A program made the translations under genes and the position numbers. Below are positions 1-64,000 of a DNA stretch of 64,000 nt, piece after piece. The notes beneath the pieces are model-generated. The model searched no databases, was not told where the DNA came from, and saw only the letters and a program-made list of their open reading frames with translations. Numbering within the stretch: position 1 is the first letter of the stretch; each line of letters opens with the position of its first letter. The stretch comes from Duodenibacillus sp. (GTDB taxonomy: Bacteria > Pseudomonadota > Gammaproteobacteria > Burkholderiales > Burkholderiaceae_F). The DNA lies in assembly GCA_017628205.1 (NCBI GenBank), contig JAGBZO010000009.1:40188-104187 (forward strand). The letters run 5' to 3'.

Positions 1-276
1 GACACAACGCCGGGACGTGTACTGCGTTTTGACGTGCGAGAGCAAAATCAAAGCGTCGTTACCCGCATCCAAATCCGCCACGATCAGATCGACGCGCTCT
101 TGTTGCAGGATCTGCATCGCCTCTTTGCAACAGTCCGCCTGCGCCACCACCTTGAATCCCGCAATGGAGTCGATCAAACTGGCCAACGCGTTGCGAAACA
201 ACGGACACAAGTCGAAGATCAACACGCGCGTCGCGTTTTGTTTACGTGTTTTTGTCGCTAGCTCCAAAGCCGACAT
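1..276 (-). CDS. Response regulator receiver domain protein (N-terminal part, runs off the left edge)
   Basis: Reading the minus strand from an ATG at 276 gives 92 open codons to the window edge. The translation resembles a NarL/LuxR-type receiver domain: strand beta1 (TRVLIFDLCPLF, residues 16-27), then a helix, then beta3 (VDLIVADLDAGND, about 62-74), where Asp68 lines up with the phospho-acceptor. The usual acidic pair after beta1 (DD) is Asp22-Leu23 here, so one acid is missing. A purine-rich stretch (AAGGTAG) lies just upstream of the ATG. The output domain and the partner kinase lie outside the window, so the target is unknown. Receiver identity is fairly secure; the subfamily is inferred. 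Confidence 0.7.
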   Translation of the reverse strand, partial: MSALELATKTRKQNATRVLIFDLCPLFRNALASLIDSIAGFKVVAQADCCKEAMQILQQERVDLIVADLDAGNDALILLSHVKTQYTSRRCV

Positions 277-310
277 GAAGCACTACCTTTTTTGATCACC
301 AAACACATGC

Positions 311-343
311 AAAAGCACCGATGTCTCCATCGGTGCTTTTTTT
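311..343. terminator. Intrinsic terminator
   Basis: A perfect 10-bp stem (AGCACCGATG at 314-323, CATCGGTGCT at 328-337) with a 4-nt loop. It is followed by seven T on the plus strand and flanked by four A on the other side. It lies between the amidohydrolase gene and the response regulator gene, both on the minus strand, so it probably ends the transporter operon despite the weaker U-tract in that direction. Confidence 0.7.
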
Positions 344-362
344 ATTTCACCTCGTTTCGAGG

Positions 363-1631
363 TTAGTCGTCAAAATGTTCGACGACGTTCCAGAGCAACT
401 GCGTGCCGATCATGAAGTCTTTGATTTCCATGGCTTCGTAGGGGTTGTGCGAACCGTTTTGATTGGCAATGAAAATCATGGCGACCGGAACGCCCTTGTT
501 GCCGATAACGGCCGCATCATGACCCGCGCCACTGGCCAAACGCTTGGCGGGAATGCCGCACTGACGAGCAATGTCGGCCAAACGGTCGCTCAACGCTTCG
601 TCAACAACGGCGGGCTGCGTCACCAACTTGCGATCGAACTCGAACGTTACGCCGCGTTCCTTGGCAATCGCTTCGGCTTCCTGAACCAACAAATCGTGGA
701 AACGTTCCACCGTGTCGATCTTCAGGCTGCGCATGTCCAACGTGAAGGTGGTTTCACCCGGAATCACGGAGATGGCGGACGAGGCGGCCGTCTTGAGAAC
801 GCCCACCGTAAAGACCAGATCTTCGCCCTTTTCAAGCCAGGCGTCCCAATGCTTGTCCATGCGATTGATGAGTTCGGCGGTGGCCATCACGGCATCATGA
901 CGATACTGCTTGTCGACGGCGCCCGAGTGTGCGGTCTGACCGATGCACTTGACGACCTTGTGGCGCACGTTGCCGCGAATCCCCGTCACGACGCCGACGC
1001 GCTCCGTTTCCGAACTGTCGAGCGTGGGCCCCTGTTCGATATGCAATTCGACGAAGGCGGCGATACGAGCCAAATCCACCAACGGTTCGCCGGCCGTGAT
1101 TCGGGCGGGATCAAAACCGCAAGCGGCCATGCAGTCGCCGAGCGTCACGTCTTGCGTGCGATGCTTCAATGCCGTATCGGCCTGCGTCAACTGACCGGTC
1201 CAAGACAACGAACCGACATAGGCCTTGCCGAAGAAGCTCGACTCTTCGCAACGCATGATCAACACGACGTAATCGCGCGTCGGGACGTAACCGGTGCGAC
1301 GCATCCACCAGGCCACGGCCAAAGCGGCGACGACGCCGGCCATACCGTCATAGTTGCCGCCCTGCGGAACGCTGTCGGCATGACTGCCGCTGACAAACGC
1401 CGGGAGCGTACGATCACGACCGGGAAGGCACATCCACACGTTGCCTGCCGGATCGGTTGTGATTTCCAATTGCAACTCGCGACCGATGCCGACAAGATAG
1501 TCGATAACCTTGGATTCGACGGGACCGTATCCCTGTCGGGTCACACCGACGCTATCCGCGCTCATCGCGCGTACGTTTTCAAAAATATCAGAACAAAATT
1601 GCACGCCTTCCTGTTGCAAATCGGCCGTCAT
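363..1631 (-). CDS. M20-family Zn-dependent amidohydrolase (allantoate amidohydrolase / N-carbamoyl-L-amino-acid hydrolase type)
   Basis: Cytoplasmic metallo-hydrolase of about 422 residues that would release ammonia/CO2 from an N-carbamoyl or ureido compound. Metal-binding motifs of the hydantoinase/carbamoylase family are visible: GSHADSVP near residue 84, NYDGMAG near 95, the Glu pair in MRCEESSFFG near 129, VELHIEQGP, and ASGAGHDA near the C-terminus. The ATG at 1631 is preferred because GGAGTG precedes it at good spacing; an in-frame GTG at 1640 is the alternative. It is the last gene of a minus-strand operon with an NMT1/TauT-type ABC importer, which suggests that the importer brings in its substrate. 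Allantoate, ureidoglycolate and N-carbamoyl amino acids cannot be told apart from sequence alone. Confidence 0.85.
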   Translation of the reverse strand: MTADLQQEGVQFCSDIFENVRAMSADSVGVTRQGYGPVESKVIDYLVGIGRELQLEITTDPAGNVWMCLPGRDRTLPAFVSGSHADSVPQGGNYDGMAGVVAALAVAWWMRRTGYVPTRDYVVLIMRCEESSFFGKAYVGSLSWTGQLTQADTALKHRTQDVTLGDCMAACGFDPARITAGEPLVDLARIAAFVELHIEQGPTLDSSETERVGVVTGIRGNVRHKVVKCIGQTAHSGAVDKQYRHDAVMATAELINRMDKHWDAWLEKGEDLVFTVGVLKTAASSAISVIPGETTFTLDMRSLKIDTVERFHDLLVQEAEAIAKERGVTFEFDRKLVTQPAVVDEALSDRLADIARQCGIPAKRLASGAGHDAAVIGNKGVPVAMIFIANQNGSHNPYEAMEIKDFMIGTQLLWNVVEHFDD

Positions 1632-1730
1632 TTTTTTCACTCCGTATGGGCAAAAGCCCTGCTATTGGTCACAGCACCGATACTACTACCGCATGCGATA
1701 GAAAGCACGAATTGGCCTCGGGGAATTACG

Positions 1731-2576
1731 CTAAAAACCGCCCTTGAGTGTTGTACCCGTACCCGCTCGAGGCTGCCAACGCATCGCGCGTTCTTCCACC
1801 TCACCCACGATCCAATCCAGAATCAGCGCAAACAACGTCAAAACCAAAATACCGGCCATCACGGTATTGATGTCGAACACGCCTTCGGCCTGCAAAATCA
1901 AGTAACCGACGCCTTCGCTCGAACCAAGATACTCACCGACCACCGCACCGACGAAGGCCATCCCGACGGACGTGTGCAACGACGAAAACACCCAACTCAT
2001 GGCGGACGGCAAGTAGACGAATTTCAACAATTGCCGCTTGTCGGCGCCCAACATGCGAGCCGAGGACAAAATGGTCGGATTGACTTCACGCACGCCCTGA
2101 TACACGTTGAAAAAGACGATGAAAAACACCAACGTCACGCCCAAGGCCACTTTACTGGCTACGCCCAGACCGAACCAAACGGCGAAAATCGGAGCCAAAA
2201 TCACGCGGGGCATCGAGTTCAACCCTTTGATAAAGGGATCGGCAACGGCCGCGGCAAAAGGCGACAAAGCCAACCACATGCCAACGGCTCCGCCGGTGAC
2301 GGTCCCGATGGTAAAGGCCAAAACGGTTTCGATCAGCGTCGTCCACAAGTGGGTGTAAATATCGGCGTTGACAACGAACCAATCCCAGATACGGGAGAAA
2401 ATCACCAAAGGCTCGCCAAAGAAGAAGGCCGCCTGCTCTTCATTATCAAAAACGATCGCCGGAATCAGCCCGGGCTTCGTGGCCACGTGCCAGAAAAAGA
2501 AGACGGCAAAAAGCAAACCGAACTGCCAGATGCGCAATTTGAACTGATACTTGCGCGCTTGTTTAATCGCGTCCAT
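1731..2576 (-). CDS. ABC transporter permease, NitT/TauT/SsuC type
   Basis: Inner-membrane permease of 281 residues with about six hydrophobic segments and the binding-protein-dependent transport fold. The cytoplasmic EAA-like loop lies around PTILSSARMLGADKRQLL (about residues 165-182), where the ATPase docks. The N-terminus has one membrane segment (FGLLFAVFFFWHVA) before the core. It starts 12 bp after the ATPase stop in the same operon and would pair with the ATPase at 2589-3404 and the binding protein at 3456-4481. Substrate is not determined; the co-encoded amidohydrolase points to a carbamoyl/ureido or related nitrogen compound. Confidence 0.88.
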   Translation of the reverse strand: MDAIKQARKYQFKLRIWQFGLLFAVFFFWHVATKPGLIPAIVFDNEEQAAFFFGEPLVIFSRIWDWFVVNADIYTHLWTTLIETVLAFTIGTVTGGAVGMWLALSPFAAAVADPFIKGLNSMPRVILAPIFAVWFGLGVASKVALGVTLVFFIVFFNVYQGVREVNPTILSSARMLGADKRQLLKFVYLPSAMSWVFSSLHTSVGMAFVGAVVGEYLGSSEGVGYLILQAEGVFDINTVMAGILVLTLFALILDWIVGEVEERAMRWQPRAGTGTTLKGGF

Positions 2577-2588
2577 TTCGCTTCTCCC

Positions 2589-3404
2589 TTAAGCCGCTCG
2601 ACGATTGCGCTCATAACTCTTGAGCACTTCTTCACGCAGTACGTTCCAAATGGCCGTATGCAATTCGATGAATCGGGGCGTGACTCGCACTTCGGCCACG
2701 TCACGAGGACGAGGCAAGTCAATCACGAACTCGCCGATGGGATGACTGGCTGGACCCGCGCTCATGACAACGACGCGATCGCTCATGGCGATGGCTTCGT
2801 CCAAATCATGCGTGATGAACAACACGGCCTTGCGTTTGGCGGCCCAGAGATCGAGCAATTCGTTTTCCATCAACTGACGGGTTTGAATGTCGAGCGCGGA
2901 AAACGATTCGTCCAACAAAATGATGTCGGGATCCATGATCAAGGTTTGCGCCATGGCGACGTGCTTGCGCATCCCGCCGGACAAATGATGCGGGTATCGC
3001 GATTCAAACCCCGACAAACCGACACGCTTGAGCCACTGCATGGCCTGTTCGCGGGCGCTTTCTTTGGGCTCACCTCGAAAGATCAACCCAGCCGCCACGT
3101 TGTCTACGGCGCTCATCCAAGGCATCAGGCTGTCGGCCTGAAACATGTACCCTGCTCGTCGGTTCAATCCGACGAGCGGTTCGCCAAAAATGCGTACCGT
3201 TCCGTGAGAAGGCTCTAGCAATCCGGCACTCATATTCAACAGCGTCGACTTGCCGCAACCGGTCGGCCCGACCACACTGACAAACTCGCCGTCCGCAATC
3301 GACAGATTGACGCCCTTGACCGCGGTATAGTGCGTCATTTCTCCGGAATCTTGACTGACAAACGTGCATTCGACATCGGTCAATTCGATGGCTGCTTTAC
3401 TCAT
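2589..3404 (-). CDS. ABC transporter ATP-binding protein, NitT/TauT type
   Basis: 271-residue ATPase that energises import through the neighbouring permease. Walker A is GPTGCGKST (about residues 46-54), the Q-loop lies in YMFQADSLMPW, the signature is LSGGMRKHVA and the H-loop is LFITHDLDEA. The Walker B region reads IILLDESFSALD, with Ser where this family usually has Pro (DEPF), and the signature tail is KHVA instead of the common QRVA. The catalytic Glu and all nucleotide-contacting motifs are present, so activity is expected. The gene sits between the binding-protein and permease genes, 51 bp after the former and 12 bp before the latter. Confidence 0.9.
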   Translation of the reverse strand: MSKAAIELTDVECTFVSQDSGEMTHYTAVKGVNLSIADGEFVSVVGPTGCGKSTLLNMSAGLLEPSHGTVRIFGEPLVGLNRRAGYMFQADSLMPWMSAVDNVAAGLIFRGEPKESAREQAMQWLKRVGLSGFESRYPHHLSGGMRKHVAMAQTLIMDPDIILLDESFSALDIQTRQLMENELLDLWAAKRKAVLFITHDLDEAIAMSDRVVVMSAGPASHPIGEFVIDLPRPRDVAEVRVTPRFIELHTAIWNVLREEVLKSYERNRRAA

Positions 3405-3455
3405 GCGCGTATTACTCCTCGTGGATTTGCCTTCTGACGAAACGGTGTTTTCCCA

Positions 3456-4481
3456 TTACTTGGCCGGATAACGTCGATGCGCTTCGGTAACGAAGCGATT
3501 GGTGTAAACGACCTTCAGATCGGGCGTGGCGTCTTTCATGCGCGGATTGACGCTTTGCAACGATTTGAACGAAACGGCGGGAGCCTCTTCAGGAATGAAG
3601 CCGTCCTTGGACAAGGCCGGACGATTCTTGAGGAAGCCTTCGATATAGATTTCCTTGTTACCCAGGAAATACGTTTCCGGAACCGTCTTGACGAGTTCTT
3701 CGGGCGTCGCCGTCGCCAACCAACGATCGGCGCGAACGATCGCGTTCGTCAATCCCTGTACGACGTCCGGATTGGCCTTGATGAAACGCTCGGGAGCGTA
3801 CAGACAACCGGCAATCATGGGACCGCCGAAAAGGGCGTCGCTTTCCTCAATGTTGCGCGTATCGGCCGCAATGGTCAGGAGATTGTCTTTTTCCAACATG
3901 GCGATGACGGGGTCAAGATTCGTAAACGCGTCGATTTGACCGGAACGAATCGCGGCAACGGCGGCACTGGACGAGCCGACGCCGATGAAGGCCACTTCGG
4001 ACGGCTTCACGCCGGCGCGACCCAACACGAAATTGGCCACGACCTGGGAACTGGAGCCCGGAGCGGTAACGCCGATTTTCTTGCCGCGAAGATCCGTGAG
4101 AGTCTTGTAATTGGGCATCGTCTTTTTGTTGACGGCAAACACGACTTGCGGAGCGCGCCCCTGCAGGACGAACGCTTGCATGCGCTGACCTCGCAGTTGC
4201 ATCGAGATCGTATGTTCGAAGGCGCCGGAAACCACGTCCGCCGAACCGCCGACTACCGCCTGCAATGCACGGGAACCCCCCTGAAAATCAATGATCTGAA
4301 CATCCAATCCCTCTTCCTTGAAGTAACCCAAGCGTTCGGCAATCGACAACGGCAGGTAGTAATACAGAGCCTTGCCGCCGACGGCAATCTTCACTTTTTT
4401 GGCTGCTGCGAACGCGTGGGGGGTTGCCGTAACACAAGCGGCTGCAACTGCACTGCAAATGAGGTGGCGACGCGAGATCAT
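3456..4481 (-). CDS. Periplasmic substrate-binding protein, NMT1/SsuA-like
   Basis: 341-residue solute-binding protein of the NMT1/THI5-like family that would deliver ligand to the downstream ABC importer. The N-terminus (MISRRHLICSAVAAACVTA) is a signal peptide with a twin Arg, so Tat or Sec export is possible; cleavage is likely after AFA near residue 26. The mature start VKIAVGGKALYYYLPLSIAERLGYF has the typical two-lobe layout, and DVQIIDFQGGSRALQAVVGGSADV matches the lobe-1 motif of this family. AGGAGAA precedes the ATG at 4481. First gene of the operon, preceded by a structured leader (4482-4754). The ligand is unknown; purine- or ureide-related compounds are my guess from the amidohydrolase. 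Confidence 0.88.
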   Translation of the reverse strand: MISRRHLICSAVAAACVTATPHAFAAAKKVKIAVGGKALYYYLPLSIAERLGYFKEEGLDVQIIDFQGGSRALQAVVGGSADVVSGAFEHTISMQLRGQRMQAFVLQGRAPQVVFAVNKKTMPNYKTLTDLRGKKIGVTAPGSSSQVVANFVLGRAGVKPSEVAFIGVGSSSAAVAAIRSGQIDAFTNLDPVIAMLEKDNLLTIAADTRNIEESDALFGGPMIAGCLYAPERFIKANPDVVQGLTNAIVRADRWLATATPEELVKTVPETYFLGNKEIYIEGFLKNRPALSKDGFIPEEAPAVSFKSLQSVNPRMKDATPDLKVVYTNRFVTEAHRRYPAK

Positions 4482-4754
4482 ACAAAGTTCTCCTAAAACA
4501 AAAAACGCACGATCCGTTGCGGATAGTGCGTCGATACGTGTGTTCCTAGAAAGTAGTGTTTGCGGCTCAGTGTAACGGGGTTATCCGGAGCCGACGCACA
4601 TGCTCTCGATCCCCACTGTTAGAACAGTAGGGACAATCGGATCGTCATGATGATCTGATTGCTCGAGTACATGGTCCAACCTTTTCTCTGTTGTCTTACA
4701 GACTTCTTGTGAAGACTGGTATACAGGGTACTCCTCCTGTCTCGTTCCTGTCAA
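4482..4754 (-). promoter_or_regulatory. Structured leader RNA with terminator, candidate riboswitch/attenuator of the NMT1 transporter operon
   Basis: The roughly 300-base gap between recR and the binding-protein gene folds, on the minus strand, into a series of stems: GAGTAC/GTACTC (4728-4733 with 4665-4670) enclosing about 60 nt; CAATC/GATTG plus GATC/GATC (4634-4661); CCCTACTGTT/AACAGTGGGG (4611-4632, one mismatch); GGCTC/GAGCC (within 4563-4593); and a terminator (4496-4530) just upstream of the ribosome site. CGGATA (complement of 4582-4587) can pair with TATCCG in the terminator's 5' arm (complement of 4520-4525), and the 4611-4632 stem competes with a CAGTG..CACTG pairing. These alternatives are typical of a switch. 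A TTGACA sits at 4749-4754 but no good -10 follows. I cannot assign a known family. Confidence 0.55.
4496..4530 (-). terminator. Intrinsic terminator in the leader of the NMT1 transporter operon
   Basis: On the minus strand an 11-bp stem with one mismatch (CGCACTATCCG / CGGATCGTGCG, complement of 4506-4530) and a 3-nt loop is followed by six U, then GUUUU. It ends only about 15 nt before the ATG at 4481. It could end recR transcripts (recR stops at 4788), but its position inside the leader and its pairing option with an upstream segment fit an attenuator better. Confidence 0.75.
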
Positions 4755-4787
4755 ATTTCTCTATTCAGGGTTTGTCGCATATTGTCG

Positions 4788-5399
4788 TCAGCCCTTGGCC
4801 TGACGATCCAAAATCGCGGCGGAAATCGTCGCCGCGTCGGTAAATTCGATCTCGATACCGGCGGGCAATCCTCTGGCCAATCGCGTCACCCGTACGTCAG
4901 GCACATACTTTTTCAACGTTGTCAGCAACATATGTGCCGTTGTTTCCCCTTCGGCCGTATAACTGGTTGCGATCACGATCTCCCTTACGCCCGCCACCTT
5001 GGCTCGGGCGATCAGACGATCGACGCCCAACTCTTTGGGGCCGACGCCGTTCATCGGATTGACGCGTCCCATCAACACAAAATAACTGCCGCGGTACGCT
5101 ACGGACGACTCGATCGCCAGCTGATCGGCCGGCGTTTCCACAACGCAGATGACGGATTTGTCCCGCTCGGCGTCCGCACAGGTCGGACACAGCCCTTCGG
5201 TTGTCAATGTATTGCAACAAGGACAACGCGACACCGACTGCAACGTATCGGCCAATGCACGGCTCAACGCTCGACCGACATCCGGCCGCTGCACCAACAG
5301 GTCGGTCACGATCCGAGCGGCCGACTTCGGGCCAATCCCGGGCAAAGAAGCGAAAAGTTCGGTTAGCTGAGCTAAGCGTTCGTCAGGGTGGCGAGACAT
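4788..5399 (-). CDS. recR: Recombination mediator protein RecR
   Basis: 203-residue DNA-binding protein of the RecFOR pathway, which loads RecA on gapped DNA. It has a helix-hairpin-helix near the N-terminus (LPGIGPKSAARIV, 19-31), a four-Cys zinc finger (CPCC near residue 58 and CPTC near 70) and a Toprim domain beginning VICVVETPADQLAIE (about 82-96). Full length for the family. The usual upstream partners dnaX and ybaB are not next to it; a divergently transcribed KTSC gene is upstream instead. Confidence 0.97.
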   Translation of the reverse strand: MSRHPDERLAQLTELFASLPGIGPKSAARIVTDLLVQRPDVGRALSRALADTLQSVSRCPCCNTLTTEGLCPTCADAERDKSVICVVETPADQLAIESSVAYRGSYFVLMGRVNPMNGVGPKELGVDRLIARAKVAGVREIVIATSYTAEGETTAHMLLTTLKKYVPDVRVTRLARGLPAGIEIEFTDAATISAAILDRQAKG

Positions 5400-5518
5400 G
5401 GGCGTTTCATGAAAAAAGACAATCAGCAGGAAATTTTACCGCCTCCCGTCGACTTCAGTTTCCTGTCGCGCGGGTTTCGGGTGATAATGAAGCAATAGTT
5501 TTTTGCGAGGGTTGACTT

Positions 5519-5809
5519 ATGCAACGGAAACCCATTCATCGCGGAGGCATCGTGTCGGCGGGGTACGATGCCGACAGTCGCTGCCTGGACATCGAATTCG
5601 ACACGCACCGCATCTTGCGCTATGAGGGTGTCAGCTCGACGGTGGCCAAACGGTTCCTGACCTCCGCCTCCCCCTACTCGTACTTCCGCGACGTCATTCA
5701 GGACGAGTATCCCAGCATCGACCTGGGTTCGCAGCCACCGAAAGAACGGCGGGTCGAACCGAAGAAAAAGGGGATCGACGATCTCAAACGCCTGTTCGGC
5801 GATTTATAA
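5519..5809 (+). CDS. KTSC-domain protein
   Basis: 96-residue small protein. Residues about 12-64 match the KTSC domain pattern: an SAGYD start, alternating strands (LDIEFDTHRILRYEGV), a VAKRFLTSASP helix and a YFRDVIQDEYPS end. The C-terminus is Lys/Arg-rich (RRVEPKKKGIDDLKRLFGDL), suggesting nucleic-acid or ribosome contact, though that is only a charge-based guess. It is divergent from recR across a 119-bp gap holding both promoters, and converges on the glycine-zipper gene through a shared terminator. Function is not known for the family. Confidence 0.8.
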   Translation: MQRKPIHRGGIVSAGYDADSRCLDIEFDTHRILRYEGVSSTVAKRFLTSASPYSYFRDVIQDEYPSIDLGSQPPKERRVEPKKKGIDDLKRLFGDL

Positions 5810-5832
5810 ATGCTTGGCTCCTCTCATAAACA

Positions 5833-5866
5833 AACGCCGCATCCATTTAACGATGCGGCGTTCGTT
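5833..5866. terminator. Bidirectional intrinsic terminator
   Basis: An 11-bp perfect stem (AACGCCGCATC at 5833-5843, GATGCGGCGTT at 5852-5862) with an 8-nt loop, lying between two convergent genes. The T-tract is interrupted in both directions (TTCGTT on plus, TTTGTTTA on minus). Confidence 0.7.
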
Positions 5867-5876
5867 CATTTATCGC

Positions 5877-6392
5877 TTAGCGTCCACATCCGTAAGGATT
5901 GTTCGGCTGAATTCGCGTTTCATTACGGTGGGTCGAGATCAACGTCGCCTGTCCCAAACGGTATTCGCACATACTCCCGACCTGAGTGGAATTAAAGACT
6001 TTCGAACCGCGGCGGAACGTCAGTTGCACGCCTTCGATGAGCTGATGCTTCTCACCTCCGACGGCATCGCCCGCCAGATTGCCCAGCGCCCCGCCGGCCA
6101 AACCGCCCATCACGCGAGCGCTCGTGTCATGATGACCGTGATTGCCGATGGCCACGCCTGCAATCGCGCCCAAAACGGTTCCGACCTTTCGTGCGGTGGA
6201 ACGCTGTTCGGTATTGTCCACCGCGATGCGCGCCGGCTGAATGTCGATAATTTCGACGGTCTGCACTTCCTGCGCTTGATTCAGTTGTCCGGGCCCGTAG
6301 ACGTCGGCTCGATACACGTCTCCCTGTGCAGCGCACCCCGTTATGACAAACGTCGCCAATGCCGCCGTAATCGCCAACTTTTCTTTTTTCAT
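5877..6392 (-). CDS. Glycine-zipper 2TM lipoprotein (SlyB/PcpY-like)
   Basis: 171-residue predicted outer-membrane lipoprotein. The signal peptide is MKKEKLAITAALATFVITGC with a lipobox around ITGC (Cys near 20). A glycine-zipper segment follows at about 90-125 (VGTVLGAIAGVAIGNHGHH and GGLAGGALGNLAGDAVGG), as in SlyB and Rickettsia 17-kDa antigen relatives. The C-terminal region (LIEGVQLTFRRGSKVF...GSMCEYRLG) also fits that family. The ATG at 6392 is chosen because AGGGG lies 6 nt upstream; another ATG at 6398 is too close to it. Members usually act in envelope integrity; the specific role is unknown. Confidence 0.88.
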   Translation of the reverse strand: MKKEKLAITAALATFVITGCAAQGDVYRADVYGPGQLNQAQEVQTVEIIDIQPARIAVDNTEQRSTARKVGTVLGAIAGVAIGNHGHHDTSARVMGGLAGGALGNLAGDAVGGEKHQLIEGVQLTFRRGSKVFNSTQVGSMCEYRLGQATLISTHRNETRIQPNNPYGCGR

Positions 6393-6530
6393 ACTCATCC
6401 CCTGTGGCCGTACGAACCTTCCGTTCGTTTTCTTTGTCCTGTTCACTCAACTTTAACGCACCCCGACGATTAAAGACCAGTCGTGTGCATTGTTAGCAAC
6501 ATCTTGACACCGAGATTAACGCCGATATGA

Positions 6531-6563
6531 AAGAAAACGGCTCGAAACCGCTGTTTCGAGCCG
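6531..6563 (-). terminator. Intrinsic terminator of mgtE
   Basis: A perfect 11-bp stem (CGGCTCGAAAC at 6538-6548 and its complement at 6553-6563) with a 4-nt loop. On the minus strand it is followed by TTTTCTTTC, just after the mgtE stop. Confidence 0.8.
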
Positions 6564-6571
6564 CTGCGCGT

Positions 6572-8038
6572 TTAGAAAAAGAATGTCGCCAATCCCAGGA
6601 AAATCATGAAACCGCCCGCGTCGGTCGTGAAGGTCAACAACACCGACCCGCCAAGCGCCGGATCTCGGCCACACCACTTCAATATCAAGGGGACCGCCAA
6701 CCCCACGACGGCGCCGACAATGATGTTGAGCACCATCGCCAAGAACATGACGAAGCCGAGCATTTGTCCCTGCGGGCTGTCCCAATACAAACCCCACACG
6801 CACAAGCCGGCGATCGCGCCCCAAACCAAACCGTTGATCGTCGCGACAAAAACTTCCTTGCGCAACAAGTCTTTTTGGTTGGCCTGCGTCACCTGACCCA
6901 TAGCCATCGAGCGAACCAACAACGTCAACGTCTGATTGCCCGAGTTGCCCGCCATACCGGCCACGACCGGCATGAGAGCGGCCAAGGCCACGACTTTTTC
7001 AATGGTGCCGTCAAAAGCGCTGATCACGCGCGAAGCGAAGAACGCCGTGCACAAATTGACGCCGAGCCACAACCAACGACTGCGGGCGGTTTCCCAAACA
7101 TTGCCGAAAATATCTTGATCTTCGTCCAAACCGACGGCCGCGAACGCGTCTTCATCACTTTCTTCACGGATCACGTCGACGACTTCGTTCACGGTCAGAC
7201 GACCGACCAAACGGCCGCCTTCGTCAACGACCGGAGCGCTCACCAAGTCATAACGTTCGAAAGCTTGAGCGGCCTCGCCGACATCGTCCAACGGGTTGAG
7301 CGTCAAGATATCCGAACGCATCAAACTGGCAACGGACACGCTCGGCTCGTGAACCAAAATCTGACTGACGGCCAACGCCCCGCGAAGCTTGCCCTGACGA
7401 TCCACGATAAACACCTGGTCCGTATGATCGGGCAACGTCTCAAAGCGACGCAAGAAGCGCAAAACAATTTCGAGCGTGACCTCTTCGCGAATCGAGAGCA
7501 TTTCGAAGTCCATGCGTGCGCCCACGCTGTCTTCCGGATAGCTCAAAGCGGCACGCAACTGCGCCCGTTCTTCGTGCGTCAGACTTTCCTGAACTTCCGC
7601 AACGACGTCCGGGGGCAAGTCTTCGACCAAGTCCGCGATTTCGTCGGTGTCCAACGCTTCGACGGCGTCCACCAACTCCTCGCGATCCATCGCGTCGATC
7701 AAGGTTTCGCGAACGGCCTCGTTCACCTCGACCAAAATTTCCCCGTCCTGATCGTGTTTGACGAGATTCCAAACCGCCAAACGGTCGTCTTGCGGCAAGG
7801 CTTCGAGCACGTGCGCAATATCGGCCGTATGCAGATCGGACAGAACTTCTTTGATTTTATTGCGCGACAGCGCGCTTAACGGCTTGGCATCAGGCTCGTT
7901 GGGATCGGGCTCCAGATGTTCACCCCGCTCATCCTGCTCTTGCAGAATTTGCGAGATGCGCGACAGCGCGCGGCTGGCCTCATCCGGATCAATGGTCTGA
8001 TCCTCTTCGTGCCATCCTCCATTGACATGGGGATTCAT
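6572..8038 (-). CDS. mgtE: Magnesium transporter MgtE
   Basis: About 488-residue Mg2+ channel/transporter of the inner membrane. Domain order: N-terminal MgtE helical domain rich in acidic residues (about 40-170), two CBS repeats (about 170-290) that sense Mg2+, then five membrane helices from LWLGVNLCTAFF onward. The pore segment shows the family motif PVVAGMAGNSGNQTLTLLVR, and DAGGF lies near the C-terminus. The ATG at 8038 is chosen because the protein then has the family length, with AGGA about 10 nt upstream; in-frame ATGs lie further upstream (8068, 8080). The 176 bp between it and aroE probably hold its promoter. It is followed by its own terminator. Confidence 0.95.
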   Translation of the reverse strand: MNPHVNGGWHEEDQTIDPDEASRALSRISQILQEQDERGEHLEPDPNEPDAKPLSALSRNKIKEVLSDLHTADIAHVLEALPQDDRLAVWNLVKHDQDGEILVEVNEAVRETLIDAMDREELVDAVEALDTDEIADLVEDLPPDVVAEVQESLTHEERAQLRAALSYPEDSVGARMDFEMLSIREEVTLEIVLRFLRRFETLPDHTDQVFIVDRQGKLRGALAVSQILVHEPSVSVASLMRSDILTLNPLDDVGEAAQAFERYDLVSAPVVDEGGRLVGRLTVNEVVDVIREESDEDAFAAVGLDEDQDIFGNVWETARSRWLWLGVNLCTAFFASRVISAFDGTIEKVVALAALMPVVAGMAGNSGNQTLTLLVRSMAMGQVTQANQKDLLRKEVFVATINGLVWGAIAGLCVWGLYWDSPQGQMLGFVMFLAMVLNIIVGAVVGLAVPLILKWCGRDPALGGSVLLTFTTDAGGFMIFLGLATFFF

Positions 8039-8214
8039 TCGCAAATTTTCCTGATCGAAACCACGCATCCGCGACCCCATGAAGGAAGAATGAAAGCGAC
8101 AACACGCCATCGGCCATGATCAACCGATACGTGCGAAGGACCATAACAAACGTCCGAGCCGTTTGTTTGATGGGATTTTACCCCCAATCGAACGATTCCG
8201 TCAGGATCAGTCGA

Positions 8215-9021
8215 TCAAGCGTTGCGAAGCTCTTGAAAAACGGCTTCGGTTTCGACTCGAACTCCATGCCAACAGAAAAAGCTCTCGGCGGCCTGTTCGA
8301 CCAACATGCCCAAACCGTCTTGGACTCGTGCGCAACCGCTCTCGCGCGCCAGTCGCATGAAGGGCGTTTCGGTCGGCGCGTAGAAAAGATCGTAACAAAG
8401 TTGCGCCTGAGCAAACGCCTGCATGGGAACGGGCGGAGCCATATTGTTGAGCGACGAACTCGTGCAGTTGACGATCAAGTCGTAACCGCCCTGCGCGGTA
8501 TCGGAGTACAACACGGATCGCACACCGAAATCCAAGGCCAACGCCTGCGCTTTGGCCGGCGTACGGTTGGCGACGCAAATGCTCGCGCAAGCGCAATGAC
8601 GCAAAGCCGAGAGCACGCCGCGGGCGGCGCCGCCGGCACCAAGCAACAACACGCGGGATCCCTTGATGGGGAAACCGTAACGCATCTCGACGTCGCGAAC
8701 GAACCCGATGCCGTCCGTGTTGTCGCCGTACACGGTCTCGTCCTCAAAGATCAACGTGTTGACGGCACGCGCTTCTTTAGCCCGCTCCGTCATGTTCGAC
8801 GCGCAATACTGGGCCGCATCGAGTTTGAAGGGCACCGTGACGTTCGCGCCGCGCGGCTGCGCTTCGCGCATCAGTTCGCTCAACCCCTCGACAAAGCGTC
8901 CCGGGGTGATGTCGTACGTGTCGTACGTCATGTCAATACCCATCTGACGGGCAAACGCTCTGTGAATGCGCGGAGAAAGCGAATGCGTGATCGGATGACC
9001 GATGACATAAAAACGGGACAT
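8215..9021 (-). CDS. aroE: Shikimate dehydrogenase
   Basis: 268-residue NADP-dependent enzyme that converts 3-dehydroshikimate to shikimate in aromatic amino acid and chorismate synthesis. Visible motifs are ITHSLSPRIH for shikimate binding (11-20), NVTVPFK with the catalytic Lys (near 61-67), GDNTDGIGF with the catalytic Asp (near 100) and the Rossmann loop LLLGAGGAARG (about 126-136). Standard length. It lies 20 bp downstream of the RNase II-like gene and is probably co-transcribed with it on the minus strand. Confidence 0.97.
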   Translation of the reverse strand: MSRFYVIGHPITHSLSPRIHRAFARQMGIDMTYDTYDITPGRFVEGLSELMREAQPRGANVTVPFKLDAAQYCASNMTERAKEARAVNTLIFEDETVYGDNTDGIGFVRDVEMRYGFPIKGSRVLLLGAGGAARGVLSALRHCACASICVANRTPAKAQALALDFGVRSVLYSDTAQGGYDLIVNCTSSSLNNMAPPVPMQAFAQAQLCYDLFYAPTETPFMRLARESGCARVQDGLGMLVEQAAESFFCWHGVRVETEAVFQELRNA

Positions 9022-9041
9022 ACCAAACTCCTTGTTTTTGA

Positions 9042-11009
9042 TTAAGCGGGGTTGGTCGGCGGCTCGCTCGTTTCGGGGCGCTCCGACTGCTCGGGCTCCT
9101 CTTCTTGCGTATCGGGCAACTCTTCGTCCAAGACCTCTTCGCTTTCATCCAAGACTTCGAGCAACTTGGTTTCCAAGATCAGCTCGATGTAGTCGCATCC
9201 CAAAACGGCCAAGCGAATCTTCTGACCGCGATCCAATTCGGGCAAGCCGGGAATGCGTTGCATAAACGGCAAACCTTCGATTCGGACCAACTCTTCTTTG
9301 ACGACGATGGCTTCGATTTCGCTCAAACCCTCTTGCTCGATCCAACGCAAACTCCAATAGCGTTCCATCTTGCGTTGGAATTCGTTGAACGTTTCATAGG
9401 TCGCGTCGAACTGGCTGACGATGGTGAAGAAATCCGCATCGTTGCCCATGTAGGCGGGCGCGTACCCCAACGCCGTCGCAATGATTTGACGTTGATTGAC
9501 CATGTCGACGTAACGGCGCAAGGGCGAAGTCGACCAGGCGTAACGCACGACGCCCAAACCGTCGTGCGGCCCCGGGCTCGTGCTCATGCGAACGCGCCCC
9601 ATGCGTTGGCTGCGATAGATCCCCGCGACGCCGTGCTCTTCGAGCCAAAGCCCCCACGTCGAGTTGGCGAAAATCATCAGTTCGGCCACCAGCAGATCGA
9701 TGGGCTCTCCGCGTGCGCGTCCCTTGAGATGAATCGTCGCGTTTTCACCTTCGCCTTCAAGAGCGAAATACCAGTCGATGCGCCCCTTGGGCTCGGGCTT
9801 GCCGCGAACTTCTTCGCGCTCTGTCAAACGAGCTTTGGCAAAACGCCACAAAAAGCTGATTTCTTGCGCATACGGCACGTCCAACGTATTGGACAAAATC
9901 GCCTCTTCCGTTACCAGATGGGCAAAGGTTTCGTAGCGCAAATTATCCTTGATCGTGACGGTCTCGACGCGCGTTTCCGTACTGATGACCGCCATCGTGT
10001 CGTTCTCGACCGTCACGTACAACGAAACACAGGGCACGGTTCGTCCCGCGTCCAAACTGGTAGCCTTGATCCAGCACTCGGGCAACATCGTCGTTTTCAG
10101 TCCGGGCGCATAGACCGTCGACATGCGGGCGCGAGCCGCCTTGTCCACGGGGCTGTCGCGTTCGATAATCAAAGACGGCGCCGCAATGTGAATGCCGATG
10201 CGACTTTTGCCCTCGCCCAAATCCGTGATGCTGGTCGCGTCGTCGATTTCCGTCGTTGACGAATCATCGATGGAGAAGGCTTGCACGTCGGCGTGCGGCA
10301 ACTCTCCGGCATACGTCTTGACCTCATCAAGAGAGCTCGGGAATCCGCGCCCCTGAGGGAAGTTCTCTGCGTAAAAACTGTCGACGTGCCAGTGCCACGG
10401 GCTGCGAATCGCTTGCAACTGCAACAAAAGACGCAAAGGCGATTGACGCGTTTCGGACGAAGCGTCGTTCAATGCCTTCCACTCAATGCCGTTCTTATCG
10501 GGGCGCAGCAACAACATGAACGGATTCTTTGCGATTTCCTCCGGCAACTGACCTTCGAGCATCATCCGAACCATCTCTTGCCGACGCTCTTCCAGTCGCT
10601 TGCGCTTTTCAACCGCCTCGAGCGCCCGCTTCAAAATATCTTCCGGCGCACGCTTGTAACGGCCTCGACCCTTGCGATAGAAATAAACGGGATTGGCGTG
10701 TAAAGCAATCAACGTGGCGGCACTTTCCACCGGACGCGGTTCGGTAAAGTATTCGTTTGCCATATCAGCAAACCCGAATTCGGCATCGTCGACGACTTCC
10801 CACAAAAAGCCGGGATCCATCTCCGCCGCCATCGCGTTGGCTTGCTCGATAAACTGAGCCGCCCCCATCGAGTCGAACTCGAAAAAGACGTGTCCGCCTT
10901 TGACCTTGGAACGACGCCCCGTCGGCAATTCGACTTGGTAGGCGTTTCCTTCTTTTTTCAGAATCGTTCCCGCTTTAAAGGTGCCGTCTTCCTCAAAAAA
11001 TAACTGCAT
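9042..11009 (-). CDS. RNase II-family (RNB domain) exoribonuclease-like protein
   Basis: About 655 residues. The RNB catalytic domain starts near residue 220: AFSIDDSSTTEIDDATS holds the conserved Asp residues that bind Mg2+, followed by IGIHIAAPSLII, YAPGLKTTMLPE and WSTSPLRRYVDMVNQRQ. The N-terminal part starts MQLFFEEDGTFKAGTILKKEG, as in the betaproteobacterial RNB proteins, and the C-terminal tail is very acidic (about 610-655, rich in Glu/Pro). The ATG at 11009 gives this expected N-terminus; there is no clear Shine-Dalgarno. It is not assigned to rnb or rnr because the domain layout differs from both E. coli enzymes. Likely 3'-5' RNA degradation. Confidence 0.88.
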   Translation of the reverse strand: MQLFFEEDGTFKAGTILKKEGNAYQVELPTGRRSKVKGGHVFFEFDSMGAAQFIEQANAMAAEMDPGFLWEVVDDAEFGFADMANEYFTEPRPVESAATLIALHANPVYFYRKGRGRYKRAPEDILKRALEAVEKRKRLEERRQEMVRMMLEGQLPEEIAKNPFMLLLRPDKNGIEWKALNDASSETRQSPLRLLLQLQAIRSPWHWHVDSFYAENFPQGRGFPSSLDEVKTYAGELPHADVQAFSIDDSSTTEIDDATSITDLGEGKSRIGIHIAAPSLIIERDSPVDKAARARMSTVYAPGLKTTMLPECWIKATSLDAGRTVPCVSLYVTVENDTMAVISTETRVETVTIKDNLRYETFAHLVTEEAILSNTLDVPYAQEISFLWRFAKARLTEREEVRGKPEPKGRIDWYFALEGEGENATIHLKGRARGEPIDLLVAELMIFANSTWGLWLEEHGVAGIYRSQRMGRVRMSTSPGPHDGLGVVRYAWSTSPLRRYVDMVNQRQIIATALGYAPAYMGNDADFFTIVSQFDATYETFNEFQRKMERYWSLRWIEQEGLSEIEAIVVKEELVRIEGLPFMQRIPGLPELDRGQKIRLAVLGCDYIELILETKLLEVLDESEEVLDEELPDTQEEEPEQSERPETSEPPTNPA

Positions 11010-11031
11010 ACTGCTAACTTTCACAAAGGAC

Positions 11032-11625
11032 TCAGCGCGCCAGCGGCTTATAGTCACCGCCAGTCGCAAAATCAACTACATCGTCGACCATGGTCGCAAA
11101 ATCCGAAATTCCATGGTCGCTTCCTTCCACAACATGGCATCGATTGCCGGGGAATCGCTCGAGCGTTTGCCGATAATCGACCACGGCGTCTCCTGTCGTG
11201 ACTATAACAAGTCTCTTATCGTCCGACACGGGAATCGACGCATTCATACGGTTCAACATGGTCCCAAACTCGGCTTTGACGTCAAACGTTCTGTCCGAAT
11301 CGTACAAACGTTGCACGCCGACATACCGAGAAAGAATTTCCCAAGGGCGCGTGGCGGGGTTTAACAATACCGATCGGACCGGATAACGAGAAGCGAACCA
11401 AGCGGCATAAAACCCGCCCAAGCTTGCGCCGACAACGGCCACTTGACTCATGTCGCGCCCTTGGGCCCAGTGTGACAGGCATTGAGCAACCTCGTCGGGC
11501 GACATCGTCAGATCGGGGGCATACAAAGTCAATCCTCGACTTTCAAGCGCCTTTGCGAGCACTAGCGCTTTCTTTGCCATCGGTGAAGAAAGAAAGCCGT
11601 GCAAATAAACAACCGTTCGAATCAT
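11032..11625 (-). CDS. YqiA/YcfP-family alpha/beta-hydrolase (esterase)
   Basis: 197-residue predicted esterase. The start MIRTVVYLHGFLSSP fits the family. The nucleophile Ser is in VGASLGGF (near residue 68), the Asp in TGDAVVDYRQT and the His in EGSDHGISDF, giving a complete triad. The ATG at 11625 overlaps the mpl stop (ATGA) and is preceded by GGAGCGG. It is therefore translationally coupled to mpl. Physiological substrate unknown; E. coli YqiA hydrolyses short acyl esters. Confidence 0.88.
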   Translation of the reverse strand: MIRTVVYLHGFLSSPMAKKALVLAKALESRGLTLYAPDLTMSPDEVAQCLSHWAQGRDMSQVAVVGASLGGFYAAWFASRYPVRSVLLNPATRPWEILSRYVGVQRLYDSDRTFDVKAEFGTMLNRMNASIPVSDDKRLVIVTTGDAVVDYRQTLERFPGNRCHVVEGSDHGISDFATMVDDVVDFATGGDYKPLAR

Positions 11626-12977
11626 GCTTGTTCCGCTCCCTGCTCCAGTGCCGAAAGTAACTTCTGATGAACGCCGCCGAAACTGCCGTTGCTCATACAA
11701 AGAACAACGTCACCGGCGCGGCATCGCGCGGCAACGTCACGAACAAGCGCGGCGATGTCTTCCTTATAGTGCGACGTTTTATCTCCAAGCGAAGCGAGCG
11801 CCTCGGCCGTATCCCAGTCCACGCCTTTGCCGGCAAAACAAAAGACCAGATCCGCATCGGCCAACGATTCCGGCAGCCGCGACTTCATCACGCCGAGCTT
11901 CATTGTATTGCTGCGCGGCTCGAGAACGGCCAAAATCCGGCGTTCGTTACCGATTTCGGAACGCAACGCGGCGATGGTTTCCTGAATGGCCGTCGGATGG
12001 TGCGCGAAATCGTCGATGACCGTCACGCCGTTGACGCTGCCCTTGTGTTCCAGACGACGTTTGACGCCGACAAACACGCCGAGCGCCTCCAACGCGATTT
12101 CGGGCGCCACGCCCGCATCGCGGGCGGCGGCTATCGCCGCCAGAGCATTGAGGCGATTGTGTCGCCCCGCCAAGCGCATTTGCAGTCGGCCGTACGTTTG
12201 CCCGCCGAACGACACCACACCTTGCGCGTCAATCGACCACCCGCTGGTTGTGTCGAACCGTTCCACGCGACACCATGCCCCTTTGTCGAGCACGCGCTCC
12301 AACGCTTCGCATTGTCCGTTGACGACGGCGAGCCCCGAAGAGGGAATCGTGCGCACCAAATGGTGAAATTGCTTTTCAATGGCGGCCAGATTCTCAAAAA
12401 TATCGGCGTGATCGTATTCGAGATTGTTGAGGATGGCCGTTCGCGGACGGTAATGAACGAACTTGCTTCGCTTGTCGAAAAACGCCGTGTCGTATTCGTC
12501 GGCTTCGATCACGAAATGCTTGCCCTTGCCCAAACGGGCGGACACGCCGAAATCTTGGGGAACGCCGCCGACCAAAAAGCCGGGCTCCAAGCCCGCATAC
12601 TCCAAAATCCAGCTCAACATGGACGTCGTCGTGGTTTTACCATGGGTGCCGGCAACGGCCAACACATGACGGCCTCGCAAAATGTTCTCGCACATCCACT
12701 GCGGGCCGGAAACGTACGGCAACCCCGCGTTCAAAATGGCTTCCATCAACGGATTGCCGCGACTAACGACGTTACCGATCACCCATAAGTCCGGCTCGAT
12801 GGCCAATTGCTCCGCCCCGAACCCTTGCACAAGCTCGATACCCGCTTGTTGCAATTGGTCGCTCATCGGCGGATAGACGTTGGCGTCGCACCCCGTCACC
12901 TTGTGACCGGCCTGAACGGCCAATTGCGCGACGCCGCCCATGAACGTTCCGCATATACCGAGAATGTGAATGTGCAT
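11622..12977 (-). CDS. mpl: UDP-N-acetylmuramate:L-alanyl-gamma-D-glutamyl-meso-diaminopimelate ligase
   Basis: About 451-residue Mur-ligase-family enzyme that recycles the murein tripeptide by joining it to UDP-MurNAc in the cytoplasm. The start MHIHILGICGTFMGGVA matches the family N-terminus, the P-loop is GTHGKTTTTSM (about 108-118), and DDFAHHPTAI and LEPRSNTMKLG are Mur-ligase and Mpl signatures. An in-frame ATG at 12992 gives five more residues and is the alternative start; the one at 12977 has GAAG upstream. It works in the same murein-recycling route as AmpD at 18369-18995. Confidence 0.95.
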   Translation of the reverse strand: MHIHILGICGTFMGGVAQLAVQAGHKVTGCDANVYPPMSDQLQQAGIELVQGFGAEQLAIEPDLWVIGNVVSRGNPLMEAILNAGLPYVSGPQWMCENILRGRHVLAVAGTHGKTTTTSMLSWILEYAGLEPGFLVGGVPQDFGVSARLGKGKHFVIEADEYDTAFFDKRSKFVHYRPRTAILNNLEYDHADIFENLAAIEKQFHHLVRTIPSSGLAVVNGQCEALERVLDKGAWCRVERFDTTSGWSIDAQGVVSFGGQTYGRLQMRLAGRHNRLNALAAIAAARDAGVAPEIALEALGVFVGVKRRLEHKGSVNGVTVIDDFAHHPTAIQETIAALRSEIGNERRILAVLEPRSNTMKLGVMKSRLPESLADADLVFCFAGKGVDWDTAEALASLGDKTSHYKEDIAALVRDVAARCRAGDVVLCMSNGSFGGVHQKLLSALEQGAEQA

Positions 12978-13062
12978 ATCGATTGGCTTCATCTACAATG
13001 ATTGTGATCCGATAATTGTAGCGCCCGTTCCGGGTAGCGGAACTTTAGAGTGTTGCTCTTCC

Positions 13063-13683
13063 ATGCCCTTCGACACGACCCACAGTTCGATTTTGGCCCA
13101 AGAGATGGCCTCTTTAATCGTTCACGACAACTGCCCGTGGTCGATTGCCCGAGAGAAAGTACGCCAAAACCACGGACTCACCCGTCGCGGCGACGCCTCG
13201 CTCATGCCGTCGGGTGAAATCGTTGAAAGCGCCGTACGAGAGACGTTCAGCATTTTCATGCCGCAAGAACACGCGCGGGTTTTGGACGCATTGCGTCGCA
13301 ACGCCTGCGACGTCATGACGCTCTTGAATGATTTTCCCGTATTTTTAAGCGGCGCGGTACTTAACGGCGCCGCCAACCGTGAAAGCAGTATCGTTATGGA
13401 CGTCTTTCACGACGACGTCAAAGCCGTGGAAATCGCGCTGATGGACGTGGGCGTCGATTTCGAAGCCATCGATCCTTTACCCTCCCGACTGCCCGAGCCG
13501 TTGGAGTGTTTGGGATTTGTCATCCCCGTCAGAGAACTCCAACAATTTGTCGGCGTGCGCGTTAACGTCTATGAATCGCACGTCCTATCGCGCAATCCTT
13601 ACAAGCGCGAGCCCGATCCGTGGCAAAACGCATGGGAAAGCGCAGGCCGAATCGACTTGAACGAGCTCAAACGGCATTTGTAA
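13063..13683 (+). CDS. Conserved hypothetical protein, possible nucleotidyltransferase-like fold
   Basis: 206 residues with no function I can name. The start MPFDTTHSSILAQEMASLIVHD is followed by a basic helix (PWSIAREKVRQNHG), a middle part DFPVFLSGAVLNGAANRESSIVMDVF and a C-terminal segment RNPYKREPDPWQNAWE. The middle part loosely resembles the Gly-Ser/Asp-x-Asp region of minimal nucleotidyltransferases, but without a clean DxD, so this is only a fold guess. It is divergent from mpl across 85 bp. Codon use resembles its neighbours and there is a terminator at its stop codon, so it is a real gene. Confidence 0.7.
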   Translation: MPFDTTHSSILAQEMASLIVHDNCPWSIAREKVRQNHGLTRRGDASLMPSGEIVESAVRETFSIFMPQEHARVLDALRRNACDVMTLLNDFPVFLSGAVLNGAANRESSIVMDVFHDDVKAVEIALMDVGVDFEAIDPLPSRLPEPLECLGFVIPVRELQQFVGVRVNVYESHVLSRNPYKREPDPWQNAWESAGRIDLNELKRHL

Positions 13684-13697
13684 AGCCGTTTTCTCTT
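13669..13697 (+). terminator. Probable intrinsic terminator overlapping a stop codon
   Basis: A 7-bp stem AAACGGC (13669-13675) / GCCGTTT (13685-13691) with a 9-nt loop, followed by TCTCTTTC. The stop codon of the upstream gene lies in the loop. Modest strength. The following 240 bp up to accB hold no gene; they are AT-rich and probably carry the acc promoter and leader. Confidence 0.5.
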
Positions 13698-13941
13698 TCC
13701 CATACCATAAATTGAGATAAAAAGCTCGATCTGCGCCTAAAATTAAACCCTAATAGCCCTTCCGACAGAACGTAAAGATCCGTAACAAGCCAAATTAAAA
13801 CTTGCAAGAAGTCGGAAAAAAGATGAAAATCACGGGAAAATAATGGATAATTTTGCTGTTTTAGCGACAGATACCCCCCAAACTCTTTTTTGGCTCCTTT
13901 TTTGACGGAGCTTAACTTTTTTCTAGAAGAAGTAACACATC

Positions 13942-14400
13942 ATGGACCTTCGCAAGATCAAGACGCTGATCGACCTCGTTAGTGACAGCGGCGTAGCCGA
14001 ATTGGAAATCACGGAAGGCGACGATCACGTTCGTATCGTCAATCGCAACACCACCGTTGCCGTAGCTCCCGCTGTTGCCGCTCCCGTCGTTGCCGCCCCC
14101 GTGGCTCCCGCTCCCGTAGCCCCCGCACCGGCTCCGGCTCCCGCAGCCGCTCCCGCCGAAGCCGCCAAGCCGACGATCAACTCGCCGATGGTCGGCACGT
14201 TCTATCGTGCTCCCTCTCCCGGCGCCAAGCCCTTCGTCGACGTCGGTCAGAAGGTCAAGGCCGGCGACACGGTCTGCATCATTGAGGCCATGAAGTTGCT
14301 CAATGAAATCGAAGCCGAAACCGACGGCGTCATCACCGAAATCCTCGTTGAAAATGGTTGCCCGGTCGAATTCGGCCAGCCGTTGTTCGTCATCGGTTAA
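13942..14400 (+). CDS. accB: Acetyl-CoA carboxylase biotin carboxyl carrier protein
   Basis: 152-residue BCCP subunit of acetyl-CoA carboxylase, first committed step of fatty-acid synthesis. The N-terminal domain starts [20 protein letters not shown]. An Ala/Pro/Val linker spans about 40-77, then the biotinyl domain carries [11 protein letters not shown] with the biotinylated Lys near 118. It is followed 33 bp later by accC. The roughly 250-bp leader upstream is unusually AT-rich and probably contains the operon promoter. Besides lipids, the malonyl-CoA formed feeds the aryl-polyene-like cluster at 37780-48501. Confidence 0.97.
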
Positions 14401-14433
14401 TCGCCTGCTTCGATTTTTACTAGCAAGAGCCCT

Positions 14434-15798
14434 ATGTTTGGAAAAATTTTGATTGCTAATCGCGGGGAAATCGCCCTGCGCATTATGCGTGCCTGTCGTG
14501 CCATGGGCATCAAGACCGTCGCCGTTCACTCGACGGCCGACGCCAATGCCATGTACGTTCGACTGGCCGACGAAAGCGTTTGCATCGGCCCCGCCGATTC
14601 GACCTCGAGCTACTTGAACATCCCCGCCATTATTTCGGCCGCCGAAGTAACGGATGCAGAAGCCATCCACCCCGGTTACGGCTTCTTGGCGGAAAACGCC
14701 GATTTTGCCGATCGTGTCGAAAAAAGCGGTTTTACGTTCATCGGCCCGCGCGGCGACACCATCCGTTTGATGGGCGACAAAGTCAACGCCAAGGAAGCTA
14801 TGCTTGCTGCTGGCGTACCCTGCGTTCCCGGCAGTGACGGTGCTCTTCCCGATGATCCCAAGGCCATTCTTGAAATGGCTCGACGCATCGGTTATCCGGT
14901 CATCATCAAGGCCAGCGCCGGCGGTGGCGGTCGCGGCATGCGCGTCGTTCGCACCGAAGCCGCGCTCCTTAACTCCGTCAACACCACGCGAACCGAAGCC
15001 AAAGCGGCGTTCGGTTCCGACAAGGTGTATTTGGAAAAGTTCTTGGAAAATCCGCGACACATTGAAATTCAGGTGCTCTCGGACAATTTCCAAAACGCCG
15101 TCTACCTGGGCGAACGCGATTGCTCCATGCAACGCCGCAATCAAAAAGTCGTTGAAGAGTCTCCCGCGCCCGGCATTCCCCGCAAGCTGATCGAACGCTT
15201 GGGCACGCGTTGTGTCGAAGCCTGCCGCCGCATCGGTTACCGCGGTGCCGGTACGTTCGAATTCTTGTATGAAAACGGCGAGTTCTACTTCATCGAAATG
15301 AACACGCGCGTTCAAGTGGAACACCCCGTGACGGAATTGGTCACTGGCGTCGACATTATTTCCGAACAAATTCGCATTGCCGCCGGCGAACGCTTGTCCA
15401 TCAAGCAACGCGACATCGAATTCAAGGGTCACGCCATCGAATGCCGCATCAACGCCGAAGATCCCTTCACCTTCCGTCCGAGCCCCGGCAAGGTCACCAC
15501 GTGGTGCATGCCCGGCGGTCCCGGCATTCGTTTGGACAGTCATGTTTACGCGGGCTACACCGTACCGCCCTACTATGACAGCATGATCGGCAAACTGATC
15601 GCCTACGGCCCCGATCGCGAAACGGCATTGGCTCGCATGCGCGTGGCTCTGTCCGAAGTCGCCATCGACGGCATTCGAAGCAACATCCCGTTGCATCGTC
15701 GCATTTTGGCCGACAGCAAATTTAACGAAGGCGGCACCACCATCCACTATCTGGAAGAGTGCTTGATCAACTGGACCAACGAAAACAAGGACGCCTGA
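14434..15798 (+). CDS. accC: Acetyl-CoA carboxylase biotin carboxylase subunit
   Basis: 454-residue ATP-grasp enzyme that carboxylates the biotin on AccB. The N-terminal domain starts [20 protein letters not shown], the Gly-rich ATP loop is [10 protein letters not shown] (about 164-173), HIEIQVL and [16 protein letters not shown] lie in the ATP-grasp core, and [16 protein letters not shown] carries the catalytic residues. Full length. The stop overlaps the prmA start (TGATG), so accB-accC-prmA form one operon, a common betaproteobacterial order. Confidence 0.98.
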
Positions 15799-16697
15799 TG
15801 CTTCGTGAAATCACCGTTTTGTGTGACGAAAAGCACGCGGAAGAGTTCGGAGACTTATTGATGGATGTCGGCGTCATGTGCGTCACGATCGAAGACGCCG
15901 ACGCCGACTCGACGGACGAACAGCCCTTGTACGGCGAGCCCGGTTTGGAACCGGAAACGTTGGCTTGGCGTCGCTCTCGTTTGCGTTTGTTGGTGGACGA
16001 CACGTTTGACGCGGTCACCAACATCGCATTGGCGTCCAAGGCTCTGTCGATCGAAACGCCGGCTATCGAATCCGACTCCAGCGTCCCCAACGAGGACTGG
16101 GTCCGTCTGACGCAAGCCCAGTTCGGCCCGACCAAGGTCAGCGATCGCATGTGGATCGTTCCGACTTGGCATGAACCGCCGAGCGCGGACGCCATCAACA
16201 TTCGCCTTGATCCGGGCGTTGCCTTTGGCACGGGTTCGCATCCGACGACGCATTTGTGCTTGCAATGGCTTGACCAGAACTGCCCGGTCGGCGCCTCCGT
16301 ATTGGACTACGGTTGCGGCACCGGTATTTTGGCCATCGCAGCCGCCAAGGTTGGCGCCGGTCTCGTCAAGGGAACGGACATCGACCCGCAGGCCGTGGAA
16401 GCCGCCCAAACCAATGCAACGGAAAACCACGTGCAGGCCGAATTCGTCTTGCCCCACGGCTTGAAGTCCGAGACCTTCGACATTGTTGTCGCCAATATTT
16501 TGGCCAATCCTCTGAAGTTCCTGGCTCCCGCCCTGTTGTCTCGCCTGGCTCCCAACGGCAAGTTGGTCCTGTCCGGCGTGCTCAAGCATCAAGCCGAGGA
16601 AGTGATGGACGTGTACCGTAAGACGGATCCCCAGATCCGTATGAGCGTCTGGCAGGAAGAAAACGGCTGGGTGTGCATTACCGGCCAACGTGCCTGA
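15798..16697 (+). CDS. prmA: Ribosomal protein L11 methyltransferase
   Basis: 299-residue SAM-dependent enzyme that trimethylates ribosomal protein L11. The N-terminal substrate domain is followed by the methyltransferase core: GVAFGTGSHPTTHLCL, then SAM motif I LDYGCGTGILAIAA (about 167-180), and VVANILANPL as motif IV. The ATG at 15798 overlaps the accC TGA by one base, which fixes the start and implies coupling. Followed by a strong terminator. Confidence 0.97.
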   Translation: MLREITVLCDEKHAEEFGDLLMDVGVMCVTIEDADADSTDEQPLYGEPGLEPETLAWRRSRLRLLVDDTFDAVTNIALASKALSIETPAIESDSSVPNEDWVRLTQAQFGPTKVSDRMWIVPTWHEPPSADAINIRLDPGVAFGTGSHPTTHLCLQWLDQNCPVGASVLDYGCGTGILAIAAAKVGAGLVKGTDIDPQAVEAAQTNATENHVQAEFVLPHGLKSETFDIVVANILANPLKFLAPALLSRLAPNGKLVLSGVLKHQAEEVMDVYRKTDPQIRMSVWQEENGWVCITGQRA

Positions 16698-16740
16698 TTC
16701 CTACGTCGTGGCAATTCAAAGGATCCGACAGTACTGAACT

Positions 16741-16778
16741 GATCCCCAATTCTTGGACAAAGAATTGGGGATCTTTTT
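16741..16778 (+). terminator. Strong intrinsic terminator of accB-accC-prmA
   Basis: A perfect 14-bp stem (GATCCCCAATTCTT at 16741-16754 and its complement at 16760-16773) with a 5-nt loop, followed by five T. Confidence 0.92.
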
Positions 16779-16883
16779 ATGCCTTCTCGCTCGGAATCTG
16801 TCTCGCTTGAAACACAGCGAACGAAACTTGTCGCCTAACTGAGGTACACTGACCCAATCAACCGATCGCACGAGATACCTTTT

Positions 16884-17702
16884 ATGGCTTTTGTCACCCG
16901 CTGCCCTCATTGTGGCGCCATCTGGCGTCTGCCCGACATTGCAATCGCCCGCACAGGCAACGTCAAATGTTCCGCGTGTTTGCACGATTTTGACGCGATG
17001 CAGGACCTGTTGGAAATGCCCGCGGGCTTTTTCCCCGATGAAAAACGCGAGGACTCCCCCGTCAAACAAGTCCCGTTGCAAACGCAAGAGTCGGACACGA
17101 ACTCACCTTTGTTGCATGTCGTGCCTGAAGCGCCCGTCAACATCGGTTCGGTCCCGCACATTGTGCCCGGACAAATGAAAGAGTCCGCGACGTCCTCGAG
17201 TGTCGACACCTCCCGCCTGCTCGAACCGAAAAAACAATCCCGACATCTCGGATCCTTTATCGCCGGGCTCTTGCTGTTGATCATTGCGGCCATTTCCCTG
17301 CTGATCTTCAATCAACAGGTCTTGTCCGTCGCACCACAATTGCAACCGATTTACTCCAAAGTCTGCGCTTACGCTCCTTGTACCGGTTTTTACGAACGCC
17401 AAATCGATTCGTTTGTCGTCAGCAAAACGCAATTGAACAAAATTGACTCGGCCGGCAATCACTTGCTTGACATGACCGTCATCAACGGATCGCCTCGCGC
17501 GCAGGCCGTACCGCACCTGCTGATCGAATTGCTCGACGCCAAAGACACCGTCGTCATGAAGCACACGTTAACCCCCGCCGATTACCTGGAAAATGTCGAC
17601 GCGGTCAAAAGTCTGCCGCCGAATCAAAATCTGCCGATTCGCATCACGCTGAAGACGAACGTCGAACCGGTACGCTTCGTTGTCAAGCCGTTCTATCCGT
17701 AA
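16884..17702 (+). CDS. Zinc-ribbon and DUF3426 membrane protein
   Basis: 272-residue predicted inner-membrane protein. The N-terminal MJ0042-type zinc ribbon (CPHC near residue 7 and CSAC near 33) is followed by a low-complexity linker (about 50-125), one membrane helix (SFIAGLLLLIIAAISLLIFN, about 128-147) and a periplasmic DUF3426 domain (NHLLDMTVINGSPRAQAVPHLLIELLD, then ADYL). This family commonly follows prmA in betaproteobacteria, as here. Its function is unknown. Confidence 0.88.
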   Translation: MAFVTRCPHCGAIWRLPDIAIARTGNVKCSACLHDFDAMQDLLEMPAGFFPDEKREDSPVKQVPLQTQESDTNSPLLHVVPEAPVNIGSVPHIVPGQMKESATSSSVDTSRLLEPKKQSRHLGSFIAGLLLLIIAAISLLIFNQQVLSVAPQLQPIYSKVCAYAPCTGFYERQIDSFVVSKTQLNKIDSAGNHLLDMTVINGSPRAQAVPHLLIELLDAKDTVVMKHTLTPADYLENVDAVKSLPPNQNLPIRITLKTNVEPVRFVVKPFYP

Positions 17703-17724
17703 AAAAGCTCGAGCATCAGTCCAA

Positions 17725-17758
17725 AAAAAAACCGATTGGAGTTTTCCAATCGGTTTTT
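17725..17758. terminator. Bidirectional intrinsic terminator
   Basis: An 11-bp stem (AACCGATTGGA at 17730-17740, TCCAATCGGTT at 17745-17755) with a 4-nt loop, flanked by A-rich and T-rich runs. It separates the convergent DUF3426 gene and YggT gene. Confidence 0.88.
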
Positions 17759-17779
17759 GGTTTTCGGAGCGCCTTCGCT

Positions 17780-18325
17780 TCAGAGCGATGCCATCCCCAT
17801 ACTGAGCGGAACAATAAATCGCAACGCCAGATTCAGCGCGATAAACAAGACGATCGGCGTAAGATCAAAGCGGCCGATCGTCGGAATGAATCGGCGCAAA
17901 GGACGCAAAAACGGATTGACCAACGTATGCAACAGCGCCATGTTGCCGCTGTATCGAGCGCTTTGAATAAAACTGAATACGCAATAAATAATCAAACCCC
18001 AGATCAACAGATCGATGGCCCAACGAGCTACCATCGCAAACGGAGCCACGGCGTAAGCCAGCGGCGTCATCGGGTAGCCCGTCACTTCACGCATGACGAT
18101 CACTTCGACAACGGCGACAAGAAACGCCGACGCCAACGTCGACCAGTCCCAATTGCCTCGAGGCTTGACGATGTACGCCACCGGATTGACCAACCAATCG
18201 GTCAACTTCCATGCAAAGGCGACGAGGGGATCGCGCGGACTGATGGCCAACGACCACAGGTAAGCCCGCAACAGCAAAAGACTGCCCAACAGTCCCGTAA
18301 TCAAACTAAACAAACTGTACAACAT
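17780..18325 (-). CDS. YggT-family membrane protein
   Basis: 181-residue integral membrane protein with two YggT repeats: LYSLFSLITGLLGSLLLLRAYL plus ITGY-like segments, and LLIWGLIIYCVFSFI followed by the family motif NPFLRPLRRFIP (about 139-150) and FDLTPIVLFIAL. The ATG at 18325 places the start directly before the first membrane helix; a much longer upstream extension would overlap ampD and lacks family similarity. Homologues affect osmotic tolerance or cell shape in some bacteria; the role here is unknown. Confidence 0.9.
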   Translation of the reverse strand: MLYSLFSLITGLLGSLLLLRAYLWSLAISPRDPLVAFAWKLTDWLVNPVAYIVKPRGNWDWSTLASAFLVAVVEVIVMREVTGYPMTPLAYAVAPFAMVARWAIDLLIWGLIIYCVFSFIQSARYSGNMALLHTLVNPFLRPLRRFIPTIGRFDLTPIVLFIALNLALRFIVPLSMGMASL

Positions 18326-18368
18326 GTCGATTCCAAAATAATGTGAGAGGCAAAATCTGGAAAGGATT

Positions 18369-18995
18369 TTAGACGATGCAACCGCTTCCTTGGCGGATGG
18401 CCATTTGCGTTCGAGCGGCCGCACCGACAAAGGATGGACGACCGAATCGATCGGCGTACAACGACAATTTGTACCAATCGAAATAAGGACCGGGATCGGT
18501 TTTACGCCCCGGAGCGATGTCGCTGTGACCGAGGATGTAGGCGGGATGATGACGAGCGTCAATGGCGCTTAGCAATTCGACCAAACGGTCGTATTGCTTG
18601 GCTTCATACGGGACGAAATCGCTTCCTTCGAGCTCGATACCGATGGAAAAATCGTTGCACCGCACCCTACCTAGGAATTGACTCACACCGGCGTGCCACG
18701 CGCGATCGAGTGTGCTGACAAACTGATGCACCTCCCCGTCACGGTCAATATAAAAATGACTGGACACTCGCACGCCTTCCAAACTTTTAAGAACGGGAGC
18801 CCGATCGACGTCCAAGTTTCCGACGAAAAACGACTCGACGCAGTGGGTTCTGAATTCGTAAGGCGGCAACGAAATGCCGTGCAAGACGACCATATCGATC
18901 GTCGTCCCGTCGGGGCGTCGATCACAATGCGTCGTCGGATGCAACCGAACGCAATCCTCCGACAACAGCCACCCGTCCTCGTCGATGCGCAACAC
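18369..18995 (-). CDS. ampD: 1,6-anhydro-N-acetylmuramyl-L-alanine amidase
   Basis: 208-residue cytoplasmic Zn amidase that cleaves the peptide from anhydro-MurNAc during murein recycling. Zn ligands are in VVLHGISLPP (near residue 39), AWHAGVS (near 119) and the final GHSDIAPGRKTDPGP (about 158-172), which also holds the catalytic Lys and Asp. Start MLRIDEDGWLL. It follows the PP0621-like gene by 4 bp and supplies tripeptide that Mpl (11622-12977) reuses. Confidence 0.95.
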   Translation of the reverse strand: MLRIDEDGWLLSEDCVRLHPTTHCDRRPDGTTIDMVVLHGISLPPYEFRTHCVESFFVGNLDVDRAPVLKSLEGVRVSSHFYIDRDGEVHQFVSTLDRAWHAGVSQFLGRVRCNDFSIGIELEGSDFVPYEAKQYDRLVELLSAIDARHHPAYILGHSDIAPGRKTDPGPYFDWYKLSLYADRFGRPSFVGAAARTQMAIRQGSGCIV

Positions 18996-18999
18996 GGGT

Positions 19000-19266
19000 T
19001 CACTCCGCTTCGTTGCGACGGGCGGCCTTCATACGTGCCGTCTTTCGACACTTTTCCGAACAGAAAGACCGTCCGTCACCCAAAACGGCCTCGTCTTCGG
19101 GAAAATGGGTCCCGCAAACCTCGCACTTGATCATCCTGACCGAACTGTACTCGGTCGGTTGCTTGCGCTCTGAGGAGCGACACGAGCGTTTACGCTTGGA
19201 TCGTGCAACGACGATGGCGGCGTAGATCAACGCCGCCAACCCCAACCAAAATAAGATGCGCCCCAT
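19000..19266 (-). CDS. PP0621-family small zinc-finger membrane protein
   Basis: 88 residues. An N-terminal membrane anchor (ILFWLGLAALIYAAIVVA, about 4-21), a basic linker, then a treble-clef-like zinc site: CEVCGTHFPEDEAVLGDG followed by FCSEKCRK. This matches the PP0621 family, usually found beside ampD in betaproteobacteria. It lies 4 bp before ampD and 15 bp after the YpjD-like gene, so it is part of the same operon. Function unknown. Confidence 0.82.
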   Translation of the reverse strand: MGRILFWLGLAALIYAAIVVARSKRKRSCRSSERKQPTEYSSVRMIKCEVCGTHFPEDEAVLGDGRSFCSEKCRKTARMKAARRNEAE

Positions 19267-19281
19267 ACGAGTCGGCTCCCG

Positions 19282-20103
19282 TCAGAGGAAAAGCTCCATG
19301 ATGAAGCTGTAAAGGAAGTAGGCGACAACGAGGGTCGAGAAGCCGACCCAGAACCAGGCCAACGCCTTGCGATTGCGCCAACCGAAGAATCGACGACCGA
19401 TCAACAACACGGCAAAGACGATCCAGGAAACCCACGTCAGAATCGTTTTGTGATCCGTCATAAACAAGACGCCGTGCGTTTCGAAGGTGGCGAACGCACC
19501 GAGCACCAACAAAGCGCTCAGGCAAATGAAACCGCAGGCAATGATGCGATACAAAATGCGTTCCATCGCCATCAGATTCGGCATATTGCTCAACAAACCG
19601 TTGGACGTGACGCGAGTCGGATCCTTCAATTGTTTTTCCACCATCGTGAACAAGACCGCTTGGACGACGGCAATCAGCATGAAGCTGTAGGCGGACAAGG
19701 CCAGCAACAAATGGGTCTTGAAGAGCAAGGACCACTGTTGACTCGGAACGCCGTTACCCGGAAAGAGCGTGGGAGCCAAAACGCCTGCGGCGGCAACCAC
19801 TAAAAAGACGCCCATCAAACCGGACACGCTGCGCCAGAAACTCTCGACAAGAAAAACCGCAACGGCGATAAACAGCGTCAAAGACAACGCCATGGCGAAA
19901 CCGAAAAAGATCATGTCCTGCACGAACATATCGCTGAAAATGGCGGCCCCGTGGCAGACGAAACCGACAAGGGTCAGCCAACGCACGTAAGCCGACGCCT
20001 TCCCGCCTTCCTTGCTCATCGAACGGATGGTGCTGATGCCGCTGATTAAATACAGCACGGACGCGATGGTAAAAAGACTATGCGTAATCGCTATTTGACT
20101 CAT
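19282..20103 (-). CDS. Cytochrome c assembly (CcsA/YpjD-like) inner-membrane protein
   Basis: 273-residue polytopic protein with about eight membrane helices. Conserved His in a HLLLALSAYSFMLIAVVQAVLF segment and HKTILTWVSWIVFAVLL match the CcsA/YpjD (HemX-like) family. It is named for haem handling in related proteins, but YpjD itself has no proven cytochrome role and lacks a clear tryptophan-rich WWD haem motif here. First gene of the YpjD-PP0621-ampD group and divergent from ffh across a 200-bp gap; that gap contains a 7-bp hairpin at 20161-20185. Confidence 0.85.
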   Translation of the reverse strand: MSQIAITHSLFTIASVLYLISGISTIRSMSKEGGKASAYVRWLTLVGFVCHGAAIFSDMFVQDMIFFGFAMALSLTLFIAVAVFLVESFWRSVSGLMGVFLVVAAAGVLAPTLFPGNGVPSQQWSLLFKTHLLLALSAYSFMLIAVVQAVLFTMVEKQLKDPTRVTSNGLLSNMPNLMAMERILYRIIACGFICLSALLVLGAFATFETHGVLFMTDHKTILTWVSWIVFAVLLIGRRFFGWRNRKALAWFWVGFSTLVVAYFLYSFIMELFL

Positions 20104-20303
20104 GGTGAGAAATGCCTTCCAAACTCTGTAATGCAGTCAATACGTTAATTTCGTACGAAAACGGCAAGTCGATTCACATTGCCGTAAAATGCGCCCATAT
20201 ACCTGACGGCATACGGACGTAAGTATGCTGCCGATTCTATAGCGTACTATATCTCGTTTTGCTTAACGCTACGCTTTTCTTTTAGTCTCTAGTCTGTTTA
20301 GAT

Positions 20304-21701
20304 ATGTTAGATAATTTGAGTGCCCGTTTAGCCCGCATTGTCAAAACGATGCGCGGTCAGGCTCGCTTGACCGAAGAAAACACGCGCGACATGTTGCGCG
20401 AAGTCCGTCTGGCATTGTTGGAAGCCGACGTTGCTTTGCCCGTCGTACGTGAGTTGGTCAACAGTATCAAGCAAAAAGCCTTGGGCGAAGAGGTGGTCGG
20501 CAATTTGAACCCCGGTCAGGCATTGGTCGGTGTCGTCGAACGCGAATTGACTCGCATCATCGGCGGGGACGTGCCCGAAGCGGAACGCACCATTCGTTTG
20601 GCTGTCCAGCCGCCCGCCGTCATTTTGTTGGCGGGCTTGCAAGGCGCAGGTAAAACGACCACCGCCGGTAAGTTGGCCAAGTGGTTGAACGAAAATCAGA
20701 AAAAGAAGGTTTTGACCGTTTCCGCCGACGTTTATCGTCCGGCCGCTATCGATCAGCTCAAAACCGTATCCGCACAAGCTCAGGCCGATTTCTTCCCGAG
20801 TCACGTCGGTCAGAAGCCTCTGGATATCGCACGCGACGCGCTCGATCACGCCAAGCGCCACTTCTACGACGTACTGATCGTCGATACGGCCGGCCGTCTG
20901 GCCATTGACGAGGCCATGATGCAGGAAGTCAGCGATCTGGCCCGATTCCTCAACCCGGCCGAAACGCTGTTTGTCATCGACGCGATGCTCGGTCAGGACG
21001 CCGTCAATACGGCCAAGGCCTTTAACGAACGCTTGAATCTGACCGGCGTCATTCTGACCAAGCTCGACGGCGACAGCCGAGGCGGTGCCGCTTTGTCCGT
21101 CCGCATGGTGACGGGCAAGCCGATCAAGTTCGTCGGTATGGGCGAAAAATTGACCGGCTTTGAGGAATTCAATCCTCAACAGATGGCCGGGCGAATTCTC
21201 GGCATGGGCGACATCGTCGCATTGGTCAAGGACGTTCAAAAATCCGTCGACATCGCCGAAGCCCATAAGCTCGCGCAAAAAATCAAGTCGGGCGATCGCT
21301 TCGATCTGGAAGACTTCAGAGCGCAAATCCAACAAATGCGCAACATGGGCAGTTTGTCCAATCTCATCGACAAACTTCCCGCTCAATTCCAAGAAGCCGC
21401 CAGCAAGGTGAACGACAAGGACGCCGATCGCATGATTCGTCGTACCGAGGGCATCATCAACTCCATGACCCCCAAGGAACGTCGCAATCCGGACCTCATC
21501 AAGGCCAGTCGCAAGCGACGCATCGCGGCCGGTGCCGGCGTGTCCGTTCAAGAAGTCAATCGTCTTCTCAAGCAATTTGAACAGACTCGCGACATGATGA
21601 AGAAAATGAAGAGCGGCGGCCTCTCTCGCATGATGCGAGCGCTCGGCGGCATGGGACGCGGTCTGGGCGGCTTCGGAGGATTCGGCGGCTTCGGTCGCTA
21701 A
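20304..21701 (+). CDS. ffh: Signal recognition particle protein Ffh
   Basis: 465-residue SRP GTPase that binds signal sequences and targets ribosomes to the membrane via FtsY. N-domain start MLDNLSARLARIVKTM; G-domain P-loop GLQGAGKTTTAGKLA (about 106-120), VDTAGRLAIDE and TKLDGDSRGGAALS; a Met-rich M-domain from about 300 with RKRRIAAGAGVSVQEVN binding 4.5S RNA. The C-terminus is Gly/Phe-rich. It has its own upstream region divergent from the YpjD-like gene, and the YafS-like methyltransferase starts 12 bp after the stop. Confidence 0.98.
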   Translation: MLDNLSARLARIVKTMRGQARLTEENTRDMLREVRLALLEADVALPVVRELVNSIKQKALGEEVVGNLNPGQALVGVVERELTRIIGGDVPEAERTIRLAVQPPAVILLAGLQGAGKTTTAGKLAKWLNENQKKKVLTVSADVYRPAAIDQLKTVSAQAQADFFPSHVGQKPLDIARDALDHAKRHFYDVLIVDTAGRLAIDEAMMQEVSDLARFLNPAETLFVIDAMLGQDAVNTAKAFNERLNLTGVILTKLDGDSRGGAALSVRMVTGKPIKFVGMGEKLTGFEEFNPQQMAGRILGMGDIVALVKDVQKSVDIAEAHKLAQKIKSGDRFDLEDFRAQIQQMRNMGSLSNLIDKLPAQFQEAASKVNDKDADRMIRRTEGIINSMTPKERRNPDLIKASRKRRIAAGAGVSVQEVNRLLKQFEQTRDMMKKMKSGGLSRMMRALGGMGRGLGGFGGFGGFGR

Positions 21702-21713
21702 ACGAGCTTCTGT

Positions 21714-22469
21714 ATGGCCGATACCGTTACGTGGATCAATTTTCTGACAACCCGAGCCGGCCAAACCGTGTCGGCTTGGGAACGTGCGGTCTTCGCCCGA
21801 CTCAACCGTTCTGTTCAAGGGTTGCGCGCTGTTCAAATCGGCGCGGCCGCCATCGACGCGTTCGAACAGTCCAGCATTTCCCATCGTATCCTGATCGAGG
21901 ACAAAGCCCTTCGACTGGAAGAAAACGATTTACGCCATCTCGTTCTGGCCTCCCCTCATGCGTTACCCATAGAGAGCGAATCAATCGACTATGTCGTTTT
22001 GCCGCATGCTCTAGACAAAAACAACACTGATACAAAAGCGCTTTTGGATGAGGTCATGCGCATTTTGGCGCCAAACGGCATTGTAGCCACCACTTTTTTC
22101 AACGCCAACGGTTCGTGGTGCTGGTTGGAAAAATTCTTTCTCTCGACGCCGCTGCCGAGCGATGCCCGAGCGATTTCGGTCGCCTCCGCTCGCACGGACT
22201 TGTCTTTGGCCGGCTTTTCAATTGAGGGCGGACACTTCGGCGTTTACGGCGTTGGCCGTCAAACAAGCGTACCGCACGCCCTGTTGCCCACTTGGATGGA
22301 CAAGGCGGGCGATCGTTGGTGGCCAACCATGGGGAATGTGGCCTTTCTCTACGCACGAAAACGTGTCAACGGCATGACCCTGGTCGGCAAATCCGCCTTC
22401 CGAAAAGTTCGTCTTCCGATGGGCTCTTCGGTTCTGGCGCACAAACAAGCCGAAGCGGATCAATCCTAA
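21714..22469 (+). CDS. YafS-like SAM-dependent methyltransferase
   Basis: 251-residue class I methyltransferase-like protein. The central segment HALPIESESIDYVVLPHALD, followed by DEVMRILAPNGIVA, matches the post-motif region of Methyltransf_11 proteins. Motif I is degenerate (GLRAVQIGAAAIDAFEQS). The neighbours rnhA and dnaQ give the order methyltransferase-rnhA-dnaQ, the same as yafS-rnhA-dnaQ in E. coli, which supports YafS-family assignment. Substrate unknown. Confidence 0.82.
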   Translation: MADTVTWINFLTTRAGQTVSAWERAVFARLNRSVQGLRAVQIGAAAIDAFEQSSISHRILIEDKALRLEENDLRHLVLASPHALPIESESIDYVVLPHALDKNNTDTKALLDEVMRILAPNGIVATTFFNANGSWCWLEKFFLSTPLPSDARAISVASARTDLSLAGFSIEGGHFGVYGVGRQTSVPHALLPTWMDKAGDRWWPTMGNVAFLYARKRVNGMTLVGKSAFRKVRLPMGSSVLAHKQAEADQS

Positions 22470-22493
22470 TTTTTAGCACCACCTCAATACACT

Positions 22494-22961
22494 ATGTCTT
22501 CTGATTTGCTTTTGGAAATTTGGACCGACGGCGCGTGCAAATTCAACCCGGGGCCTGGCGGCTGGGGCGTTTACATGGTCTACGGTCGACACACGCGCGA
22601 ATTATGCGGCGGTGCCTTGCAAACGACGAACAACCAAATGGAATTGACGGCCGTTATCGAAGCGCTCGGCGCCATCAAACGGCCCTGCCCCGTCCGACTG
22701 CATTTGGACAGCTCCTACGTCAAAGACGGGATTACCAAGTGGATTCACGGGTGGAAAAAGCGCGGTTGGAAAACGGCCGGCGGCGACCCCGTCAAAAACG
22801 AAGAACTTTGGCGTCGACTCGACCAACTCGTGTCTGACTATACGAGCAAAGCGCCTATCGAGTGGTGTTGGGTCAAGGGGCATGCCGGCAATTTCGGCAA
22901 TGAGAAGGCCGACGAGCTGGCCAATCTCGGCGTGGAAAAGGCTCGAGCCGAGCAAGGTTAA
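22494..22961 (+). CDS. rnhA: Ribonuclease HI
   Basis: 155-residue endonuclease that cuts RNA in RNA/DNA hybrids. The four catalytic acids are visible in IWTDGACKFNPGPGGWG, TTNNQMELTAVIEAL, LHLDSSYVKDGI and GNEKADELAN, and the basic protrusion in IHGWKKRGWKT. Standard length. It starts 24 bp after the YafS-like gene and is followed by dnaQ 12 bp later, a widely conserved pair. Confidence 0.98.
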   Translation: MSSDLLLEIWTDGACKFNPGPGGWGVYMVYGRHTRELCGGALQTTNNQMELTAVIEALGAIKRPCPVRLHLDSSYVKDGITKWIHGWKKRGWKTAGGDPVKNEELWRRLDQLVSDYTSKAPIEWCWVKGHAGNFGNEKADELANLGVEKARAEQG

Positions 22962-22973
22962 GGAGTGTTCGCG

Positions 22974-23705
22974 ATGCGTCAAATCTGTCTCGATACGGAA
23001 ACCACCGGCGTGGAGGCCAACAACGGCGATCGAATCGTTGAAATCGGCTGCGTCGAAATCATCGGACGCCAATTGAGCGACGACGAGTGCCACTTCCATC
23101 ATCGCTACGTCAACCCGGAACGCGACGTTCCCGAAGAAGTGGTGCGCGTGCACGGTTTGGACAATGCCTTTTTGGCGGACAAACCCGTCTTTGCCGAAAT
23201 TGCCGATGATTTTTTGCAGTTCGTCAAAGGCGCCGAGCTCATCATTCACAACGCGGAGTTCGACGTCGGCTTTTTGAATGCCGAACTCAAGCGTCTGGGT
23301 AAAGGCCGCATCCAGGACTACTGCCCCAAAATTACGGACAGCCTGGCCATGGCCCGAAGCATCTTCCCGGGGCTCAAAAACACCTTGGACGTCTTGTGCT
23401 CTCGATATGAGATCGACAATTCGGCGCGTAAGTTGCACGGCGCTTTGCTCGACGCCCAGCTGTTGGCCGAAGTCTATTTGGCGATGACGCGCAAGCAAGG
23501 CTCGTTGATCGGAGATACGATCGACGAAGTCGGCGAGAATCTCCCACCGCTGCCCGACGCCTCATTGCTGATCGCCGCACAACTGCCCCAAAACGAACAA
23601 AGCCTTCATGACGACTTCATCGCCATGATCAACAAAAAAAGCAAAAAAGGAGCCATGTGGACCAAGGTCATGTCCCCGTCCGAAACGGCTGATTTATCGG
23701 AATAA
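22974..23705 (+). CDS. dnaQ: DNA polymerase III epsilon subunit (3'-5' proofreading exonuclease)
   Basis: 243-residue proofreading subunit of DNA polymerase III. Exo I is LDTETTGVE (about 5-13), Exo II is IIHNAEFDVGFL near 94 and Exo III is LHGALLDAQLLAEVY near 158. A C-terminal tail after about 190 would bind the alpha subunit. The ATG at 22974 is chosen because GGAG lies 8 nt upstream; a GTG at 22965 is in frame. It follows rnhA closely. Confidence 0.97.
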   Translation: MRQICLDTETTGVEANNGDRIVEIGCVEIIGRQLSDDECHFHHRYVNPERDVPEEVVRVHGLDNAFLADKPVFAEIADDFLQFVKGAELIIHNAEFDVGFLNAELKRLGKGRIQDYCPKITDSLAMARSIFPGLKNTLDVLCSRYEIDNSARKLHGALLDAQLLAEVYLAMTRKQGSLIGDTIDEVGENLPPLPDASLLIAAQLPQNEQSLHDDFIAMINKKSKKGAMWTKVMSPSETADLSE

Positions 23706-23771
23706 TCACTGAATTTATTTGTTTTTTTAATCGACTAACGCCCTCAGTTACGATAAACTAACGGGACCTGA

Positions 23772-23804
23772 GCCGCATATGTCATTCTGTGCGGCGATTT
23801 TTTT
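23772..23804 (+). terminator. Terminator-like hairpin directly before metN
   Basis: A 6-bp GC-rich stem GCCGCA (23772-23777) / TGCGGC (23790-23795) with a 12-nt loop, followed by GATTTTTTT. It ends about 16 bp before the metN ATG. It may end dnaQ transcripts or act as a leader attenuator of metNI; a promoter-like TACGATAAA lies just upstream (about 23749-23757). Confidence 0.6.
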
Positions 23805-23819
23805 CAAACGATAAGAACA

Positions 23820-24872
23820 ATGATTGAACTTCAACACCTTTCTCAGCGTTATGACATGCCCGACGGCGGCGTGTTTCATGCGTTACGCGACGTATCGCTG
23901 TCGATCAAGCAGGGAGAAATCTTCGGCATCATTGGTCGATCCGGTGCGGGCAAGTCGACCCTGGTTCGTTGCATCAATTTCTTGAATCGCCCGACCGAAG
24001 GTACCGTGACCGTCGACGGCAAGTGTCTCAACACCATGAGCGACGCCGAGCTACGCGCCATGCGTCGCAACATCGGCATGATTTTTCAGCACTTCAACAT
24101 CTTGTCTTCCCGTACGGTCTTTGACAACGTGGCCTTCCCGCTCGAATTGATCGGCATGGACAAAGACAAGATTCGCGCCAAAGTCGACCCGCTGCTCGAT
24201 CTCGTCGGTTTGACCGATCATCGCGACAAGTATCCGAATCAATTGTCCGGCGGCCAAAAGCAACGCGTCGGCATCGCCCGCGCTCTGGCCAACGATCCCA
24301 AGGTACTGTTGAGCGACGAAGCCACCAGCGCTTTGGACCCGGAAACGACGATCGCCACGCTTGAACTGCTCAAGAAAATTAACAAAGAACTCGGCCTGAC
24401 GATCGTGATGATCACCCACCAAATGGACGTCGTCAAAGAAATTTGCGACCGCGTGGCCGTCATGGACAAGGGCGCCGTTGTCGAAGAAGGTTTGGTCATC
24501 GACGTGTTCCGCCGTCCGCAACACGACACGACCCGCGCCATGATCGGCAACATCATGGCTCAAGAATTGCCGCACGGCATGGTAGAGCGTCTGCGCTCGC
24601 AGTTGAACGAAAGCACGAATCCGCTGCCCGCTCACATCTTGCGTTTGACCTTCGTCGGTTCTGAAGTAACGCGCCCCGTCATGTCCGAAGCCTCCCGCAT
24701 CTACGGCATCGACTTCAACATTTTGCTCGGTCAAGTCGATGAGGTTCAGGGCAACAGTTTCGGTACGTTGACCGTTCTGACCAATTGCGACTCGGAAACG
24801 TTCAACGAAGTTCTTATGTATTTGCGCAAGCACCACGTCAACGTAGAGGAGGTCACGCATCATGTCATCTGA
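23820..24872 (+). CDS. metN: Methionine ABC importer ATP-binding protein
   Basis: 350-residue ATPase of the D/L-methionine importer. Walker [10 protein letters not shown] (about 39-47), signature [15 protein letters not shown], Walker [17 protein letters not shown], and a C-terminal NIL/ACT-like domain (about 270-345, from [11 protein letters not shown] to [12 protein letters not shown]) that binds methionine and inhibits transport. It overlaps metI by 11 bp. No metQ binding-protein gene is adjacent. The translation start has only a weak ribosome site. Confidence 0.95.
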
Positions 24873-25515
24873 GTTGATGTTCATGCTTTGGGACTCGTTC
24901 GTCGAGACCCTGATCATGGTCGGCTTGTCCGGCGGTATCGGCGCTTTATTCGGAATTCCTCTCGGAATCTTGTTGCACACCAGCGATGTTTCCGGCGTGC
25001 ATCCCATGCCCGTTTTCAACAAAATTCTCGGCTGGATCATTAACGCCGTTCGCTCTACGCCCTTCATCATCTTGCTGGTCGCGATCATTCCGTTGACCCG
25101 CATCATTGCCGGCACCTCCATCGGAACGGCCGCCGCAGTCGTTCCGTTGACGATTGCCGTCGCCCCCTTCATCGCCCGTTTGGTTGAAACCAGCTTGCGC
25201 GAAGTTGACAAGGGACTTGTTGAAGCGGCTCAAGCCATGGGTGCGACGAACCTGCAGATCGTCATGAAGGTCTTGTTGCCCGAAGCCATGCCCGGCATCG
25301 TCGCCGGCCTGACGATCAGTTTGGTCAGCCTCGTCGGTTACTCGGCCATGGCAGGCGCCATCGGTGGCGGCGGTTTGGGCGACATGGGCATTCGCTACGG
25401 CTACCAACGTTTCATGCCCGACGTCATGTTGGCCGTCGTCGTGATCTTGATCGTATTCGTACAAGCCATGCAGAGCTTGGGCGATTACTTGGTGCGTCGT
25501 TTGTCGCATCGCTAA
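24862..25515 (+). CDS. metI: Methionine ABC importer permease
   Basis: 217-residue inner-membrane permease with five helices. Family motifs include [15 protein letters not shown], the coupling-loop region [22 protein letters not shown] (about 121-142) and [20 protein letters not shown]. The start overlaps metN by 11 bp, so the two are translationally coupled. The normal third gene, metQ, is missing downstream; tRNA-Gly follows 75 bp later. Confidence 0.96.
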
Positions 25516-25590
25516 TGCCGACGATTCGGACGCCATTTGTGCCGACATGGTGGAAATAGCGTCCGTTTTCGTGCATAATTTCGCGACTAG

Positions 25591-25664
25591 GCGGGCGTAG
25601 TTCAATGGCAGAACGAAAGCTTCCCAAGCTTTATACGAGGGTTCGATTCCCTTCGCCCGCTCCA
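25591..25664 (+). tRNA. tRNA-Gly (anticodon CCC)
   Basis: 74 nt including an encoded CCA end. Acceptor stem GCGGGCG/CGCCCGC, D-arm GTTCAATGGCAGAAC, anticodon stem AAAGC/GCTTT with loop TTCCCAA (anticodon CCC), and T-loop TTCGATT. Very close in plan to E. coli glyU. Confidence 0.96.
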
Positions 25665-25673
25665 GATTCTTTA

Positions 25674-25706
25674 AAAACGGACCACTCCATTAAAGTGGTC
25701 CGTTTT
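25674..25706 (+). terminator. Intrinsic terminator after tRNA-Gly
   Basis: A perfect 13-bp stem (25674-25686 with 25694-25706, AAAACGGACCACT and its complement) and a 7-nt loop. The T-run is short (TTTT, then CG). It ends 24 bp before the trmB ATG. Confidence 0.8.
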
Positions 25707-25730
25707 CGCATGGACTTTTAGTACAACATC

Positions 25731-26453
25731 ATGGCAACCGATCTGACCCCCGAACAGCTCGAAGAACTCAAAAACCGTCATATCCGCAGCTTTGTCATGC
25801 GTCGCGGACATATTTCCGCCGCTCAAAGCCGAGCCATTGACGAACTGTTTCCGACCTATCAGGTTCAGTACAAGAAAGCACCGATCGATGCCGAAGCCGT
25901 TTTCGGCCGCTCCGCTCCCTTGATTCTTGAAATCGGTTGCGGCATGGGCGAAACGACTGCCGCCATTGCCGAAGCGCATCCCGAACTCAATTTCTTGGGT
26001 TGCGAAGTGTTCGTTGCCGGTGTCGGTTCCTTGTCCAAGTTGCTTAACGAAAAGGGCTTGACCAACGTCCGCATCGCCAAGCACGATGCCGTTGAAATCG
26101 TTCGCGACATGATTGCCGAAAACTCCTTGGCAGGCGTACACATTTACTTCCCCGATCCGTGGCGAAAGGCTCGTCATCACAAGCGCCGCCTGATTCAACC
26201 CGAATTCGTCAAGTTGCTCTCTTCTCGCATCGCCCCGGGCGGCTATCTGCACTGCGCCACCGACTGGGAAAATTACGCCGAACAAATGCTTGAAGTGCTT
26301 GAAGGCGAAGAGCAGCTCACCAACCTGCACGGCAAGGGCAACTTCTCTCCCGTCATGGGAAACCCTTTGTGCGAACGTCCTCGCACCAAGTTCCAGGCTC
26401 GCGGTGAACGTCTTGGTTACGGTATTTGGGATCTGGTCTACACCCGTATCTAA
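25731..26453 (+). CDS. trmB: tRNA (guanine-N7-)-methyltransferase
   Basis: 240-residue SAM enzyme that makes m7G46 in tRNA. The N-terminal [16 protein letters not shown] is typical. SAM motif I is [20 protein letters not shown] (about 65-84); [19 protein letters not shown] and [19 protein letters not shown] hold the conserved PDPW catalytic region. Standard length. It directly follows the tRNA-Gly terminator and ends at a bidirectional terminator. Confidence 0.97.
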
Positions 26454-26467
26454 TTTGGTCAATCCGT

Positions 26468-26501
26468 AAAAAAAGCGCTGTTGAAAAACAGCGCTTTTTT
26501 T
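26468..26501. terminator. Bidirectional intrinsic terminator between trmB and hisI
   Basis: A perfect 15-bp stem including an A-run and T-run (26468-26482 with 26487-26501; core AGCGCTGTT) and a GAAA tetraloop. It serves both convergent transcripts. Confidence 0.93.
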
Positions 26502-26505
26502 GCGT

Positions 26506-26886
26506 TTAATGTTTGTACAGTTCGTTCGGATCGGTCAAAACCGGATCGACGACGACCCACTGTTCCTCGTCCAAACGTCGGTAAAAACAGCTTTCACGCC
26601 CCGTATGACAAGCCATTCCGCCGATTTGTTCCACAACATACAACACCGTGTCTCCATCGCAATCGAGACGCACTTCCTTGACGAGTTGGACGTTGCCCGA
26701 CTCTTCTCCCTTGCGCCATAAGCGGCCGCGCGATCGTGAAAAATAGACGCCGCGTCCCGTACGAACGGTTTCTTCCAACGCTTCCCGGTTGGCCCATGCC
26801 ATCATCAACACACGCGCATTGGCGGCGTCCTGGACGATAACGGGCACAAGACCATCTTCATTAAAACTGACCGATTCGATCCACAT
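26506..26886 (-). CDS. hisI: Phosphoribosyl-AMP cyclohydrolase
   Basis: 126-residue Zn/Mg enzyme, third step of histidine synthesis. [12 protein letters not shown] and the metal-binding [14 protein letters not shown] with [12 protein letters not shown] are conserved. It is the monofunctional form: HisE (phosphoribosyl-ATP pyrophosphatase) is neither fused nor next to it, and the operon ends at a terminator after the stop. It starts 3 bp after hisF. Confidence 0.97.
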
Positions 26887-26889
26887 GGC

Positions 26890-27660
26890 TTACATCCTCA
26901 CGACAATGCCGCGCTCGGCCATGTATTGCTTTGCTTCGCGAACGGTGTATTCACCGAAATGGAAAATGGAGGCGGCCAAAACGGCATCGGCACCGCCGAT
27001 CGTGACGCCGTCAACCAAATGCTGCAAGTTGCCGACACCACCCGAAGCGATGACGGGAATGGATACGGCGTCGCTCACGGCGCGCGTCAATTCCAAATCG
27101 AAGCCCTGCTTGACGCCGTCGCAGTCCATGCTGGTCAGGAGAATTTCTCCGGCCCCCAGAGCCGCAACGCGTTTCGCCCACTCGATCGCATCCAAACCCG
27201 TGGCGGTTCGTCCCCCGTGCGTGAAGACTTCCCATCCCTGGCTCGGGTCCTGTGCGTTGCGACGACGGGCGTCGACGGCGACAACGATACATTGCGACCC
27301 GTGCAACGCCGCGGCATCGCCAATCAGATCGGGATTGTTGACACCTGCCGTATTAATGGAAATCTTGTCGGCACCCGCATTGAGCAAACGACGAATGTCT
27401 TTGACTTCGCGAACGCCGCCGCCGACGGTCAACGGAATGAATACTTGGCTGGCGACCGACTCGATCACGTCCAAGATGATGTCTCGCTGGTCGCTACTGG
27501 CGGTGATGTCGAGGAAGGTCAATTCGTCGGCACCCTGTTCGTTGTAGCGGCGGGCAATTTCCACCGGATCGCCGGCATCGCGCAACTCAACGAAATTCAC
27601 GCCTTTGACAACTCGTCCCGCCGTTACGTCCAAGCAGGGAATAATGCGTTTGGCCAGCAT
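26890..27660 (-). CDS. hisF: Imidazole glycerol phosphate synthase cyclase subunit
   Basis: 256-residue (beta/alpha)8-barrel that with HisH makes imidazole glycerol phosphate and AICAR. Catalytic Asp11 is in [17 protein letters not shown] and the second Asp in [15 protein letters not shown]. Phosphate-binding loops are at [12 protein letters not shown] and [13 protein letters not shown]. Full length, in the order hisA-hisF-hisI of the operon. Confidence 0.98.
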
Positions 27661-27678
27661 CCTGCTACTCCTTGAAAC

Positions 27679-28413
27679 TTAAGCGCCGACCAAGGCCTGC
27701 GCCTCGGCAAAATCGATCGTACCCTCGTACAAACTGCGTCCCAAAACGGCGCCCATCACGCCGTCGCTTTCCACCTTGAGCAATTGGCGAACGTCCTCAA
27801 GCGTGTGCATGCCGCCCGAGGCGATCACGGGCAGACCGACGACTCGAGCCAACTCCGCGGTGGCCTCAACGTTGACGCCCGAGAGCATGCCGTCTCGTGC
27901 AATGTCGGTATAAAGGAAGGCGCTGACGCCGAAATCACGGAAACGGCACGCCATGTCGGTCGCGCGAATGCCGGTACTTTGAACCCAACCGTGCGAAGCG
28001 ACGATACCGTCCTTGGCATCCAACGCCACCACAATCTGTCCGGGGAACGCCTTGCAGGCCTGAGCCAAAAAGTCGGGATTCTTGACGGCAGCCGTGCCGA
28101 CGACAACGTGCTTGACGCCGACGTCGACATAAGCTTCGATCTGAGCCAGGGAACGAATGCCGCCGCCCAATTCGATTTCGGCGGCCGAGCCGATTTCTTC
28201 GATCATTTCACGAATGACGGCGGCGTTGATCGGCTCGCCCGTCTTGGCGCCGTCCAAGTCGACGATATGAATGCGTTCGGCGCCGAGTTTGGCCCACTGG
28301 CAGGCCTGATCAACAGCATTTTCGTTGTAAATCGTAATGTTGTTTTCTAAATCGCCCTGACGCAGGCGGACGCAACGTCCGGCCATCAGGTCGATTGCGG
28401 GAATCAAAAGCAT
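27679..28413 (-). CDS. hisA: ProFAR isomerase
   Basis: 244-residue (beta/alpha)8-barrel isomerase, fourth step of histidine synthesis. The catalytic Asp is in LLIPAIDLMAGRCVRLRQGD near residue 8 and the second in LYTDIARDGMLSGVN near 130; phosphate loops are ELGGGIRSLAQIE and VIASGGMHTLEDV. Full length. Confidence 0.98.
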   Translation of the reverse strand: MLLIPAIDLMAGRCVRLRQGDLENNITIYNENAVDQACQWAKLGAERIHIVDLDGAKTGEPINAAVIREMIEEIGSAAEIELGGGIRSLAQIEAYVDVGVKHVVVGTAAVKNPDFLAQACKAFPGQIVVALDAKDGIVASHGWVQSTGIRATDMACRFRDFGVSAFLYTDIARDGMLSGVNVEATAELARVVGLPVIASGGMHTLEDVRQLLKVESDGVMGAVLGRSLYEGTIDFAEAQALVGA

Positions 28414-28443
28414 AGTTCTCTCACACTACCGTCGAAAATCCGA

Positions 28444-29085
28444 TTAGGGATTCCAACGAACGAAATTCTTAAAAAGTTGCAAACCCGCGTCCGCACTCTT
28501 TTCCGGATGGAACTGGGTTGCAAAGACGTTGTCGCGCGCGACAACGCTTACGAACGGCAAACCGTAACTGGTCGTGCCTGCGGCCAACGTATCGTCGACC
28601 GGCGCCACAAAATAACTGTGGACGAAATAGAACCAGGAGCCGTCTTCAATGCCTTGCCACATCGCGTGCGACTGGCGTTGCGTTACCGTATTCCATCCCA
28701 TTTGCGGGACTTTCAAACGCGTGCCGTCGGCCTGAACCAAGGCGGCGTCGGGGAACTTCAAAACCTTGCCGGCATACAGCCCGAGCCCGGCGCAGTCGTT
28801 TTCATCGCTGCGCTCAAACAGCATCTGCAAACCGATGCAAATGGCCAAGACGGGTTTGTTGTGCAATGCGTTCCAGAGTTCGGCCTTCAAGCCCGATTCC
28901 TGCAAGTTGCGCATGCAATCGCCCATGGCACCTTGTCCCGGGAAAACGATGCGATCGGCGGCCGCCACGAGTCGCGGATCGGACGTAACGCACACGTCGT
29001 CCGTCGGATCGACAACCGCCTGAACCGCTTGACTGACGCTGCGCAAATTGCCCGAGCCGTAGTCAATCACAACGATTTTGCTCAT
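28444..29085 (-). CDS. hisH: Imidazole glycerol phosphate synthase glutamine amidotransferase subunit
   Basis: 213-residue class I glutaminase partner of HisF. The nucleophile Cys is in [17 protein letters not shown] (near 83) and the catalytic His and Glu in [14 protein letters not shown] near the end. The ATG overlaps the hisB stop (ATGA), so the two are translationally coupled. Confidence 0.98.
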
Positions 29086-29669
29086 AACACACCCTTCGTG
29101 CTGGGTACGACGCCGGCCGTGCGTTCGTCTACCGTCAAGGCCATGCGCAAAGCACGACCGAACGCTTTGAACATCGTTTCGGCTTGATGGTGAGCGTTAT
29201 ACCCGCGCAAATTGTCGACATGCAACGTCATGCCGGCATGATTGACCAAGCCTTGGAAAAATTCGCGCACCAACTGGGTGTCCATTTGACCGATACGCTC
29301 GGCCGTGAACTGTGCTTCGAAAACCAAACCGGGACGACCGGAGAGGTCGAGAACGACGCGGGACAACGCTTCGTCCAACGGAACGTAGCTGTGGCCGTAA
29401 CGGCACAAGCCGGCCTTGTTTCCCATCGCCTGAGCCAGAGCCTGTCCCAAGGCGATGCCCACGTCTTCCACGGTGTGGTGCGCGTCAATATGCAAATCGC
29501 CGTCGGCATGAACGGTCATGTCGATCAGACCGTGACGAGCGATCTGATCCAACATGTGGTCAAAAAAACCGATGCCGGTACGAATGTCACTCTTGCCGAT
29601 ACCGTCCAGATTGATTTCAACATCGATGGACGTTTCGTTGGTTTTGCGGTGAACTTGAGCGATACGCAC
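29082..29669 (-). CDS. hisB: Imidazoleglycerol-phosphate dehydratase
   Basis: 195-residue monofunctional IGPD, sixth step of histidine synthesis. Metal-binding repeats [15 protein letters not shown] (near residue 70) and [15 protein letters not shown] (near 165), plus [16 protein letters not shown], are conserved. There is no fused histidinol-phosphate phosphatase domain, so that activity must be encoded elsewhere. It lies directly after hisD, where hisC is often found in relatives; no hisC is here. Confidence 0.98.
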
Positions 29670-29734
29670 GAAAGTTCCTCCTTGAATTCGTCAGACTGCG
29701 GGCCGATCGACCCGCAGCGTCGTAAAACTATGAA

Positions 29735-31039
29735 TTACTCGTCGGTCAAACGATAACGAGCGCTCTGCGCGTGGGCCTGCAAGTTTTCACCCATGGCCAA
29801 GCAAGAGGCAATGCGCCCCAGACGCTGTACGCCTTCTGCCGAGACGTGAATCATGCTCGTACGCTTTTGGAAATCGTAAACGCCCAAAGGAGACGAGAAG
29901 CGAGCCGTTCGACTGGTCGGCAACACGTGATTCGGACCGGCGCAGTAGTCGCCCAACGCTTCGGACGAATAGCGCCCCAAGAAGATGGCGCCGGCATGGT
30001 GGATCAATTCGGCCCACTTTTCGGGCTCGTCCGTGCTCATTTCCAAGTGTTCGGGCGCGATGGTGTCGGCGATGCGGCAGGCTTCTTCCAAATCGCGCGT
30101 CACGATAATGGCACCGCGATTTTCCAACGACTTTTCGATGATCGCCTTGCGCGGCATGTTCGGCAACTGGCGTTCGATCGAGGCGGCAACCTCATTGGCA
30201 AAAGCCGCGTCGGGCGTGAGCAAAATCGCCTGAGCCAATTCGTCGTGTTCGGCCTGGCTGAACAAGTCCATGGCAATCCAATCGGGATTGGTCTTGCCGT
30301 CGCAAATCACCAGAATTTCAGAGGGACCGGCAATCATGTCGATGCCGACTCGACCGAATACCTTGCGCTTGGCGGCGGCGACGTAAGCGTTGCCGGGACC
30401 GACGATCTTGTCGACCGATTCAATGGTTTCCGTACCGTAAGCCAAGGCGGCGACGGCCTGAGCGCCACCGATCGTGAAGGCGCGCGTCACGCCGGCCAAA
30501 CTGGCCGCAGCCAAAACCAACTGGTTGCGGGCACCGTCGGGCGTCGGAACAACCATTTCGATACGACCAACACCGGCAACCAAAGCCGGCATGGCGTTCA
30601 TCAACACCGAGCTCGGGTAAGCGGCCTTGCCGCCCGGAACGTACAAACCGACCGACGCGACGGGCGTCACGCGCTGACCGAGTCGGTTGCCCATCGCATC
30701 GGTCATGGAGAAGCTGTGAGCCAATTCTTTTTCGTGGAAGACGCGAATACGTTCGGCTGCCTCTTCCAAAGCGGCGCGCTGATCGGCGGGCAACGTTTCC
30801 AACGCCTGCTTCATCTCTTCGGCCGTAACGATCAGCTCGTTCATGCTTTGGGCGGGCAAACGATCGAATCGAGCGGTGTATTCCAAAACGGCGGCGTCGC
30901 CGCGCTGCTTGACGTCCTCGACGATGGCTTCCGCACGACGCGTAATCTCCGGATCGACGCTTGCGTCAACCGCCACAAGATCCTTGAACGCGTCTTCAAA
31001 TCCTGCGTCCACAGTCGACATACGACGAATCGCAACCAT
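29735..31039 (-). CDS. hisD: Histidinol dehydrogenase
   Basis: 434-residue Zn enzyme for the last two oxidation steps of histidine synthesis. Motifs include the NAD region [48 protein letters not shown] and the catalytic TIAPEHLEM. Good ribosome site AGGGGGAC just before the ATG. Full length; 52 bp after hisG. Confidence 0.98.
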
Positions 31040-31091
31040 GTCATGTCCCCCTTAATCTCAAAAGTAAATGTCTTATATCCGTCCGGCGGTT

Positions 31092-31742
31092 TTATTCACG
31101 GCCTTTTGCCAGTACCGCGGCACGCATGTCATTGATAATCGGCAACAGTTCCGTACGCTTCAGTTTCATGGCGGCCTGATTGACGATCAGCCGCGACGAA
31201 ATCGGCGCGATCTCCCGGATCTCTTCCATGTTGTTGGCCTTGAGCGTCGCTCCCGTCGACACCAAGTCGACGATGGCGTCGGCCAAACCCGCAATCGGCG
31301 CCAGCTCCATCGAACCGTACAACTTGATCAAATCGACGTGAACGCCTTCGCGAGCAAAATAGTCGCGCGACCACTTCAAATACTTCGTTGCAATGCGCAA
31401 ACGAGAGCCTCGCTGAACGCGGGCATCCCAATCGAACCCGACCGGGGCGGCGACGCACATACGGCAACGGGCGATCTGCAAATCAACCGGAACGTACAAT
31501 CCGTTGCCTCCGTGCTCGTAGAGCGTGTCCCAACCGGCCACACCCAAATCGGCCGCACCATACTGAACATAGGTCGGCACATCCGTCGCACGCAATACCA
31601 CGATACGCAAATCGTCCCGATTGGTACCGATCATCAGTTTGCGAGACTTTTCAGGATCTTCCGCCGGGTAAATACCGGCCGCCGCCAAAAAAGGCAATAA
31701 TTCCTGAAAAATTCTTCCTTTGGACAATGCCAACGTAATCAC
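31092..31742 (-). CDS. hisG: ATP phosphoribosyltransferase, short form
   Basis: 216-residue catalytic subunit of the first histidine enzyme. [40 protein letters not shown] and [12 protein letters not shown] are typical. It lacks the C-terminal regulatory domain of long HisG, so a HisZ partner is expected, which is not in this window. Translation starts at GTG 31742, with GGAGTGATTT upstream. It starts 13 bp after murA, so the his genes are cotranscribed with murA. Confidence 0.96.
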
Positions 31743-31755
31743 AAATCACTCCTTT

Positions 31756-33078
<1,323 letters not shown>

Positions 33079-33188
33079 TTATTATTGTAATGAAATGGCT
33101 TTGACGTTCAGTTCAAAAACTGAGAGCTTCTAACTACTTGAATCACTTTTTCTCAAATTGTCATTCAAATGTCAGAGCCGTTACGGAT

Positions 33189-34007
33189 TTACTTCCACAA
33201 CTCGACGAAATGATGGATCGGTCCGTGCCCTGCGCCGACCTCCAATTCGTCCGCGCTCGCAATCGCCCGCGTAATGTACTGCTTGGCCAAACGGCAGGAT
33301 TCGCTCAACGAATCCGTCTTAGCCAAATAGGCGGCAATGGCCGAGGACAACGAACATCCCGTACCGTGTGTGTTTTTCGTTTGAACCCGTTCGGCATCCA
33401 AAACGACAAAGTCCTTCCCGTCAAAAATCACGTCCCTGGCGAGATCGCCTTCCAAGTGGCCTCCCTTCAGGTAGACCGTCGCGTTGGGGGCACACATCGC
33501 CAGCAAGTCGCGGGCCGCTTCGTACATCTCGTCTTGCGTGCGAATTTCTCTACCCAACAAAACCCCCGCTTCGGGCAAATTCGGCGTGATGACGTTGGCC
33601 AACGGCAGCAGTTCCTTTTTGAACGTCTCGACCGCCTCGTCGGCCAACAGTCGATCGCCGCTTTTAGCCACCATGACCGTATCCAAAACGATCCACTTGG
33701 GACAATGCTTCTTCAGTCCCTCGGCCACAGCATGAACGACGGGCGACTCGCCAACCATCCCCACCTTGACCGCATCGATGCGAACGTCGGCAAAGAGCGT
33801 GTCGAGCTGTTGGGTCACGAACTCGGGAGGCACCGGCAACACGCCGGTAACGGCACGTGTGTTTTGCGCCGTCAACGCGGCGATCACGCTCGTCGCAAAA
33901 GTCCCCAACGCGCTCATCACTTTCACGTCGGCCAAAATTCCGGCACCGCCCGAAGGATCGACGCCGGCGATGGTCAAGACATTCGGGATGCGTTTTGTTT
34001 GTTCCAT
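33189..34007 (-). CDS. thiD: Hydroxymethylpyrimidine / phosphomethylpyrimidine kinase
   Basis: 272-residue ribokinase-family enzyme phosphorylating HMP and HMP-P for thiamine synthesis or salvage. Start MEQTKRIPNVLTIAGVDPSGGAGILADVKV; the anion hole/catalytic motif NTHGTGCSLSSAIAAYL (near 215) is intact. The ATG at 34007 has GAGAG upstream; ATG 34022 is an alternative. Its 5' end overlaps the waaA 3' end by about 34 bp in another frame. Confidence 0.95.
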   Translation of the reverse strand: MEQTKRIPNVLTIAGVDPSGGAGILADVKVMSALGTFATSVIAALTAQNTRAVTGVLPVPPEFVTQQLDTLFADVRIDAVKVGMVGESPVVHAVAEGLKKHCPKWIVLDTVMVAKSGDRLLADEAVETFKKELLPLANVITPNLPEAGVLLGREIRTQDEMYEAARDLLAMCAPNATVYLKGGHLEGDLARDVIFDGKDFVVLDAERVQTKNTHGTGCSLSSAIAAYLAKTDSLSESCRLAKQYITRAIASADELEVGAGHGPIHHFVELWK

Positions 34008-35266
34008 AAGGCTCTCACCCATTTCATCATTTTTTCTGTGGCGCCCGTATAGCTGTTCGCAAAACGTCGGGCACATTCGGCGCGTTGAGACAAACGACCG
34101 TCATAGAACCAACACGTTGCCGTCTCAATCGCTTCCAAGGCCGTCTCGACCGACACGGCGGCTTGCATCTTCAGCGCATCGTCCACGACCTGCGCAAAAT
34201 TGAACGTCGATCGACCGACGATGACAGGCGCTCCGGAAGCGGCCGGTTCGATCAAATTCTGGCAACCGAACGGTCCGAAACTTCCCCCCATGATGCACAC
34301 GTCGGCCATGGCGGAGTTGAAGCTCATCTCGCCCATCGTATCGCCCAAAATCACGCGCGTTTGGGCTGAAACCGCGTCGAGCTTCGGCATCCGACTCTTA
34401 CGCACAAACGGAACGTTGTTGCGTTCGAGCAATTCAGCCACTTCGTCAAACCGTTCGGGATGACGCGGCACCAACAGCACCAACACTTCCGCGGGCAGTC
34501 TCGCCAAGTGAGGAACGAACAACTTCTCTTCGTCTTGTCGCGTGCTGGCCAACAGCAAAACGGGACGGGCGATCCGCTCCTTGACATCTTTGGCCGTCGC
34601 CACCTGGGCCGCATCGGGATGAATGTCGAATTTGACGGAGCCGCAAACGTGCACGTTGTGCGCGCCAAGTGAAGCGAGACGCTCCGCATCGGCCGGGCTT
34701 TGGGCCAATACGGCCGCGAACGACTCGAACGCCGGTCGCATGACCGCGTCGGCACGCTCGGCCTTGGCTCGGCTCTTTTCCGATTCGCGCGCATTGGCCA
34801 AAATCATCGGAATGTCCCGGCGCTTGGCCTGATCCAGCAAATTCGGCCACACTTCGGTTTCCATCAAAATGCCGAGACAAGGACGCACATCGTCCAAAAA
34901 TTTACCCATCAATTCGGGGGTGTCGTACGGCAAATAACACTGATCGACTCGCCCCGGATAGGCTTTGACCAACCGAGCCCCGGCTTCACGCCCCGTCGGC
35001 GTCATGCACGTCAAAAGAACGCGGCACTCGGGAAAGTCTCTCAAGCAGCTTTCGACAAGGGAGCGGGCGGCATTGGTTTCGCCCAAACTGACGGCATGCA
35101 ACCACAACGTCGGTCGATCGCTGCGCGGATAGGCGCAACGCCCAAAACGTTCGTCCCAGTGCTCCTTGTAGGCCGGTTGCTTGCGGGCTCGTTTGAGCAA
35201 GTACAGTTTGGCCAAGGGTAAGGCCAAACGCGTCAACCATCGATACGACCAAGGAGTCAGTTTCAC
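33974..35266 (-). CDS. waaA: Kdo transferase (3-deoxy-D-manno-octulosonic acid transferase)
   Basis: 430-residue inner-membrane GT30 enzyme that adds Kdo to lipid IVA in LPS synthesis. N-terminal membrane-associated helix (WLTRLALPLAKLYLLKRA), then LWLHAVSLGETNAA, the acceptor-site METEVWPNLL and the C-terminal IMGGSFGPFGCQNLIEPAASGAPVI with GR(S)TFNF. GTG at 35266 is the start: AGGAGGTGA sits 5 nt upstream and the GTGA overlaps the waaC stop. A longer frame from 35293 would bury this ribosome site. Part of pgi-waaC-waaA-thiD. Confidence 0.96.
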   Translation of the reverse strand: MKLTPWSYRWLTRLALPLAKLYLLKRARKQPAYKEHWDERFGRCAYPRSDRPTLWLHAVSLGETNAARSLVESCLRDFPECRVLLTCMTPTGREAGARLVKAYPGRVDQCYLPYDTPELMGKFLDDVRPCLGILMETEVWPNLLDQAKRRDIPMILANARESEKSRAKAERADAVMRPAFESFAAVLAQSPADAERLASLGAHNVHVCGSVKFDIHPDAAQVATAKDVKERIARPVLLLASTRQDEEKLFVPHLARLPAEVLVLLVPRHPERFDEVAELLERNNVPFVRKSRMPKLDAVSAQTRVILGDTMGEMSFNSAMADVCIMGGSFGPFGCQNLIEPAASGAPVIVGRSTFNFAQVVDDALKMQAAVSVETALEAIETATCWFYDGRLSQRAECARRFANSYTGATEKMMKWVRALWNKQNASRMS

Positions 35267-36222
35267 GCCGTCACCTCCTTGTATGCGTTCCATACGTCGT
35301 CCACGCTCGGAACGACCCCCTTGTCACCCACCGTCTTGCAGGGGCCTTCGGATACCAAACCGATCCATGCGGCGGGAGTCGACACGATAATGCCGACCGA
35401 AGGAACCGCCAACGCGGCGCCCAGATGCGCCAAACCGGTATCGACGCCAAACGCCGCCTTCGCGCCTTGCAACACCGTGGCGCACTGGGCCAAATTCAAC
35501 TTGGGCAAGACCATCGCGTTCGGAATATACGAAGCGATGCGCGTCACGCACTCACGTTCCTTCTCGTTACCCCAGAACAACACGCTCTTGATCCCTTCGT
35601 TGATCAGGCGACAACCGATTTCCACCCAACGATCCTCGGGCCACAACTTGTCGTCGCGACTGGTGTTGACGGCAAACGCCGCATAGGCTCCTTCGATTTG
35701 GACGGGCATCGGCGCGACGGTCTTGAGTCCGAAACGCGGTTTTTTGTCGTCGATTTCATAGCCCAAACAATCGGCCGCCATCATTCGGTAACGGCGCACG
35801 GCCGTGAGACTTTCCGGCATGCGACGCGTCTCGTCGTACATGAAACTGGCCAAGGGCTCGCGAATCGTGTCGCGCGAATAACCGATCGAGTGCGATCGCG
35901 CCCAACGCGCGACCATGGCCGAACGAACCAGCCCTTGCAAATCGATCACGATGTCGTACTTTTCCTGACGCAAAGCCTGACGCAGCGCGCCGATTTCACT
36001 TCGCGTTTTTGCGCTGAACAACGACTTGCGCCAACGACGGAACGCCGTGAACACGCAACGATCGACAAACGGGGACAGCGTCGGAATATCACGGAACGAC
36101 TCCTCCACAACCCAATCGATACGCGCATCCGGATAGGCCTTCTTGATGTCGTAAGCCACCGGCAACGCATGAACGATATCCCCCATAGAAGAGGATCGGA
36201 TAATCAAAATTTTCTTTGTCAT
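35263..36222 (-). CDS. waaC: Lipopolysaccharide heptosyltransferase I
   Basis: 319-residue GT9 enzyme adding the first heptose to Kdo of the LPS inner core. The start KILIIRSSSMGDIVHALPVA is diagnostic, with DIVIDLQGLVRSAMVARWA, the ADP-heptose contact SRDDKLWPEDRW and FGVDTGLAHLGAALAVPSVGI. It is coupled to pgi upstream and waaA downstream by 4-bp overlaps. The ADP-heptose donor is made by HldA/GmhB encoded at 48551-50052, beyond the polyene-like cluster. Confidence 0.96.
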   Translation of the reverse strand: MTKKILIIRSSSMGDIVHALPVAYDIKKAYPDARIDWVVEESFRDIPTLSPFVDRCVFTAFRRWRKSLFSAKTRSEIGALRQALRQEKYDIVIDLQGLVRSAMVARWARSHSIGYSRDTIREPLASFMYDETRRMPESLTAVRRYRMMAADCLGYEIDDKKPRFGLKTVAPMPVQIEGAYAAFAVNTSRDDKLWPEDRWVEIGCRLINEGIKSVLFWGNEKERECVTRIASYIPNAMVLPKLNLAQCATVLQGAKAAFGVDTGLAHLGAALAVPSVGIIVSTPAAWIGLVSEGPCKTVGDKGVVPSVDDVWNAYKEVTA

Positions 36223-37625
36223 TGCATTCCTTCTTCGACACGGCGACTCAGCAACTTGCCGAGTTCGACGCCGGGCTGGTCGAACGGATTGATGTTCAAA
36301 AGCGTGCCCAACATGGTCGTTTTGTGTTCGTACATCGCCATCAGCGCGCCCAAGCGTTTCGGGGTCAACTCGTCGATCTCGAAAGTGGACACGGCGTTGC
36401 CGTACGGGTCATCCTCATGACGGGTGATCAGCGCCTCGGCCTGGGCTTTGGCGTTGGCCAAGAGAACCCGATGCAAGGCGTCGTGCTTGTGGCCCGAACT
36501 AGTGCAGTACAGCAAATCGATGGAGGAGTCGACCGTCCCTTCTCGCAACCACTGATAGAACGAGTGCTGCGACTCGTTGCCGTGTCCGCCCCAAACGCTT
36601 TGTCCCGTAAAGCCTTCCACTCGTTGGCCGTGCAACGTACGATTTTTGCCCAGGCTCTCCATCTCGAGTTGCTGCAACCACTGCACCATCACGCGCAAGC
36701 GCTCATCATACGGCAAGAAACAATGCGTCTTCATGTCGTTTTGATTGGCGTTCCAGTAACTGAGCAAGGCAAGGTTCAACGGCAAATTCTTTTCTTTCGG
36801 CGCGTTCATGGCGTGGCAGTCCATGGCGTGGGCACCGTCCAACAACTCGCGAAATACCTTTGAACCCAAAGCGATGGCGATCGGGAAACCGACCGCGCTC
36901 CAAACGGAAAAGCGACCTCCCACCCAATCCCAGATGGGGAAGTAATTTTCCCGAGGCAAACGCATTTGTCGCGGCGCGTCGGAATTGGCCGATACGAGAA
37001 GCATGTGATACGCACGGTCTTTGTTGACAATGCCTGCGCGTGCAAACCACTCGTCGACAGCCGCGGCATTCACGGCGGTTTCTCGCGTCGTAAAGCTCTT
37101 GGACGAAACGACAACCAACGTCTTGAACGGATTGAGTCCGCTCGTCACACGTTCAAAAATCGTACCGTCGACCGCCGACAGAAAATGCAAGCGAATCGGC
37201 ATGTTCGGCTTTTGCAAGGCATAATAAACGGCACGCGGACCGACGTCCGAACCGCCGATCCCCACGTTGATCACGTCGGTAATCGAGTCGCCACGACAGC
37301 CAGTCCAAACCCCGGATCGAATGTCGTCGGTACGTGCGCACAGGCGTTCAAGCACGTCTTGAACCTGAGCGTGAAACGGCGCGTTTTCAGACGGGTTGCG
37401 CAACGACGTATGCAACGCCGCACGTCCTTCGCTGACATTGACGACGCTGCCTTGTTGCATTTCACGATTTTGTTCCAGAACGCCTTTTTCGTCGGCCAAT
37501 GCCAATAATTCCCTGTATTGTTGCGCGTCGATGCGCTGGCGGGAAATGTCCAATCGAATACCGCAGGCTTCCATCTTTTCGACAGGCATGCTGTCGCGAA
37601 GCAACGGTCGCAGTTTGTCCTTCAT
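36219..37625 (-). CDS. pgi: Glucose-6-phosphate isomerase
   Basis: 468-residue isomerase, shorter than the 549-residue E. coli enzyme because of N-terminal and loop trimming. Both PROSITE-type regions are present: DWVGGRFSVWSA (near 239) and GTLLNINPFDQPGVELGK (near 440). The active-site segment reads VWGGHGNESQHSFYQWL where E. coli has a WGEPGTNGQH-type motif, so the usual Glu is Gly here. Some bacterial enzymes tolerate WGG, so this does not prove inactivity. First gene of the pgi-waaC-waaA-thiD group; divergent from the polyene-like cluster. Confidence 0.93.
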   Translation of the reverse strand: MKDKLRPLLRDSMPVEKMEACGIRLDISRQRIDAQQYRELLALADEKGVLEQNREMQQGSVVNVSEGRAALHTSLRNPSENAPFHAQVQDVLERLCARTDDIRSGVWTGCRGDSITDVINVGIGGSDVGPRAVYYALQKPNMPIRLHFLSAVDGTIFERVTSGLNPFKTLVVVSSKSFTTRETAVNAAAVDEWFARAGIVNKDRAYHMLLVSANSDAPRQMRLPRENYFPIWDWVGGRFSVWSAVGFPIAIALGSKVFRELLDGAHAMDCHAMNAPKEKNLPLNLALLSYWNANQNDMKTHCFLPYDERLRVMVQWLQQLEMESLGKNRTLHGQRVEGFTGQSVWGGHGNESQHSFYQWLREGTVDSSIDLLYCTSSGHKHDALHRVLLANAKAQAEALITRHEDDPYGNAVSTFEIDELTPKRLGALMAMYEHKTTMLGTLLNINPFDQPGVELGKLLSRRVEEGMQ

Positions 37626-37779
37626 TTGACGTCACCAATATTGAACATGAACACGGTGAACAAAGTCACCGAACGGTAAACAAGCTTTCTCTTAGTACAA
37701 TGGCACAGTGTAACAATTTCAACGTTAGATTCGCTTATCGGCGCGAACGTTTCCGTTGACGTTTGCGTTGTCACAACAA
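37626..37779. promoter_or_regulatory. Divergent intergenic region between pgi and the polyene-like cluster
   Basis: 154 bp separating two divergent transcripts, so it must hold promoters for both the LPS/pgi group and the 13-gene cluster. A TACAAT (37696-37701) is the best plus-strand -10, but the -35 at 17 bp spacing is poor. No operator-like repeat stands out. Confidence 0.4.
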
Positions 37780-38952
37780 ATGCGTAACCAGAGCCCCATA
37801 TACGTGCAAGCCGTCGGCTGCGTCTGTGCCGACGTTCTTTGCATCAATCAATTGCGCGACGCCTTGTTCCAAAACCAACCTTCGGGCATCAAGCCCAACG
37901 CTCGAGTGTTGCCCGATCGTCTCGTTCATTACGGAATGGTTGAACTTGCCGACGAAGACGCCGACTTGCCTCGCACGTTGAGACTGGTTCGTCACGCCTT
38001 ACGTCAACTTGGCTCTCAGGCGGGCCCGCTCGATCGGTTCGAACCCCATCGAATCGGCATCGTTCTCGGCTCTTCGACGTCCGGCCTCAAGGAAACGGAA
38101 GCGGCCATGCAAACGCGCCATCTTCAAGGCTCTCTGCCCGATACGTTCGACATTCGAACGCTCAACTTGCACGAGCCCGCCCGATTCGTCGCGCAAGAGC
38201 TCGGCGTCACCGGCCCCGTTTACACGATCAGCAATGCGTGCGCCTCGGGCGCCATGGCCGTCATCTCCGCCGTTCGCCTGTTGCAATCGGGGTTGGTCGA
38301 CGCCGTCGTCACGGGCGGCATCGACGGCGCCAGCCGTTTCACGACCGCGGGGTTCGACGCGTTGAGCGCCATGAGTCACGAGCCCTGTCTTCCGTTTTGC
38401 GCCGAACGCGCCGGCATCAATCTCGGCGAAGGCGGCGCCCTGTTGTTGCTCACGCGCGAGCCGTCCGACATTTGTGTCAGCGGTTGGGCCGAAACGAGCG
38501 ACGCGCACCATATCTCCGCCCCTCATCCGGAAGGCAAAGGGGCCGTCGCCTGCATGCGAGAAGCGCTTCGTACCGCCCGCTTGACTCCCGATCAGATCGA
38601 CTTCGTCAGTGCGCACGGAACGGGCACGCATCACAACGACGCGGCCGAATCGTCGGCGATTCACGCCGTGTTCGGCGAACAAACGCCCGTCGCCTCTTTG
38701 AAGCATTTGAGCGGGCACACGTTGGCCGGCGCCGGGGCGCTTCAAGGCGCCATCGCCTACGCTCTTTTGACAAACAACGACGAGGGCCTTTTGCCCGCCA
38801 ACACGACCGACGGAACGCTTGATCCGAGTCTTGCGCCCATCAACCTGATTCGAGAACCCGTTCGCCTGCGCCGCCCCTTGAGGCACGTTCTGTGCAACGC
38901 GTTCGCTTTCGGCGGATCAAACGCCACGCTCGTTTTTTCACGTCATTCGTAA
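37780..38952 (+). CDS. apeO: Beta-ketoacyl-ACP synthase (ApeO-like, KS partner of a chain-length factor)
   Basis: About 390-residue condensing enzyme. The full Cys-His-His triad is present: SNACASGAM (Cys near 150), SAHGTGTHHNDAAES (first His) and LKHLSGHTLAGAG (second His); GIVLGSSTSGLKE lies upstream. In aryl-polyene systems such a KS pairs with a chain-length factor to extend the polyene with malonyl-ACP. The ATG at 37780 has no clear ribosome site; an in-frame TTG at 37756 is possible. First gene of a plus-strand cluster whose members mostly overlap or abut. Confidence 0.88.
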   Translation: MRNQSPIYVQAVGCVCADVLCINQLRDALFQNQPSGIKPNARVLPDRLVHYGMVELADEDADLPRTLRLVRHALRQLGSQAGPLDRFEPHRIGIVLGSSTSGLKETEAAMQTRHLQGSLPDTFDIRTLNLHEPARFVAQELGVTGPVYTISNACASGAMAVISAVRLLQSGLVDAVVTGGIDGASRFTTAGFDALSAMSHEPCLPFCAERAGINLGEGGALLLLTREPSDICVSGWAETSDAHHISAPHPEGKGAVACMREALRTARLTPDQIDFVSAHGTGTHHNDAAESSAIHAVFGEQTPVASLKHLSGHTLAGAGALQGAIAYALLTNNDEGLLPANTTDGTLDPSLAPINLIREPVRLRRPLRHVLCNAFAFGGSNATLVFSRHS

Positions 38953-38960
38953 AACCCACT

Positions 38961-39449
38961 ATGTATCACGTCGCATCCCTGCCAGCCGTTTCGGATCGTA
39001 TCGAGAGTCTGCTCCCGCACGCCGACCCCATGTTGTTATTGGATCGCATCATTGGCGCCGATCAGGACGCATGTCTTACGGAAACAGTCATCGGTCGACG
39101 GCACGCGTTATTCTTAAGAGACGACCGTACGGTCAGCAACACTTTATTAATTGAATTGATGGCGCAAACCGTCGGCGTGACGGCCGGCATGCGACTCAAA
39201 GCCCAAGGCGAACATCCAAAAGTCGGCTTTTTACTCGGATCTCGCCATTTCGCGTGCGACTGCGACTGTCTGAACGAAGGCGATCTGATTCGCGTGCACG
39301 TCAAGTGTCTTTACTTTTCCGACGGCGAGTTGCCGAGTCAATTTCAATGTACCGCTTACCGCAACGATGAAACGGAACCGGTCGGAACGGCTAATTTGAC
39401 GGTCTATCAACCTAAGGATTTATCTGCATGGAACAACTCAGCGTCTTGA
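38961..39449 (+). CDS. apeP: ApeP-like hotdog dehydratase subunit
   Basis: 162-residue hotdog-fold protein. LLPHADPMLLLDRIIGAD at the N-terminus and TLLIELMAQTVGVTAGMRLKAQG match FabZ/FabA-type dehydratases, keeping the helix Glu and Gln. The catalytic GHFPxxP His motif is replaced (segment HALFLRDDRTVSN), so alone it looks incomplete. APE dehydratases act as an ApeI:ApeP heterodimer; the His could come from the ApeI-like domain fused to the ligase at 45080-46813. It overlaps the ketoreductase gene by 22 bp. Confidence 0.83.
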   Translation: MYHVASLPAVSDRIESLLPHADPMLLLDRIIGADQDACLTETVIGRRHALFLRDDRTVSNTLLIELMAQTVGVTAGMRLKAQGEHPKVGFLLGSRHFACDCDCLNEGDLIRVHVKCLYFSDGELPSQFQCTAYRNDETEPVGTANLTVYQPKDLSAWNNSAS

Positions 39450-40156
39450 TTACGGGCTCTTCTCGAGGTATTGGACGCGCCGTCGCGCTTCGTTTGGCGC
39501 AAAGCGGCTATCGGATTGTCGTTCACGGCTCCCGTCCGAGCGACGATTTGAACGAAACCGTCCGACTGATCAACGAACTGGGCGCGAACTGTCGCTCGCT
39601 TTGCTTTGACGTCTCGGATCGTGAAGCCGCCCGCAACGCGTTGCTTGCCGACATTGAAACGCACGGGATGTATTACGGCATCGTTTGCAACGCCGGCATC
39701 AGCGCCGACTGCACTTTTGCCGGCATGAGCGAGGACGATTGGGATCGCGTCATTCGAACCGATCTGGACAGTTTTTTCAACGTTGTTCAACCTCTGGTCA
39801 TGCCGTTGGTACGCCGCCGCAAACCCGGTCGCATCGTTGTCATGAGCTCCGTCTCCGGCGTCGTCGGCAATCGCGGACAAGTCAATTACTCAGCCGCCAA
39901 AGCCGGCTTGATCGGAGCGGCCAAAGCGTTGGCGACCGAGTTGGCCGGACGTCGCATCACCGTCAACGCGGTAGCTCCCGGACTGATTGAAACCGACATG
40001 ATCACGCAGGAAGTGCTTGATCACGCTTTGCCCGCCATCCCCATGGGACGCACCGGGCGCCCCGAAGAAGTCGCCGGCCTCGTCAATTTCCTGATGAGCG
40101 AGGAAGCGTCCTACATCACCCGCCAGGTCATTCAGGTCAACGGAGGCTTGTCATGA
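39428..40156 (+). CDS. apeQ: 3-ketoacyl-ACP reductase (ApeQ/FabG-like)
   Basis: 242-residue short-chain dehydrogenase reducing beta-ketoacyl-ACP with NADPH. Cofactor loop GSSRGIGRAVALRL (about 11-24), CNAGIS, catalytic Ser in VMSSVSGVVGNRG and YSAAKAGLIGAAK (Tyr/Lys), VAPGLIETDM. All catalytic residues are present. The stop overlaps the next ketosynthase by 4 bp. No enoyl reductase is found in the cluster, consistent with a product that keeps conjugated double bonds. Confidence 0.9.
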   Translation: MEQLSVLITGSSRGIGRAVALRLAQSGYRIVVHGSRPSDDLNETVRLINELGANCRSLCFDVSDREAARNALLADIETHGMYYGIVCNAGISADCTFAGMSEDDWDRVIRTDLDSFFNVVQPLVMPLVRRRKPGRIVVMSSVSGVVGNRGQVNYSAAKAGLIGAAKALATELAGRRITVNAVAPGLIETDMITQEVLDHALPAIPMGRTGRPEEVAGLVNFLMSEEASYITRQVIQVNGGLS

Positions 40157-41397
40157 AGCGACGCGTCGTCATTACGGGTTTCGGCGCCATCAGCCCTCTT
40201 GGGAACGATTGGCCCTCCGTCAAGGCCAAACTGTTGTCTCAAACCAATGCGGTGCAAGTCATCGAGCAATGGAAGGACATCGAAGGTTTGCGCACGCGAT
40301 TGGGCTGTCCGGCCGCCGACTTCGACTTGCCTTCCGACAGATTCACTCGCAAGACCATGCGTTCGATGGGACGAGTCGCCCTTTTGGCCGTCCGAGCCAC
40401 GGACATGGCATTGGCCGACGCCGACATCGACAAGAGCTTGTTGCGCGGAGGCGAATTGGGCATTGCCTACGGCTCCTCCACCGGCAGTCCGGATTCGTTT
40501 TCCGACATTGCCAACCTGATTTCGCATCACAGCACCCAGGGCATGAACGCCAACACGTACATTCGCATGATGAGCCATACCGCGCCGGTCAACATCGGCG
40601 TCTTTTTCGGCATCAAAGGGCGCATCATCACGACGAGCTCGGCTTGCACGTCCAGCTCGCAGGCCATCGGTTACGCGTTCGAAACCATTCAATCGGGCAA
40701 GCAAAAAGTCATGATTGCCGGCGGCTCCGAAGAATTGCATGTCAGCGGCTCGGCCACGTTCGACACGCTGTTCGCCACCAGCACGGAATACAACGATCGT
40801 CCCTCTCTGTCGCCGCGTCCTTACGACGCCGCTCGGGACGGATTGGTGATCGGCGAAGGCGCCGGTACGCTGATTCTCGAAGAGCTTGAACACGCCCTCG
40901 CGCGCGGAGCCAAAATTTATGCTGAAATCGTCGGTTTCGGCACGAACTCCGACGGAACCCACATTACCAATCCGCAATCGGAACAAATGGCGCAAGCCAT
41001 GCGTTTGGCTTTAAAAGACGCCGACCTCGCGCCGGAAACGATCGGCTACGTCAATACGCACGGAACTGCAACCGATCGCGGCGACGAAGCTGAAAGTCAT
41101 GCGACTTTTGCTGTTTTTGGAGGCGCTGTTCCCGTTTCGACGCTTAAAAGTTACATGGGGCACACTTTGGGGGCTTGCGGCGCTCTCGAAGCCTGGATGA
41201 GCATCCAAATGATGAACGAAGGATGGTTCTGTCCCACGATCAATTTGACGCAACGCGCTCCCGAATGCGCCGCGCTCGATTACATCGTGAACGAGCCCCG
41301 TCGAATCGAAACCGATTACGTCATGAGCAATAATTTCGCCTTCGGCGGCATCAACACCTCGCTGATCTTCCGCCGTTGGGCCAATTCTCAGGAATAA
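40153..41397 (+). CDS. apeR: Beta-ketoacyl-ACP synthase (ApeR-like)
   Basis: 414-residue ketosynthase, a second complete condensing enzyme. Catalytic Cys in TTSSACTSSSQAIGYA (near 168), His in VNTHGTATDRGDEAES and TLKSYMGHTLGACGALE. It differs from the first KS in being FabF-like full length. In E. coli the homologous homodimeric KS makes the first condensation from the aryl starter. Placed right after the ketoreductase with an ATGA overlap. Confidence 0.9.
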   Translation: MKRRVVITGFGAISPLGNDWPSVKAKLLSQTNAVQVIEQWKDIEGLRTRLGCPAADFDLPSDRFTRKTMRSMGRVALLAVRATDMALADADIDKSLLRGGELGIAYGSSTGSPDSFSDIANLISHHSTQGMNANTYIRMMSHTAPVNIGVFFGIKGRIITTSSACTSSSQAIGYAFETIQSGKQKVMIAGGSEELHVSGSATFDTLFATSTEYNDRPSLSPRPYDAARDGLVIGEGAGTLILEELEHALARGAKIYAEIVGFGTNSDGTHITNPQSEQMAQAMRLALKDADLAPETIGYVNTHGTATDRGDEAESHATFAVFGGAVPVSTLKSYMGHTLGACGALEAWMSIQMMNEGWFCPTINLTQRAPECAALDYIVNEPRRIETDYVMSNNFAFGGINTSLIFRRWANSQE

Positions 41398-41406
41398 GGC
41401 AGCTTT

Positions 41407-42468
41407 ATGAGTCATACCATGGACATCCTGACGGCGCTCAAACAAGCCCAGCGCATCGCGTTCGCTCCTTTCGTTTTTCAGGCTACCGTTTCGGCCCTGC
41501 GGTTGGGGCTGCTCAAAACGTTGCACGCGTCCGATCGACCGTTGCCCGTGTCGGCCGTGGCCGAACGCTCCGGCGTCAGCGAGTACGGCGTCAAAGTCCT
41601 ACTCGAAACGCTGTTGGTAGCGGACGTCGTTTCCCATGACGAAGACGGCTATCGACTCACCAAAGTCGGCGAAGTCTTGTTGTTCAATCCCATGACGGAA
41701 GTGAATCTCAACTTCACCGCCGACGTTTGCTACAAAGGCCTTGCCTATCTAACCGACGCCGTTGTCACCGGAACGCCGTCCGGTCTTAAAGAGTTGGGGC
41801 CTTGGCCGACGATTTACCCCGCCCTGAGTCAGCTGCCGGAGCCAGCTCGCGACAGTTGGTTCAAATTCGACCACTACTACTCTGACCAAGTGTTCAATCG
41901 GTGCGCCGGCTGGATCGATCGACATCTCAAGCCCGCCCGCTTGTTTGACATCGGCGGCAACACGGGGCGCTTTGCCGGCACCTGTTTGCAACGCATGCCC
42001 TACGCGAACGTCACCATCGTCGACTTGCCCGAACAGTGTCAATTAGCCCGAGACAATCCCGACTTGGCCGCCGTTCGCGACCGTTTGCAAACGGCCAGCG
42101 TCAACTGGCTCGATCCCGACGCGCTGCCTCAGACCGACACCAAGGCCGACGTCATTTGGATGAGCCAGTTTCTGGACTGCTTCTCACCCGAACAGGCCGT
42201 CAGCATTCTTCGACGCGCCAAACAACTGCTCAAGCCCGAGGGCAAAATCGTCATCCTCGAATGCCTTTGGGACCGACAGGAGCATGAGGCCGCCCGTTTG
42301 AGCATCGTTTGCACCTCACTCTATTTCACGGCCATCGCCAACGGCAACTCACGCTTCTTTACGCATCCCGAATTGCTCGCGATCGTCAAAGAAGCCGGTC
42401 TTGTCGTCGAAGAAACGCAAGACGGGCTGGGCATCTCGCACACGTTGCTCGTTTGCCGTTCCGAATGA
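41407..42468 (+). CDS. SAM-dependent methyltransferase of the polyene-like cluster
   Basis: 353 residues. The N-terminal half (about 1-90) is a winged-helix dimerisation domain (VSAVAERSGVSEYGVKVLLETLL), as in O-methyltransferase-type enzymes. The SAM motif is LFDIGGNTGRFAGTC (about 178-192), with VDLPEQC as the following acidic loop. In the APE pathway a methyltransferase modifies the aryl head group; C- versus O-methylation cannot be read from sequence. It starts 9 bp after the ketosynthase, which suggests co-transcription. Confidence 0.82.
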   Translation: MSHTMDILTALKQAQRIAFAPFVFQATVSALRLGLLKTLHASDRPLPVSAVAERSGVSEYGVKVLLETLLVADVVSHDEDGYRLTKVGEVLLFNPMTEVNLNFTADVCYKGLAYLTDAVVTGTPSGLKELGPWPTIYPALSQLPEPARDSWFKFDHYYSDQVFNRCAGWIDRHLKPARLFDIGGNTGRFAGTCLQRMPYANVTIVDLPEQCQLARDNPDLAAVRDRLQTASVNWLDPDALPQTDTKADVIWMSQFLDCFSPEQAVSILRRAKQLLKPEGKIVILECLWDRQEHEAARLSIVCTSLYFTAIANGNSRFFTHPELLAIVKEAGLVVEETQDGLGISHTLLVCRSE

Positions 42469-42482
42469 GTCGCGAGGTCGTC

Positions 42483-43208
42483 ATGCATTTTTACGTCGAA
42501 TCGTTCAGCGCACGAACCGCAACGACAGCACGAGCAGACTCCTGGATGCAATGGTCTCGAACGGGATTGTTGCCGCCCGATGAAACGCCGCCCGTTTGTG
42601 CCGTGCCCCCCTTGTTGCGACGACGTCTGACGCCTTTGGGTCGGTTGGCGTTGGGCGCGTTGGCCGAGTTGACGCCCAAACCCAACGAGCCGATGATTTT
42701 CGCCTCCAGTTGGGGCGACATTGCCCGCTCGTTTTCGCTCATGGAAACGTTGGCGCGTGATAACGAAATCAGCCCGACCCATTTTTCGGCGTCCGTTCAC
42801 AACGGCATCGGGGCCGTCGCCAGCATCTGGCAGGGTAATACGACCGCCTACAAAGCGATCTGCGCCGAGGAGTTCACAACCGAGTCGGCTCTGTTGGAAG
42901 CGTGGCTCATGCTAGGCGCCGACCACGAGTCGGTCGTGCTCGTGCGGTATGAGGACGTCATGCCCGAAGCCTGGTATCACGACGGCCTGAAGGATACGCC
43001 GACAAGCGCTTTTGCCTGGGCCGTGCGACTAACGCGTGAGCAACCGCCTCAATCGCTTTGCCGCTTCGGTCTGACGGCCTCTCAATCGTCTTGCGACGCC
43101 GTGCGCGCCCCGAGCCGCTACCACCTTGAAGATTTGGCCTTCTTGCTCTCGGACGCACCCGAATTCGTCCATTCCGACGATCAACGCGCCTGGATCTGGA
43201 GGAAATGA
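42483..43208 (+). CDS. apeC: Chain-length-factor-like ketosynthase fragment (ApeC-like, Ketoacyl-synt_2)
   Basis: 241 residues resembling only the N-terminal half of a ketosynthase, the Ketoacyl-synt_2 type. THFSASVHNGIGAVASIWQGN is the family hallmark. The second KS half with the two catalytic His is absent, so it cannot condense alone and most likely pairs with the ApeO-like KS as chain-length factor. The residue at the usual nucleophile position appears to be Cys (AICAEEFTTES) by a rough alignment. The ATG at 42483 has GAGG 7 nt upstream; ATG 42465 overlaps the previous stop and is the alternative. Confidence 0.78.
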   Translation: MHFYVESFSARTATTARADSWMQWSRTGLLPPDETPPVCAVPPLLRRRLTPLGRLALGALAELTPKPNEPMIFASSWGDIARSFSLMETLARDNEISPTHFSASVHNGIGAVASIWQGNTTAYKAICAEEFTTESALLEAWLMLGADHESVVLVRYEDVMPEAWYHDGLKDTPTSAFAWAVRLTREQPPQSLCRFGLTASQSSCDAVRAPSRYHLEDLAFLLSDAPEFVHSDDQRAWIWRK

Positions 43209-43987
43209 ACGTGCAACCGTCGTCCAAACTGAACTATGTCTGGCGCGTCGTCGCCACCGGATTTTGTTTTTTAACGTTCTCTTGCATGGGACTTGCTTTT
43301 CGTTTCTTGGCCTGTCCCTACGTCAGTTTGGCCGCCCGAACGCAACGAGAGCGCGAGCTCAAAGCTCGTCGGATCGTCAGACACAGTTTCGCCTGGTTCG
43401 TTCGGCTTATGCAACGAACGGGAATCTTGCAATGGCGCGTTCGCGGACGCGAGCGACTTCACGGCGGCGCCCAACTGGTTTGCCCTTCGCACCCGACCCT
43501 GATCGACGTCGTGTTGACCATGAGCATGATCGACAACGCGAACTGCATCGTCAAAGCCGATTTGAAGCGTTCGTTTGCCATGAGTTCCCCCATTGCGACC
43601 ACCGGCTACATCGCGAACGACTCCGGATCGGAGTTGATCGAAGCGTGCGCACAAAGCCTCAAAGCCGGCGACACGCTGATCATCTTTCCCGAAGGCACCC
43701 GAACCCGCCCGGGCAAGGAGCCCAAACTGCATCACGGCGCCGCGGCGACGGCGCTGTTGGCCGCCATGCCGATCACGCCAGTCGTCATTACATGCACGCC
43801 GCCAAGTTTGATGAAGGGAATTCCATGGTACCGCATCCCACCTAGTAAAATGTCGTTTGAGATTGACGTGCTCGAGCCGATCGATATCGAGCCTTTTTTA
43901 CAAATCGAACGTCAACACGGGCGCCCCATCGCGGTTCGGCGACTAACCGAATCGCTCAAATCCGCCCTGTTCAAAAATAACCATTGA
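43205..43987 (+). CDS. PlsC-type 1-acyl-glycerol-3-phosphate acyltransferase-like protein
   Basis: 260-residue membrane-associated acyltransferase. An N-terminal hydrophobic segment (VVATGFCFLTFSCMGLAFRFLA) is followed by the HX4D motif in CPSHPTLIDVVLTM (about 95-108) and FPEGTRTRPG. In APE loci a protein of this type is thought to attach or transfer the polyene chain, but its acceptor is not known. ATGA overlap with the preceding gene. Confidence 0.85.
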   Translation: MNVQPSSKLNYVWRVVATGFCFLTFSCMGLAFRFLACPYVSLAARTQRERELKARRIVRHSFAWFVRLMQRTGILQWRVRGRERLHGGAQLVCPSHPTLIDVVLTMSMIDNANCIVKADLKRSFAMSSPIATTGYIANDSGSELIEACAQSLKAGDTLIIFPEGTRTRPGKEPKLHHGAAATALLAAMPITPVVITCTPPSLMKGIPWYRIPPSKMSFEIDVLEPIDIEPFLQIERQHGRPIAVRRLTESLKSALFKNNH

Positions 43988-43995
43988 GAATCAAA

Positions 43996-44259
43996 ATGAC
44001 CGATCAAGCATTGCAGCAAGAACTCAAAGAACTCATCATCGAGGCTTTGAATTTGGAAGACGTTACGCCCGAGGACATTGAGGCCGATGCTCCTTTGTTC
44101 GGCGACGGTTTGGGACTGGACTCCATCGACGCGTTGGAACTGGGGCTGGCATTGAAGAAGCAATACGGCATCACCATGTCGGCCGAAAGCGAAGACAACA
44201 AAAAGCACTTTGCCAGTCTGAACGCCTTGGCCCAGTACGTAGCCGCCAATCGCCAATAA
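43996..44259 (+). CDS. apeE: Acyl carrier protein (ApeE-like)
   Basis: 87-residue ACP. The phosphopantetheine Ser lies in GLGLDSIDALELGLAL (near 39), in a typical acidic four-helix frame (start MTDQALQQELKEL). The ATG at 43996 is preferred over an upstream in-frame TTG at 43984. One of two ACPs in the cluster; likely carries the growing polyene. Confidence 0.9.
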   Translation: MTDQALQQELKELIIEALNLEDVTPEDIEADAPLFGDGLGLDSIDALELGLALKKQYGITMSAESEDNKKHFASLNALAQYVAANRQ

Positions 44260-44278
44260 CCACGCAGGGAGTGTCGTC

Positions 44279-44533
44279 ATGGTTACCGAACAACAAATTT
44301 TCGAGAAAATCAAAAGCATCCTGAGCAATACGTTCGAAGTGCCCGAGGAAAAAATCACGCTTGAAGCCAAACTCTACGACGATCTGGAAATCGACTCGAT
44401 CGACGCCGTCGACATGTTGGTCGAGCTCGCCCCGTTCTTGGGCAATAAGAAAATTTCGCCGGCCGCTTTCAAGCAAGTACGTACCGTCGGCGACGTTGTA
44501 AAGGCCATTCACGCCCTGTTGCAAGCCGAGTAA
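44279..44533 (+). CDS. apeF: Acyl carrier protein (ApeF-like)
   Basis: 84-residue ACP with the attachment Ser in LEIDSIDAVDMLVEL (near 40). It differs clearly from the other ACP, so the two probably have separate partners, e.g. aryl starter versus extension. GGGAG lies before the ATG. The next gene starts 4 bp after its stop. Confidence 0.9.
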   Translation: MVTEQQIFEKIKSILSNTFEVPEEKITLEAKLYDDLEIDSIDAVDMLVELAPFLGNKKISPAAFKQVRTVGDVVKAIHALLQAE

Positions 44534-44537
44534 AGCC

Positions 44538-45083
44538 GTGTTGCAAAAGGCTCTGCTGTCAATCGTTTTTGCGTTGTATCCGCTGCTCGTTTATGTCGGG
44601 CTTCGATCCGGATGCTTGCATTGGGTTGCCGCGGGCCTTTGTGTTTTTGCCCTCTGGCGCGCGTTCGTTCAACGCACACGCCTGGCAACGGCATCGGCTG
44701 CATGCGCCGTCGCTTTGGCCGCGGTCGCGCTGTATTTCAACGATGCCGTTGCGCTCAAGCTGTACCCCTTCGTCATGAACGTCGCGTGGCTTTTCGGTTT
44801 TCTCATCTCGCTGCAAAGCGTGCCGGCCATCGAACGTTTCGCCCGCCTAAAGGTGTCGGATTTACCTCCGTCGGCCGTTGCGCACTGCCGCCAGATGACA
44901 CAACTGTGGTGTGTCTTTTTCGTTCTCAACGGTTTGATTGCTTTGGACTCCGCTCTGTTTCGTTCCGAACAGTGGTGGACGCTTTATAACGGCGCCATTG
45001 CCTACGGCCTGATCGGTTTGATGTTTCTTTTCGAATGGTGCGTTCGTCGATATCGACAGGCGCACGACTGCGACACAAAATGA
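44538..45083 (+). CDS. Integral membrane protein of the polyene-like cluster (COG4648-like)
   Basis: 181 residues with about five hydrophobic helices and conserved AIERFARLKVSDLPP in the middle. It matches the predicted membrane protein found in APE loci (ApeG-type). Starts at GTG 44538, four bases after the ACP stop, and overlaps the ligase gene by ATGA. Function unknown. Confidence 0.75.
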   Translation: MLQKALLSIVFALYPLLVYVGLRSGCLHWVAAGLCVFALWRAFVQRTRLATASAACAVALAAVALYFNDAVALKLYPFVMNVAWLFGFLISLQSVPAIERFARLKVSDLPPSAVAHCRQMTQLWCVFFVLNGLIALDSALFRSEQWWTLYNGAIAYGLIGLMFLFEWCVRRYRQAHDCDTK

Positions 45084-46813
45084 CCCATTCGCTTTTTGTC
45101 TATACCTCCGAGCTGTTGACCCGCCCCGAACTGGACGAGCGCACGTGCGTTCTCTTGCCGGGACAAGTCAAAACGTGGGGGCAATTCGTGCGAGACGTCA
45201 ACGGTTGGAAGTTGGCGTTTCAAGCCGGCGGCTTTCAACGCGTCGCTCTATACGGCGAAAACGTTTACGACTCGGCGGCCCAACTGTTCGGCGCTTGGGC
45301 AGCCAAAGTCACGGCCGTTTTGCCTTCGGACACCTCGCCGGGCACCTGTCGTCGCTTGATCGAACAGGGCGTCGTCGAGGCCGCTGCCGGCCGATTCCAT
45401 CCCGACGTCTTCACCCTGCCCATCGTGACGCCCCTGCCCACGCAGGAGCCTTGTCGCGATCGTTTCGATGAGAATTTGCCGTTGGTCGAACTGTTCACAT
45501 CCGGTTCGACCGGGGAACCCAGCCGCATCGTCAAACGACTGCGTCAACTGTTCGTCGAAGTGCAGAGCATCGAAACCCGACGTCACGGCGCAAACGCCGT
45601 GTCCGACAGCGACACTTGCATCATTTCAACGGTCAGCCAGCAACATATCTACGGACTGCTGTTTTTCCTGTTGTGGTCGTTTTCTTCCGCACGCATCGTT
45701 TGGGGAGAACGTATCGAATACCCCGAACAACTGATCGAACGCTTGAGTCTGGCGCCCAACTGGATTTGGATCGCCAGCCCCGCTCACCTCAAACGCCTGC
45801 CGACCCATCTGGATTGGGAGGGCGCGCGCTCAAAAATCTCGACGATCTACTCGTCCGGCGGTCCGCTCTTTGAAGAAGGACTGCTCCACGTACACCAATT
45901 GCTCGGAAAAACACCCGTGGAATTATTGGGCAGCTCGGAGTCGGGCGGCATCGCATGGCGTCAACGCGCAGTCGATGCCGATGCGCGTATCTCGGGCACA
46001 GCTTGGCAGGCCTTGCCCGCCGTTCAATGGCGTTGCGAAAACGGTCTGTTGGTCATTCGCAGCCCTCAATTGACCTCGGACAATTGGGAAACCACAAGTG
46101 ACAAAATCGTTCCGCTTGACGAGCATGCGTTCGAACACGTCGGCCGAGCCGATCGTATCGTCAAAATTGAAGAAAAGCGCGTCTCGCTCTCGCAAATCGA
46201 AAACCTGTTGACCGCCGATCCCTTGATTGAAACGGCCAAAGCCTTTCAACTCAAGGATCCCAAACGTTCTTTGGCCGTCGTTGCGTGTCCTAGCCGCGAA
46301 GGCGTGCGGCTGATGCGAACCCACGGAAAATCCACGCTGGTCAAGACGTTGAAAAACCTGTTGGGTCAACACGTCGAGCGCGTTTGCCTGCCCCGTTACT
46401 GGCGCTTCACTTGGGCGTTGCCGGAAAACTCCATGGGCAAGACGACGGTCGACGCCGCCGAACGTTTGTTCGAACCGACGGCCGTTCAAGCCGTGGCTCA
46501 AGAACGCGATGCCACTCACGCGACGCTGTTGATCACGGTGGCTCGCTCATGCCCTTATTTCGAGGGGCATTTCCCGAACTTCCCGATCTTGCCCGGCGTC
46601 ACGCAACTGGACTGGGCCGATCGCCTGGCGCGTCAACTCTTTCCCGGACGGGGACGACTGGCCGGCGTCAAAACCCTGAAATTCATGCAACCCGTTTTCC
46701 CAAATTCCACCGTTGTTTTAGACTTGACCTTGCGCGACGACGGTTCGGTTGATTTCGCGTACGCATCCACTTCCGATGAACCTCACGCCAAGGGTCGATT
46801 GCTCTATGTCTGA
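45080..46813 (+). CDS. apeH: Fused aryl/acyl-ACP AMP ligase - ApeI-like dehydratase
   Basis: 577 residues. About 1-465 is an AMP-forming ligase: P-loop VELFTSGSTGEPS (near 131), LLGSSESGGIAWR and the catalytic Lys in ENSMGKTTV near 453. It would adenylate an aromatic acid and load it onto an ACP. About 485-577 is a hotdog dehydratase with YFEGHFPNFPILPGVTQ, where the catalytic His is intact. In E. coli these are separate proteins (ApeH and ApeI). There is no stop or frameshift between them, so I read one fused protein. It overlaps the glycosyltransferase gene by 8 bp. Confidence 0.85.
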   Translation: MTHSLFVYTSELLTRPELDERTCVLLPGQVKTWGQFVRDVNGWKLAFQAGGFQRVALYGENVYDSAAQLFGAWAAKVTAVLPSDTSPGTCRRLIEQGVVEAAAGRFHPDVFTLPIVTPLPTQEPCRDRFDENLPLVELFTSGSTGEPSRIVKRLRQLFVEVQSIETRRHGANAVSDSDTCIISTVSQQHIYGLLFFLLWSFSSARIVWGERIEYPEQLIERLSLAPNWIWIASPAHLKRLPTHLDWEGARSKISTIYSSGGPLFEEGLLHVHQLLGKTPVELLGSSESGGIAWRQRAVDADARISGTAWQALPAVQWRCENGLLVIRSPQLTSDNWETTSDKIVPLDEHAFEHVGRADRIVKIEEKRVSLSQIENLLTADPLIETAKAFQLKDPKRSLAVVACPSREGVRLMRTHGKSTLVKTLKNLLGQHVERVCLPRYWRFTWALPENSMGKTTVDAAERLFEPTAVQAVAQERDATHATLLITVARSCPYFEGHFPNFPILPGVTQLDWADRLARQLFPGRGRLAGVKTLKFMQPVFPNSTVVLDLTLRDDGSVDFAYASTSDEPHAKGRLLYV

Positions 46814-47552
46814 TTTCCGTCCGTGCTTTCTGATTCCCGTGTACAACCACGAGCACGCCGTGGGCCAGGTCGTCGAACAACTGCTGCCCTACGCCTTGCC
46901 GATCGTCTTGGTCGACGACGGCTCTTGCGATTCCTGCGCCGAGGTGTTGGATCGACTTCAGGCGGCACATCCGTCGGTCACCTTGATTCGTCATCATCGC
47001 AACGGCGGCAAGGGGCAGGCTTGCATGACGGGATTTTTCGCCGCGGACAATCTCGAATGCACGCACGCCTTTCAACTCGATGCCGACGGTCAACATGATC
47101 TCTCGGCGGTTCCGGCCTTTCTCGACGCCGCTCGCAACCGCCGTGACGCGTTGATTTGCGGTTACCCGATTTATGACGAAAGCGTCCCCGCTTCGCGTCA
47201 ACAGGGACGCAAAGTCAGCAATTGGTGGGTGGCGTTCAACGCCCGTTCAAACGCCTTCAAAGACGCGATGTGCGGCTTTCGCGTCTACCCGATCGAACCT
47301 TTGTTGCGCATTGTGAAGACGACGCGCTTGTCCAAGCGCATGGAATTCGACTGCGAAATTTTGGTGCATTGGGCTTGGCAGGACCTTCCCGTTGAAAATC
47401 ATCCGGTCAAAGTGACCTACCCGACGGACGGCGTCTCGCACTTCCGCATGATTCGAGACAACGTGCAAATCAGTTGCATGTACGCCAAATTGTGTTGCCA
47501 AATGCTCGCCAAACGTTCGATGCTGAGCGCCCGCCGTCATCATCATGTCTGA
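46806..47552 (+). CDS. GT2-family glycosyltransferase of the polyene-like cluster (N-terminal half of ApeJ type)
   Basis: 248 residues with a GT-A fold: CFLIPVYNHEHAV start, VDDGSCDSC, the metal-binding QLDADGQHD, and MCGFRVYPIEPLLRI. In APE loci the corresponding protein is a glycosyltransferase joined to an acyltransferase; here the two parts are separate ORFs overlapping by 8 bp. Likely transfers a sugar or lipid-anchor residue; the acceptor is unknown. Confidence 0.85.
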   Translation: MSDFRPCFLIPVYNHEHAVGQVVEQLLPYALPIVLVDDGSCDSCAEVLDRLQAAHPSVTLIRHHRNGGKGQACMTGFFAADNLECTHAFQLDADGQHDLSAVPAFLDAARNRRDALICGYPIYDESVPASRQQGRKVSNWWVAFNARSNAFKDAMCGFRVYPIEPLLRIVKTTRLSKRMEFDCEILVHWAWQDLPVENHPVKVTYPTDGVSHFRMIRDNVQISCMYAKLCCQMLAKRSMLSARRHHHV

Positions 47553-48501
47553 TCGTCATTGGTCCAACCTTCAAGAAACCACCTCCGTCTTCGGGATCAA
47601 GTTGTTGTACTGGATCTTCCGATTGGGCGGACGCACGACGTTCATGTTGACCTTGTGGCCCGTGATTATCGGCTACTGGTTGGCCGTTCCCCGCGTACGA
47701 CACGCTTCCGCCGATTATTTCGATCGCCTACATAAAAGTGGTCATTTTCCGTCAAAACCCAGGATCTTTCATCAATTTCGTCATATTTTTCATTTTGCCG
47801 ATACGATTCTCGATAAAATCCTAGCCGTTTCCGGTCATTTCTCCGCACGTGATTTGGAGGTTGACGGACTTCAGGAACTGCTTGCCGATCCGAGCGGCGG
47901 CATCCTGATCACGAGTCATACGGGATGTCTCGAATTGTGCAGCATGTTGCGCGAGCGCTTTAGCTCCCGCAAAGTGCGCATACTCGTTCACACGAAGCAC
48001 GCGCAACAATTCAAACGCATCATCGCCCGCATCAATCCGACCTTCCATCTCGATCACATTGAAGTCACCGAGCTCACTCCCGCCGTTGCCATCGCTTTGG
48101 AAGAGTGCGTCCGCGAAGGCGACTTCATCGTGATCGTCGGCGACCGCACGCCTATCGCCTCCCAAGCCGTCTGTCAGGCTGAATTTTTGGGGCAAAGCGC
48201 CTCGTTCCCCATTGGAGCGTTCCTCCTGGGCTTGTTGTTGAACTGTCGGATTTGGAGCATGATTTGCACGCGTAACCCTTCAAAGCGTACTCGATACGCG
48301 TTGTACTTCCGCCCTTTGTGGTCGCCGCACCCCATCCCTCGCTCGCAACGCCAACATCTATTTCGAAACTTGGCTCAAAGCTATGCGATCGAGCTGGAAC
48401 GTCGACTGTCTCAAAGCCCGTACGACTGGTTCAACTTCTTCGATTTCTGGCAAGCAGAGCAGCCCGCCCGCGACGCCCAAAAGGTAGAACATCAAGGGTA
48501 A
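47545..48501 (+). CDS. LpxL/LABLAT-type acyltransferase (C-terminal half of ApeJ type)
   Basis: 318-residue lipid A-type acyltransferase. The HX4E motif is in TSHTGCLELCSML (near 132) and GDRTPIAS follows. The N-terminal amphipathic segment suggests membrane contact. It probably acylates the lipid anchor or head sugar of the cluster product. Last gene of the cluster: hldA starts 50 bp later and no thioesterase, LolA or MMPL gene follows. Confidence 0.85.
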   Translation: MSDRHWSNLQETTSVFGIKLLYWIFRLGGRTTFMLTLWPVIIGYWLAVPRVRHASADYFDRLHKSGHFPSKPRIFHQFRHIFHFADTILDKILAVSGHFSARDLEVDGLQELLADPSGGILITSHTGCLELCSMLRERFSSRKVRILVHTKHAQQFKRIIARINPTFHLDHIEVTELTPAVAIALEECVREGDFIVIVGDRTPIASQAVCQAEFLGQSASFPIGAFLLGLLLNCRIWSMICTRNPSKRTRYALYFRPLWSPHPIPRSQRQHLFRNLAQSYAIELERRLSQSPYDWFNFFDFWQAEQPARDAQKVEHQG

Positions 48502-48550
48502 AATAGCTCCCATCGATCGGCTACGCCATCCCTCTATTCATCGACCGTTT

Positions 48551-49474
48551 ATGCAAAAAGAACTTCTCGCCTCCAAGCGCCTGCTCGTTGTGGGGGACTC
48601 CATGCTCGACCGCTACTGGTTCGGCGATGCCAACCGCATCTCGCCCGAAGCGCCCGTTCCCGTTGTTCGAGTCGTACGTACTCAAGACCGCTTGGGCGGC
48701 GCGGCCAACGTTGCGTTGAACATCAAGAATCTCGGAGCGCAGGCCTCGCTCATGAGCGTTGTCGGTCACGATGAAGCGGGCGCCACGATTCGTCACCTGT
48801 TGACGCAAGCCGGCATCACGCCAAAACTGCATGTGGATCCGAGTCTGAAAACCACGGTCAAATTGCGTTTGCTCGCACGTCAACAGCAGATCGTTCGCGT
48901 GGACTTTGAAGAAGCGCCCCAACACGAAGTGCTGGCCTCGTTATTGACGCAGTTCGAACAGGTCGTCGGCAATTACGACGCCTTGCTGCTGTCGGACTAC
49001 GGCAAAGGCGGGCTCAGTCACATCACCCGCATGATCGAAGTGGCTCGCGCCCGCAACATCCCGGTTTTGATCGATCCCAAGGGCAGCGATTACGATCGCT
49101 ACAAGGGAGCTACGGTCATCACGCCCAACCGCTCCGAACTGGAGTTGGTCGTCGGACCTTGGAAAAACGAAGACGATCTGAACCGAAAAGCGCAGAAACT
49201 GCGCGAGCAGCTGGAACTCAAAGCTTTGCTTTTGACTCGTAGCGAAGAAGGCATGACGCTCTTTACCGAAGACAGCATCGTCACCATTCCCGCTCAAGCG
49301 CGCGAAGTTTTCGACGTGTCGGGGGCTGGCGACACCGTCATTGCCGTTTTGGCTTCCATGATCGCGGCCGGCGTCCCCATGCAAGAAGCTGTCCAAACAG
49401 CCAACCGTGCCGGCGGCATCGTCGTTGGCAAACTCGGAACGGCTTCGGTCAGTTACGCCGAGTTGTTCGAGTGA
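48551..49474 (+). CDS. hldA: D-glycero-beta-D-manno-heptose-7-phosphate kinase (HldA, kinase part of HldE)
   Basis: 307-residue ribokinase-family enzyme making heptose-1,7-bisphosphate for LPS core. VVGDSMLDRYWFGDANRISPEAPVPVV and GGAANVALNI at the start; the catalytic Asp is in DVSGAGDTVIA near the C-terminus. It ends after the kinase domain; the cytidylyltransferase-like (HldC) domain of E. coli HldE is absent, so ADP-transfer must come from another gene. Shares an operon with gmhB (27-bp gap). Confidence 0.95.
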   Translation: MQKELLASKRLLVVGDSMLDRYWFGDANRISPEAPVPVVRVVRTQDRLGGAANVALNIKNLGAQASLMSVVGHDEAGATIRHLLTQAGITPKLHVDPSLKTTVKLRLLARQQQIVRVDFEEAPQHEVLASLLTQFEQVVGNYDALLLSDYGKGGLSHITRMIEVARARNIPVLIDPKGSDYDRYKGATVITPNRSELELVVGPWKNEDDLNRKAQKLREQLELKALLLTRSEEGMTLFTEDSIVTIPAQAREVFDVSGAGDTVIAVLASMIAAGVPMQEAVQTANRAGGIVVGKLGTASVSYAELFE

Positions 49475-49500
49475 GACCGTCCGCTTACGGAGACTTTCGA

Positions 49501-50052
49501 ATGGACAAGGGCGCCTTTCTCGATCGCGACGGGGTGATCAACCATGATCACGCGTACGTACACCGCATCGAAGATTTCGACTGGGTCGACGGCATTTTGG
49601 ACGCGGCACGACGGTTGCACGCGGCCGGCTATCGTTTGATCATCGTCACCAATCAATCCGGCATCGGTCGAGGCTATTACAGCGAAGCCGATTTCGAACG
49701 CCTCAACGCGGCGATTCGCGCTCAATTCGTCGAAGCCGGCGCGCCATTGTCCGGCATTTATTTTTGTCCCCATCATCCGGAAAAAGCGTTGGAGCCTTAC
49801 CGCATCCGTTGCGACTGCAGAAAACCCGAGCCGGGCATGATTTTGCAGGCCGCCAAGGATCTGAATATCGATCTGACGCAAAGCGTCATGTTCGGCGACA
49901 AACAAAGTGACATGAAAGCCGCCCTGCGTGCCGGCATTCCGACGCGCGTTTTGGTCGGCACCGACGGTTCGGCTCGTCCGGATCCCGTCCCCGAATGCAC
50001 GCATACCGCGCGTACCGTTTTCGAGAGCCTCGATCAACTGTCAGCGCTTTGA
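49501..50052 (+). CDS. gmhB: D-glycero-beta-D-manno-heptose-1,7-bisphosphate 7-phosphatase
   Basis: 183-residue HAD phosphatase removing the 7-phosphate after HldA. Catalytic Asp pair in FLDRDGVIN (7-15), TNQSGIGRGYY, the zinc site CPHHPE...RCDCRKP and FGDKQSDMKAA. The ATG at 49501 has GGAGA upstream. It completes heptose bisphosphate processing with hldA; ADP-heptose synthesis then needs HldC and HldD, not in the window. Confidence 0.95.
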   Translation: MDKGAFLDRDGVINHDHAYVHRIEDFDWVDGILDAARRLHAAGYRLIIVTNQSGIGRGYYSEADFERLNAAIRAQFVEAGAPLSGIYFCPHHPEKALEPYRIRCDCRKPEPGMILQAAKDLNIDLTQSVMFGDKQSDMKAALRAGIPTRVLVGTDGSARPDPVPECTHTARTVFESLDQLSAL

Positions 50053-50062
50053 CACGCGATTG

Positions 50063-50099
50063 AAAAAAAAGGCAAATGCCTATGCATTTGCCTTTTTTT
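50063..50099. terminator. Intrinsic terminator between gmhB and sppA
   Basis: A perfect stem with core GGCAAATGC/GCATTTGCC (50071-50079 with 50084-50092), flanked by an A-run and seven T, and a 4-nt loop. It serves both convergent genes. Confidence 0.9.
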
Positions 50100-50104
50100 A
50101 CTCT

Positions 50105-51907
50105 TTACCGTACCGAGCAAAGACAATGAGCCATGCTTTGTCCCGGGATTTTCAGGAAATAACTCAACCGTTCCGCTTCTCGGATCGGTTCGCGCATCGG
50201 CTCGGGCAACCACGTTGAAATAACGGGAATGCGCGACATCAACTTCAAGAACCAACCGGCGTCGTGGTCCTCAAACCAATAAATCGGCGCTTTGTCGTCG
50301 AGTTTTGCCAAACGACGCGCTTCCGCCATCGCTTCGTCCAGACCGCCCAACGCATCGACCAATCCGTATTGCGCCGCTTGACGTCCCGTATAGACCCGCC
50401 CCTGTGCCAAAGGACGCACCGTCGCTTCGGACAGCTTACGCGAGTCGGCCACCAGTCGAATGAAATCCCGGTACGTCCGTTCGATCGTCAATTCCATCAT
50501 GCGGGCATAGCGAGGATCCATTTCTTGCGTCAATGATTCGGCGCCGGCCAACCAAGTCGTTGACACGCCGCCCGTACCGACGGAGAACTTGTCCAGAGTC
50601 CTTTCAAACGTGGGCAACATGCCGAAAACGCCGATGGATCCCGTCACCGTCATCGGATCGGCATAAATGCGATCGGCCGCCAAACTCAACCAATAGCCGC
50701 CGCTGGCCGCATAATCGCCCATACTGACGACCACGGGCATGCCGGACTTCTTCACCAGTTCGAGCTCGCGACGGATCATTTCGCTAGCGACGGCGCTGCC
50801 TCCGGGACTATCGACGCGAACCAACAGCGCGCCAACGTTCGGATCTTGTTTGGCTTGACGGATCCAACGGATCGCCGTGCGAGCGCCGACATGCTCGGAG
50901 CCGCTCTTGCCGTCGCGGATGTCGCCCTCAAGCGTCACGACGGCCACGCCTTTGCCTCCGGGCATCTGTTCCGAGCCCTTGACCATCACGTAATCGACGT
51001 AATCGATCTTGCGCAAACGATCGACGCCGAGACGTCCGCCTTGTCGTTCAAGCAACAAGTCGTTGACTTCGTCGTCGGTTCGCAACGCGTCGACCAGATT
51101 GTTGCTCAACGCCAAAGCACCGGCGTCGCCCCCGGCCTCCTGCAACCTTTCAGGCAATTGTTCGATCAAGCGATCGATCGCTCCGGGCATCAACCCGCGG
51201 GCCGTTTGAATGGAGTCCGTCCATTGAACCCAAGCGTCCTTCATCCAGAACAAGTCGGCTTGGCGCGACTCTTCGGTCGGTCCGGTTCGAACGAATACTT
51301 CAGGGAACGTTTTGTAGTCGCCGGCCTTGAATACATGCACGTTGACGCCCACGTCTTTAAGCGTTTGTCCCCAATACAACCGATTGCTCGACAACCCCTT
51401 GAGCGCGACCTGCCCCATCGGATGCAGGAAGACTTCCGTTGCATGCGCCGCAATGGAATACTGCTGCTGGGTAAACGAACTGGACCAAACCGTAATGCTC
51501 TTTCCCGACTGTTTGAACGCCATCATCGCCGAGCCGATTTCTCTCAATGCGGCCAAACCGACGCGATTCAAATCATCCACTCGCATATAAACGCCGTCGA
51601 TGGACGGATCGTCCGCCGCCCACTTCAGAGACAAAACGACGTCGCTCAACAACGTTTCGCCGGCAGGTTCCCCCATGGCGGCTGTCAAAGCGGCTTCACG
51701 ACCGGCCAAATGACTTTGCTCGACGACATTGCCCGTCAGGTTCATGTACAACAGGCTCTTGGGCTCCACTTGCATCTGGGGAGACCAAAGCCACACTCCG
51801 ACGCCGATGCCGAGCAAGATCAACAAAACGATGTTCGCCAACGCGACTCGGGTGAAATTCAAGATGGTCCAAGCGGCTTGGACCGTGTTTTTAATCAACG
51901 TCCACAT
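50105..51907 (-). CDS. sppA: Signal peptide peptidase SppA (67 kDa type)
   Basis: 600-residue inner-membrane serine protease that degrades cleaved signal peptides. One N-terminal membrane helix (IVLLILLGIGVGVWLW, about 26-41) precedes two peptidase_S49 domains. The general-base Lys is probably in VFKAGDYKTFPEVF and the nucleophile Ser in GDYAASGGYWLSLAA near residue 400, followed by MTVTGSIGVFG. Length matches E. coli SppA. It starts 12 bp after the HAD gene and lies in the same operon. Confidence 0.95.
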   Translation of the reverse strand: MWTLIKNTVQAAWTILNFTRVALANIVLLILLGIGVGVWLWSPQMQVEPKSLLYMNLTGNVVEQSHLAGREAALTAAMGEPAGETLLSDVVLSLKWAADDPSIDGVYMRVDDLNRVGLAALREIGSAMMAFKQSGKSITVWSSSFTQQQYSIAAHATEVFLHPMGQVALKGLSSNRLYWGQTLKDVGVNVHVFKAGDYKTFPEVFVRTGPTEESRQADLFWMKDAWVQWTDSIQTARGLMPGAIDRLIEQLPERLQEAGGDAGALALSNNLVDALRTDDEVNDLLLERQGGRLGVDRLRKIDYVDYVMVKGSEQMPGGKGVAVVTLEGDIRDGKSGSEHVGARTAIRWIRQAKQDPNVGALLVRVDSPGGSAVASEMIRRELELVKKSGMPVVVSMGDYAASGGYWLSLAADRIYADPMTVTGSIGVFGMLPTFERTLDKFSVGTGGVSTTWLAGAESLTQEMDPRYARMMELTIERTYRDFIRLVADSRKLSEATVRPLAQGRVYTGRQAAQYGLVDALGGLDEAMAEARRLAKLDDKAPIYWFEDHDAGWFLKLMSRIPVISTWLPEPMREPIREAERLSYFLKIPGQSMAHCLCSVR

Positions 51908-51919
51908 ACGCCTTCGCTC

Positions 51920-52666
51920 TTATCGGTTTCGAGTAACCAACGCATTCAATTCGGCAATATCCTCGATCACCACATCGACGAAACTCGGGCGGTAAAAACG
52001 CTCCATGCGCGCACGATGGTAACCGATACACCAAACGGTCTTCATGCCCAACGCCTTGGCCGCTTTCAAGTTGGCCAAACTGTCTTCAACCAACACCACG
52101 TGCTCGGGCTTGACCTGCGCCTGAGCCGCCACAACGCTCAACAGCGTTTTGTCGGGCTTGCAACGCCACTTGCCCAAACACTGCATTTGGTTCGACGTCT
52201 TGACCGTTTCAAACACCCCTTGCAAATGCAGCGTCTTCAAAATCGTTTCCGCGTAATCTTTGGGGCCGTTTGTCAACAACACCTTTTTGCCGGGCAAACG
52301 GGTGATGGTGCGACGCATAAGCGTCTTGGGCAAGCGGGTTTTCACGCCGCAAGCCACGTCAAAACGATGGGTTTCGGTCAGAAATTCCTCGGGGCTGATG
52401 TGATGATGCCGCTGCAGACCTTTGAAGGTGGCGCCGTACTTGGACCAATAATCGTATTGAAGCGCACGAGCTTGTTCCGTCGTCACGTTCAATCGTCGCG
52501 CAATGAACGATTGCATGAGCGCATGAATCTTTTCGAACATGTAGGCGGAAGCGTTGTAGAGCGTGTTGTCCATGTCGAACAACCACAAACGAGGCGTGCC
52601 GAGACTGGCTCGTGCACGAAGAGCCGAGGCAAACGGTGAGACTTTTTTACGTCGCGCAGGAAGCAT
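51920..52666 (-). CDS. HAD-family pyrimidine 5'-nucleotidase-like protein
   Basis: 248-residue HAD phosphatase. Catalytic FDMDNTLYN (near 31-39), VLLTNGPKDYAE as motif II and VLVEDSLANLKAAKALGM as motif IV; the cap helix has the sequence style of yeast Sdt1-type nucleotidases. ATG 52666 has AGGTGA upstream. Substrate (UMP/CMP or another phosphate) is inferred from the family only. Confidence 0.85.
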   Translation of the reverse strand: MLPARRKKVSPFASALRARASLGTPRLWLFDMDNTLYNASAYMFEKIHALMQSFIARRLNVTTEQARALQYDYWSKYGATFKGLQRHHHISPEEFLTETHRFDVACGVKTRLPKTLMRRTITRLPGKKVLLTNGPKDYAETILKTLHLQGVFETVKTSNQMQCLGKWRCKPDKTLLSVVAAQAQVKPEHVVLVEDSLANLKAAKALGMKTVWCIGYHRARMERFYRPSFVDVVIEDIAELNALVTRNR

Positions 52667-52741
52667 TGTGTCACCTGTAAAGAGTTGCGGGCAACGCAAT
52701 GAAGACGGTAACCAGCGTTGCCGTTACTTGACGCAGATAAC

Positions 52742-52765
52742 AAAAAACCACCTCGAGGGTGGTTT
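52742..52765 (-). terminator. Terminator after tRNA-Phe
   Basis: An 8-bp stem AAACCACC (52745-52752) / GGTGGTTT (52758-52765) with a 5-nt loop, followed on the minus strand by additional T. It lies 6 bp from the tRNA 3' end. Confidence 0.8.
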
Positions 52766-52770
52766 ATCAG

Positions 52771-52846
52771 TGGTGGCCAGGGACGGAATCGAACCGCCGA
52801 CACGCGGATTTTCAATCCGCTGCTCTACCAACTGAGCTACCTGGCC
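52771..52846 (-). tRNA. tRNA-Phe (anticodon GAA)
   Basis: 76 nt with encoded CCA. Acceptor GGCCAGG/CCTGGCC, anticodon stem GCGGA/TCCGC with loop TTGAAAA (anticodon GAA), T-loop TTCGATT. D-arm AGCTCAGTTGGTAGAGC. Confidence 0.96.
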
Positions 52847-53211
52847 ACTGGAGAAGTCGAACTATAATGATGTTTTTCCTCTTTTGCAAGTGTTTTGAAG
52901 AAATTTTGTCCGTTTTTTTACCGAAAAAATCGACGCAACCAACGAAAAAAGACTTATAGCATTGTTTTCAATGGAAAAAATCATTGGCAAAAGCAACTGC
53001 GTCCGCTCCATGTTTTTTTCTTGTTTCAAAACGCAGTGCATCAAGGTGACGATACCTTCGACAACATCGGGAATTTTCGACTATTCGCACGAAGATACCG
53101 CCTGTTAAGATTGTCACAATGTTACTTTTTTTATAATTCGGCATCTTCAATCATGGCTTATTGTGCGCCTCGTTTTCGCAACGCCTCGGCCACAGCACCA
53201 CGTACGTACCC
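52847..53211. other. AT-rich intergenic region upstream of hemA
   Basis: 365 bp without a credible gene. It is clearly richer in A/T runs than the surroundings. A TATAAT (53132-53137) preceded by TTGTCA (53111-53116, 15-bp spacer, a little short) is the best hemA promoter. The tRNA-Phe promoter should lie at its left end on the minus strand. No strong hairpin was seen. Confidence 0.5.
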
Positions 53212-54501
53212 ATGCAACTGCTTTGTTTAGGCCTCAATCACACGACCGCTCCGCTTTCCGTGCGCGAACGCGTCGCTTTCGGTCCCGACGAAATGGCTCC
53301 GACCATCGCTCTGCTCAAAGAGCGTCTCGGCAGCCCTGAACTCGGCGGTCTGACCGAAGCGATGATTTTGTCGACCTGCAATCGAACCGAGTTCTATTGC
53401 GCCGTTGCAAATGCGTCCTCGGCGTTTGACGGCCTGTGTCGCATTATTGAAGAGCTCAAGGGTGTCGGCCACTCTCAATTCGAACCCCACACGTACAAAT
53501 ACGTCCAGAGCGAAGCCGCACGTCATATTTATCGCGTCGTCTCCGGCATCGACTCCATGGTGTTGGGCGAAACCCAAATCGTCGGGCAATTTAAAAAAGC
53601 AGTTGAAAGCTCGATGGAAGTCGGCGGGTTGGGCCTGATGCTCAATCACGTCTTTCAACAAGCGTTCACCGTCGCCAAAGAAGTGCGTTCGTCCACTGCG
53701 ATCGGTTCAAGCTCCGTCAGTTTGGCGGCCGCTGCCGTTCGTTTGGCCATGCGTTTGTTCGGAACGCTTCAATCCGAAAACGTCTTGTTTGTCGGCGCCG
53801 GTGAAATGATCGAGTTGTGCGCGGCTCACTTCGGCGCACAAAATCCCAAATCCGTCACGGTGGCCAACCGCTCCGTCGAACGAGGTCAAGCGTTGGCCGC
53901 CCGCTATAACGGCCGCGCCATGCGTCTGCAGGACTTGCCCAACGAAATCGCCAAATTCGACATCGTTGTTTCCTGCACCGCTTCCGCTCTTCCGATTATC
54001 GGTTTGGGCATGATCGAACGCGCCATCAAAGCGCGTCATCATCGTCCGATGTGCATTGTCGACTTGGCCGTGCCGCGCGACGTGGAAGCCGAAGTGGCGC
54101 GTTTGGATGACGTCTACGTCTACTCCATGGACGAGCTCGGCGCCGTAGTTCAATCGGGCCGTGAAAGCCGTCAGGCCGCCGTCATCGAAGCCGAATCCAT
54201 CATCAATCAAAACGTTCGCGAATTTGAACGATGGCTTGCCATGCGTGCGGCCGTTCCCGCCATTACGCGCATGCGCGCACGCGCCCACCATCTGTGCGAT
54301 CAACAGTTGACCCTGGCACGCAACATGCTGGCCGCGGGCAGCTCGCCGGACGAAGCGTTGGATTTCCTGGCTCATTCATTGACGCACAAACTCATTCACG
54401 ATCCGACCATTTTGTTGCGCAATGCCGAGGGTCTGACTCAAGACGAACGCGAACACATGACCAGCATCGTCGGTCGTTTTTTCCAAAGCCGTCCGTTCTG
54501 A
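53212..54501 (+). CDS. hemA: Glutamyl-tRNA reductase
   Basis: 429-residue enzyme that makes glutamate-1-semialdehyde from Glu-tRNA, first step of C5 haem synthesis. Start [21 protein letters not shown]; catalytic Cys in [13 protein letters not shown] (near 50); [13 protein letters not shown] and the NADPH site [20 protein letters not shown]-terminal dimer domain. The ATG at 53212 matches the family start; an upstream extension has no similarity. Followed by a strong terminator. Confidence 0.97.
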
Positions 54502-54521
54502 TCTCCTCGATTCTCCCTCTG

Positions 54522-54556
54522 AAAAGAACCGTTTTGCTATCAAAACGGTTCTTTTT
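54522..54556 (+). terminator. Intrinsic terminator of hemA
   Basis: A perfect 14-bp stem (54522-54535 with 54542-54555, core AGAACCGTTTT) and a 6-nt loop, followed by T. Confidence 0.92.
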
Positions 54557-54625
54557 GCGTTAAGATTTTTCAACTGTCCCGGACGCCGCGATCAGCGCGT
54601 TCACAATCCATTCTCCGTATACGCC

Positions 54626-55708
54626 ATGATGAAAGAGAGCATGCGCGCCAAGCTGTTGGGCTTGTGTCGTCGTCTTGAAGAAATCGATGCCATGCTTGCG
54701 GCTCCCGATGCCGCGGACGATATGAACCGTTTTCGCGATCTGTCGCGCGAACGCGCCGAAATCGAGCCCGTAACGCTCAAAATGCGCGCCTATGAAACCG
54801 TTGAAGACGATATTGCCGCCGCTCAAGAGTTGAGTTCGGATCCTGAAATGGCGGAGTTCGCGCAAGAAGAAATCAAAGCCGGCAAAGTTGCCTTGCAAGA
54901 GTTAGAAAAGGATTTGGAAATCCTTTTGTTGCCGCGCGATCCCAACGACAACCGCAACATCTTTTTGGAAATTCGCGCCGGCACCGGCGGGGACGAATCC
55001 GCTTTGTTCGCCGGCGACTTATTGCGCATGTACATGCGTTATGCCGAACGTCAAGGTTGGAACGTTGAAATCGTCAGCAAAAACGAAAGCGATCTTGGCG
55101 GTTATCGCGAAGTGATTTGTCGTTTGATCGGAGAAGGAGCCTACTCGCGCCTGAAGTTTGAATCGGGCGGCCATCGCGTTCAACGCGTTCCCGAAACGGA
55201 AGCGGCCGGCCGCATCCACACGTCGGCCTGTACAGTCGCCGTTTTGCCCGAACTCGACGAGATCGAAGCGATCCAAATCAATCCGGCCGATCTGCGCATC
55301 GACGTCTACCGAGCCTCCGGCGCCGGCGGTCAACACGTGCAAAAAACCGATTCGGCCGTCCGCATCACGCACTTGCCCTCCGGTATGGTCGTGGAGTGTC
55401 AGGACGAACGAAGCCAGCGTCAAAACAAAGAGCGCGCCTTGCAAGTTCTCGCATCGCGTTTGCATGCGGCCGAAGTGGCCAAACAGCAAGCGCAGGAAGC
55501 CAGCACGCGAAAGAGCCTTGTCGGAAGCGGCGATCGAAGCGAACGCATTCGTACCTACAATTTCCCGCAAGGGCGTGTCACGGATCACCGCATCAACCTG
55601 ACCCTCTACCGACTCGACGCCATCATGGACGGCGACTTGACGGAAATCATTTCCGCTCTGACGACCGAACATCAAGCCGAGCTTTTGGCTCAAATGGGCG
55701 AGGGTTAA
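54626..55708 (+). CDS. prfA: Peptide chain release factor 1
   Basis: 360-residue RF1 that reads UAA/UAG. The stop-reading loop is [15 protein letters not shown] (PET version of the PxT motif, near 185) and the peptidyl-hydrolysis GGQ motif is in [15 protein letters not shown] (near 230). Normal length. It follows the hemA terminator in the common hemA-prfA-prmC order, and prmC, which methylates the GGQ Gln, starts 4 bp after its stop. Confidence 0.98.
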
Positions 55709-55712
55709 ACAT

Positions 55713-56522
55713 ATGACGACGATCAGCGAGTTGTTGCGTCAGGGCTTTGCGCGTATCGACCGATACGACGCTCGTTTACTGCTGTGCCATGTTCTTGAGT
55801 GCTCTAAAGAAAGTCTGATCACCAAGCAAGATTGCGTCGTCGATCCGGAAAGAGTCGATCGCTATTTGCACGTGATTCAGCAAGCGGCCGACGGCTATCC
55901 TGTACCCTACATTCTTGGGTATCACGGCTTTTGGAATCGGAACTTTCATGTCACGCCCGACGTTTTGATCCCTCGTCCGGACACGGAAACGCTCGTGGAA
56001 AACGTCTTGAACATTCTTGTCGATGCATCGGCGCCCCGCATACTGGAAATGGGGGTCGGCAGCGGATGCATCGCCGTCACGCTGGCACTTGAAAAACCCG
56101 ACGCACGCGTCGTCGCAACTGACATCAGCGAAAAAGCGCTGACGGTGGCGAAAGGCAACGCCCGGCGGCTAGGCGCCGACAACGTGACCTTCCTTTGCGG
56201 TTCTTGGTACGAGCCCGTAGAAGGCGTTTTCGACATCATCGTCTCGAACCCGCCGTACATCGAACCAGACGATGAGCATCTGCCCGCCTTGCGTTACGAG
56301 CCGATCGGAGCGTTGACCGACGGCGTCGACGGCCTTTCGGACATTCGCACGATCGCCCGAGGGGCCGCCGAACACTTGAGACCGGGAGGCTATTTGACCC
56401 TCGAACACGGCTATGACCAAGGAGCGGCCGTTCGTTCGATTTTCGAGTGCAATGCGTTTCGGGATGTTCACACCGTCAAAGATCTCGGCCAAAACGATCG
56501 CATCACGATCGGACGCCGTTAA
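55713..56522 (+). CDS. prmC: Release factor glutamine methyltransferase
   Basis: 269-residue SAM enzyme methylating the GGQ Gln of RF1/RF2. SAM motif I is ILEMGVGSGCIAVTLAL (near 110) and the catalytic NPPY is in IIVSNPPYIEPDDEHL (near 180). N-terminal helical RF-binding domain present. Coupled to prfA (4-bp gap). Confidence 0.97.
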   Translation: MTTISELLRQGFARIDRYDARLLLCHVLECSKESLITKQDCVVDPERVDRYLHVIQQAADGYPVPYILGYHGFWNRNFHVTPDVLIPRPDTETLVENVLNILVDASAPRILEMGVGSGCIAVTLALEKPDARVVATDISEKALTVAKGNARRLGADNVTFLCGSWYEPVEGVFDIIVSNPPYIEPDDEHLPALRYEPIGALTDGVDGLSDIRTIARGAAEHLRPGGYLTLEHGYDQGAAVRSIFECNAFRDVHTVKDLGQNDRITIGRR

Positions 56523-56578
56523 ACGATCGAATTCGGTACTATCTTGTCATTGACATTCAAACCTGTCGGAGCCATATC

Positions 56579-57229
56579 ATGGACATGTTGACCATCGCCA
56601 AACAACGATTTACGTCCAAGCACTACGACGTCTCTCGTCGAATTTCCGAGCAAGACATGCAGGCGTTGCGTGAAACCTTGCGTTTGACGCCCTCGAGCGT
56701 CAACTCTCAACCTTGGCACTTCTTTGAAGTGTCTACGCCCGAAGGCAAAGATGCCCTCTTGCCCGCCGTCCTGGACTTCAACAAAGAACGCGTCCAAAAA
56801 GCCAGCCATGTTGTCATCTGCGCCATCCGCAAGGATTTGAACGCCACCTTCCTCGATCGTCTGTTGGCTCAAGAAGTCGCGGACGGACGTTTCTCGCCTG
56901 AAGAAGCCCGAAACGGCTCCGACAGCGGTCGCCGTCACTTCGTCGACTTGCATGTCAATCAGCTCAAAGACGCCCTCAACTGGGAAACACACCAGGCCTA
57001 TATCGCCATGGGCTTTTTGCTGTACGCCGCCGCGGGCATGGGTATCAACGCCACCCCGATCGAAGGACTCGACATGGAAGCCATGGATCGAATCCTCAAG
57101 CTCGATGAACAAGGCCTCAAGACCGTCTATTGCGTCAGCTTGGGTTACGGCGATCCGAGCGACGCCAATGCGGTTCGCCCGAAGTCCCGCTTGCCTCTGC
57201 AAGAGGTCTACACCATTTTGAACGACTGA
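56579..57229 (+). CDS. NfsB-like nitroreductase family protein
   Basis: 216-residue FMN flavoprotein of the NfsB/dihydropteridine-reductase type. FMN-binding TPSSVNSQPWHFFEV (near 42), HQAYIAMGFLLYAAAGMGINATPIEG and CVSLGYGDPSDANAVRPKSR near the end. Length equals E. coli NfsB. Likely reduces quinones or nitro compounds with NAD(P)H. The start at 56579 lies 56 bp after prmC. Confidence 0.9.
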   Translation: MDMLTIAKQRFTSKHYDVSRRISEQDMQALRETLRLTPSSVNSQPWHFFEVSTPEGKDALLPAVLDFNKERVQKASHVVICAIRKDLNATFLDRLLAQEVADGRFSPEEARNGSDSGRRHFVDLHVNQLKDALNWETHQAYIAMGFLLYAAAGMGINATPIEGLDMEAMDRILKLDEQGLKTVYCVSLGYGDPSDANAVRPKSRLPLQEVYTILND

Positions 57230-57247
57230 TTCAAACGGTTTCACACC

Positions 57248-57997
57248 ATGCAGTTACACGATTTGGTCAAACAACTCGACGCCTTGTTACAGCCGCAAAA
57301 CTACCGCGACTACGCGCCCAACGGACTTCAGGTTCAAGGGCGCAAAGAGATTCGCCGAATCGTCACCGGCGTGACGGCCTGCCTCGATCTCATTGAGCAA
57401 GCCAAACAGCGAGAGGCGGACGCGATCCTCGTTCATCACGGTTGGTTTTGGAAACGCGAAGACCCGCGCATTATCGGCATTCGCCACCGACGCATCGCCG
57501 AGTTGATCAACGCGGACATGAGCTTGATCGCCTACCACCTGCCGTTGGACGATCATCCCGAACTCGGCAACAACGCCTTGTTGGGCAAGATGCTGAACAT
57601 CGAGACCGACGCTCGGTTCGGAGACGACGATCTGGCATGGATCGGCTCGACGCCCGCGACAATGACGTGCGATCAATTGACCGACGTGTTGAGTCGGGCA
57701 TTGCGACGTCCTCCGTTAGTCGTCGGTCCCCGCGACAAGACGTTGCGTCGCATTGCATGGTGTTCGGGCGCCGCTCAGGACATGCTTGAGGCGGCCGTGG
57801 ACGCCGGCGCGGATTGTTTTATTTCCGGCGAAATCAGCGAACGCACCACGCACATCGCCAGAGAAGCCGGCATCACCTATTTTGCCTGCGGCCACCACGC
57901 CACCGAGCGAGCCGGCATTGAAGCGCTGGGACGTTGGATTGCCGAACGCAACGAAGGCGTTCAAGTTGAGTTCGTCGACATCGACAACCCCGTTTAA
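57248..57997 (+). CDS. Nif3/YbgI-family dinuclear metal-binding protein
   Basis: 249-residue Nif3-like protein. Metal ligands in ILVHHGWFWKREDP (near residues 62-64), LIAYHLPLDDHPELGNNALL (near 97-108) and the C-terminal ACGHHATERAGIEALG. Structure is known for the family, but the enzymatic role is not firmly settled (annotated as GTP cyclohydrolase I type 2 in places). Starts 18 bp after the nitroreductase; ends at a bidirectional terminator. Confidence 0.92.
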   Translation: MQLHDLVKQLDALLQPQNYRDYAPNGLQVQGRKEIRRIVTGVTACLDLIEQAKQREADAILVHHGWFWKREDPRIIGIRHRRIAELINADMSLIAYHLPLDDHPELGNNALLGKMLNIETDARFGDDDLAWIGSTPATMTCDQLTDVLSRALRRPPLVVGPRDKTLRRIAWCSGAAQDMLEAAVDAGADCFISGEISERTTHIAREAGITYFACGHHATERAGIEALGRWIAERNEGVQVEFVDIDNPV

Positions 57998-58013
57998 TCA
58001 TTGATATATCAAT

Positions 58014-58054
58014 AAAAAATGCCGACTTTCATTCTTCGAAAGTCGGCATTTTTT
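58014..58054. terminator. Bidirectional terminator between the Nif3-like gene and mscL
   Basis: A 17-bp stem including A/T runs (58014-58030 with 58038-58054, core TGCCGACTTTC) and a 7-nt loop. Convergent genes on both sides. Confidence 0.92.
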
Positions 58055-58067
58055 CAGTGTTCGCTAC

Positions 58068-58568
58068 TTATTTTTCCTGTTGCTTGAGCAAATCGCGAAT
58101 TTCTCTCAACAACAAAACTTCTTCGCTGGGAGGAGGCGGGGCCGGCGGTGCTGCCTTGGCTTTTTCTTCCGCTTCTTTCTTTTCGCGTTCCATGGACGCT
58201 TCCAGTTTCGTGCGTGCGGAGCTGACGATCTTGACCAACCAGAAAATGACGAACGCCAACAAAACAAACTGAACGACTGCCGTCAAAAACGCGCCGTAAC
58301 CAAAGACCGTGGCACCGGCCTTTACCAATTCGGCGTACGTCTGCGGCCCCGTATAGCCTTCAGGCATCTGCAATACGACAAACAGGTTGGTGAAATCCGG
58401 CTTTCCGACAAAAAAGCCGAGCAAAGGATTGATGACGTCTTTGACCAGACTGTTGACAATCGCCGAAAAGGCGGCGCCAATAATCACGGCCACAGCCAAA
58501 TCCAGGACATTGCCGCGAGAAATGAAGGCGCGGAATTCTTGTATGAAACCTGTTACTTTCTTCTGCAT
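58068..58568 (-). CDS. mscL: Large-conductance mechanosensitive channel MscL
   Basis: 166-residue inner-membrane osmotic safety valve. [30 protein letters not shown] is the N-terminal helix and TM1; TM2 is around [21 protein letters not shown]. The C-terminal cytoplasmic tail has an Ala/Pro-rich insertion ([16 protein letters not shown]) before the final helix LLREIRDLL, slightly longer than the typical 136 residues. Confidence 0.96.
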
Positions 58569-58744
58569 GACGAACCTCCTTGATTTATATTGATTTTGTC
58601 TTTTTTCTCATTGAATTCAATGAGTTAAAATATATTTTTGGCGAAAAAAAGACCCTTTGGGTTAAAATACCTCCCCCTGCGATAGAAATTATCGCACCAT
58701 CGTCTTGCAATGGCTGTTGTTTTTACGTTTGAGGTTACTTTCCC

Positions 58745-59350
58745 ATGATGGTTTTATACTCCGGTTCTACCTGCCCCTTCTCTCATCGTTGCCGTTTCGT
58801 GCTGTATGAAAAGGGCTGTGATTTTGAAATCAACGATATCGACCTCTACAACAAGCCCGCCGAGATCGACGCCATGAATCCTTACGGCGAAGTTCCGATT
58901 TTGATCGAACGCGATCTGACCCTTTATCAGTCCACGATCATTAACGAATACATCGACGAGCGATTCCCGCATCCGCAGCTCATGCCGGCCGATCCGATCA
59001 TGCGCGCTCGCGCCCGTTTGTTCATTTACACGTTCGAACGCGAACTCTTCAGCTTCGTCCGTGTTTTGGAAAACCGCAACGAAACGGAAAAGCGCAAGAG
59101 CATCGCCCGTCATCAAATCGCCGAACAATTGACCCAATTGGCTCCCATTTTTGACAAGAACGATTACTTGATGGGCAACGACTTTACGATGCTCGACATC
59201 ACGATCGCTCCCTTGTTGTGGCGTTTGGGTTATTACGGCATCGATCTGCCCAAGACGGCCGCTCCCTTGCTCAAGTACGCCGAACGCGTCTTCTCCCGTC
59301 CTTCGTTCATTGATTCGATGACTCCGTCCGAAAAGGTCATGCGTCGTTAA
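58745..59350 (+). CDS. sspA: Stringent starvation protein A (glutathione S-transferase fold)
   Basis: 201-residue RNA polymerase-associated GST-fold protein. YSGSTCPFSHRCRFVLYEKGC is the thioredoxin-like N-terminus, NPYGEVPILIERDLTLYQST the GSH-site remnant, and DYLMGNDFTMLDITIAPLLWRL the C-terminal helix. It is followed by its own terminator and then sspB. In many betaproteobacteria sspA-sspB follow petABC; no bc1 genes precede them here, and mscL is upstream on the other strand. The upstream gap contains a small hairpin (58679-58697). Confidence 0.94.
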   Translation: MMVLYSGSTCPFSHRCRFVLYEKGCDFEINDIDLYNKPAEIDAMNPYGEVPILIERDLTLYQSTIINEYIDERFPHPQLMPADPIMRARARLFIYTFERELFSFVRVLENRNETEKRKSIARHQIAEQLTQLAPIFDKNDYLMGNDFTMLDITIAPLLWRLGYYGIDLPKTAAPLLKYAERVFSRPSFIDSMTPSEKVMRR

Positions 59351-59358
59351 TCATTACA

Positions 59359-59387
59359 AAAAAAGCGGCCGAACAGGCCGCTTTTTT
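59359..59387 (+). terminator. Intrinsic terminator between sspA and sspB
   Basis: A perfect 12-bp stem AAAAAAGCGGCC (59359-59370) / GGCCGCTTTTTT (59376-59387) with a 5-nt loop. It ends 17 bp before the sspB ATG, inside what is normally an operon. Confidence 0.9.
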
Positions 59388-59404
59388 CCCGATTGGAGTT
59401 TTTT

Positions 59405-59830
59405 ATGCAGCAAAGCACGTTGGTTCTGCCTCTTTCTCGCCCTGAATTCAAGCCGTATATCGTTCAGGCATTGCTTGATTGGTGTGAAAACGAAGGCTTT
59501 ACGCCGTATATGGTTGCCGTGGTCGACGACTTCACTCAAGTTCCTCGCGAATACGTTAATCGTGACGACGATTCCATCGTTTTATGCGTATCGCGCGAAG
59601 CAACCCATCAGTTCCAAATCGAGCCCGAAGAAATTCGCTTCCATGCTCGTTTCGGAGAAACGTCCCATGAAATCATCATTCCGATGAATCGTGTCGCGGC
59701 TCTCTTTCCGAAAGAAAATCCCGACCTGATGAGCTACTTCCCCGTCACACCGACAACGCCCGGACAGCAGCAAAACAAGGCTGCCGAAACGAATGACGAC
59801 GAAGACATCCCCGTCTTCACTAAAGTATGA
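59405..59830 (+). CDS. sspB: ClpXP specificity-enhancing factor SspB
   Basis: 141-residue adaptor that brings ssrA-tagged proteins to ClpXP. The folded domain starts STLVLPLSRPEFKPYIVQALLDWC, with IVLCVSREATHQFQIEPEEIRFHARFGE; the tail ends DDEDIPVFTKV, the ClpX-binding type. The ATG at 59405 has GGAG 6 nt upstream. Confidence 0.95.
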   Translation: MQQSTLVLPLSRPEFKPYIVQALLDWCENEGFTPYMVAVVDDFTQVPREYVNRDDDSIVLCVSREATHQFQIEPEEIRFHARFGETSHEIIIPMNRVAALFPKENPDLMSYFPVTPTTPGQQQNKAAETNDDEDIPVFTKV

Positions 59831-59854
59831 AAATTCAGGTAGAATCCTAAATCC

Positions 59855-59930
<76 letters not shown>

Positions 59931-60027
59931 AATTCAAACCCGCACTAGTTGGTTTTTCCATTCTTCACGGTGCTGATTCTTCTTCCGTTACCTGCCCGAG
60001 TGCACTTCGGCATCGACTTGTCGAACG

Positions 60028-61752
60028 TTACGCTTCAGACTGCGCGCACTGTTTTCCCGTGCTCTTTTGCATTCCGCAGTCAAAAACCTCGCGAACCAAA
60101 GCGGCCTCTCGAGTCACCAACGAATAGAAGCTGTGCCCGCCGGAAAAATTCGACACGTCAAAACCGTGTGCTGTGAGAATGCGGCTGGCGATATAACTGC
60201 GGATTCCCGTGTGGCACATCACAAAAACCGGTTGGGCCCGATCGAGTTCGTCGACACGATCACGCAGTTCGTCCAACGGGATATTGACAAATCCGGGGGC
60301 GTGTCCGTTGGCATACTCTTTCGGCGTTCGCGTATCGACAAGTTGAGCGCCTTGGCGCGACAAAGAGTCTATGTCGTGCCAGTGGAATTGTTTGACCAAC
60401 CCGTCAAAAATATTCTCGGCCATAAATCCCGCCATGTTGACGGGATCCTTTGCCGACGAGTAGGGCGGCGCGTACGCCAAATCGAGTTCGGCCAGATCGG
60501 CGGAGGTCATGCCGGCGCACAATGCCGTCGCAAAAACGTCGATTCGCTTGTCAACGCCGTCATAACCGACGATTTGAGCCCCCTTCAATTGGCGCGTATG
60601 ACGATCGAACAGCACCTTCACCGTCATAGCGCGGCCGCCCGGATAGTAGCCCGCATGGTTGGCCGGACACAAAACAATTTTTTCGTAATCCAACCCCGCC
60701 GCATTCGCGCTTTTTTCATTGAACCCCGTCATGGCGACTGTCAAATCAAAGAGTTTCAATACGCTGCTGCCCAAGGATCCTCGGTAACGGCGCGCGGCTC
60801 CCATGATGTTGTCGGCCGCCATGCGTCCCATTTTGTTCGCGGGACCGGCAAGCGAAATCAACGTTTTCTCGCCCGACACACGGTGACAAACCTGCACCGC
60901 ATCCCCGACGGCCCAAATGGATGCGTCGCTTGTTTGGAGTTCTTCATTGACAACAATGGCGCCCTTATGCCCCAGAGCGAGGCCGGCCTCTCGGGCAAGA
61001 GTCGTTTCCGGCTCAACACCAACAGCCAAAATAACCAAATCGGCACGAATCGCTCCGCGATCGGTATGCGCCGTGACATCGTCATCGCTCGTCTCAAAAC
61101 GTCGAACCTGCGTGTTTAATTCGAGTTTCACGCCGTTGGCGCGCAGGTGCTCGTGCAAAGCGGAGGCCATGTCGGCGTCCAGCGTCGGCAATACATGATC
61201 GATGAGTTGCACCAAAGTGACCTTCAAACCTCGCCGCGTTAGATTTTCCGCCATCTCCAGCCCCACGAACCCGCCGCCGACCACCAACGCGCGTCGTGCC
61301 TGAGTTTGGAGGATGTGACGATCAATCGCGAACGTATCTTCAACCGTCCGCAACGTAAAAATCTTTTGGGACTGAACGCCTTCGATGTGGGGAACTACGG
61401 GACGGGCGCCCGGCGACAAAACAAGCTTGTCGTACGAATCGGTAAAAGATTCTCCGGTCTTAAGATTCTTGACCGTTACCGATTTTGCTTCGCGATTGAT
61501 GCTAGTGACTTCATGAGCCACTTTGACATTGACTCGAAATCGAGAAAAGAATTTCTCGGGCGTTTGCAAAGTCAGCGCGGCCTCTTCCGTTATCACGTCG
61601 CCGAGATAATACGGCAGCCCGCAATTGGCGTAGGACATGAAACCCGTTCGCTCGTAGATCGTAATCTCCGCCGTTTCATTCAAACGACGCAAACGAGCGG
61701 CAGCAGAGGCACCGCCGGCAACGCCACCTACAATAATGACTTTCAAAGACAT
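60028..61752 (-). CDS. CoA-disulfide reductase with C-terminal rhodanese domain
   Basis: 574-residue FAD-dependent pyridine-nucleotide disulfide oxidoreductase. FAD motif VIIVGGVAGGASAAARLRRL (4-23), active-site Cys in SYANCGLPYYLG (near 43), NAD motif ALVVGGGFVGLEMAENL (about 154-170). The C-terminal rhodanese domain (about 460-560) has its Cys in VFVMCHTGIRSYIA. The architecture fits the CoADR-RHD group that reduces CoA disulfides or polysulfides and persulfides. Start at ATG 61752 with AAGGAAAAG upstream. Next to a sulfurtransferase gene. Confidence 0.92.
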   Translation of the reverse strand: MSLKVIIVGGVAGGASAAARLRRLNETAEITIYERTGFMSYANCGLPYYLGDVITEEAALTLQTPEKFFSRFRVNVKVAHEVTSINREAKSVTVKNLKTGESFTDSYDKLVLSPGARPVVPHIEGVQSQKIFTLRTVEDTFAIDRHILQTQARRALVVGGGFVGLEMAENLTRRGLKVTLVQLIDHVLPTLDADMASALHEHLRANGVKLELNTQVRRFETSDDDVTAHTDRGAIRADLVILAVGVEPETTLAREAGLALGHKGAIVVNEELQTSDASIWAVGDAVQVCHRVSGEKTLISLAGPANKMGRMAADNIMGAARRYRGSLGSSVLKLFDLTVAMTGFNEKSANAAGLDYEKIVLCPANHAGYYPGGRAMTVKVLFDRHTRQLKGAQIVGYDGVDKRIDVFATALCAGMTSADLAELDLAYAPPYSSAKDPVNMAGFMAENIFDGLVKQFHWHDIDSLSRQGAQLVDTRTPKEYANGHAPGFVNIPLDELRDRVDELDRAQPVFVMCHTGIRSYIASRILTAHGFDVSNFSGGHSFYSLVTREAALVREVFDCGMQKSTGKQCAQSEA

Positions 61753-61932
61753 GTCTTTTCCTTGCTGCCGATACTTCGGACACAAAACGGAGAATTCCGA
61801 GCAACACAACGAACTTGTTCTTTTGTTGGATCCCCGCGTGTCACGCTCCAAGAGCGTTCACCCGCGATCCTTCTCATTGTAATACCGAATTCGGGCAAGG
61901 CCGTTCGTATCGGAGCCCCTTACCCCACTTAC

Positions 61933-61961
61933 AAAAAATCCACGCAATGCGTGGATTTTTT
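61933..61961. terminator. Intrinsic terminator of the sulfurtransferase gene
   Basis: A perfect 13-bp stem (61933-61945 with 61949-61961, core TCCACGC) and a 3-nt loop; T-runs in both directions. The about 220-bp gap to the CoADR gene contains no other gene. Confidence 0.88.
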
Positions 61962-61974
61962 GGGTCAGCTAGAT

Positions 61975-62823
61975 TTATTCCTCCGACGTACTAATGGGGC
62001 GATCCGCATCACTGCACCATTCGGACCAACTGCCGATATAAACCCCCACGGGATCAAAACCGGCCATCTTCATGGCAAGATGATTGGAACAGGCGGTCAC
62101 ACCCGAACCGCACGTATTCATGATGGGCTTGCCGTTACTGCCAGAGAAAACGGCCTCAAATTCGGCGCGCAACGTTTCAGGCGACTTGAAGACGCCGTCG
62201 GCATCCATGTTCTGGCTGCTCGGTCGACTCTTTGCTCCCGGAATATGTCCGGCAACGGGATCCAACGGTTCGTTTTGACCAAGGTAACGACCATGACCGC
62301 GTGCATCGACCAACGTATACGTCTTCGTCTGAAGATTTTCGAGAACGTCCTCAACCGTGAAAACACGATCCAAAGCGGCCTTCGGCGTCATGTTTCCCAT
62401 AACCACCGCATCGACCGCGTCGCTCATCGGACCTTGCACGGCCTGCCAAGCCTTCAAACCGCCGTTCAAAACACGCACGTTCTCAAAACCGGCGCAACGG
62501 AACGTAAACCACAATCGGCACGCAAAGTTGCAAGAACCTTCGTCGTAAATCACGACATCACTGTCGTCATTGACTCCCAATCGGCGCATTCTGTCACAGA
62601 AACGTTCCATCGTAGGGAAAGGATTGCGACCGTTCGTACCGGTACAAGGACCCGATACGTCTTCACGCATGTCGGCATGTCGCGCGCCCGCGATGTGCCC
62701 AGCCTCAAATGCCTGACGACCGGCCAAAGGATCGGTCAAGCTGGCTCTCACATCCAAGAGAACCAACTTCTCATCACCCAAACGCTCTTTTAACTCATTG
62801 GCGGAAATCAAAAACTTCGTCAT
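61975..62823 (-). CDS. sseA: 3-mercaptopyruvate sulfurtransferase / rhodanese-like protein (SseA type)
   Basis: 282-residue double-rhodanese protein. The active-site loop is MNTCGSGVTACSNHLA with CGSGVTA, typical of mercaptopyruvate sulfurtransferase rather than thiosulfate sulfurtransferase; the first domain begins LVLLDVRASLTDPLAGRQAFEAGHIAGA. ATG 62823 has GGAGACTGAG upstream. It may feed persulfide to the CoADR-rhodanese protein next to it. Confidence 0.9.
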   Translation of the reverse strand: MTKFLISANELKERLGDEKLVLLDVRASLTDPLAGRQAFEAGHIAGARHADMREDVSGPCTGTNGRNPFPTMERFCDRMRRLGVNDDSDVVIYDEGSCNFACRLWFTFRCAGFENVRVLNGGLKAWQAVQGPMSDAVDAVVMGNMTPKAALDRVFTVEDVLENLQTKTYTLVDARGHGRYLGQNEPLDPVAGHIPGAKSRPSSQNMDADGVFKSPETLRAEFEAVFSGSNGKPIMNTCGSGVTACSNHLAMKMAGFDPVGVYIGSWSEWCSDADRPISTSEE

Positions 62824-62994
62824 CTCAGTCTCCTGACAGATTGATCTCTCCATCATACGCCAAGACGAACACATTCCCTTTGCATGTAACGTTTTGTTTA
62901 TGTTTCTTCTGTCGCGCATCACCGACAGAACAACGTTTCATCGTCCATGGCTTGGAGCGCTCCCCAAATCCTCTGTGTTGCGTTTCTGATACTT

Positions 62995-64000
62995 TTATCC
63001 TAACAACCCAGCCGCAGCGATCACCACAATAACGATCGGGACCAAGATTCGGATGCAGAAACGTATCGTTGACACCTGCCACCCGGGCATGGCCTCCGTC
63101 ATGGACAGTTGCTTGAGCATGCGAGGCCAAGCAATATAGCCGCCGACAATGGCAATCGCCATCGCGCCGATCGGCATGCCGATATTGCTGGTGAGGTAAT
63201 CCAGGACGTCAAAGAACGTTTTGCCTGCAATCGTCCAATCACTCAACAAACCGAAACTCAGCGCACAAGGCACGCCCAAAACAATCAAGCTCAACGTAAC
63301 GACCATCAACGCCGTGCGACGGGAACTGCGGAATTCGTCGACAAAGGACTGAACGCACATTTCCATGATGCTGATGGCGCTGGTCAGCGCCGCAACAACC
63401 AAACACAGATAAAAAACGATGGCGAAAAGTTGGCCGAACGGCAAGTTGGCAAACACGACGGGCATCGTCACGAAGGTCAAGCCAGGACCGGCCCCCGGCG
63501 TCAAGCCGAACGCAAACACCGCGGGCATGATCATAAGTCCGCCCAACAGCGCCGCCATGACGGCAAGGAACGAAATCCAAGCGACCGATCGCGGCAGGTT
63601 GACTTTTTCCCCGAGATACGAACCGTAGTTCATCATTGAACCCGAGCCCAATGACAAGGAAAAGAAACTGAAACCCAATGCATTGAGAAGTGAAGACGCC
63701 GTAAATGCTTCAGGATTGAATTCGAACATAAAACGCACGCCGTCCATGGCGCCGTCCAAAGACAGTCCTCGAACAATCAAGAACAACATCATGAGAAACA
63801 GCAAGGGCATCAAGATCTTCGAGATGCGTTCGATCCCTTTTTGAACCCCGAACATCAGCACGCCGGCGGTCAATCCCAAAAAGCCGAGCTGCATGCCGAC
63901 GGACATCGCTCCGTCGGAAACAAAACCGCCAAAATAGTGGTCCAGTTTCGTCGTATCGCTGATGAGACCTTTGCCGCTAACTGCATCGATCAGGTAATTC
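62995..64000 (-). CDS. NSS-family sodium-dependent transporter (C-terminal part; 5' end beyond the right edge)
   Basis: The minus-strand frame is open through the right edge, so only the C-terminal about 335 residues are seen. Multiple membrane helices, with FGVQKGIERISKILMPLLFLMM, FFSLSLGSGSMMNYGSYLGE and PAVFAFGLTPGAGPGLTFVTMP as neurotransmitter-sodium-symporter family motifs. It ends with a hydrophobic tail at 62995. Substrate (amino acid or other) unknown. The 171 bp to sseA contains a hairpin (62907-62930) without a U-tract. Confidence 0.92.
   Translation of the reverse strand, partial: NYLIDAVSGKGLISDTTKLDHYFGGFVSDGAMSVGMQLGFLGLTAGVLMFGVQKGIERISKILMPLLFLMMLFLIVRGLSLDGAMDGVRFMFEFNPEAFTASSLLNALGFSFFSLSLGSGSMMNYGSYLGEKVNLPRSVAWISFLAVMAALLGGLMIMPAVFAFGLTPGAGPGLTFVTMPVVFANLPFGQLFAIVFYLCLVVAALTSAISIMEMCVQSFVDEFRSSRRTALMVVTLSLIVLGVPCALSFGLLSDWTIAGKTFFDVLDYLTSNIGMPIGAMAIAIVGGYIAWPRMLKQLSMTEAMPGWQVSTIRFCIRILVPIVIVVIAAAGLLG

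What the first reader, a model, noticed from the sequence alone, without database searches (positions are those of the whole stretch)
37780..48501. Aryl-polyene-like cluster with complete core chemistry but no exporter, carrier or thioesterase in place
Thirteen mostly overlapping or abutting genes encode two complete ketosynthases, a chain-length-factor-like protein, ketoreductase, two dehydratase modules, two ACPs, an aryl-ACP ligase, methyltransferase, PlsC-type and LpxL-type acyltransferases, a glycosyltransferase and a membrane protein. No enoyl reductase is present, fitting a polyene product. In the E. coli APE locus a thioesterase (ApeK), a LolA-like protein (ApeL) and an MMPL exporter (ApeM) are also encoded, but here hldA follows 50 bp after the last gene. 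Either these functions are elsewhere, are replaced by the LPS machinery next door, or the product stays unexported.
Basis: partly seen in the sequence, partly recalled or inferred. Interest (0 to 1): 0.7.

Follow-up and report, generated by a model that had tools for sequence, protein, structure and literature searches.

The report
Pigment-lipid gene cluster, exporter moved elsewhere
This is a full core set of genes for making an aryl polyene (a yellow membrane pigment), and the export genes that seem to be missing were found at a second place in the same genome, so the gap looks like a split gene cluster and not a lost pathway.

Summary
The 13-gene cluster at 37780-48501 is real and matches the E. 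coli CFT073 aryl polyene (APE) locus gene by gene: ApeO-P-Q-R, then B-C-D-E-F-G, an ApeH-ApeI fusion, and ApeJ split in two. An ApeM-type exporter and an ApeL-type LolA carrier lie side by side on another contig (C23, about 71.7-74.6 kb), between tatC and a tRNA-Lys array. Pfam's MMPL model misses this exporter; an ApeM profile finds it at E=1e-125. Six species of the genus have L-M at this spot, two still have it directly after ApeJ2, and two species without APE show neither insertion. Exporter and core trees agree on supported forks. No dedicated ApeK or ApeN was found; both are also missing from some other APE clusters of the family. Verdict: an APE cluster with a detached, diverged export module, a variant of a known kind. 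The LPS neighbours look like a landing site. Open: no chorismate lyase was detected.

The parts
37780..38952 (+). ApeO ketosynthase (elongating KS), C-H-H complete
   Evidence: 40% to Ec ApeO over 399 columns; motifs NACAS, HGT, SGHT
38961..39449 (+). ApeP hotdog dehydratase (start codon inferred)
   Evidence: Pfam ApeP-like 2e-16; 30% to Ec ApeP
39428..40156 (+). ApeQ ketoreductase (FabG-like)
   Evidence: 57% to Ec ApeQ; FabG models over cut-off; Y..AK
40153..41397 (+). ApeR ketosynthase (initiation KS)
   Evidence: 58% to Ec ApeR; NCBIfam PRK09116 over cut-off
41407..42468 (+). ApeB methyltransferase
   Evidence: 46% to Ec ApeB; FlxJ-family model, below cut-off
42483..43208 (+). ApeC chain-length factor (no AC motif; start codon inferred)
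   Evidence: Pfam Ketoacyl-synt_2 1.7e-45; 26% to Ec ApeC
43205..43987 (+). ApeD PlsC-type acyltransferase
   Evidence: 33% to Ec ApeD
43996..44259 (+). ApeE acyl carrier protein
   Evidence: 65% to Ec ApeE
44279..44533 (+). ApeF acyl carrier protein
   Evidence: 51% to Ec ApeF
44538..45083 (+). ApeG membrane protein (COG4648 type by its match to ApeG)
   Evidence: 36% to Ec ApeG; no Pfam hit
45080..46813 (+). ApeH-ApeI fusion: aryl-ACP ligase plus hotdog dehydratase
   Evidence: residues 135-467 match ApeH, 493-561 match ApeI; Pfam AMP-binding and ApeI-like
46806..47552 (+). ApeJ1 family 2 glycosyltransferase (start codon inferred)
   Evidence: 46% to Ec ApeJ residues 4-237
47545..48501 (+). 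ApeJ2 LpxL-like acyltransferase
   Evidence: 35% to Ec ApeJ residues 246-550; no Pfam hit
36219..37625 (-). pgi, upstream border of the insertion site
   Evidence: Pfam PGI; next to hldA in G011 and G012, which lack APE
48551..49474 (+). hldA, downstream border of the insertion site
   Evidence: Pfam PfkB; lies beyond ApeJ2 in G015-G018 as well

Best explanation
The window holds the biosynthetic and lipid-attachment half of an aryl polyene lipid system; the export half (an ApeL-like LolA carrier and an ApeM-like RND/MMPL-type exporter) lies at a second locus in the same genome. Inferred mechanism, by analogy with the E. coli and Xenorhabdus systems: ApeH loads an aryl acid on ApeE; ApeR starts and ApeO-ApeC extend with malonyl units; ApeQ reduces and ApeP/ApeI dehydrate, and with no enoyl reductase the chain stays a polyene; ApeB methylates the ring; ApeD, J1 and J2 attach the acid to a glycolipid; ApeM, driven by the proton gradient, moves the APE lipid out of the inner membrane, and ApeL carries it over the periplasm. 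Shown here: the gene content, the second locus, and its shared descent and co-occurrence with the core. Inferred: the chemistry and the export step.
For: ApeM profile A1, built without any sequence of this genus: G000:C23:71708-73936, E=1e-125, positions 15-764 of 768. ApeL profile A2: C23:74017-74583, E=1.6e-28, directly upstream on the same strand. In the genus 8 of 10 genomes have ApeC and the same 8 have this M; the 2 without ApeC show only matches inside AcrB-size proteins. Across the family 34 of 34 ApeC genomes have an M hit at E<=1e-30, against 6 of 33 without ApeC, all six in genus g2. In G013 and G014 L-M directly follows ApeJ2. In G000 and G015-G019 (6 of 6) L-M lies between tatC and tRNA-Lys; in G015-G018 it is about 11-19 kb from the APE cluster on the same contig and strand (positions). 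G011 and G012, without APE, show no APE gene between pgi and hldA and no L-M between tatC and tRNA-Lys. The M tree makes all 8 genus rows one clade (99/99), and its supported forks inside the genus recur in the tree of joined core proteins. D317-Y318 and D688-Y689 are invariant in 8 of 8 genus M proteins. Profile A6 of these 8 matches the hopanoid transporter HpnN (5khn) at 5.4e-16.
Against: No experiment links the C23 L-M pair to APE. The pair is not on the window's contig. In both trees G000, G013 and G014 form an unresolved fork, so 'moved once out of the operon' is not proven. The G000 exporter has no Pfam match, so a changed cargo is possible. ApeN gave no credible hit in the genus, and no dedicated ApeK was found in the window's genome. 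M-like genes can exist without APE: six g2 genomes.
Confidence: 0.85

Rival explanations
1. The APE lipid leaves by the LPS route (MsbA/Lpt) because the cluster sits in a heptose/Kdo locus; the C23 L-M pair serves another lipid.
For: APE lies between pgi and hldA in 5 of 5 genomes where both borders are in view (G000, G015-G018; in G016 with about 3 kb of other sequence before pgi), and waaA-waaC-pgi lie upstream. ApeJ2 is LpxL-like.
Against: L-M co-occurs with ApeC in 8 of 8 genus genomes and is missing with it in 2 of 2. In G013 and G014 L-M directly follows ApeJ2. The LPS neighbours are there without APE in G011 and G012. MsbA and Lpt were not studied here.
Confidence: 0.07
2. The product is not exported and stays in the inner membrane; the cluster is decaying.
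For: ApeA, K, L, M and N are absent from the cluster itself.
Against: 13 of 13 frames are intact and the motifs checked in O, R, Q, E and F are kept; the layout is conserved in the genus; an exporter and carrier exist elsewhere.
Confidence: 0.05
3. Assembly or binning artefact: C23 and C38 come from different organisms.
For: The genome is an assembly in 50 contigs, 85.66% complete.
Against: In G015, G016, G017 and G018 APE and the tatC-side L-M are on one contig. G000's M falls inside the genus clade. Contamination is listed as 0.4%.
Confidence: 0.03

Closest known systems
Aryl polyene cluster of Escherichia coli CFT073 (apeA-R, c1204-c1186)
   Same: All 13 window genes match E. coli Ape proteins and account for O,P,Q,R,B,C,D,E,F,G,H,I,J; closely packed genes on one strand.
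   Different: Order is O-R then B-J instead of A-R; H-I fused; J split; A, K and N not found; L and M at another locus.
Aryl polyene clusters of sister genus g2 (G001, G002, G004)
   Same: H-I fusion, split J1/J2, same core as far as the fetched stretches reach.
   Different: L, M and an N-like gene sit inside the cluster between J2 and O; no ApeB seen in the fetched 20 kb; a second M-like paralogue without the Asp-Tyr pairs is present.
HpnN hopanoid transporter (MMPL/RND lipid exporter, PDB 5khn)
   Same: Profile of the genus M proteins matches residues 604-856 of its 883 at 5.4e-16.
   Different: Different cargo (hopanoids); M is about 750-770 aa.
Flexirubin cluster (NCBIfam FlxB, FlxJ, LolA2 models)
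   Same: ApeQ, ApeB and the C23 ApeL score against FlxB, FlxJ and LolA2 models.
   Different: All three scores are below the curated cut-offs.

Membership tests
Aryl polyene biosynthetic cluster | KS ApeO with chain-length factor ApeC | tested here: met
Aryl polyene biosynthetic cluster | Second KS ApeR, KR ApeQ, dehydratases ApeP and ApeI, no enoyl reductase | tested here: met
Aryl polyene biosynthetic cluster | Aryl-ACP ligase ApeH and ACPs ApeE/ApeF | tested here: met
   the ApeH part is fused to ApeI
Aryl polyene biosynthetic cluster | Lipid attachment enzymes ApeD and ApeJ | tested here: met
   J split in two genes
Aryl polyene biosynthetic cluster | Export genes ApeL and ApeM in the cluster | tested here: not met
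   absent in the window; present on contig C23
Aryl polyene biosynthetic cluster | Thioesterase ApeK | tested here: not met
   three 4HBT_2 genes in the genome: one beside tolQ/tolR-like frames (names recalled), one in front of an mla-like operon, one at C21. Best match to an ApeK 55.8 bits at 28.6% identity; a second gene reaches 31.6% over only 57 residues. Genome 85.66% complete.
Aryl polyene biosynthetic cluster | LolB-like ApeN | tested here: not met
   0 credible hits in 10 genus genomes, one 42-residue hit at 6e-4 in G019 set aside; also 0 in G043 of genus g14
Aryl polyene biosynthetic cluster | 4-hydroxybenzoate supply by chorismate lyase UbiC | tested here: inconclusive
   PF04345: 0 of 13 genomes; of 14 control genomes it rang only in E. 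coli, so a divergent enzyme could be missed
Aryl polyene biosynthetic cluster | KS and ACP genes group with APE families in a phylogeny that includes non-APE families | not tested
   trees made here hold APE rows only
Aryl polyene biosynthetic cluster | Yellow aryl polyene lipid made | not testable with these tools
   needs a culture or heterologous expression
ApeM/MMPL-type lipid exporter (C23 protein) | Homology over full length to ApeM | tested here: met
   profile positions 15-764 of 768, E=1e-125; one clade with M of G013 and G014 that follows ApeJ2
ApeM/MMPL-type lipid exporter (C23 protein) | Pfam MMPL (PF03176) match | tested here: not met
   0 Pfam families at 1e-3; the other five detached M proteins also show none
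ApeM/MMPL-type lipid exporter (C23 protein) | Asp-Tyr pairs of the proton relay (role recalled) | tested here: met
   D317-Y318 and D688-Y689 invariant in 8 of 8 genus rows. Not a strict mark: E. coli ApeM has Asn-Tyr at the second place

The most novel reading that the evidence does not exclude
In this genus the APE export module has become an independent locus at a tRNA-Lys site, where it diverged past recognition by Pfam and does without the LolB-like ApeN and the thioesterase ApeK. It may now carry a changed or wider lipid cargo, and the pigment is built on an aryl starter that does not come from UbiC.
Probability: 0.2. Interest if true: 0.55.

Novelty: new variant of a known kind. Interest (0 to 1): 0.35.

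Why it matters
[quoted passage not shown] A genus in which the same exporter pair follows the operon in two species, is detached in six and is missing with the pathway in two gives a natural argument that L-M is the export module and can work from a distance, without K and N. It also warns that reading the cluster alone, or using the Pfam MMPL model, both call the exporter absent here when it is present.

Tried and rejected
Own-genome MMPL search with PF03176 gave two AcrB-size proteins and SecD and would have wrongly confirmed 'no exporter'. LolA_3 (PF19574) rang nowhere, controls included, and says nothing. 4HBT_2 gave three genes; the best ApeK match is a YbgC-like gene beside frames that I read as tolQ and tolR (names recalled), so I did not count it as ApeK. 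Relatives were not searched for ApeK genome-wide; its absence there rests on tblastn of cluster loci. The second M-like gene of genus g2 was set aside as a different system: no Asp-Tyr pair found in 3 of 3 rows, separate clade. PF00221 ammonia lyase as starter source: 2 of 10 genus genomes, not G000. The taxon could not be named: origins gives only family f1, genus g1. Of the 34 family genomes with ApeC, the surroundings were read for 26: the window, 20 (several cut by contig ends) and 5; G022, G024, G027, G029, G044, G052, G059 and G060 were not. Core tree: 15 genomes, up to 10 proteins each; among genus rows E is missing for G014, O for G013, and O, P, Q for G019; all outgroup rows but E. 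coli lack some proteins. Literature searches for APE with Sutterella, Sutterellaceae and Parasutterella gave 0 papers; these names were guesses at the taxon. Searches listed papers; I opened only PMC8253772, so I make no claim that split APE clusters are undescribed. Gene names such as recA, recX, hisE, yqgF, mlaC-F, waaA, thiD and hldD are recalled from sequence and order; pgi, TatC, MlaA, the PfkB-type hldA and the family 9 glycosyltransferase come from Pfam.
Full report
What is there. The window (G000:C38:40188-104187 of a 1.83 Mb assembly in 50 contigs, 85.66% complete) carries 13 overlapping or closely packed plus-strand genes at 37780-48501. Pfam names KS, ApeP-like and ApeI-like dehydratases, a short-chain reductase, methyltransferase, Ketoacyl-synt_2, acyltransferase, two ACPs, AMP ligase and a family 2 glycosyltransferase; ApeG and ApeJ2 have no Pfam hit. 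BLASTP against the 18 proteins of the E. coli CFT073 APE locus gives a best match for each gene: O, P, Q, R, B, C, D, E, F, G, H-I fused, J as two genes. ApeA, K, L, M and N are matched by none. In E. coli the order is A to R, so the window order O-R then B-J reads as a permutation with K-N gone from the seam. Catalytic motifs are kept in O, R, Q, E and F, and ApeC shows neither an AC nor an HGT motif.

Is the exporter really missing? A Pfam MMPL search of the genome found two AcrB-size proteins and SecD. I then built profiles from ApeM, ApeL and ApeN of clusters that still have them, none from this genus, and searched 16 genomes: the 10 of the genus and 6 relatives. ApeM: G000:C23:71708-73936, E=1e-125, positions 15-764 of 768. 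ApeL: C23:74017-74583, E=1.6e-28, next to it on the same strand. ApeN: none in G000. The C23 ApeM protein (757 aa) has no Pfam family at 1e-3 and one NCBIfam hit, the HAE3 transporter model, far below its cut-off, which explains the earlier miss. The C23 ApeL matches LolA in Pfam (3.5e-8), and both the LolA and flexirubin LolA2 models below cut-off.

Is that pair the APE export module? (a) Within the genus, 8 of 10 genomes have ApeC and the same 8 have this M; the other 2 (G011, 100% complete, and G012, 84%) show only matches inside AcrB-size proteins. (b) Across 67 family genomes, 34 of 34 with ApeC have an M hit at E<=1e-30, against 6 of 33 without it; a Fisher test gives 3e-13, but relatedness makes that too optimistic. 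The profile used there (A5) included the genus rows and the g2 paralogues, so it finds those by construction. All six exceptions are in genus g2; for one of them (G005) the hit was seen to be of the second paralogue type. (c) In G013 and G014 the order is J2-L-M. In G000 and G015-G019 L-M lies between tatC and tRNA-Lys genes, with recA beyond in the five whose contig reaches that far. In G015, G016, G017 and G018 APE and L-M are on one contig, about 11-19 kb apart, same strand (positions). (d) Unoccupied sites: in G011 and G012 pgi and hldA are neighbours (about 240-260 bp between matches) and tatC is followed by the tRNA-Lys genes without L-M; in G014 the tatC site is unoccupied too, while its L-M follows ApeJ2. 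(e) All 8 genus M proteins form one clade (99/99). The supported forks inside it (G015+G017; those with G018; those with G016 and G019) also stand in the tree of joined core Ape proteins. G000, G013 and G014 are an unresolved fork in both, so one or several moves cannot be told apart. (f) Two Asp-Tyr pairs are invariant in the 8. The g2 second paralogue shows none in 3 of 3, though E. coli ApeM itself has Asn-Tyr at the second place. A profile of the 8 finds HpnN, a hopanoid exporter, at 5.4e-16.

A side result. Of the M proteins scanned with Pfam, 4 of 4 in-cluster ones (E. coli, G013, G014, G002) match MMPL, while 0 of 6 detached ones (G000, G015-G019) do; seven other in-cluster M proteins were not scanned. 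Detachment and sequence drift go together in this small sample, which shares ancestry.

How usual is this? In 36 named loci around an ApeR match (L061-L096) from other groups, 24 show M. Of 24 loci that show any H, I or J match, 23 also show M; the exception (L078) rests on one weak glycosyltransferase match of 48 bits. Nine of the 12 loci without M are cut short by contig ends; L076, L078 and L088 have 10 kb before ApeR and still show no M. So L-M in the cluster is the rule in this sample, and PMC8253772 says that ApeGLMN homologues are conserved across APE clusters. In genus g16 of the window's family M is also away from ApeC in 10 of 11 genomes: about 89 kb and more than 1 Mb away on one contig in G051 and G053, on another contig in G052, G054-G056 and G058-G061, where a contig break is an alternative. 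In G058 and G053 M travels with J and L; in G055 J-K-L stay with the core and M is elsewhere. G057 keeps M in the cluster.

Missing K, N and UbiC. In E. coli deletion of apeK only reduces pigment, and in vitro no hydrolysis was seen (PMC8253772; I saw the abstract, section 4 part 1 of 2 and section 10 part 1 of 2). K is also absent between J and L in the three g2 and four g14 clusters seen, and N gave no hit in G043 of g14. So neither is general in the family. That paper says 4-HBA comes from UbiC in E. coli; PF04345 found no UbiC in 13 of 13 genomes tested, ten of the genus and three relatives with APE, and of 14 control genomes rang only in E. coli. The starter source is open.

Mechanism. 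Steps to the ACP-bound polyene are taken from the work on E. coli and Xenorhabdus as reported in PMC8253772 and rest here on orthology only. Attachment by ApeD, J1 and J2 and export by M and L are inferred. The paper itself calls the transport system predicted; it reports that deletions in most core and transport genes abolish pigment, and says that the phenotype of its apeL and apeN mutants may be polar. The structure of the Xenorhabdus APE lipid is known to me only through that paper's mention.

Verdict. The cluster is by all tests made here an APE cluster with a split export module: a variant of a known kind. The relocation pattern and the Pfam-invisible exporter keep some interest.

Noticed in passing
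genus g1 and relatives: No chorismate lyase (PF04345) hit in 13 of 13 genomes tested although 11 of them carry APE genes; the source of the aryl starter is unknown.
   Followed up: partly
L169-L171 (G001, G002, G004), L195 (G005): A second LolA-plus-M-like pair in sister genus g2; in the three genomes checked for it (G001, G002, G004) the M-like protein shows no Asp-Tyr pair. Two small genes upstream in G001 match TraT and DUF5384 models weakly. Cargo unknown.
   Followed up: partly
L166:5139-10487 (G000:C23): A PlsC-type acyltransferase and a 4HBT thioesterase gene sit directly in front of a phospholipid-transport (mla-like) operon, a few kb from the L-M pair; the same order is seen in L168, L174 and L209.
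   Followed up: partly
L184, L188, L052, L186 (genus g16): APE clusters of another genus also appear split, at different seams (before J in some, between L and M in another).
   Followed up: partly
L166:16686-16975, L205, L208, L210: Tandem tRNA-Lys array of 2-3 copies beside tatC; in G000 the L-M pair lies next to it. tRNA genes are common landing sites (recalled).
   Followed up: partly
L081, L083, L087, L089, L090, L092: APE-type loci in bins labelled Brachyspira or Gastranaerophilales show O-P-Q-R on one strand and C-to-M on the other, a divergent arrangement also seen in L074, L082, L084 and L086.
   Followed up: no
L051:15875-16330 (G015): A PEBP/YbhB-like gene (family recalled from the sequence) lies between ApeJ2 and hldA, where the window has only about 50 bp.
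   Followed up: no
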